Shown here: one piece after another, positions 1-20,414 of the stretch
Numbering within the stretch: position 1 is the first letter of the stretch
Layout of the letters: each line of letters opens with the position of its first letter
From: a virus
Strand: one strand, 5' to 3'
Length of the DNA: 20,414 nucleotides
IMG/VR virus record: IMGVR_UViG_3300031951_001496
Coordinates: 1 to 20,414 of that record
The notes under the pieces: generated by a model
Told to the model about the DNA's origin: nothing
What the model saw: only the letters and a program-made list of their open reading frames with translations
Databases searched by the model: none
Position numbers and translations under genes: made by a program

Positions 1-100
1 CACTGGGATTCACAACTGCCCACGCCACAACAACGCCGTGAGAACCAGCGGATGCAGGAGACATCGCTGCCGAGTCATGCGGTTTCGTTTCGTCACTCAT
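1..100 (-). CDS. Unknown phage protein, N-terminal fragment (cut by window edge)
   Basis: Only the first 33 or so codons lie in the window and no stop is reached. I chose the ATG at 100-98 because AGGAG precedes it by six bases. An in-frame ATG at 130-128 overlaps the stop of the upstream 76-residue gene (TGATG) and would add ten residues (MENAQDQEHR). The visible protein is polar at first (MSDETKPHDS) and then becomes Ala/Val rich (GVVVAWAVVNPS). I do not recognise it. It is the last visible gene of the leftward early operon. Its 5' end lies in an 88-bp sequence that recurs, decayed, at 377-463. Confidence 0.55.
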   Translation of the reverse strand, partial: MSDETKPHDSAAMSPASAGSHGVVVAWAVVNPS

Positions 101-127
101 GCGATGCTCCTGATCCTGCGCGTTCTC
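40..127. repeat. Imperfect direct repeat, copy 1 (partner at 377-463)
   Basis: Read on the minus strand, this 88-bp stretch starts GAGAACGCGCAGGATCAG and ends TGCATCCGCTGGTTCTC. The 87-bp copy at 377-463 starts CAGAACACGCAGGATCAG and has the same last 17 bases. Both ends match closely and the middle is diverged, including one single-base length difference. Copy 1 carries the start region of the truncated gene at the left edge. Confidence 0.75.
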
Positions 128-129
128 CA

Positions 130-360
130 TCACTTCGCCGCGTTCGACCGCTCCCACTCGTCCCTCGGAACCAGAACCCACTCCTTCGTCTCCAACTCGC
201 CAGCCAGCCTTTCCAGTTGGTCGCCAGTGACGTACTGCTCCGTAACGATTGCAACCACGCTGTTCAGTTCCATGCTAAGACGCAACGAACGAACGTACTT
301 GAGCCCCAGCGCGTCAACGATCCTTCCAACTGCGTTGCCTTGTGATGTTGCTATCGCCAT
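130..360 (-). CDS. Small hypothetical protein, 76 aa
   Basis: The start is the ATG at 360-358, with AGGAG eight bases upstream, so it is well supported. The protein opens with MAIATSQGNAVGRIVDALGL and continues with a mix of helix-forming and hydrophobic segments (SVVAIVTEQYVTGDQLERLAGELE). It ends in a charged, Trp-containing tail (KEWVLVPRDEWERSNAAK). No enzyme motif, signal peptide or convincing membrane helix is visible. Its stop overlaps the first possible start of the next gene (TGATG at 132-128), so it belongs to the same leftward early operon. Upstream, 361-467 is non-coding and holds the second copy of the 88-bp repeat. I do not recognise the family. Confidence 0.6.
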   Translation of the reverse strand: MAIATSQGNAVGRIVDALGLKYVRSLRLSMELNSVVAIVTEQYVTGDQLERLAGELETKEWVLVPRDEWERSNAAK

Positions 361-376
361 TAAGAAATCTCCTATG

Positions 377-463
377 GAGAACCAGCGGATGCAGCGGACT
401 CGCGATTCCGTCTGCGGGTGTAGTTTCGTCAGCGGTCGCGAGCCGCTGATCCTGCGTGTTCTG
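377..463. repeat. Imperfect direct repeat, copy 2, apparently non-coding
   Basis: This 87-bp copy of the 40-127 sequence lies in the gap between the 92-aa and 76-aa genes. In one minus-strand frame it still reads QDQ....ADET.P.D..ASP, similar to the start of the left-edge gene. It has lost both the ATG and the AGGAG box present in copy 1. It looks like a decayed duplication of the 5' end of that gene. Confidence 0.7.
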
Positions 464-467
464 CGTC

Positions 468-746
468 CTACGCCAGCCGATCCAGCAGCGAGCGAAGTGT
501 GGCGGCTGTCTTCGCTGCTTCCGGCACGGATTCGGCGTAGCGGTCGGCAGCGTCTGCAACAGCAGACCGCTCAGCGTCTGTGAGCGTGGCAACGTCGCCG
601 CTGCGGATCACGTTGTCGGTGAACCGCAATCGATGCCGCAGTCGCTCAATCTCGCTCGCCGCCTCGTCCATGATGTCGCTGGCTGGCACCGCTTTGATGT
701 CGTGGCACCACGCTCGTAGCTGTTCCACGATGTCACGCCTTGTCAT
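468..746 (-). CDS. Hypothetical helical protein, 92 aa
   Basis: I chose the ATG at 746-744, with GAGAGGGG six bases upstream. The longer frame continuing to 1103 lies antiparallel in codon phase to the HTH gene and is not supported. The protein begins MTRRDIVEQLRAWCHDIKAV and is mostly amphipathic helix (ASEIERLRHRL, ADAADRYAESVPEAAKTAATLRSLLDRL). Its start resembles that of the 95-aa protein at 2329-2616 (MTTHEIVEYLRGLAE), and both carry the same class of short helical repeats, so the two may be distant paralogues. It overlaps the end of the HTH gene by 14 bases. No catalytic motif is visible and the function is unknown. Confidence 0.65.
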   Translation of the reverse strand: MTRRDIVEQLRAWCHDIKAVPASDIMDEAASEIERLRHRLRFTDNVIRSGDVATLTDAERSAVADAADRYAESVPEAAKTAATLRSLLDRLA

Positions 747-1119
747 GGTGCGCCCCTCTCGGCGTATTTGCTCCTCGCCGCCACGCAGCGGCCTTGCTGC
801 GGGCGCACTCCGCTGGCTCACTGCGTCGCTCAAGATAGTGCCGCTCGCGCACCACCTTGGCTCGCTCCTCAACCCACGGCGACAGTGCCAGCCCTGCCAG
901 CGACGCTGCGTCATCCTCTGGCGTCGGGGCCGGTGCGTCGCAGTGCGACGGGTGGAGACGCTTCGGCAGCTTGTACCGCTGAGCCCACTTGCTGATCGTG
1001 CTGTTGGTGACGCCAAACCGCTCAGCCATCTCGGGGATCGTGGCACCTGCTGCCCACAGTTGGAACAGCAGGGCCACGTCCGCACGGCGGTGAGTTTTGG
1101 CAACTTCGCTCGCCCTCAT
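733..1119 (-). CDS. Helix-turn-helix protein, 128 aa
   Basis: Residues about 14-52 form a resolvase/Tc-type helix-turn-helix: VALLFQLWAAGATIPEMAER, then FGVTNSTISKWAQRYKLP. The pattern of an initial helix, GxTxxEMAxxFGV and SxxxISKW is typical of small phage HTH proteins and of terminase-small-subunit-like DNA binders. Residues about 77-128 are rich in Arg, Ala and Glu (SPWVEERAKVVRERHYLERR), with no catalytic signature. The start codon overlaps the sliding clamp stop in an ATGA, so translation is probably coupled. It could be an operon regulator or a DNA packaging/replication accessory. The position inside the replication operon favours the former, but this is inference. Confidence 0.75.
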   Translation of the reverse strand: MRASEVAKTHRRADVALLFQLWAAGATIPEMAERFGVTNSTISKWAQRYKLPKRLHPSHCDAPAPTPEDDAASLAGLALSPWVEERAKVVRERHYLERRSEPAECARSKAAAWRRGANTPRGAHHDKA

Positions 1120-2222
1120 GCGTCCTCCGCCAATGGCATGATCACGCCACGGTACTCGCCGCAGACGAGCGTGACGGCACCGCCAGGCCCAGTGGTGTGC
1201 ACGAGCACGTTGGGCTCTTCGTCAGCCGGCAAGCCCGTCAGGTAGTCCCTGACGAAGTGCGGGTCCATCTTCACGCGGCACGCCGTCCCGGACTCGACGA
1301 GCTCGCACCGCACCTTGCTCTCGCCGTACTCGCTCGACTTCGCCGACAGCGTCAGCGACGAGCCGAAGTCGTACAGCACGCCCTTGCTCTGCTCGCTGGC
1401 CACGACGGCCGCCGCCCTGGTCGCCGCCAGCAGCTCGCCACGATCGACGGCGTGCGGCTCATTGGCGGGCTCAGGGAACACGTCACGCCACTTTGGAAAG
1501 CGGCCGTCCACGAGCCGGGCCGTCAGCACGCCACCGTCAAAACTGAAGACCACGTCGCTGGCCGTCGCCTCAATCTGCACGCTGCCTTCGCTCCGCTCAC
1601 TCAGCGTTGCTGCGAAGAGAGCGGCCACCACGGGCACGAGCGTAAGTGAACTGTCTGTGTCCTGGTCGTTTGACGTAGCAACAGCAGACAGCCGCCTCCC
1701 GTCCGTGCCAACAAACGTCGGATCCTCTCCACGCACAACCTCGATTAGCACTGCGCCCAGTGCGTACCTGCTCGACTCGCGGTCACAGGCGTATGCCACG
1801 GATCGCACGGCACGCACGAACTGATCCGCCGGCAGCCGGCAGACCGGCTTGGCGTCCGTAGACTCCCACGTCGGGAACTCAGCAACGTCTTCGCACGGCA
1901 GCGTCCACGAGCCACGCCCGCACTTCACCTTGACGCTGGCGCCGCTCGGCGTGAGCGTCACCGTGTCATCGTGCTTGCACGCCCGCAGAATCGCCAGCAG
2001 CCGATCCGCCGGCAGCAGAAACGGCTCGCAGTGCTCGCCAATCTCGCGGTCAATGCGGATCTCCAGATTGGTGCCCGTGATGAGCCCGGCGCCGATGCGG
2101 ACGTTGCCGAGAATCGGCTTCGGCCCACGGCTGCTCACCACCCTCGTCACGTCCATCATCGCCGCCAGCAGTTCGCCGGCAGCCATGCTCAAGCCCGTCC
2201 GCTCCTTCGTTGCCACATTCAT
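1116..2222 (-). CDS. dnaN: DNA polymerase III beta subunit (sliding clamp), phage-encoded
   Basis: The product is the ring-shaped processivity clamp that tethers DNA polymerase to DNA. At 368 residues it matches the usual bacterial length of about 366-370 and covers three clamp domains. Recognisable family patterns are RYALGAVLIEV (about 152-162) followed by FVGTDGRRLSAV (170-181), DGRFPKWRDVFP (239-250), and a C-terminal GVIMPL (359-364) where host clamps have VVMPM. The start ATG overlaps the stop of the 37-aa membrane peptide (ATGA). Sequence outside these motifs is divergent, so this is a phage version and not a recent copy of a host gene. It probably replaces or supplements the host clamp during phage replication. 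The clamp identity is secure; why the phage needs its own is inferred. Confidence 0.93.
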   Translation of the reverse strand: MNVATKERTGLSMAAGELLAAMMDVTRVVSSRGPKPILGNVRIGAGLITGTNLEIRIDREIGEHCEPFLLPADRLLAILRACKHDDTVTLTPSGASVKVKCGRGSWTLPCEDVAEFPTWESTDAKPVCRLPADQFVRAVRSVAYACDRESSRYALGAVLIEVVRGEDPTFVGTDGRRLSAVATSNDQDTDSSLTLVPVVAALFAATLSERSEGSVQIEATASDVVFSFDGGVLTARLVDGRFPKWRDVFPEPANEPHAVDRGELLAATRAAAVVASEQSKGVLYDFGSSLTLSAKSSEYGESKVRCELVESGTACRVKMDPHFVRDYLTGLPADEEPNVLVHTTGPGGAVTLVCGEYRGVIMPLAEDA

Positions 2223-2332
2223 CGTTGCGTCTCCTTACGCTTCATCGTCGCGCCGACGAGGAGGCCGAGCCCAAACGTAAGGGCCAGCAGAATCTCCCCG
2301 GCAGCCACCATCACCAAGTCTCGAATGCTCAT
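2219..2332 (-). CDS. Single-pass membrane peptide, 37 aa
   Basis: This small open frame reads MSIRDLVMVAAGEILLALTF, then GLGLLVGATMKRKETQR. It is tied to both neighbours by 4-base ATGA overlaps: its start overlaps the stop of the 95-aa gene and its stop overlaps the start of the clamp gene. That exact fit is strong evidence that it is translated. Residues about 7-29 form one hydrophobic segment followed by a positively charged tail (KRKETQR), predicting a single membrane helix with the basic end in the cytoplasm. No family is recognised. Its role in a replication operon is unknown. Possibilities are membrane anchoring of a partner protein or simply a coupling peptide for clamp translation. 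Confidence 0.72.
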   Translation of the reverse strand: MSIRDLVMVAAGEILLALTFGLGLLVGATMKRKETQR

Positions 2333-2616
2333 AGTGCAGCCCCCGGATCGTCATCGTCGGGCTCGAGCAGCGGCCACGTCTTCGGTGACAAAGCCGCCTC
2401 AAACTGCTCGAACCAGCACGCCTGACGCACAAGCCGCTCTCGCAGCTGCTGGCACTCGGCGTCGGCCTTGAGCAACGAGTCGCACGCCTCCAGCAGCACC
2501 GTGGCCTGCATCGTGAGCCGAGCCCGGCTGACACGGCCGGTGTCATCGGCTGCGGCAACGGTGGTTGTCGCCTCGGCCAGGCCACGCAGGTACTCGACGA
2601 TTTCGTGCGTAGTCAT
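2329..2616 (-). CDS. Hypothetical helical protein, 95 aa
   Basis: The start ATG at 2616 overlaps the stop of the LexA-like HTH gene, and its stop overlaps the start of the 37-aa membrane gene; both overlaps are ATGA. The protein is largely helical (MTTHEIVEYLRGLAEATTTV near the start, then LLEACDSLLKADAECQQLRE in the middle) and ends in an acidic tail (LLEPDDDDPGAAL). The middle portion could form a short coiled coil. Its N-terminus resembles the 92-aa protein at 468-746 (MTRRDIVEQLRAWC). No catalytic or metal-binding motif is seen. The acidic tail beside DNA-binding neighbours might mediate protein contacts, but I cannot assign a function. Confidence 0.7.
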   Translation of the reverse strand: MTTHEIVEYLRGLAEATTTVAAADDTGRVSRARLTMQATVLLEACDSLLKADAECQQLRERLVRQACWFEQFEAALSPKTWPLLEPDDDDPGAAL

Positions 2617-2834
2617 GCGATCACCTCAATGTTACGGCTGCGGCCTGGGATGCGACGCACGAAGCCCTTTCGCTCTAACGCTTTCAGGTGCACGGTTACG
2701 GCGTGCGGCGAACGAAAGTTGAAGTGCCTTGCAATCTCCCGACTCGTCGGAGAAGCGGCCTGCGTGTTGGCCTTGATGAACTCAAGCACGGCGGCCTGCT
2801 TGGATGTCAGATGTGGTGTCTGCGTCTCGGTCAT
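2613..2834 (-). CDS. LexA-type winged-helix DNA-binding protein without peptidase domain, 73 aa
   Basis: The protein matches the N-terminal DNA-binding domain of LexA. LTSKQAAVLEFIKANTQAAS (about 9-28) is followed by PTSREIARHFNFRSPHAVTV (29-48) and HLKALERKGFVRR (49-61). In LexA this domain binds SOS boxes and is followed by a self-cleaving serine peptidase. Here the protein stops right after the wing (RSRNIEVIA), so it cannot self-cleave. It is joined by ATGA overlaps to the initiator-like gene upstream and the 95-aa gene downstream. It could compete with or mimic host LexA, or regulate phage promoters; which of these applies is inference. The domain assignment is confident. Confidence 0.85.
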   Translation of the reverse strand: MTETQTPHLTSKQAAVLEFIKANTQAASPTSREIARHFNFRSPHAVTVHLKALERKGFVRRIPGRSRNIEVIA

Positions 2835-3652
2835 GTGCCCTCCTTGGCGGCTGCAAGTTTTCTACGTGTGCGGTCAAACGCTTCGGCTACGTCGCCGGTA
2901 AATGCTCGTGGCGGTGCAGGTGCGTCCGCGAAGTCACGGCCAGATTGCTTGCCGGGCGCATCGTCAAACGAGCCAGCCAGAACCTTGTCCACGAAGCCGG
3001 GCGAGAACAGCTGCAGCATCGTGGCCGGCGTCTTGAAGAACCGGCACTTTGGCAGACGCTCAATGGCAGCCAGGGCATCGCGGCACCAGTCTGGATCGTC
3101 CGCCAGGTGGGCGTTCTGCTTTGGCGGGCGTTCCAGTTTCCATGGCTTTAGCCCACTGGCTTCCCATGCTTTCTGGATTTCCTGCCAAGTCACTCGCGTG
3201 GATGAGGATGAATTTCTCTTCTCTTCTCCTCTTAATTCTGGGGCGCACGAGCGCCCAGGGTCCGACGCATCAGCGCCCTCACCCTGGGCGCATGAGCGCC
3301 GCACCTCCCTGTCCTTGGCATGACGGACGGCAGCCTGCACCCGAGCCTTGGCCGAAGAAGAGAACCGACGCTCCCATCCTGGGATCGCCACAGTTCCCGT
3401 AGCCTCGTCCACATCGAGCCAGCCGACACGCTGGACGCCCGCCCAGAACGTGTCACTGCCACCAATCAGCCGGGCAAGACGCCGCACTGTCATGCGGGCC
3501 GTGCCATCCTCAGAGTTCATTGCGGCCCACAGCCACAGTTGCACAACGCGGCCAATCACCGCGTCTTGCGGCTCGCCTGTCTCGTCCACGAGCTCAAGCA
3601 CTTCGGGCTTCGTGGCGAGGTTGCAGTCAATGGGAATCCATTCACCGGCCAT
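2831..3652 (-). CDS. Replication initiator/helicase-loader-like protein, 273 aa
   Basis: I chose the ATG at 3652-3650, with AAGGAG seven bases upstream; the frame extends to 3826 but that part overlaps the ParB gene. The N-terminal 110 residues look like the winged-helix start of phage replisome organisers: MAGEWIPIDCNLATKPEVLE is followed by a helix with WLWAAMNSEDG and VRRLARLIGG. A low-complexity charged and Ser-rich linker follows (about 110-155). The C-terminal part carries TWQEIQKAWEASGL and later FFKTPATMLQLFSPGFVDKV, a pattern common at the end of phage DnaD/O-like proteins. It probably binds the origin or loads helicase. It lies between the ParB-like and LexA-like genes. The class is inferred from architecture; no Walker motif is present, so it is not itself a helicase. 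Confidence 0.68.
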   Translation of the reverse strand: MAGEWIPIDCNLATKPEVLELVDETGEPQDAVIGRVVQLWLWAAMNSEDGTARMTVRRLARLIGGSDTFWAGVQRVGWLDVDEATGTVAIPGWERRFSSSAKARVQAAVRHAKDREVRRSCAQGEGADASDPGRSCAPELRGEEKRNSSSSTRVTWQEIQKAWEASGLKPWKLERPPKQNAHLADDPDWCRDALAAIERLPKCRFFKTPATMLQLFSPGFVDKVLAGSFDDAPGKQSGRDFADAPAPPRAFTGDVAEAFDRTRRKLAAAKEGT

Positions 3653-3663
3653 GCACAGTCTCC

Positions 3664-4563
3664 TTACTTGACCGATACGGAGTTGGCTTCGGCCGCTAGG
3701 CAGTCGCCGTGGCACCGCTGCGGATAGCAGTGGCACACGAGAACCTTTCCGGTGAGCTCGCCGGCGTCTATGCGTTCCGTAATGGAAGGCTTTCGGACGA
3801 TGTAGTGCCTCTCGTACGAGTCGCACACGGCGTCCCTGTCGCCGTCTTCTTCAAGAATGAACGGGTTTCCGTAACGGGTGCCCCGGTCAATCCTGACGGC
3901 AAGCCCTTGACGCTCAGCCCAGCAAATGAGGTTCTTGTCGGCCGCTGCGTTGGCTACTACGGTGATTCCGTCCTTCACCTGGGCCTGTCGGTCGCGCTCG
4001 TCTTGCCGCCAATCGTCTGTCGGCTTCTTCGCCACCTCACGCTTGGCATCCTGTAGCGTGATCTTTCCAGCCTTCAGTCGCTCAAACACCTCTGGAGCTT
4101 CGGTCTTTACCTTCTTGGCGTCGGAGACGTAGCGGTCATTTACGCCGACTGACTTGGCAGCTTCCTCGCGGGCCTTTGCCTTTTCAATAGGTGGAAGTTT
4201 TTCCACCTTCTGAGCCTGTGGCTGGTTGCGCTTCGCCTGCTCTGCCTGCCTGCGCTTTGCGTCAGCCGCGAAGTGCGGCTCGAGCTCGGCGGCCACGGCC
4301 GCGAGCGAGCCCTTGTTCATGTGCCGACGCCGATCATTCAGCGACACGGCGAACGCGGTAGGCTCGTCGCCTGTGTATTCCTTGGTCTTCGGTTCGACGC
4401 CTGCGATCTTGCAGGCGGCCCACCGATTGCGGCCGTCAAGAATCTTGCCCTCGTACAGCCACACTGGCACCAGCTGGCCATTCTTCTGAATGTCTTCCGC
4501 TAGTTCGTGGAGTTTGGCCTCGTCCATCATTGGCCATACGTCAGCAATAGGATGATTCTTCAT
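3664..4563 (-). CDS. ParB-like N-terminal domain fused to DUF4326, 299 aa
   Basis: Residues 1-80 resemble the ParB/sulfiredoxin-type fold: NHPIADVWPMMDEAKLHELA, then DIQKNGQLVPVWLYEGKILD, then GRNRWAACKIAGVEP in the box-II-like position. Residues about 130-178 form a KorB/ParB-type HTH (KSVGVNDRYVSDAKKVKTEA, then LKAGKITLQDAKREV). Residues about 200-295 match DUF4326: RYGNPF at 230-235 and VCHCYPQRCHGDCLA at 276-290, with three conserved Cys and two His. DUF4326 has no established biochemical role that I can name. The stop TAA abuts the AAGGAG of the next gene. The start overlaps the stop of the HNH reading frame (ATGA). A role in recognising or processing DNA is inferred from the ParB and HTH parts. 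Confidence 0.85.
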   Translation of the reverse strand: MKNHPIADVWPMMDEAKLHELAEDIQKNGQLVPVWLYEGKILDGRNRWAACKIAGVEPKTKEYTGDEPTAFAVSLNDRRRHMNKGSLAAVAAELEPHFAADAKRRQAEQAKRNQPQAQKVEKLPPIEKAKAREEAAKSVGVNDRYVSDAKKVKTEAPEVFERLKAGKITLQDAKREVAKKPTDDWRQDERDRQAQVKDGITVVANAAADKNLICWAERQGLAVRIDRGTRYGNPFILEEDGDRDAVCDSYERHYIVRKPSITERIDAGELTGKVLVCHCYPQRCHGDCLAAEANSVSVK

Positions 4564-4898
4564 CTGCGGTGAATCCTTTCATGACAGGGTCGGCAAACAA
4601 GCAGGTAGTCAGAGTCCTCGTACTCCCAAGGCTCCAGATCGGCGTCGTATCTCAAGTGGTGAACAACAGTTGCTGCCCCGTTGAGGCGACACGCCTCGCA
4701 CGCAGTTCCTCGAGCGGCAAATAAGGCCAGCCGCCTGGCTTGCCATCGGCGATCGAGCAGCCTTCGAGCGTAGGTTGCGCGGTCGTTTTTTTTAGACGGT
4801 GGACGTGAACTACTACCCAAGTCGTGCGGTGCTGGCTCGTATTTCCAACCAACAGCCACTTGGTGTAGTCGATGTCCTCGATGCGCATGTTGGCCCAC
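4560..4898 (-). CDS. HNH endonuclease domain, probably made by -1 frameshift from the upstream gene
   Basis: The convincing part is the last 75 codons, downstream of 4787. ARRLLDRRWQARRLALFAAR is followed by two CxxC pairs (CEAC, CRPC) enclosing VVHHLRYD, WEYEDSDYLLV and a final HERIH. This is the HNH nuclease fold with a structural zinc. The first 37 codons, from a GTG at 4898, overlap the upstream gene, have no ribosome binding site and do not resemble the family, so they are probably not translated in this frame. No ATG lies between them and the domain; one TTG exists without a good RBS. A -1 slip on the A8 run at 4793-4786 would attach the domain to the upstream protein as a 300-residue fusion. 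Confidence 0.7.
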   Translation of the reverse strand: MGQHAHRGHRLHQVAVGWKYEPAPHDLGSSSRPPSKKNDRATYARRLLDRRWQARRLALFAARGTACEACRLNGAATVVHHLRYDADLEPWEYEDSDYLLVCRPCHERIHRR

Positions 4899-5461
4899 AA
4901 CTGAGATGCTTTTGACGGCTCATTTCTCAACCATTCGTATGCGCCGTGCTCGCACAGTTGATGCTCGTGTTTCTTGCCAGCCTCGCTCCTCCACCAGATG
5001 TACGGCTTCTGCGGAGTCTCGCACTGGGCCATTACCCAATCTGGAGACTCCTTGAAGTCTCTGACTTCCATGCCGTATCCGATTCCAGTAGCAGACTGTC
5101 GAATGATCGCAATACTGCGACGCATGCGATTCAAATAATCGATTGGATCCTCGTTACCGCAACTCAAAGCGCAGGCGTCAAGAATCAGACGCTTCTCGCT
5201 TGATGACTCAACCTTGCCAACAACGTCAACTTCGTCGAGCCTCAGACTCTCCTCCCTGCTGTCCTTACTTGTGAAGTGTGCCGCACACGACACGCGATCC
5301 CACACGCTCACTTTCGCCATCATTGGTCCGAAGTCTGCGTAGATCCTGCACAGTCCGTGATCGTCTGCGAGAACGATTGCGCACTGGACAGCGCGTCCGT
5401 CCTTGCTCCTGTTTGGAGCACCAACACCCAGCACAACACCTGTGATCACGTCGCTCTTCAT
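4652..5461 (-). CDS. Unknown early protein, 269 aa in zero frame (300 aa if frameshifted)
   Basis: I chose the ATG at 5461, five bases after GGAGG; the TTG at 5473 lies inside that box. The start overlaps the stop of the winged-helix gene (ATGA). Residues 1-90 are rich in beta-type sequence (VITGVVLGVGAPNRSKDGRA, CRIYADFGPMMAKVSVWDRV) and might form an OB-like barrel. Residues about 170-225 (CEHGAYEWLRNEPSKASQLW, then KWLLVGNTSQHRTTWVVVHV) look like a conserved domain that I cannot name. After residue 225 (HRLKK) the zero frame continues for 44 residues, overlapping the HNH frame, with sequence that looks unselected. This suggests the functional product may continue in the -1 frame. Five Cys and several His are scattered without a clear metal motif. 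Confidence 0.72.
   Translation of the reverse strand: MKSDVITGVVLGVGAPNRSKDGRAVQCAIVLADDHGLCRIYADFGPMMAKVSVWDRVSCAAHFTSKDSREESLRLDEVDVVGKVESSSEKRLILDACALSCGNEDPIDYLNRMRRSIAIIRQSATGIGYGMEVRDFKESPDWVMAQCETPQKPYIWWRSEAGKKHEHQLCEHGAYEWLRNEPSKASQLWANMRIEDIDYTKWLLVGNTSQHRTTWVVVHVHRLKKTTAQPTLEGCSIADGKPGGWPYLPLEELRARRVASTGQQLLFTT
4787..4793 (-). other. Candidate -1 ribosomal frameshift heptamer A_AAA_AAA
   Basis: On the coding strand the zero frame reads CTA AAA AAA ACG. Seven consecutive A in X_XXY_YYZ phase allow both lysine tRNAs to re-pair after a one-base backward slip. Reading then continues AAC GAC CGC, exactly the frame of the HNH domain. The run is 8 A in total (4793-4786). A GAGGCG-TGT-CGCCTC hairpin and a GCCAG-GCGG-CTGGC hairpin lie further downstream, but neither sits at the usual 5-9 base spacing. 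Confidence 0.55.
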
Positions 5462-5793
5462 GATTTCCTCCAAATCACCGCCATCCGTCCGCTGCTCGTC
5501 CGCCTGGTCCCGTCCTGCACGACGAGCCCTCGCCGTGCCAACTCGATCCGCCGTGGCCGCTCGGTGCTCGGATTCATGCCAAGCCCCGTGGCAATCTCCT
5601 CGTCAGTGCTCGGCCCGTGCTCTTCGAGGTACGCCAGCACGCGCCGCTGCATGGCGTTGAGCGTGTTGCCGTCGAGCGAGTCGGCCGCAGCGGCAGACGT
5701 GATCGAGCCGTGGACGCTGGGGGCACGGGCCGCGAACAGCGGCAGATCAGCCATCCCGCGGCCGATGTCGATGGCGGGGTTGAAGTCGGTCAT
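5458..5793 (-). CDS. Winged-helix DNA-binding protein, 111 aa
   Basis: The start is the ATG at 5793-5791, five bases after GAGGAGG; the frame runs further upstream but overlaps the HNH gene. Residues 1-40 are Ala/Ser rich and contain ADLPLFAARAP. Residues about 44-110 form a winged helix: LNAMQRRVLAYLEEHGPSTD, then EEIATGLGMNPSTERPRRIE and LARRGLVVQDGTRRTSSGR. The last part is the wing, followed by AVIWRK. This pattern of a MarR/LexA-like HTH with an RPRRIEL recognition helix is common in phage early operons. It overlaps the upstream HNH gene and the downstream gene by ATGA each. DNA binding is well supported; its target is unknown. Confidence 0.8.
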   Translation of the reverse strand: MTDFNPAIDIGRGMADLPLFAARAPSVHGSITSAAAADSLDGNTLNAMQRRVLAYLEEHGPSTDEEIATGLGMNPSTERPRRIELARRGLVVQDGTRRTSSGRMAVIWRKS

Positions 5794-6305
5794 CGACGCC
5801 TCCTCGCGCGAATCCAGAACACGCCGGAATAGTCCTTTGGCTGAGACTCTTGCTGGCGACTCTCCCGCTTTCGCCGCCACGCATCAGTGCGCGCGCTGCA
5901 GTCGCCTCGCCTGTGCGGTTTGTGCTGCTTTCGCTGCGTGTAGAACGCAATCAGCCACCGCTGTTTCGGGTCTTTCTTGCGGGCCAGTTCAAACATCATT
6001 GTGTTTGCTTGTGCCAGCGACCCCTTTGATCCATCTACGTTTATCTCAATCAGTTCGTGGCACTTATGGCACAACGGAGCAAGATGAAGGCGATGCACTC
6101 CAAGCAAAGTGGCTGAGTCGTACTTGACGTGATGCACGACCTGCGGCTTGCTGTCGCAGCAAATACATTCGCTGTAGTCAGCAAACACTTGCGACCTAAG
6201 TGCACGCCACTCATCGGACTTTAGGTATTGCTTGTAGGTGCGATACCCAAACGAGCGAAGTAGTTCGTTCCTAACGTCGTAGACAAATGCGTGCTTTTCT
6301 TTCAT
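5790..6305 (-). CDS. HNH endonuclease family protein, 171 aa
   Basis: The start is the ATG at 6305-6303, with AAGGAG seven bases upstream. Residues about 20-90 form the HNH domain. YRTYKQYLKSDEWRALRSQV is the usual lead-in helix. It is followed by CICC (47-50), VVHHVKYD (56-63) and HLAPLCHKCHELI (74-86), which give two metal-binding Cys pairs around the catalytic His region. The C-terminal third is strongly basic (QRKQHKPHRRG, AWRRKRESRQ, FWIRARRRR) and probably binds nucleic acid. It ends in an ATGA overlap with the winged-helix gene. In phages such proteins may be free-standing homing nucleases or packaging/replication nucleases. Its fixed place in a tightly overlapped operon argues for a phage function and against a recent homing insertion. 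Confidence 0.8.
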   Translation of the reverse strand: MKEKHAFVYDVRNELLRSFGYRTYKQYLKSDEWRALRSQVFADYSECICCDSKPQVVHHVKYDSATLLGVHRLHLAPLCHKCHELIEINVDGSKGSLAQANTMMFELARKKDPKQRWLIAFYTQRKQHKPHRRGDCSARTDAWRRKRESRQQESQPKDYSGVFWIRARRRR

Positions 6306-6340
6306 CGCCAGACTCCTTTCTGCTTCGCCCATGGCGGGGC

Positions 6341-6556
6341 TTAGTCGCTGTTCCTTCCTCGTGCCACGTGATCCGGCGGCCTCCAGATCGGATGCACCTT
6401 TGAACGCAGTGCGTTGAACTGGCGCACTGCGTCCTCCGCAGCGGCTCGGTTCGCAGCCTCGCTCCGCTTGAGTGCATCGATCGTCGCTGCCATGCCGGGC
6501 TGCTCTTCGTGACGCAGCCACTCAATGACATCGTCCACAGTTGGGAACCTCCTCAT
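6341..6556 (-). CDS. Small helical protein, 71 aa
   Basis: The start ATG at 6556 overlaps the stop of the 56-aa gene (ATGA) and lies eight bases after GAGGAGG. The protein starts MRRFPTVDDVIEWLRHEEQP and continues with a long Ala-rich helix (TIDALKRSEAANRAAAEDAV, then RQFNALRSKV) that could pair as a coiled coil. It ends with IWRPPDHVARGRNSD. No motif identifies a function. Its position three genes after recT and just before the HNH gene makes it part of the recombination/replication operon. A rival frame at 6271-6531 covers the same bases but lacks a ribosome binding site. Confidence 0.65.
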   Translation of the reverse strand: MRRFPTVDDVIEWLRHEEQPGMAATIDALKRSEAANRAAAEDAVRQFNALRSKVHPIWRPPDHVARGRNSD

Positions 6557-6723
6557 CGCTTTGGCCTCCTCTTGGCCTTCTTTTGCGTCTTGGCCTCAGC
6601 CTTGCGCTTGATCCGCTGCGACTCCTCCAACGCCGCAGCGCATATCCTGCTGCCTTCGTCGCTGACGCCAACCAATGCGGCACCCAGCATCATCAGTCTC
6701 ATTTCTGTGTCGCTGAGCTTCAT
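6553..6723 (-). CDS. Small basic-tailed protein, 56 aa
   Basis: I chose the ATG at 6723-6721, with AAGGAG eight bases upstream; the longer frame to 6798 overlaps the next gene upstream without signal. The N-terminal half is a hydrophobic to amphipathic helix (MKLSDTEMRLMMLGAALVGV) and the C-terminal half is strongly basic (RIKRKAEAKTQKKAKRRPKR). The basic tail suggests nucleic acid binding. The start overlaps the stop of the 55-aa gene and its own stop overlaps the start of the 71-aa gene, both as ATGA. No family is recognised. Confidence 0.65.
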   Translation of the reverse strand: MKLSDTEMRLMMLGAALVGVSDEGSRICAAALEESQRIKRKAEAKTQKKAKRRPKR

Positions 6724-6887
6724 GTGGCACGCTCCTTGATTGACTTTAAGACCGACACGTAGTCGCGGAGGTACGGCACCGCTTCTCGAAGCAGGCACAT
6801 CAACGCACCTGCGCGAGCCTCGTCGTAGCCACGATCCAGCTCTTTACTGGCGAGCGTCAGGACGGCTTCGATGTGCTTGATCTCCAT
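6720..6887 (-). CDS. Small hypothetical protein directly after recT, 55 aa
   Basis: This frame is short but fits the operon exactly. Its ATG (6887-6885) begins two bases after the recT stop (TGAGCATG) and its stop overlaps the next start (ATGA). The sequence is MEIKHIEAVLTLASKELDRG, then YDEARAGALMCLLREAVPYL, then RDYVSVLKSIKERAT, which reads as a compact, mostly helical protein. There is no strong ribosome binding site at the usual spacing, so translation probably depends on coupling to recT. No family is recognised. A small RecT-linked protein could be an accessory of the annealase, but this is only positional inference. Confidence 0.6.
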   Translation of the reverse strand: MEIKHIEAVLTLASKELDRGYDEARAGALMCLLREAVPYLRDYVSVLKSIKERAT

Positions 6888-6889
6888 GC

Positions 6890-7735
6890 TCACGACACGG
6901 CCTCCGTGCTGGCGTGCTCGAACTCGGTGCCGGTGTCATCGCCGATCAGCATCTCGACCCGGTGGTGCAGCAGCTGCACGAGCGTGTCGTGCTGGGCCTG
7001 CGTAAAGATCCCGTCCGCCAGCCGCTGGACCATGAGCGTCCGCAGCTTCTCGGCACCAGCAATGCTGTCGCACTTGCTCACCGCCAGGCGGGCCTTGCCA
7101 ACCGGATCGTCGGCGGGCTTGGCGGGCTCCGGCTTGAGCTTGACAACCGTGGGCTCGTCGAACTTCGGCCGCACCACCACGGGCTCGGGCTGCGTCGGGT
7201 AGTCCTGCGCCTCCTCGGCAGTCACGAGCCCCTTGAGCACGTCGGGGAAGGCGTCACGCAGGGCGAATCCTCGGGCACGCAGCTGCAGCATCCGCTTGGG
7301 GTACTGCGTCCACGGGCCACTCTTGCCCCACAGCCCGGCCTTCTTGGCGTCAGCCACCGAGAACCGTGCCACGGTCGGCGTTTCGTAGCCACGCCGCTTG
7401 GCGGTGCAGGTCGCCACCATCTGCTCGCCGTCGCCCTCGATGGACTCGCGGACGTACTCGCAGACCGGGCTGGCCATCGCCACAGCCAAGGCAGCATCAC
7501 CCCAGATCGCCGGGCGGCCGTTGATGCAGGCGATGTTCTGCAGGCTCTGCATCGGGCTCAGGCCGATCTCGCTGCCGTGCTGGATCGCCAGCAGGCAGCT
7601 CTCGGGCTTGCCCTTGAAGTCCTTGGGGGCGAAGTCGCTCTTCGCCACCATCTGGGCGAACGCCATGGCCTCGCCCATCGTCTGCAGTGCCAGCCCCCTG
7701 GCCGGCGTCGTGTTGGTGCTGATCTCCGTGCTCAT
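6890..7735 (-). CDS. recT: RecT-family single-strand annealing protein, 281 aa
   Basis: RecT-type annealases pair complementary single strands during phage recombination. The family core is clear. LLAIQHGSEIGLSPMQSLQN (48-67) is followed by IACINGRPAIWGDAALAVAM, then FSVADAKKAGLWGKSGPWTQ and YPKRMLQLRARGFALRDAFP (145-164), ending with DVLKGLVTAEEAQDYP. The C-terminal 90 residues are Pro/Lys rich and then helical, a variable tail often used for partner binding. The ATG follows AAAGGA by six bases. It is the first gene of the leftward early operon. No RecE-type or lambda-Exo-type 5' exonuclease is seen next to it; the nearby nucleases are HNH proteins. The identification is secure. Confidence 0.95.
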   Translation of the reverse strand: MSTEISTNTTPARGLALQTMGEAMAFAQMVAKSDFAPKDFKGKPESCLLAIQHGSEIGLSPMQSLQNIACINGRPAIWGDAALAVAMASPVCEYVRESIEGDGEQMVATCTAKRRGYETPTVARFSVADAKKAGLWGKSGPWTQYPKRMLQLRARGFALRDAFPDVLKGLVTAEEAQDYPTQPEPVVVRPKFDEPTVVKLKPEPAKPADDPVGKARLAVSKCDSIAGAEKLRTLMVQRLADGIFTQAQHDTLVQLLHHRVEMLIGDDTGTEFEHASTEAVS

Positions 7736-7833
7736 CTCGTGTCCTTTCGTTTTCTGGAAACTGGAAAACCGGCTGGCGTCCTGCTCACCGGCTCGTTGGT
7801 GCGTCCTTGCTGCTCGGGCTCCGCCCGCTCCTT

Positions 7834-7860
7834 CTCCGGTCTGGTTCCACCGAACCGGAG
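7834..7860. repeat. Inverted repeat in recT leader
   Basis: CTCCGGT (7834-7840) pairs with ACCGGAG (7854-7860), and an alternative inner GGTT/AACC pairing is possible. On the plus strand a T-rich stretch (TCCTTTTCCTTT) follows. On the minus strand no U-run follows. It may be a structured leader of the recT transcript; a terminator role is unconvincing because no plus-strand gene precedes it. Confidence 0.4.
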
Positions 7861-7948
7861 TCCTTTTCCTTTCAGTGCGTAGCGATTGAATCCCTCAAGC
7901 GATGCTCCCTCGTGCGAGCCCCCACAATCAGCGGCGATGAAAATAAGC

Positions 7949-7961
7949 GGGGGGGGGGGGG
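7949..7961. repeat. Homopolymer run of 13 G (C13 on the coding strand)
   Basis: Thirteen consecutive G are followed directly by four C, so the coding strand reads G4C13. Such a tract is prone to slip during replication and sequencing. With the neighbouring GGGGG clusters on the minus strand it could fold as a hairpin or G-rich structure downstream of the 76-aa gene. Confidence 0.85.
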
Positions 7962-7995
7962 CCCCGCAACCCCCGTGCCAAAACCCCCGTGATTT

Positions 7996-8226
7996 TCAGT
8001 GCGTCACGTCCTTTGCGGACACAGCGAGCCAGCCGCCGTCGATCTCGATGCTGAGCCGATCGCCGTCGATGTCCCAAATCCGGCCCTGCCACCGCAAGCC
8101 GCCGCTGGTGCCGCTGACGAAGTCGCCAATGGCGTACACGCGCGGGCTCGGCGTCTGCTCGGGCAGGCCGCTCACGGCGGCGAGGTACTCGTTTTCGTGC
8201 GGGCTGCTGTCGTTCGTGGCAATCAT
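7996..8226 (-). CDS. Small beta-rich (SH3/KOW-like) protein, 76 aa
   Basis: The ATG at 8226-8224 follows AAGGAG by eight bases. Residues 1-25 are polar (NDSSPHENEYLAAVSGLPEQ). The remainder, VYAIGDFVSGTSGGLRWQGR followed by IWDIDGDRLSIEIDGGWLAV, has the alternating short strands of an SH3- or KOW-like barrel (GDxVxG..., WxGRIxDIDGD). Such domains bind nucleic acid or protein. A candidate promoter with paired operator-like repeats lies 150 bp upstream. The stop is followed by a GC-rich stretch with the G13 run. The fold is inferred from residue pattern only and the function is unknown. Confidence 0.68.
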   Translation of the reverse strand: MIATNDSSPHENEYLAAVSGLPEQTPSPRVYAIGDFVSGTSGGLRWQGRIWDIDGDRLSIEIDGGWLAVSAKDVTH

Positions 8227-8321
8227 GGGGGGCTCTCCTTCGTGTGGGTGGCGTAATGTACGCCCGTTCAGTCGTTCGTCAAATCGGATTTATGTGCGTG
8301 GCGCACGGGGAAAACGTCGAT

Positions 8322-8345
8322 GAGGGGAGTCGAAAGTTTGTATAG
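8322..8345 (+). repeat. 24-bp direct repeat, copy 1 (partner at 9511-9534)
   Basis: The plus strand has GAGGGGAGTCGA followed by AAGTTTGTATAG. Copy 2 has the same first 12 bases followed by GGGGTTGTATAG, so 21 of 24 positions match. This copy lies in the presumed 5' untranslated leader of the 76-aa gene. The other lies just upstream of the integrase. Confidence 0.7.
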
Positions 8346-8362
8346 GGGTCGGTGGCGGTAGA

Positions 8363-8396
8363 GGTAGTTCGGCTACTTATAGCGGTAGTTCGGCTA
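8363..8396 (-). promoter_or_regulatory. Paired operator-like repeats TAGCCGAACTACC
   Basis: The 13-base word TAGCCGAACTACC (minus strand) occurs at 8396-8384 and 8375-8363. The copies are 21 bp apart, two helical turns, and straddle the TATAAG -10 element. Same-face spacing around a -10 is typical of repressor sites. The core AACTACC recurs at 9039-9033 and 9406-9400, each time between the -35 and -10 of a candidate promoter. Confidence 0.55.
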
Positions 8397-8404
8397 ACGT
8401 GCAA
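8376..8404 (-). promoter_or_regulatory. Candidate promoter for the 76-aa gene
   Basis: On the minus strand TTGCAC (8404-8399) and TATAAG (8381-8376) are separated by 17 bp. The -10 matches consensus at five of six bases; the -35 keeps only TTG. The -10 is flanked by two identical 13-base words (see repeat at 8363-8396), and the spacer contains AACTACC as in two other promoters in this region. The -35 lies in the end of the 47-aa gene. Confidence 0.5.
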
Positions 8405-8537
8405 CCAAGCCAGCCACGCTGGCCAGCAGTTCCAGCAGATCGTGCAGGGCTCGAGAGGCTGGCGAGTCGGTGCCAAGCTCTTGGCCGATGCGGATCAACA
8501 CCAAGGCCGGCAGCAGGTTGTCGAGCGTTCGTCGCAT
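8394..8537 (-). CDS. Small helical protein, 47 aa
   Basis: I chose the ATG at 8537-8535, seven bases after AAGGGGGG; the longer frame to 8585 runs into the previous gene. The sequence is MRRTLDNLLPALVLIRIGQE, then LGTDSPASRALHDLLELLAS, then VAGLVAR. It is mostly amphipathic helix with hydrophobic stretches, but too charged for a clear membrane protein. It begins 40 bp after the LPD29-like gene and probably shares its transcript. Its last codons overlap the -35 and one operator repeat of the next promoter. No family is recognised. Confidence 0.5.
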   Translation of the reverse strand: MRRTLDNLLPALVLIRIGQELGTDSPASRALHDLLELLASVAGLVAR

Positions 8538-8577
8538 TGCGTGGCCCCCCTTGGCCAGAGAATCCGTTGTGCGCCTG

Positions 8578-8964
8578 TCAGGCAATCGCGGTAGCGGTCA
8601 GGTGGCGATACAGACGCTCATCACGCTGGTACGAGTCGATGCCAGCCCAGTCTGCCCAGTACGACGCCAAGCACTGCAGTGCGGTTGCCTTGGCTTCGTC
8701 GCTGTACTCCCGCTGGCAGAAGACGTAGTCGGCACCGCCTGGGCGGCCGTCGTTGGCGTACTCGTAGCAGTCGATCATGCCGTCGAACGTGCCGTTGGTG
8801 TACTTGCAAGTGATTTCTGCGACCTGCTTCTGAGTCGGGCCGTTGGTCCAAGTGACGTTGATGGAGCAGCTGTGGCTGCGAACGCTGAACCTAACACCGG
8901 GGAAAGCCACCTTGAGATCAGAGCGAATGGCCTTAGCGGCGGCGGTCGTGGTCAGGCGGGGCAT
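8578..8964 (-). CDS. LPD29-like domain protein, 128 aa
   Basis: The ATG at 8964-8962 follows AAGGA by seven bases; the frame to 9054 adds only unlikely sequence. The N-terminal half, AAAKAIRSDLKVAFPGVRFS followed by VRSHSCSINVTWTNGPTQKQ and VAEI, strongly resembles the large polyvalent protein-associated domain 29 (LPD29). That domain is found in phage and mobile-element polyproteins and as small stand-alone proteins; its biochemical role is not established. The pattern continues with FDGMIDCYEYA and ADYVFCQREYS, then a helical end (ALQCLASYWADWAGIDSYQR). A good candidate promoter, TTGACG-17-TACAGT, lies about 55 bp upstream. It is probably an accessory early product. Confidence 0.72.
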   Translation of the reverse strand: MPRLTTTAAAKAIRSDLKVAFPGVRFSVRSHSCSINVTWTNGPTQKQVAEITCKYTNGTFDGMIDCYEYANDGRPGGADYVFCQREYSDEAKATALQCLASYWADWAGIDSYQRDERLYRHLTATAIA

Positions 8965-9019
8965 GGTCGTTTCCTTGCGTTGCTGGTCGCGGCGAGTCTC
9001 ATTTGCTCGCCACGCCCAT

Positions 9020-9048
9020 ACTGTAGGGTATCGGTAGTTAGGCGTCAA
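9020..9048 (-). promoter_or_regulatory. Candidate promoter for the LPD29-like gene
   Basis: On the minus strand TTGACG (9048-9043), a 17-bp spacer and TACAGT (9025-9020) match sigma70-type elements at five and four of six bases. The spacer contains AACTACC (9039-9033). Transcription would start about 50 bases before the ATG at 8964. Confidence 0.6.
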
Positions 9049-9072
9049 CGGCATGAGAAAAGATTTTTTTGG

Positions 9073-9099
9073 GTAGCGTTTCGCCGGGGAAAACGCTAC
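9073..9099 (-). terminator. Hairpin at the end of the excisionase-like gene
   Basis: GTAGCGTTT and AAACGCTAC form a perfect 9-bp stem (9099-9091 with 9081-9073) around a 9-base loop, beginning at the TAG stop of the excisionase-like gene. On the minus strand it is followed by CCAAAAAAA and then TCTTTTCTC. The U-rich part is therefore about ten bases away, weaker than a standard intrinsic terminator. It would separate this gene from the LPD29 promoter. Confidence 0.5.
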
Positions 9100-9377
9100 T
9101 TCCGGCGGGCGGCGGCCTTCTTGGGCTTTTTCCGCTTGGCGGCTGGCCGCTTGGCGAGGTGCTTTTTGCCGACTGACCGGGTGCTGAGGTTGTCCTTTGC
9201 CTCGCGGGCGGCGGCGGCCGGGATTACCCAGACACGCTGGCCGATGCGACGAGCGCCAGCAATCTTGCCGTCTCGCAGCAGCATCCGCACCCAGCCCTCG
9301 CTGCAGCCCATTACGGCCGTGGCTTCAGCCACGGTGAGGTATTCGCCGCCCTCGATGTTGTGCGCCATGCAAACCAT
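9096..9377 (-). CDS. Excisionase/MerR-like HTH protein with histone-H1-like tail, 93 aa
   Basis: Residues about 12-60 form the HTH_17 domain of excisionases and small regulators: YLTVAEATAVMGCSEGWVRM, then LLRDGKIAGARRIGQRVWVI. The last 25 residues (KKHLAKRPAAKRKKPKKAAA then RRK) are Lys/Arg/Ala/Pro rich, like histone H1 tails. Two starts are possible. The ATG at 9377 lies seven bases after the -10 TAGTAT, so the mRNA could be leaderless. The ATG at 9368 has GGGGG ten bases upstream. It is divergent from the integrase gene, as expected for a recombination directionality factor, and it is also the best candidate to bind the shared AACTACC sites. The HTH class is clear; the excisionase role is inferred from position. 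Confidence 0.82.
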   Translation of the reverse strand: MVCMAHNIEGGEYLTVAEATAVMGCSEGWVRMLLRDGKIAGARRIGQRVWVIPAAAAREAKDNLSTRSVGKKHLAKRPAAKRKKPKKAAARRK

Positions 9378-9384
9378 GCCCCCA

Positions 9385-9412
9385 ATACTACATGCCTGCG
9401 GTAGTTGGTCAA
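9385..9412 (-). promoter_or_regulatory. Candidate promoter for the excisionase-like gene
   Basis: On the minus strand TTGACC (9412-9407), a 16-bp spacer and TAGTAT (9390-9385) precede the gene. AACTACC (9406-9400) lies directly after the -35. The ATG at 9377 falls at about the expected +1, so a leaderless transcript is possible. Confidence 0.55.
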
Positions 9413-9439
9413 ACCAGCGTCCCGCGATCCACTGACGCC

Positions 9440-9493
9440 GCCGGAATCCGGCAGGTTGCCCTGCCAGACCCGGTCGGCGTACAGTGGTGTACG
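9440..9493. repeat. Cluster of inverted repeats between divergent xis-like and int genes
   Basis: Three perfect short palindromes lie in 54 bp: GCCGG-aat-CCGGC (9440-9452), GGCAGG-ttgc-CCTGCC (9450-9465) and CGTACA-gtgg-TGTACG (9478-9493). They sit between the excisionase promoter and the integrase. They could be operators, integrase/excisionase arm sites or part of attP. No core attachment site can be identified without the host junction. Confidence 0.5.
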
Positions 9494-9510
9494 AGGACTC
9501 TAGTGGAGGC

Positions 9511-9534
9511 GAGGGGAGTCGAGGGGTTGTATAG
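9511..9534 (+). repeat. 24-bp direct repeat, copy 2 (partner at 8322-8345)
   Basis: This copy lies about 50 bp before the integrase ATG and shares 21 of 24 bases with 8322-8345. Its end, TTGTATAG followed by T, supplies a TATAGT that could serve as a plus-strand -10 for the integrase, although no good -35 is found 16-18 bp upstream. Confidence 0.65.
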
Positions 9535-9581
9535 TAGTCCCGAGGCATGGACAGCCGTTCACCTGCCGGGGATCATCAGCC

Positions 9582-10493
9582 ATGGCCATGACGTTGCGAG
9601 ATTTGGTTGAGCGTTACGCCCTGTTACGGGGGCTCAAGGGGAAGACCGTCGCCCTGTACGGGATGCTCGTGGACAGGCTCGAGCGGTTCCTTGGGCACGA
9701 GCCCACCGTCAAGGATCTCGACGATCTGGTCATTGCCCGCTACCTACGGTGGCGAGCCGAGACACCTGGGTGGCGTGGCAAACTGCCGAGCCCGGCATCG
9801 GTTCGCAAAGACAAGGTGATGATTCAGGCCTGCTGGACCTATGCTGCCCGTAAGCGGCTGGCCGCCGAGTTCCCAGAGTTGCCCACCATCAAGGTGCCCA
9901 AGAGGCTACCCACCGGCCGAGCCTACACAGCCGAAGACGTTTCCGCCTTGGTGCGGCAGGCTCGGCACCGCAATGGCTACATCGACGGGCTGCCTGCCGC
10001 ATGGTGGTGGGGCACGCTGATCTACACCATCTACTGCACCGGGGAGCGCTATGAGGCCACCACGTCGCTCAGGTGGGGCGATGTTGACCTAGCCGGCCGT
10101 CGGGTCATCTTTCGCGGAGAAACCCGTAAGGGCTCAACCAGGGACATCGAGCGGCAGATAACGCCAGACCTCGCCGCCATGCTGGCCCAGCACCGGCGCG
10201 AGGATAGCCAGTTGGTCTGGCCGTGGGACCGGAAAAGCCGCAGCCAGTGGACGAGCCTGAAACTCCTGTGCAAGTCGGCCGGCGTCAAATACAGGGGCTT
10301 TCACGGCCTGAGACGCACGGCTGCCTCATATGCCGCCCTCGCCGGTGGACGGGCCGCAGCCACGCAGCTGCTCGATCACAGCGACCCCAACCTGCAGCGT
10401 GTCTACGTGGATCCGGTCATTTGCCCGAACGACAGCGACTCGACGGCAGCACTGCCGCCGCTGGACCTGAACGGGCCGGGCAAGCCGAGGTAG
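9582..10493 (+). CDS. int: Tyrosine recombinase (phage integrase), 303 aa
   Basis: The product catalyses site-specific integration and excision through a tyrosine intermediate. Residues 1-100 are the core-binding domain. The catalytic domain shows Arg156 (TGERYEATTSLRWGDVD), Lys183 (GETRKGSTRDI), His241 and Arg244 (FHGLRRTAASYAAL), His266 (LLDHSDPN) and the nucleophile Tyr275 (LQRVYVDP). All are in normal order and spacing, so it should be active. There is no N-terminal arm-binding domain of lambda type (residue 1 begins MAMTLRDLVERYALLRGLKG). The ATG at 9582 has only a weak GGGG ten bases upstream, and the ATG at 9588 is an alternative. It is the only clear plus-strand gene, divergent from the excisionase-like gene and convergent with the end of the virion/accessory operon. 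Confidence 0.93.
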   Translation: MAMTLRDLVERYALLRGLKGKTVALYGMLVDRLERFLGHEPTVKDLDDLVIARYLRWRAETPGWRGKLPSPASVRKDKVMIQACWTYAARKRLAAEFPELPTIKVPKRLPTGRAYTAEDVSALVRQARHRNGYIDGLPAAWWWGTLIYTIYCTGERYEATTSLRWGDVDLAGRRVIFRGETRKGSTRDIERQITPDLAAMLAQHRREDSQLVWPWDRKSRSQWTSLKLLCKSAGVKYRGFHGLRRTAASYAALAGGRAAATQLLDHSDPNLQRVYVDPVICPNDSDSTAALPPLDLNGPGKPR

Positions 10494-10507
10494 CCGAGCA
10501 AGCGGGG

Positions 10508-10537
10508 AGGCGTCGGGGAAAGGAGTACCCGCCGCCT
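10508..10537. terminator. Candidate hairpin between convergent genes
   Basis: AGGCGTCGGG (10508-10517) and CCCGCCGCCT (10528-10537) form a 10-position stem with one T-C mismatch around a 10-base loop. It lies in the 60-bp gap between the integrase and the end of the leftward operon, where a bidirectional terminator is expected. No clear U-run follows in either direction, so this remains tentative. Confidence 0.4.
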
Positions 10538-10553
10538 CAACCCGCCGCCCGGC

Positions 10554-10733
10554 TCACGCATCTACTCGTCTGGCTCGCTCAACGGCGGCCTCGCCCTTAA
10601 TCCGGCTGAGCTCCTTGAGCAACCGCAGCACGTCCGCTGCCAGCGTGCCAGAGGTGCCGGTGTACGCACCGCTGAACTTGCGGGCACGCATCTCGCACTC
10701 AAGCAGGTAGGCGTCGGTGAGCGGCTCAGGCAT
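10554..10733 (-). CDS. Small hypothetical protein, 59 aa
   Basis: I chose the ATG at 10733-10731, which overlaps the end of the Nmad1-like gene by eight bases and follows GAGGGG by four bases. The sequence is MPEPLTDAYLLECEMRARKF, then SGAYTGTSGTLAADVLRLLK, then ELSRIKGEAAVERARRVDA. It has an N-terminal helix, a Gly/Thr turn region and a basic amphipathic helix. It is the last gene of the leftward virion/accessory transcript and faces the integrase. No family is recognised and no metal or catalytic motif is visible. Confidence 0.62.
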   Translation of the reverse strand: MPEPLTDAYLLECEMRARKFSGAYTGTSGTLAADVLRLLKELSRIKGEAAVERARRVDA

Positions 10734-11307
10734 TACGCCCCTCGTCGAACAGCACGATAGCCAGAAGGCTATATGCAGCGAGATCCAGAAGCGTGTCACG
10801 CACACCTTCGTGGACGAGCCGACCGGTGCGGCAGTACGTCTTTAGTCGCTGCACCTTGTCGGCCACTCGCACCAAGCACCCACGCCATGGCTCGATGCCG
10901 ACGAACTCGGCACCTTGGCGGATGTTGGCGAGCGGGTCGCTCTCGCTCCCGTAGTCCTGCGACTTGCTCAGGTGCAGAGTCCGCAACTCCTCGAGCAACT
11001 CAAGAAACGGCAGCGAGCCTGGCCGCTGCTCGTGCGAGATGCCGTCACCACGCAGCCGCTCAATGGCCTCGTCAAGCTCGTCTTGCGTCAGGCCCGCCCG
11101 GTGCAGGTGGTGCTCGTGAATGTCCTGCTGATACGAAACCTCTGCCTCATGTCGCTGGGGCAGAGGTTTTGTAACAGGTTGAAACGAATCTGTTTCACTT
11201 GGTGACACGTACCACGCCTCGTGCGGCTTGCCGGCGGCCTGGGCCTCGCGGCGGATCTCAACGGCCTGGCGTAGTGCGGCGTTTGCGTCTGCGATTGATG
11301 GGCTCAT
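10726..11307 (-). CDS. Nmad1 (DUF1599)-like protein, 193 aa
   Basis: I chose the ATG at 11307-11305, five bases after AAAGGA. The first 100 residues are polar and variable. The C-terminal domain, about 101-190, carries the pattern of nucleotide modification associated domain 1: LHLSKSQDYGSESDPLANIR, then GCLVRVADKVQRLKTYCRTG, then a helix VRDTLLDLAAYSLLAIVLFD. The order K..DYG, DPxANI, R..DK..RL, E/H..xDTLxDLAxY is characteristic. The domain was named for its occurrence near phage base-modification genes, and a nucleotide-related enzymatic role is suspected but not proven. It is distantly reminiscent of all-alpha NTP pyrophosphatases. Its N-terminus overlaps the 68-aa gene by 50 bases. Confidence 0.75.
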   Translation of the reverse strand: MSPSIADANAALRQAVEIRREAQAAGKPHEAWYVSPSETDSFQPVTKPLPQRHEAEVSYQQDIHEHHLHRAGLTQDELDEAIERLRGDGISHEQRPGSLPFLELLEELRTLHLSKSQDYGSESDPLANIRQGAEFVGIEPWRGCLVRVADKVQRLKTYCRTGRLVHEGVRDTLLDLAAYSLLAIVLFDEGRNA

Positions 11308-11464
11308 CGGCGTCCTTTCGTTTGGCGTGCAGTAGGCAGGTTTCGCCAATCCAAAACACCGTAGCGGTGCCCCAGAAAAACCCGCGTCCGTGGTGATTGT
11401 CCAACACAGGGCAAGTGCAACCGGCCTTAATCGCGGCGTCGCTGCCGGGCGTTGGTTTGCTCAT
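11258..11464 (-). CDS. Small Cys/His protein, possible zinc ribbon, 68 aa
   Basis: The ATG at 11464 overlaps the stop of the phosphoesterase gene (ATGA). The protein reads SKPTPGSDAAIKAGCTCPVL, then DNHHGRGFFWGTATVFWIGE, then TCLLHAKRKD. CTCPVLDNHHG followed by TCLLH gives three Cys and three His that could hold zinc. Similar small phage proteins with GCxCPVLDNxxG and CxLH are familiar, but without known function. The last 50 bases overlap the start of the Nmad1-like gene, and the C-terminal tail there is basic (NRRRKRRTTPGR), perhaps forced by the overlap. Confidence 0.68.
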   Translation of the reverse strand: MSKPTPGSDAAIKAGCTCPVLDNHHGRGFFWGTATVFWIGETCLLHAKRKDADEPINRRRKRRTTPGR

Positions 11465-12465
11465 GCCGATCGCACCGTGCCGTCGCCCATGACTCGGTAG
11501 TTGTGCACGTCGAACGCCCCACGCTCGTGAACGGTGCACACGGCGAATCCCCAGTTCCAAGCATTTACCCGCGAATACTCAGGCGTGAGATCGCAGAGAC
11601 AGCCGACAGACCAGTTGGCAGTTTCACGGTGCCGCCAATCGCTCTCGGCGTGATTGCTTGTGCGGTGATGGTGACCGACGAGGCCCGTGCCCTTCATTCG
11701 CATCCACACGCCACGAGCGACGTTCACCGGGGCAGCCATGCCACGCGGCAACTCGTGGCCGTGGAACACGGGCAACTGCCCAAGCATGATGGGCCGCTGG
11801 TCTTCAACGAGCGTCACGTCGTGCTTGTCTAGATCCAGCCACGCCCCAAGGCTCATGCGTGGATCGTCGCTGATCTCAGCGGCGTGCTGCCACAGCCAGT
11901 GCGTCCAACGCTCTTCGTGGTTGCCGAGCTTGTAAGCGATTGGGATGTCGGGAAACTCTTGCCGCACGTAGGCAATGAACGCACGCACCGCCTCAAGCTC
12001 GCCCTTGAAGTCTCGCTGCGTCGGATCCTTCATGTAGCGACTGATTGCATAGAAGTCTGCGATGTCTCCGTTGAGCAGCAGAGCCGATAGGTTCTGCTCC
12101 TTGAGAAACCCGATGGCAGCGGCCACGGCGATCTCAGAGTGATACGGAACGTGCACGTCGGAGATGATGCCTACCGGCCCCAGCACCTTCATGACGTGCG
12201 GCGTCCACGATTCGGCCATGCTCTTAGGCATTGAGATCACTTCGCCAGCCTTACGGCCGGCACGTGGTGCGACGGCCCGAACGTTCTTTCGTGAGTGCTT
12301 TCCCTGCACGCCGAACTGCCGAGAGATCCGCAGGTTGGCCTGCTTCAAAGTGATGGCGTTGTTGCACTCTCGCACCAGGCGGCGAGCCAGCGTGCGTGCA
12401 GGTGCGTCCGGGTGCAGCCTGCACAGCCGACGGGCCATCTCAGTGATTGCGTCAGCTCCCGCCAT
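11461..12465 (-). CDS. Calcineurin-like metallophosphoesterase, 334 aa
   Basis: I chose the ATG at 12465-12463, six bases after GGAGG. Residues 1-65 form a helical, HTH-like N-terminal region (ARRLCRLHPDAPARTLARRL, then LKQANLRISRQFGVQG). The catalytic domain follows with the two-metal motifs in order: GIISDVHVPYHS (Asp103, His105), NGDIADF (Asp134), LGNHEER (Asn182-His183-Glu184), VFHGHE (His235, His237) and GLVGHHHRTS (His265-267). It should cleave a phosphoester, possibly in nucleic acid or a nucleotide. The substrate cannot be read from sequence. It lies among late accessory genes, overlapping the metalloprotease-like gene by 14 bases. Confidence 0.88.
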   Translation of the reverse strand: MAGADAITEMARRLCRLHPDAPARTLARRLVRECNNAITLKQANLRISRQFGVQGKHSRKNVRAVAPRAGRKAGEVISMPKSMAESWTPHVMKVLGPVGIISDVHVPYHSEIAVAAAIGFLKEQNLSALLLNGDIADFYAISRYMKDPTQRDFKGELEAVRAFIAYVRQEFPDIPIAYKLGNHEERWTHWLWQHAAEISDDPRMSLGAWLDLDKHDVTLVEDQRPIMLGQLPVFHGHELPRGMAAPVNVARGVWMRMKGTGLVGHHHRTSNHAESDWRHRETANWSVGCLCDLTPEYSRVNAWNWGFAVCTVHERGAFDVHNYRVMGDGTVRSA

Positions 12466-12742
12466 CCTGCACCTCCCGGTATCCGAGGCTGTAGAGCACC
12501 TTGGCAATGTCTTTGCCCGCCTGCTCCGTGTGCTCCTCGCTGGCCGTTGGGTACAAAGCGTGGAGCAACTCGTGCACGATGATCGTGAGCTTGTGCCGCC
12601 CCTTGAGCCCGTTGTGGATCAAGATGCGTGGCCGCTTCGCCTTCTGCGAGAACGTGTAGCCGTACGCCTGGCCCTTAAGATCAGTGAAACGGATCAGCCA
12701 CCGCTCGTCACCGTTGAGCGTAAAGACGTGATCCTCGGCCAC
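12452..12742 (-). CDS. HExxH metalloprotease-like protein, 96 aa
   Basis: The start is a GTG at 12742-12740, seven bases after AAAGGAG, so the non-ATG start is well supported. The core motif is LTIIVHELLHALYPTASEEH (52-71), containing HELLH with a downstream acidic/His segment that could supply the third zinc ligand. GKDIAKVLYSLGYR follows as the closing helix. Residues 1-45 are beta-rich (VFTLNGDERWLIRFTDLKGQ, then KRPRILIHNGLKG). This compact zincin-like or SprT-like form is often seen in phages. A peptidase role is plausible, but substrate and even activity are unproven. It overlaps the phosphoesterase start. Confidence 0.75.
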   Translation of the reverse strand: MAEDHVFTLNGDERWLIRFTDLKGQAYGYTFSQKAKRPRILIHNGLKGRHKLTIIVHELLHALYPTASEEHTEQAGKDIAKVLYSLGYREVQDGGS

Positions 12743-12777
12743 GGGCAGACTCCTTTCGCCAGACTATGGCAGGGGCG

Positions 12778-13068
12778 TCAACCAATGCCGATCTTGCGGC
12801 CTAGTGCGTTCAGCGACTCAGCCCGCTTTGAGCAACCACACGGGCGGCCAATGGCCTTGCTGATTCGCTCTTCGGTAATGCCAATCGCAGACAGCCCAGC
12901 CTTGACCATGTCGCCTAGGCCGGGCTTCGCTCGCGGGTACGCCGGGTGCGTCTCGTCCACGGTGATCGTGTCGCCGTCCTCGCTGACGATGCACGCACGC
13001 ACCTCGTGGAGCGTGTAGCCACGCTCCACGCAACGGGACTCAAACGATGAGCGACGCCCAGTGATCAT
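12778..13068 (-). CDS. Small tail-region protein with C-terminal CxC motif, 96 aa
   Basis: The ATG at 13068 overlaps the stop of the Cys-rich structural gene (ATGA). The protein begins MITGRRSSFESRCVERGYTL and continues EVRACIVSEDGDTITVDETH, then PAYPRAKPGLGDMVKAGLSA. It ends in RPCGCSKRAESLNALGRKIG. The GRPCGCxxR...LNxxGxK ending and the ERGYTL...VDxTHPAYP segment are patterns seen in small proteins near phage tail genes. Two closely spaced Cys may bind metal together with Cys13. No function is established. Confidence 0.7.
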   Translation of the reverse strand: MITGRRSSFESRCVERGYTLHEVRACIVSEDGDTITVDETHPAYPRAKPGLGDMVKAGLSAIGITEERISKAIGRPCGCSKRAESLNALGRKIGIG

Positions 13069-13634
13069 GGGAACTCGTTGCAGACGGGCGTTGGCGAGTC
13101 GTAGTACTCAAGCCACTGAGTGCATGCGACCGGATCGCCGATGCAAAACTCTTCGCCCGGACTAGATTCGGGCTCTAGATTGCCCTGCAATGCCCTGTCG
13201 GTGACATCAGAGATAGACGCAGGCTGCTCTTCTGTTGGGCAGTTTATGACCATGACCCGATAGCGGTATCTTGTTTTGACAGCAATGAGCAAAGACCCCG
13301 GCTGCCCAGGGCAGTTGTCATAGCAACAGCCGATGCTTAGAGAATCCACTACAAGCGCCCAGTTGCATTGCGAGAGAGCGCCAGGAAATCCGTCCTGCCA
13401 CGTCACGTCCCCAGGAAGAGGCCCGCCTCGATAATAGATGTTCTGCCCTCGCGACGAAGGGCCAGCGAGTCCATCCCCGCACTCAATGTACTCCTCCCCG
13501 AACTCAAAACGATCGGCAGGCCACGAGCAGTCATTGCACGGCGTGCATGAGAATGGAGCGCAGCAACACGCCTGCCCGGTGCCCACAGCACCATTGCGCA
13601 AGATCGGGCCGCCGTCCCATGCGATGCTGGTCAT
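13065..13634 (-). CDS. Cysteine-rich virion-region protein, 189 aa
   Basis: I chose the ATG at 13634, which overlaps the stop of the previous structural gene (ATGA); a GTG at 13679 lies inside that gene. The protein begins MTSIAWDGGPILRNGAVGTG and contains 15 cysteines in 189 residues. They are clustered in QACCCAPFSCTPCNDCSWPA, IGCCYDNCPG and near the end (FCIGDPVACTQWLEYYDS). Such density suggests disulfides in an exposed virion part or bound metal. It lies between distal-tail genes and the accessory cluster, so a tail-tip or decoration role is plausible. I do not recognise the family. Confidence 0.7.
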   Translation of the reverse strand: MTSIAWDGGPILRNGAVGTGQACCCAPFSCTPCNDCSWPADRFEFGEEYIECGDGLAGPSSRGQNIYYRGGPLPGDVTWQDGFPGALSQCNWALVVDSLSIGCCYDNCPGQPGSLLIAVKTRYRYRVMVINCPTEEQPASISDVTDRALQGNLEPESSPGEEFCIGDPVACTQWLEYYDSPTPVCNEFP

Positions 13635-14164
13635 GTCGTGGCACAGGTCGTGATCGAGTACCACGTCAGCGTTGAGCACGCCGTGCCAGACGTAGCGGCA
13701 GCAGAGTGGCCCAGCAGTTGAATGCTGCCGGCGGAGTAGCCAGGCAGGGCGGTCAAATCAACGCCGGCTATTGATGTGAGGCACGTCTGCGATGTCGGCA
13801 AGCCTAGCTGAATCTCGACGACGCTATTTGTGCCGCTAGCCTTGCCGAAGATCACATATCGGGTGGAAGTGGTGTTTGCTGTATCAGCGTGGAGAGACGA
13901 ATTGCACCAGTTGTAGACGCTAGCTGTGTTAGTCGAGCCGTGGATTGTTACCGTCCTGTATTGGCCGGTTGCCCAGTTTCCTGTAAACGTGGCCAGTTTT
14001 AGCGGAGAAGCTAAAGAACTCGCTACTCGCTCAAACCGCAGGCCAGATGAAGAGCGGTCGCCGTCCTCAATAGTCCTCACAACCTTTGCGATTCGCTCGG
14101 CAGCAGGCCTAGTGAATACCACTCGCTCGGTAACTTGCGCCTTGCCGTCTGGTCGTTGTGCCAT
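13631..14164 (-). CDS. Putative virion structural protein, 177 aa
   Basis: The ATG at 14164 comes two bases after the TAG of the previous gene, with AGGTGA nearby. Residues 1-35 form a basic helix (PDGKAQVTERVVFTRPAAER, then IAKVVRTIEDGD). The rest is Thr/Ser-rich beta sequence (LATFTGNWATGQYRTVTIHG, VVEIQLGLPTSQTCLTSIAG) ending in HSAAATSGTACSTLTWYSIT. This composition is typical of adhesin-like or baseplate appendage proteins. There is no catalytic motif. Its position after the other distal-tail genes supports a virion role; the exact part is unknown. Confidence 0.68.
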   Translation of the reverse strand: MAQRPDGKAQVTERVVFTRPAAERIAKVVRTIEDGDRSSSGLRFERVASSLASPLKLATFTGNWATGQYRTVTIHGSTNTASVYNWCNSSLHADTANTTSTRYVIFGKASGTNSVVEIQLGLPTSQTCLTSIAGVDLTALPGYSAGSIQLLGHSAAATSGTACSTLTWYSITTCATT

Positions 14165-14166
14165 GG

Positions 14167-14646
14167 CTAGCTCACCTGCACGTCGCAGATGCTGAGCGCC
14201 GGAGTAGGCGTCGTGGCCGCGATAGCCATATTGATCGTGCCGCTCAAGAGCACCGCCGTGCTCGAAGTGACGGAAGACGAGTAGGCCGTTGCGGGCGTGT
14301 GCGATGACAGATGAACGACGTACCTGTACCGTCGCGGCGTTGCCCCAGCGACGTGCTCCACCGAAGTCGCCGCAAACCCTTGGCCAAAGGTCAGCGTGGC
14401 AGTGTGCACGTCGCCGGCTGTGTTTGCAGTTGCGGCCAACGTCGCTGCGGTGAAAACGCCAGTGCTAGGCGTAAACCACCGGAGTGGACGATCGGCGGAA
14501 TAGAAGGTGGTGCCGTCAGACGTAGCGGCAGAAAACACAGGGTACGCCGTCAGGCTGAGCGTGGCAGTATTGGCCGTGCACAGCGTCAGTGTTACCTGTT
14601 TGCTGGTGGCTGCAGTGATGACGATGTTTTGCGTTGGCTGCGACAT
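14167..14646 (-). CDS. Putative virion structural protein, 159 aa
   Basis: The start is the ATG at 14646. The protein is rich in Thr, Ala and Ser throughout: QPTQNIVITAATSKQVTLTL, then TANTATLSLTAYPVFSAATS. A middle RPLRWFTPSTGVFTAATLAA is followed by YRYVVHLSSHTPATAYSSSV. The alternating pattern predicts immunoglobulin-like or beta-sandwich folding, common in tail fibre or decoration proteins. It lies four bases after the 293-aa gene and two bases before the 177-aa gene. No family is recognised. Confidence 0.68.
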   Translation of the reverse strand: MSQPTQNIVITAATSKQVTLTLCTANTATLSLTAYPVFSAATSDGTTFYSADRPLRWFTPSTGVFTAATLAATANTAGDVHTATLTFGQGFAATSVEHVAGATPRRYRYVVHLSSHTPATAYSSSVTSSTAVLLSGTINMAIAATTPTPALSICDVQVS

Positions 14647-14649
14647 GGC

Positions 14650-15531
14650 TTAGAACGGCGGAGTGCCGAAGTAAACGGAAAAGTTCGTTTCTGGGTACAC
14701 ACGCCGCACCAGAATGTCTGGTTCCGAGCCATCCGCCTTTAACCCGCCTGACGTGGTGAGCGGCACCGGAGTGGTGCAGGGCACTTTTTCGCCGCTGTCA
14801 GGATCTTTCACGTAAGCACGTTTTTTGACTCCGCCTTCGAGGAAGTTGAAGCCGACATCCGGAAGCAGAAGGTTGTGTCCGCTCTGCCTGTAGATGAGCT
14901 CAGCAGTGACTTGCCAGTAGCGAACCTCAGCGTCGTTGACTACCTCGCTCGTCTGCTGGCCACTAATGCCTGTGCAAAACCAAGTGTGTGCGGCACCTCC
15001 TAAATACGGCGACGAGTTCACGGTGTTGGTCACTGCAGCAGCCAGGCCAAGCGGGAACTGTGCCCGGTTGCTGGAAATGCTGGCTCGCACTTCTGCTTCG
15101 TTTACGGTGAGCCCCTCGAAATAATCCTTGGCGGAGTTCTGCAGTGGTTTGCGGGTGCTGTTTCCGGAGCCGTCGAAATACACAAGAGCCGGAACTTGTG
15201 CGCCACCAATCGAGAACGTCCACACGTCTGGGCGGGCGAGGGGGTTGGGCTCGTAGTCTTGCCCGCTCTCGCCCATCGGCTTGGGCAGTTCGTACCGAAA
15301 TGTGATTTCAACGTGCTGGCGGTCAACTTCGCTGAGTGACGCATCAAGCATCCGCAGAAATGAATACTCAGGATGAGAGTCCCCGATGCGGACGCCCACC
15401 GCATTGATTACTTCTTGCGTGCTGGTCGGCTCGTCAACAGTGACAACAACTTTCGTCTCCGCAGTTGGCGACTCGCCAAACCGCTGCGAGAAAGTCCTTG
15501 GCAAAACCTCGCGCCATTGGATGACAGCCAT
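14650..15531 (-). CDS. Putative distal tail/baseplate protein, 293 aa
   Basis: The ATG at 15531 follows the tape measure stop by two bases (TAGCTATG). Its place directly after the tape measure is where distal tail (Dit-like) or baseplate hub proteins are encoded. Visible features are an N-terminal beta region (MAVIQWREVLPRTFSQRFGE, then KVVVTVDEPTSTQEVINAVG), a middle DVWTFSIGGAQVPALVYFDG and a C-terminal YWQVTAELIYRQSGHNLLLP with VGFNFLEGGVKKRAYVKDPD. No enzyme motif is visible. The tail assignment rests on position and overall beta character. Confidence 0.72.
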   Translation of the reverse strand: MAVIQWREVLPRTFSQRFGESPTAETKVVVTVDEPTSTQEVINAVGVRIGDSHPEYSFLRMLDASLSEVDRQHVEITFRYELPKPMGESGQDYEPNPLARPDVWTFSIGGAQVPALVYFDGSGNSTRKPLQNSAKDYFEGLTVNEAEVRASISSNRAQFPLGLAAAVTNTVNSSPYLGGAAHTWFCTGISGQQTSEVVNDAEVRYWQVTAELIYRQSGHNLLLPDVGFNFLEGGVKKRAYVKDPDSGEKVPCTTPVPLTTSGGLKADGSEPDILVRRVYPETNFSVYFGTPPF

Positions 15532-15533
15532 AG

Positions 15534-16862
15534 CTATAGGAACTCCACGACGCCGACTTCGCCATTCCGCTTGATCTGACGCAAGACCTCCAGCTGCTCC
15601 TTCTGGGCCTTGTTTGGCTCCGCCGATGCGGCTTGCGATTCCATTCTCTGCCGCAGGCTGTCAGACGCTGTGTCGATGGCTGCGTTGAAGTTCGCTTGAA
15701 ACTTGTTCAGCACGCTGCCGGCGGCTTCTGCTGCAATCTGCGTCTCGAGCTCGCGGATTCTTGCAAGTTGCTCGGGCGTCAGTTCCGCGCCACGCAGCGA
15801 CTGAGGCACAACGCCGCCCATGCCGCCTCCTGCCGCTCCCGCAGATGCTCGTGCCTGCTGCTCGCGCAGAGTCTCCAACTCTTTCTCAGCCTCAGAGCGA
15901 ATATCAATACCAAGGACCGGAGCAAACTTGTTTACGAAAGCCTCAATAAACTGAGCGAGCTTAAAAAAGGCGTTGCCGGCCAGCTTGATGAAATCCAGCA
16001 GGCCAGACGCCACCTGCTGAGCGATCTGCTGCGGGCCAGCCTGTTTAATGACGCCAAGAAGCTCCTCGGCGATAGTTGCTATTGGCCCTGCTAACTCGCC
16101 AAGGATTGCCCCTGCAATGCCCTTGATCGTCGCGTAGACCTTGCCGAAGGCGTCGTTCATGTTGTCGATTGCCTTGACGGCGTCGGCACTGACAACCTGC
16201 CCGAGGGCAATAGCCTCTTCACGCATTTTCTCTAAGGCACCTGGCCCAAGCGTGAAGAGTTCGCCGAGTTGAATGCCGCCTTTGCCGAAGAACTTAACAG
16301 CAGTGGCCGCACGCTCGGCAGGATCTGCAATGCGGGAAATCGCATCCACGATTTGTTCAAACTGCTGCTCTGGCGTCTGCTCCTTCAGCTCCGAGAACAC
16401 AATGCCGAGCTCCTCAAACTTCTTTTGCGCTTTTTCGTCTAGCGTCGCTTTTCCAATGTTGAGGGTGAGCGTCTGTATCTGTTTGGCAAAGCCCTCAACG
16501 CTAATGCCGGTGTCGGCTGCTGCTCGAGCGTATGCCTGCAACGCCTCAACCCCGACGCCAGTACGGTTCGCCACGTCGTTGAGCGCATCCAGTTCTTGGC
16601 CTACGCTTAACGCAAATGACGCAACGCTCGTGACTGCTCCTGTCACTGCGCCGCTCAGATTGATGAAGGCAGTGGTGGCAGCCTGCAAACCGCCAACCGC
16701 AAGCTCGCCAATCTTTAGGTTCTTGAGCGTGCCGAGATCATCGGCAGCCTTTTGGCCAGCGGCGGCCATGGAGTCAAGCCGGCTGTTTACGTCAGCGACA
16801 GCCTGCGCCAGCTGGGCAGTATTCGCCGTAATCTGCATCGCCAGGCCGAGTGCGGTGCTCAT
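15534..16862 (-). CDS. Tail tape measure protein, 442 aa
   Basis: The protein is long, mostly helical and Ala/Gln rich, with the usual tape-measure order. An N-terminal coiled region (QITANTAQLAQAVADVNSRL) is followed by hydrophobic helices (LQAATTAFINLSGAVTGAVT). Next is the widespread motif LDALNDVANRTGVGVEALQA with ISVEGFAKQIQTLTLNIGKA, then FFGKGGIQLGELFTLGPGAL. A central hydrophobic segment (IKGIAGAILGELAGPIATIA) precedes a final coiled coil. It is preceded by the G/T chaperone pair, as in lambda-like phages. At 442 residues it is short. By the usual ruler relation of about 1.5 angstrom per residue, the tail would be near 65 nm, unless another gene contributes. The start follows the chaperone stop by one base. 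Confidence 0.9.
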   Translation of the reverse strand: MSTALGLAMQITANTAQLAQAVADVNSRLDSMAAAGQKAADDLGTLKNLKIGELAVGGLQAATTAFINLSGAVTGAVTSVASFALSVGQELDALNDVANRTGVGVEALQAYARAAADTGISVEGFAKQIQTLTLNIGKATLDEKAQKKFEELGIVFSELKEQTPEQQFEQIVDAISRIADPAERAATAVKFFGKGGIQLGELFTLGPGALEKMREEAIALGQVVSADAVKAIDNMNDAFGKVYATIKGIAGAILGELAGPIATIAEELLGVIKQAGPQQIAQQVASGLLDFIKLAGNAFFKLAQFIEAFVNKFAPVLGIDIRSEAEKELETLREQQARASAGAAGGGMGGVVPQSLRGAELTPEQLARIRELETQIAAEAAGSVLNKFQANFNAAIDTASDSLRQRMESQAASAEPNKAQKEQLEVLRQIKRNGEVGVVEFL

Positions 16863-16863
16863 A

Positions 16864-17142
16864 TCATTTGCCGTCCAAGTCCCGTTTCATTTGCTGCAGT
16901 ACGTCGAGCATTTGCGTGCGGTGCTGCGGCGGCTTTTCCAATGGGATGAAGTCTGCTGGGGACGGCGATTGACCACGTCGTGTGTGAGGAGCCAAAACCA
17001 CGCTGGCGAGAAGTCCTGTCTGTGCCCACGAGCTATCAAGCGGCTGAAAATACCGTGCATAGGCAAGCCACTCACTCAGCTCGCGGCTGTCCATCTCTCG
17101 CTCAATCTGCCCAACAGTCATCCGCAGATGGCTCGCTAGCAT
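16864..17142 (-). CDS. Tail assembly chaperone T-like part, expressed by frameshift
   Basis: The sequence MTVGQIEREMDSRELSEWLA followed by YARYFQPLDSSWAQTGLLAS matches the phage tail T family (lambda gpT-like, with SSxELxEWxAY). The family homology begins before the first ATG. The ten in-frame codons upstream read NARPSRRFLF, and RPxRxFL is the normal beginning of such domains. None of these codons can start translation. The part is therefore most likely translated as a C-terminal extension of the gene at 17171-17524 through a +1 shift at its stop (CTT TAA C), giving a 219-residue fusion. It binds the tape measure during tail assembly in known systems. Its stop lies one base before the tape measure start. 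Confidence 0.82.
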   Translation of the reverse strand: MLASHLRMTVGQIEREMDSRELSEWLAYARYFQPLDSSWAQTGLLASVVLAPHTRRGQSPSPADFIPLEKPPQHRTQMLDVLQQMKRDLDGK

Positions 17143-17169
17143 GAAGAGAAATCGACGCGACGGCCTCGC

Positions 17170-17176
17170 GTTAAAG
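17170..17176 (-). other. Candidate +1 frameshift site CTT_TAA_C
   Basis: The zero-frame chaperone ends GAG CTT TAA and is followed by C. A leucine tRNA could slip from CTT to TTT, after which AAC GCG AGG CCG continues in the T frame. The layout is the same as the prfB (RF2) recoding site CUU UGA C with the other RF2 stop codon. A GGCGAG lies directly before CTT, but it is only a weak Shine-Dalgarno-like match. Confidence 0.55.
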
Positions 17177-17524
17177 CTCGCCGGCGAGTTCGACTACGTC
17201 CGCCTCCGTGAGTTTGTTGTGCCTCTGTGCCACGTCAAACAGTTCTCCCATGACTGCACCATCTAGCGACGCAACTTCGTTGATCTCGTTGTCTTGCCAG
17301 ATTCGCACGCCATGCTCGTCGCACAAGGTGCGCACCAAGTAGAACGCTCGGAAGTTCTTAAACTTCTCGACGCCTTTGCTGCGAATGTCGATCCACGCGA
17401 GCTCCCAATCATCACGCTCGCCGACACTCAACACGCGGACGAAAACATCTATGTTCCACTCACGCACGTGCACCTTGAGAGGCTTTCGCACGCTGGCCGA
17501 TTTGATCTGCTCGCGTAGTCCCAT
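17171..17524 (-). CDS. Tail assembly chaperone G-like protein, 117 aa
   Basis: The ATG at 17524 follows the tail-tube-like gene by three bases. The sequence begins MGLREQIKSASVRKPLKVHV and continues with WNIDVFVRVLSVGERDDWEL, then FYLVRTLCDEHGVRIWQDNE. It closes with LDGAVMGELFDVAQRHNKLT and ADVVELAGEL. The pattern of a modified-surface strand, VRxLxxxExD.W and VRxLCDExG is typical of the first tail assembly chaperone encoded just before the tape measure in many siphophages. In those phages part of the product is extended by frameshifting. Here the downstream T frame is +1 relative to this one. Confidence 0.82.
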   Translation of the reverse strand: MGLREQIKSASVRKPLKVHVREWNIDVFVRVLSVGERDDWELAWIDIRSKGVEKFKNFRAFYLVRTLCDEHGVRIWQDNEINEVASLDGAVMGELFDVAQRHNKLTEADVVELAGEL

Positions 17525-17527
17525 GGT

Positions 17528-17848
17528 CTAGGCATCCAATAGCTTGAACGTCACGGTGAAACGAGCCACGCCGTTCACTTCGTTCGCAACGCTCAACGAC
17601 TCCCATACTGCATAGGAGGTCAAGTTTTGGCCGCCACCAGATATGGTCAGCTGTTTGCGATTGCCGTACTCATCGGAACTGGTATTGGCTGTCCCCAGCG
17701 TGGTGACGCTGACTGAGCCAACCTCATCAGTCCACTTGGTGAGCCGCCCTTTAGGCGGGCCGCCGCCGACCTGCCAATCGAGCCCGACAACCTCAGTGAA
17801 GGGCGTGCCGCCCCATGACACTGATACGCCTTGGCTGTACGTCGCCAC
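17528..17848 (-). CDS. Small tail-tube-like or minor tail protein, 106 aa
   Basis: The start is a GTG at 17848-17846, five bases after AGGAGA. The protein is beta-rich throughout: MATYSQGVSVSWGGTPFTEV, then VGLDWQVGGGPPKGRLTKWT, then DEVGSVSVTTLGTANTSSDE. It ends in VNGVARFTVTFKLLDA. Its size and position (next to another small beta protein and before the chaperones) suggest a tail tube or minor tail protein. Either this gene or the 125-aa gene upstream is the major tube protein; sequence alone does not decide. There is no catalytic motif. Confidence 0.72.
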   Translation of the reverse strand: MATYSQGVSVSWGGTPFTEVVGLDWQVGGGPPKGRLTKWTDEVGSVSVTTLGTANTSSDEYGNRKQLTISGGGQNLTSYAVWESLSVANEVNGVARFTVTFKLLDA

Positions 17849-17866
17849 GGATGTCTCCTGTGGCGA

Positions 17867-18244
17867 TTAAGGCACCTGGAATGCGGCTGAACCACGCACG
17901 GCGTCATTCACCGTAAGCGTGATGCTTGAGCTCTTGCACGTTGCGCCGACGTTCAGCGAGACGCCGCCGGCAATCGAAAGCGTGCCGTTTGCGCCCTGGG
18001 CGATCGGGCCGCCAGACGTGGCGAGATACTCAATCGTGACTTCCTTGCCAGTGTCGCCGGCAGATCCCTTGAGAGGCCGAGCCAACGTCAGCACGGTCTG
18101 CCCAGCAGTTTGGCCAAGGTGCGAAACGTCGATCTGATCGGTTGTTGCATTGTCGGTGATGCTGTACGTGATCGACGTGACAGTGTAGGTCGTGCCTGCA
18201 AAAGAGAATGTCGTGCCGCTGGAGTCATGGGGCGTGATGGGCAT
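17867..18244 (-). CDS. Tail-tube-like structural protein, 125 aa
   Basis: The ATG at 18244 follows GAGGA by eight bases. It begins MPITPHDSSGTTFSFAGTTY, followed by TVTSITYSITDNATTDQIDV. The central part (GKEVTIEYLATSGGPIAQGA) and the last strand (SSITLTVNDAVRGSAAFQVP) complete a small beta-sandwich-like pattern usual for major tail tube proteins. It is placed after the tail completion genes and before the chaperones, exactly where the tube gene is found in siphophages. This is the preferred major tail protein candidate of the two small beta proteins. Confidence 0.75.
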   Translation of the reverse strand: MPITPHDSSGTTFSFAGTTYTVTSITYSITDNATTDQIDVSHLGQTAGQTVLTLARPLKGSAGDTGKEVTIEYLATSGGPIAQGANGTLSIAGGVSLNVGATCKSSSITLTVNDAVRGSAAFQVP

Positions 18245-18248
18245 TTTG

Positions 18249-18662
18249 CTATTCCTCGCTCCACATTACGTCGTATCGCTGCGTGATCTGATACACGGGC
18301 GGTAGATCAGTTCCGGCCAGCGTGACAAAGTCATCCGACTCGTCCTGCAGAGCCGTCTGCCGTACCGTTGTATTTTCGAAAAACCCCCCGTATCCATCCA
18401 GAACAGCCCGCACCGCGTCGGCGAGACTTCTGGCCTCTTGATACGTCGTGCCGTACATAACGCATTCCACGCTCACTCGTGGCATTCCGGACGGCTGCCC
18501 GAGCGTTTGCTCACGCTCAATGCCAACGCGACGCCACGTAATAAACGGCAGGGCGGCCGAAGCTGGCGCGAGCAAGGGATAGACACGAGTGCCGACGAGG
18601 ATGGCGACAGCCGGGGCTGCGGCAAGAGCGTTGCTCAGCACTGACTCAGGCGATCGAAGCAT
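18249..18662 (-). CDS. DUF3168-like tail completion protein, 137 aa
   Basis: I chose the ATG at 18662-18660, seven bases after GAGGG; the frame to 18719 enters the upstream gene. The sequence opens MLRSPESVLSNALAAAPAVA, then ILVGTRVYPLLAPASAALPF and ITWRRVGIEREQTLG. It continues with PRVSVECVMYGTTYQEARSL and ADAVRAVLDGYGG. This order (short helix, RVYPxxAPxxxxLPFIxW, VSVEC.....Y..A..LAxAVRxxLDG) is the hallmark of the DUF3168/tail terminator-like family. It ends in YQITQRYDVMWSEE. It lies directly after the gp10-like gene, as expected in head-tail joining modules. Confidence 0.85.
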   Translation of the reverse strand: MLRSPESVLSNALAAAPAVAILVGTRVYPLLAPASAALPFITWRRVGIEREQTLGQPSGMPRVSVECVMYGTTYQEARSLADAVRAVLDGYGGFFENTTVRQTALQDESDDFVTLAGTDLPPVYQITQRYDVMWSEE

Positions 18663-18666
18663 CAAA

Positions 18667-19371
18667 TCACCCTCGTGGCCTGACGGGGAACTTGGAAGCC
18701 AAGTCCTTCTGCGCAGCAATCAGAGACTTTGTCATTTCAACCTGCAGCGCTGATCGCATCGTGCCTAACGACTCACGGTAGGCCGTCCTTACGGGTGGCT
18801 GCCCCTTTTTGCCGCCAACAGGCATTTCCCTGAGACTGAGCCGCTCCCCCGCAGAAGCCTTTTTGAAAAACGCTTTTGGGTACTTAGGGGAAGTGTTCAC
18901 CCTGACTACGCCAGCAAACTTTCCGCGTCGAGCAACTCGAGCAATCTTGAACGCGCCGAGTGTCTTAAAGCTCGACGCAACTGACGCACCGCTGCGAATG
19001 GAAGAGGTTTTTATGAATCGCTCTTTCGTGCCGAACTCAACGAATCCGGCATGAAAAGCACGGTCCTTGCCCCGGCGAACAGATCCGCCACCAGCGGACG
19101 CGGAGCGTGCACTTCCAGCAGCCACAAATCCCACCAGTCCTACTGCGTTGCCGCTTTTGTAGGTCTTCACCTTGCTGGTGATACCGCGATACAGGTTCCC
19201 TGTTGGGCCGCGAGTGACGTTGCTTTTAAGTGCCGTTAGCCCTGGGGCAAGGCTGCGACGAATAGCAGCGCCCATGTGCTTTCTTGCGAGGCTCGGGCGG
19301 AAACTGCGGAATGCGTCCCGCAGTTGCTTCATCTCAGGAAACTCAACCTTGATGTCTATTCCGCCAGCCAC
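18667..19371 (-). CDS. HK97 gp10-like neck/tail completion protein, 234 aa
   Basis: The start is a GTG at 19371-19369 whose first G is the last base of the preceding TAG; GAGGTG lies upstream. The N-terminal part, MAGGIDIKVEFPEMKQLRDA followed by LARKHMGAAIRRSLAPGLTA, is the usual opening helix pair. The core has RAFHAGFVEFGTKERFIKTS, and HAxFVEFGT is the recognisable gp10-family motif. The segment about 130-195 is very basic (RVARRGKFAGVVRVN, KYPKAFFKKAS) and longer than in small family members of about 130-150 residues, so it may be an inserted DNA- or protein-contacting region. It sits between head closure and DUF3168-like genes in standard order. Confidence 0.82.
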   Translation of the reverse strand: MAGGIDIKVEFPEMKQLRDAFRSFRPSLARKHMGAAIRRSLAPGLTALKSNVTRGPTGNLYRGITSKVKTYKSGNAVGLVGFVAAGSARSASAGGGSVRRGKDRAFHAGFVEFGTKERFIKTSSIRSGASVASSFKTLGAFKIARVARRGKFAGVVRVNTSPKYPKAFFKKASAGERLSLREMPVGGKKGQPPVRTAYRESLGTMRSALQVEMTKSLIAAQKDLASKFPVRPRG

Positions 19372-19685
19372 TACGCCACCTCTTCGCAGATAGCGACGTG
19401 CTCAGTGCGGTTGTCGTACTCAAGCAGGCTGACAATATTTAGAGTGCGAGATCGCCAGACAAGCCGCATGTTTTGCGTCATGCCACTTAGGTAACGCATC
19501 CGTACTCGATGCGTGATCGTCACGTCTTGCTGCCCAGCGGCAAGTGCCTCTCGGGACGAAACGCCTTCAACGCTCGCCCATCGCTCGGCAAATGTGCTCC
19601 ACGACAGCATGATTTCGCCGAGGGCGTTGCGAGTCTCCGCAGCCTGCTGCACCGTTACTCGCTCGCGGAGGCGGCCGGCGTCCAT
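19371..19685 (-). CDS. Head closure / head-tail adaptor protein, 104 aa
   Basis: The start is the ATG at 19685. The sequence begins MDAGRLRERVTVQQAAETRN and continues ALGEIMLSWSTFAERWASVE. This GxLRERVTxQ....xxxGE...W......WA.VE pattern is typical of the SPP1 gp16 / HK97 gp9-like head closure family. The rest includes GQQDVTITHRVRMRYLSGMT and RLVWRSRTLNIVSLLEYDNR, the RxRY...... V..RTxxI...... conserved half. The length of about 104 residues is normal. It plugs the connector and joins it to the tail in known phages. It shares one base with the start of the gp10-like gene. Confidence 0.87.
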   Translation of the reverse strand: MDAGRLRERVTVQQAAETRNALGEIMLSWSTFAERWASVEGVSSREALAAGQQDVTITHRVRMRYLSGMTQNMRLVWRSRTLNIVSLLEYDNRTEHVAICEEVA

Positions 19686-19687
19686 GG

Positions 19688-20176
19688 CTACACCGAGCCT
19701 TCGCCAACGAGCAGAACGTCGTAGTCAACGCTTTGCCCTTCACCCTCAGCGATCAACACCAAGGCGCTGCTCGCCCCAGTTGCCCAACCGGCCGCAGTTG
19801 GGTTTGTGTGAACAAACACGCCGCCAGCAGGGATAACCAGATTGAATGGAGAAAGCGTAGGATCGAGCGCCGTCCAGCTGTCCACCGTCACGTTCAGCCG
19901 ATACAAAGCAGACTTGTTGCGAATATAGATTGCCTTCACGGCAGTCATGGACACCGTGCCGCGGTCATCGCTCAGCGCTTGAATGATTAGCTCGTTGGCA
20001 GAGCTTCCGCCCGCAGTCGAAGACGATGTCCACGCCACCTGTGCCTGGTTGGCCCCGGTGCCCTCTGTGAGCGGCAGCGCGTAAGTTGCTGCCGCGACAC
20101 GCAGTTGGCTCGACAGGTTGCTCGTCGACTTGTCGTGAAACAGAACGTCAACATTGATGCGGCCGTCGATGCTCAT
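19688..20176 (-). CDS. Putative virion structural protein, 162 aa
   Basis: I chose the ATG at 20176-20174, seven bases after GGGGAT and overlapping the stop of the connector gene (ATGA). The longer frame to 20362 overlaps that gene. The protein opens MSIDGRINVDVLFHDKSTSN and contains SQLRVAAATYALPLTEGTGA, SVSMTAVKAIYIRNKSALYR-like beta segments and a closing VLIAEGEGQSVDYDVLLVGE. It is beta-rich with no cysteine or catalytic motif. It lies between the connector and head closure genes, where accessory capsid or decoration proteins sometimes occur. No family is recognised. A role as a virion component is inferred from position. Confidence 0.68.
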   Translation of the reverse strand: MSIDGRINVDVLFHDKSTSNLSSQLRVAAATYALPLTEGTGANQAQVAWTSSSTAGGSSANELIIQALSDDRGTVSMTAVKAIYIRNKSALYRLNVTVDSWTALDPTLSPFNLVIPAGGVFVHTNPTAAGWATGASSALVLIAEGEGQSVDYDVLLVGEGSV

Positions 20177-20414
20177 TGGTACGATCCCCAGCGTTGAGAG
20201 TCCAAGAGCGACTTGACGCCAAACGGCACTTCCTGCGGCACTGCTCCAGTTGTCACAGTGGCCTGCCGGGCACCGTCGTACCAGTGCCCAACAAGCATCA
20301 AGATGGCGTGCTTTGTTGCGGCGGGGACACTTGAGCCGCTGGCCCCGTACCCGGCCCACCACGTCACTACGACGGCGTCGTTGTCCTCCATGCTCGCCGG
20401 CCAGGTGCCGCCGT
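20173..20414 (-). CDS. Head-tail connector protein, C-terminal fragment (cut by window edge)
   Basis: Only the last 79 or so codons are present; the frame is open to the window end, so the methionine at 20391 is probably internal. The sequence TWPASMEDNDAVVVTWWAGY is followed by GSSVPAATKHAILMLVGHWY and DGARQATVTTG, then VPFGVKSLLDSQRWGSYQ. The helix with KHAILMLVGHWYxxR and the closing P.GVxxLLxxxRWG are typical of the gp6/gp8-like connector family (phiE125 gp8 type). These rings sit beneath the portal. The stop overlaps the next start as ATGA. Confidence 0.83.
   Translation of the reverse strand, partial: GGTWPASMEDNDAVVVTWWAGYGASGSSVPAATKHAILMLVGHWYDGARQATVTTGAVPQEVPFGVKSLLDSQRWGSYQ

Follow-up and report, generated by a model that had tools for sequence, protein, structure and literature searches.

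In the insertion sequences of the IS3 family, the OrfA/OrfAB layout provides a DNA-binding part either alone or fused to a catalytic domain that is encoded in the -1 frame. Likewise, E. coli dnaX carries a site of the A_AAA_AAG class and gives two products with a common N-terminus, tau and gamma, in a replication context. The gene described here resembles IS3 elements in the choice between a DNA-binding part alone and its fusion, and dnaX in site class, shared N-terminus and replication context. However, the dnaX shift shortens the product, whereas the shift inferred here would swap a short tail for a nuclease domain. Unlike the IS3 elements, it has an HNH domain instead of a transposase domain, lies in a phage DNA-metabolism gene cluster, shows no conserved stimulator and has a zero-frame end that is itself a conserved tail. 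In the IS3 family the shift occurs at A_AAA_AAG, according to the accessible part of PMC4066793, and the gene family studied here has a heptamer of the same class. In phages, frameshifting has been described mainly for tail and coat genes, as stated in the portion of PMC5009743 available to us. The same portion covers the tail assembly chaperone pair G/GT, where -1 frameshifting is likewise conserved and the second product is extended, and where some cases are without known stimulators; unlike the present gene, G/GT is a morphogenesis gene and contains no nuclease. Among the matches listed, judged by title or the beginning of the abstract, no description of the present system was found in the literature on frameshifting combined with phage, HNH, nuclease or DNA-binding, and nothing relevant was found on clamp and frameshift, A AAA AAG and transposase, or T7 gene 5.5. 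From comparison of the sequences, it is proposed with a probability of about 0.8 that programmed -1 ribosomal frameshifting yields both proteins of this gene, the slippage itself, its rate and its ribosomal nature being inferred.

The window, namely, the whole 20,414-nucleotide stretch of viral DNA that was analysed (IMG/VR record IMGVR_UViG_3300031951_001496), contains a 269-codon open reading frame that, with its stop, occupies 5461-4652 on the minus strand and has GGAGG just 5' of its ATG. A preceding reading of the same DNA without any comparison, hereafter the sequence-only reading, had claimed that an A8 run in the right phase joins this frame to a -1 HNH frame, and both elements were confirmed at 4793-4786 and 4787-4563, respectively. 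The heptamer A_AAA_AAA (4793-4787) has the phase required for a -1 shift. Past the slip, the -1 frame continues for 75 codons (4787-4563) to a stop at 4562-4560, and the predicted fusion consists of 225 + 75 = 300 residues with the HNH domain at its end. Table 1 summarizes the corresponding features.

Table 1. Features of the frameshift gene and of its neighbours in the window (all on the minus strand).
Feature	Position	Strand	Evidence
DNA polymerase III beta clamp, possible tail partner	1116..2222	-	PF02767 E 1.3e-14, PF00712 E 1e-9
Next gene, ParB-like N-terminal part and DUF4326	3664..4563	-	PF14216 E 6.4e-17
Putative HNH nuclease domain, -1 frame, 75 residues after slip	4563..4787	-	PHROG match, invariant Cys/His
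Zero-frame tail, 44 residues, stop 4654-4652, overlaps HNH frame	4655..4786	-	WPY and Q motif
QQLLF, candidate sliding-clamp-binding motif near C-terminus	4661..4675	-	Qxx[LM]F 19/22, QxxFxF 3/22
WPY, zero-frame tail motif, role unknown	4721..4729	-	20/22 sequences including L064
A8 run with slippery heptamer A_AAA_AAA (4793-4787)	4786..4793	-	codons CTA AAA AAA ACG
Shared N-terminal body, 225 residues	4787..5461	-	predicted fold, PHROG match
RecT-like single-stranded DNA annealing protein, same gene cluster	6890..7735	-	phrog_561 E 4.4e-53, PF03837 E 4.1e-9

The ParB-like gene also matched phrog_12047 (E 2.8e-7) and, below the cut-off, TIGR00180 (E 9.2e-5). In the window its ATG overlaps the HNH stop (ATGA, 4563-4560), so shifted ribosomes may also feed translation of the ParB-like protein. 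RecT was present in 7 of the 16 records given, many of the records being fragments. Elsewhere in the window are genes for an integrase, a tape-measure protein and a second HNH protein.

Relatives were collected by scans of viral contigs and genome contigs, which together with the window gave 22 distinct complete sequences. The bodies of the other 21 were 35-74% identical to that of the window, L064 being the lowest. The 21 HNH-bearing sequences lie on separate contigs, and, the window aside, their sample numbers differed except for L027 and L056. One contig, L024, belongs to a bacterial MAG but is probably a misbinned phage contig; among the 299 genomes searched in its family, the only one with a match was the MAG itself. 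In the phage collection, no match was found for the window protein at an E limit of 0.01 or for L064 at an E limit of 10, and L023 and L056 matched only at E 4 or worse.

Programmed -1 frameshifting can be judged by a conserved slippery heptamer in the right phase, by selection on the -1 frame after the site but not before it, and by a conserved stimulator, which is common and not obligatory. In the case of the heptamer, this was met: the HNH part lay in the -1 frame in 21 of the 22 sequences, and each of these 21 carried an in-phase A_AAA_AA[A/G] at the same place. The exception, L064, lacks both the HNH part and the heptamer, reading CTA AAA GCC, and still has the zero-frame tail. Exactly 8 A were found in 19/22 sequences, where a CTA or TTA codon supplies the first A as its third base, while two distant members, L088 (CTA AAA AAG) and L090 (CAA AAA AAG), carry A_AAA_AAG with A runs of only 6 and 7; in L090 the A before the lysine codons is retained although Leu has changed to Gln. 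Two cut copies were consistent as far as they go, L071 reading CTA AAA AAG and L011 stopping inside the A run. In 35 columns of the bodies of the 19 A8 sequences, a single amino acid is conserved and its codon is degenerate; the third base is invariant in only 3 of them, namely, the three codons of the slip site. By comparison, third positions in the 40 codons 5' of the site differed in 53% of pairwise comparisons (17 sequences). The outcomes that the sequence-only reading had named as refuting, a run of 9 A from a simple assembly error and an HNH part encoded as a separate gene, were absent from all 22 complete sequences, and no unbroken single-frame fusion was found among them.

The HNH part matched phrog_144 (E 2.5e-7) and, at E < 0.1, another 10 PHROG families annotated as HNH endonuclease. 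The Pfam HNH match reached 16 bits, under its cut-off of 21.4, NCBIfam gave no match of weight, and the HNH profile had no match among solved structures at E up to 1. Four Cys and four His, arranged as CxxC, HH, CxxCH and a final H, were invariant in 21/21 sequences and are presumably the zinc-binding and active-site residues. That the HNH part is a nuclease is inferred, as there are no activity data. Selection ratios were obtained from 17 sequences with a simple counting script and a codon bootstrap. Before the site, the -1 frame gave an NN/NS of 1.39 (95% 1.0-2.06), i.e., no protein selection; after it, the -1 ratios were 0.41 and 0.34 where the two frames overlap, and 0.14 and 0.31 past the zero-frame stop. 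Selection on the -1 frame after the site but not before was thus met, and on these ratios coding is judged to switch frame at the slip site. The -1 frameshift to the HNH part that the sequence-only reading had suggested is supported by the conserved slip site, by both frames and by the arrangement in 21 distinct sequences.

The same reading had considered the 44 zero-frame residues to be unselected, and this was wrong, as selection was detected at least in the second half of the tail and at WPY. At -1-silent sites, the zero-frame NS/SS in the overlap was 0.42 (0.29-0.71), compared with 0.95 (0.55-1.45) in the control beyond the zero-frame stop. The value was 0.22 (0.11-0.36) in the second half of the overlap and 0.65 (0.39-1.38) in the first half (22 codons), where neither zero-frame measure excludes 1. 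The SS sites in this test were few (2.1), and the zero-frame NN/SN test was discarded because its control beyond the zero-frame stop was also below 1 (0.43).

The tail motifs were retained in characteristic forms, namely, WPY with the variants YPY in L010 and WPL in L037, Qxx[LM]F as QQLLF, QGQLF, QHLLF, QGLLF, QTLMF and QPLLF, and QxxFxF as QKLFSF once and QMQFNF twice. L064 retains both WPY and the Q motif without an HNH part. The zero frame extends beyond its usual stop in L004, where that stop is lost, and beyond the Q motif in L088 and L090. According to a table of alignment columns, it is the wobble bases of the -1 frame that preserve W, P, Y, Q and F in the zero frame. Over W, the -1 codon encodes Leu, Met or Val and has G as its third base in 20/21 sequences, 7 of these codons being Met, where the third base has no choice. 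The following -1 codon, over P, is Ala or Ser with a third C in 21/21, and the next, over Y, is Leu, Ile or Val with a third A in 20/21, although of the Leu codons in the family genes CTA and TTA are used least (23 and 10 of 330). Zero-frame W, P and Y were retained in 20, 21 and 20 of 21, respectively. Over Q, the -1 codon is Ala, Ser, Pro or Thr and ends in A in all 19 sequences of the column, as it also does in L056 and L066, where the alignment is offset by one column. With the HNH protein fixed and synonymous codons free to vary, the chance of the observed WPY (WPL in L037) was estimated from 7 divergent sequences at 0.01-0.04 per lineage and that of the Q motif at 0.015-0.024, while an open zero frame alone was not rare (0.12-0.75 per lineage). 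In the structural model of the 269-residue protein, pLDDT was < 50 for most of residues 216-269, and the tail is probably flexible. The tail seems to be a second conserved C-terminus, which would give the gene two alternative products.

The 269-residue zero-frame protein matched no Pfam or NCBIfam family, and the body is a distant relative of phrog_25907 (unknown function; E 1e-5). An AlphaFold2 model of the 225-residue body, built from 23 rows, had a pLDDT of 91.5 and a pTM of 0.90. Residues ~1-99 of this model aligned with OB folds at Z 7.5-10.2 in the 50 best rows, the neighbours including RecO (10.2), Rim1 (8.3), RPA (8.2) and PriB (8.1), and also SSB. A Z under 8 alone is weak, and aspartyl-tRNA synthetases and CusF score similarly. 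On the model, the N-terminal domain of the body is an OB fold. The strands of the second half, seen in the whole-body model and not searched separately, follow the order of an OB fold, and the body probably holds a second one. The best whole-length Foldseek matches were multi-OB proteins (LEF-3, RPA and HIN domains) with modest scores, and the body profile gave nothing better than E 0.36 against solved structures. Binding of single-stranded DNA is the most likely function of the modelled body, although this is inferred and a shared fold does not show function. Its last strand (215-224) ends at the slip site.

Several other explanations of the two frames were considered. A sequencing error or a decaying fused gene can practically be dismissed, as the support for it does not exceed what one sequence alone would allow, whereas the identical frame relation recurs in 21 distinct sequences from separate contigs, the HNH residues are invariant and the -1 ratios lie well under 1. 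Translation of the HNH part from its own internal start, an NTG at a conserved Trp codon at -25 from the slip codon, is highly improbable for the family. In the window, as the sequence-only reading had held, no credible start exists: before the domain, the -1 frame offers only GTG at -103, GTG at -64 and TTG at -25 from the slip codon, none with an SD-like sequence 3-12 bases 5'. An NTG at -25 is present in 22/22 sequences because the zero frame has TGG (Trp) there; in the 21 HNH-bearing sequences it is ATG, GTG or TTG in 16 but CTG in 5. An SD-like tetramer lies at -16 to -3 from this NTG, whatever the start codon, in 10/22, and 3-12 bases from an ATG, GTG or TTG at -25 in 6/21 HNH-bearing sequences, the best being L010 (ATG, GAGG at 5), L027 (ATG, AGGA at 4), and L024 and L090 (GTG, AGGA at 4). 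However, in L006 the -1 frame is free of ATG, GTG and TTG between the upstream stop and a point ~15 codons after the slip, and the only candidates in L088, GTG at +14 and TTG at +35, are downstream of the slip codon and without an SD-like sequence. Moreover, an own start conflicts with the lack of protein selection on the -1 frame 5' of the slip and leaves the invariant slip codons unexplained. The own starts in L010, L027, L024 and L090 are fairly credible and are not excluded one by one, but no start of this kind is common to the family. Phase variation, in which the A8 tract would gain or lose an A in the DNA and turn the fusion on or off within a population, is also very unlikely. Homopolymer runs can mutate at a raised rate, as noted in the available part of PMC4066793, but the count is 8 in each of the 19 A8 sequences and never 7 or 9 (without raw reads), L088 and L090 have AAG in place of an unbroken A tract, and both frames appear to be selected simultaneously.

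Transcriptional slippage, by which the polymerase would add an A within A8 so that some mRNA encodes the fusion in one frame, would give identical proteins and is unlikely but deserves to be taken seriously. The strict 8 A in 19/22 sequences agree with it, as does the second Lys codon, which is never AAG in these 19 although AAG is commoner overall (77 AAA, 155 AAG). The absence of a conserved stimulator also favours it. No conserved RNA stimulator was found, and this feature of programmed frameshifting was not met: strong hairpins right after the site were confined to L066 (z -5.3, 11 base pairs) and L088 (z -3.5), z being -1.6 to +1.7 in the other 20 sequences, an alignment fold of 9 sequences showed almost no covariation (3/109 pairs), and an SD-like stimulator 6-17 bases 5' of the site was present in only 1/22 (L037). 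Not all accepted frameshift cases have a stimulator, according to the portion of PMC5009743 available. Against polymerase slippage, the heptamer is A_AAA_AAG in L088 and L090, which have only 6 and 7 A in a row, respectively, and likewise in the cut copy L071, and A_AA.A_AA.G is a highly efficient ribosomal motif in E. coli (PMC4066793, accessible part). These forms favour ribosomal over transcriptional slippage; in view of the strict A8 of the remaining 19, slippage by the polymerase is still possible. Regarding the tail, frameshifting may occur as proposed with the tail serving a non-clamp role, such as docking the RecT or ParB-like protein or self-regulation, which is given just short of an even chance. 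WPY is conserved to about the same degree as the Q motif and lies outside the clamp consensus, given as Q-L-x-L-F in PMC4549789 and QL(S/D)LF in PMC9690074 and called weak and variable by both, as far as their accessible parts state. The ParB-like gene, judged by eye, is next in 21/22 loci, all except L015. Leu at position 2 is absent from the Q motif in all 22 sequences, and QxxFxF departs further from the consensus. On the other side, Qxx[LM]F near the C-terminus resembles the weak published consensus (PMC4549789 and PMC9690074, in the parts available), and the window phage encodes its own clamp, which also matched the processivity factor family phrog_947 (E 3.4e-49) and, below the cut-off, PF02768. 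PF02768 was found in 6/21 records, 4 over the cut-off, many records being fragments; as the clamp was found in few records, the tail would often need the host clamp. The zero-frame tail may bind a sliding clamp, the phage's or the host's, which is inferred without binding data.

Under programmed -1 ribosomal frameshifting, one gene of a family of environmental phages would give two proteins with a common body of one OB fold, probably two. Ribosomes that stay in frame would add the flexible ~44-residue tail with WPY and Qxx[LM]F, possibly docking on the sliding clamp, and those shifted by -1 at two lysine codons (AAA AAA or AAA AAG) would add the HNH domain instead. The slip would fall where the final strand of the folded body stops, and its frequency would determine how much clamp-docked DNA-binding protein is made relative to a nuclease that the same body directs. 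The view of the gene as a dual-coded switch in phage replication or recombination, with a clamp-docking tail and an HNH domain in two frames, a ratio set by slippage and only the first product in L064, remains tentative and is held at somewhat less than even odds. With frameshifting as proposed, the shift would act in a DNA-metabolism gene and would put a nuclease domain in the place of a short tail that perhaps serves for docking, and the exchange would occur inside an overlap with both frames selected. As the HNH frame mostly offers no convincing start, the HNH enzyme may be overlooked or misplaced by gene callers.

As for its origin, the course inferred as likely begins with an OB gene that came to extend into an HNH gene; the tail in the overlap then acquired a function, and in L064 the HNH part was lost later while the tail remained. 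phrog_25907 is related to the shared body over most of its length, and its 279-position profile ends soon after the point matching the slip site; thus, its members seem to lack both endings. The stand-alone phage HNH proteins L057-L060 and phrog_144 contain the same kind of HNH, with 36-40% identity and an L-E-P-W-E-Y stretch. In L057-L060 the HNH has its own open frame, and the equivalent of the zero frame closes 12-18 bases after the start of the match. In L061, the fifth and least similar stand-alone HNH (35%), this equivalent is open for ~250 bases.

When the OB/HNH gene of the window (4563-5461) was compared with those of four relatives, L023, L026, L027, and L028, the HNH end was 78-82% identical, whereas the identity of the OB bodies was only 53-56%. 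Because the two parts differed in this manner, the aligned sequences suggest that the HNH end may have been exchanged by recombination or may be under stronger constraint. A second HNH protein is encoded upstream of this gene, at a distance of approximately 0.3 kb.

As judged by eye, a similar ParB-like gene was the next gene in 21 of the 22 loci; in the window, as in many relatives, its start overlapped the stop codon of the HNH frame. In the relative L015 (4671-4910), the ParB-like gene was not directly next; the HNH frame was two codons longer, and another small ORF started there.

Other features of the window

Feature	Window position	Strand	Remarks
LexA-type protein, 73 aa	2613-2834	-	Little beyond LexA-type DNA-binding domain (PF01726, E 1.9e-20)
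ParB-like gene	3664-4563	-	N-terminal part ParB-like, followed by DUF4326 in the same protein
Second HNH protein	5790-6521	-	phrog_144, E 3.7e-7; DUF968 below cut-off
Two small ORFs	16864-17524	-	Side by side, upstream of tape-measure gene

The usual place of the tail assembly chaperone frameshift pair is upstream of the tape-measure gene, and the two small ORFs lie there. The phage beta clamp gene was located near that of the LexA-type protein.
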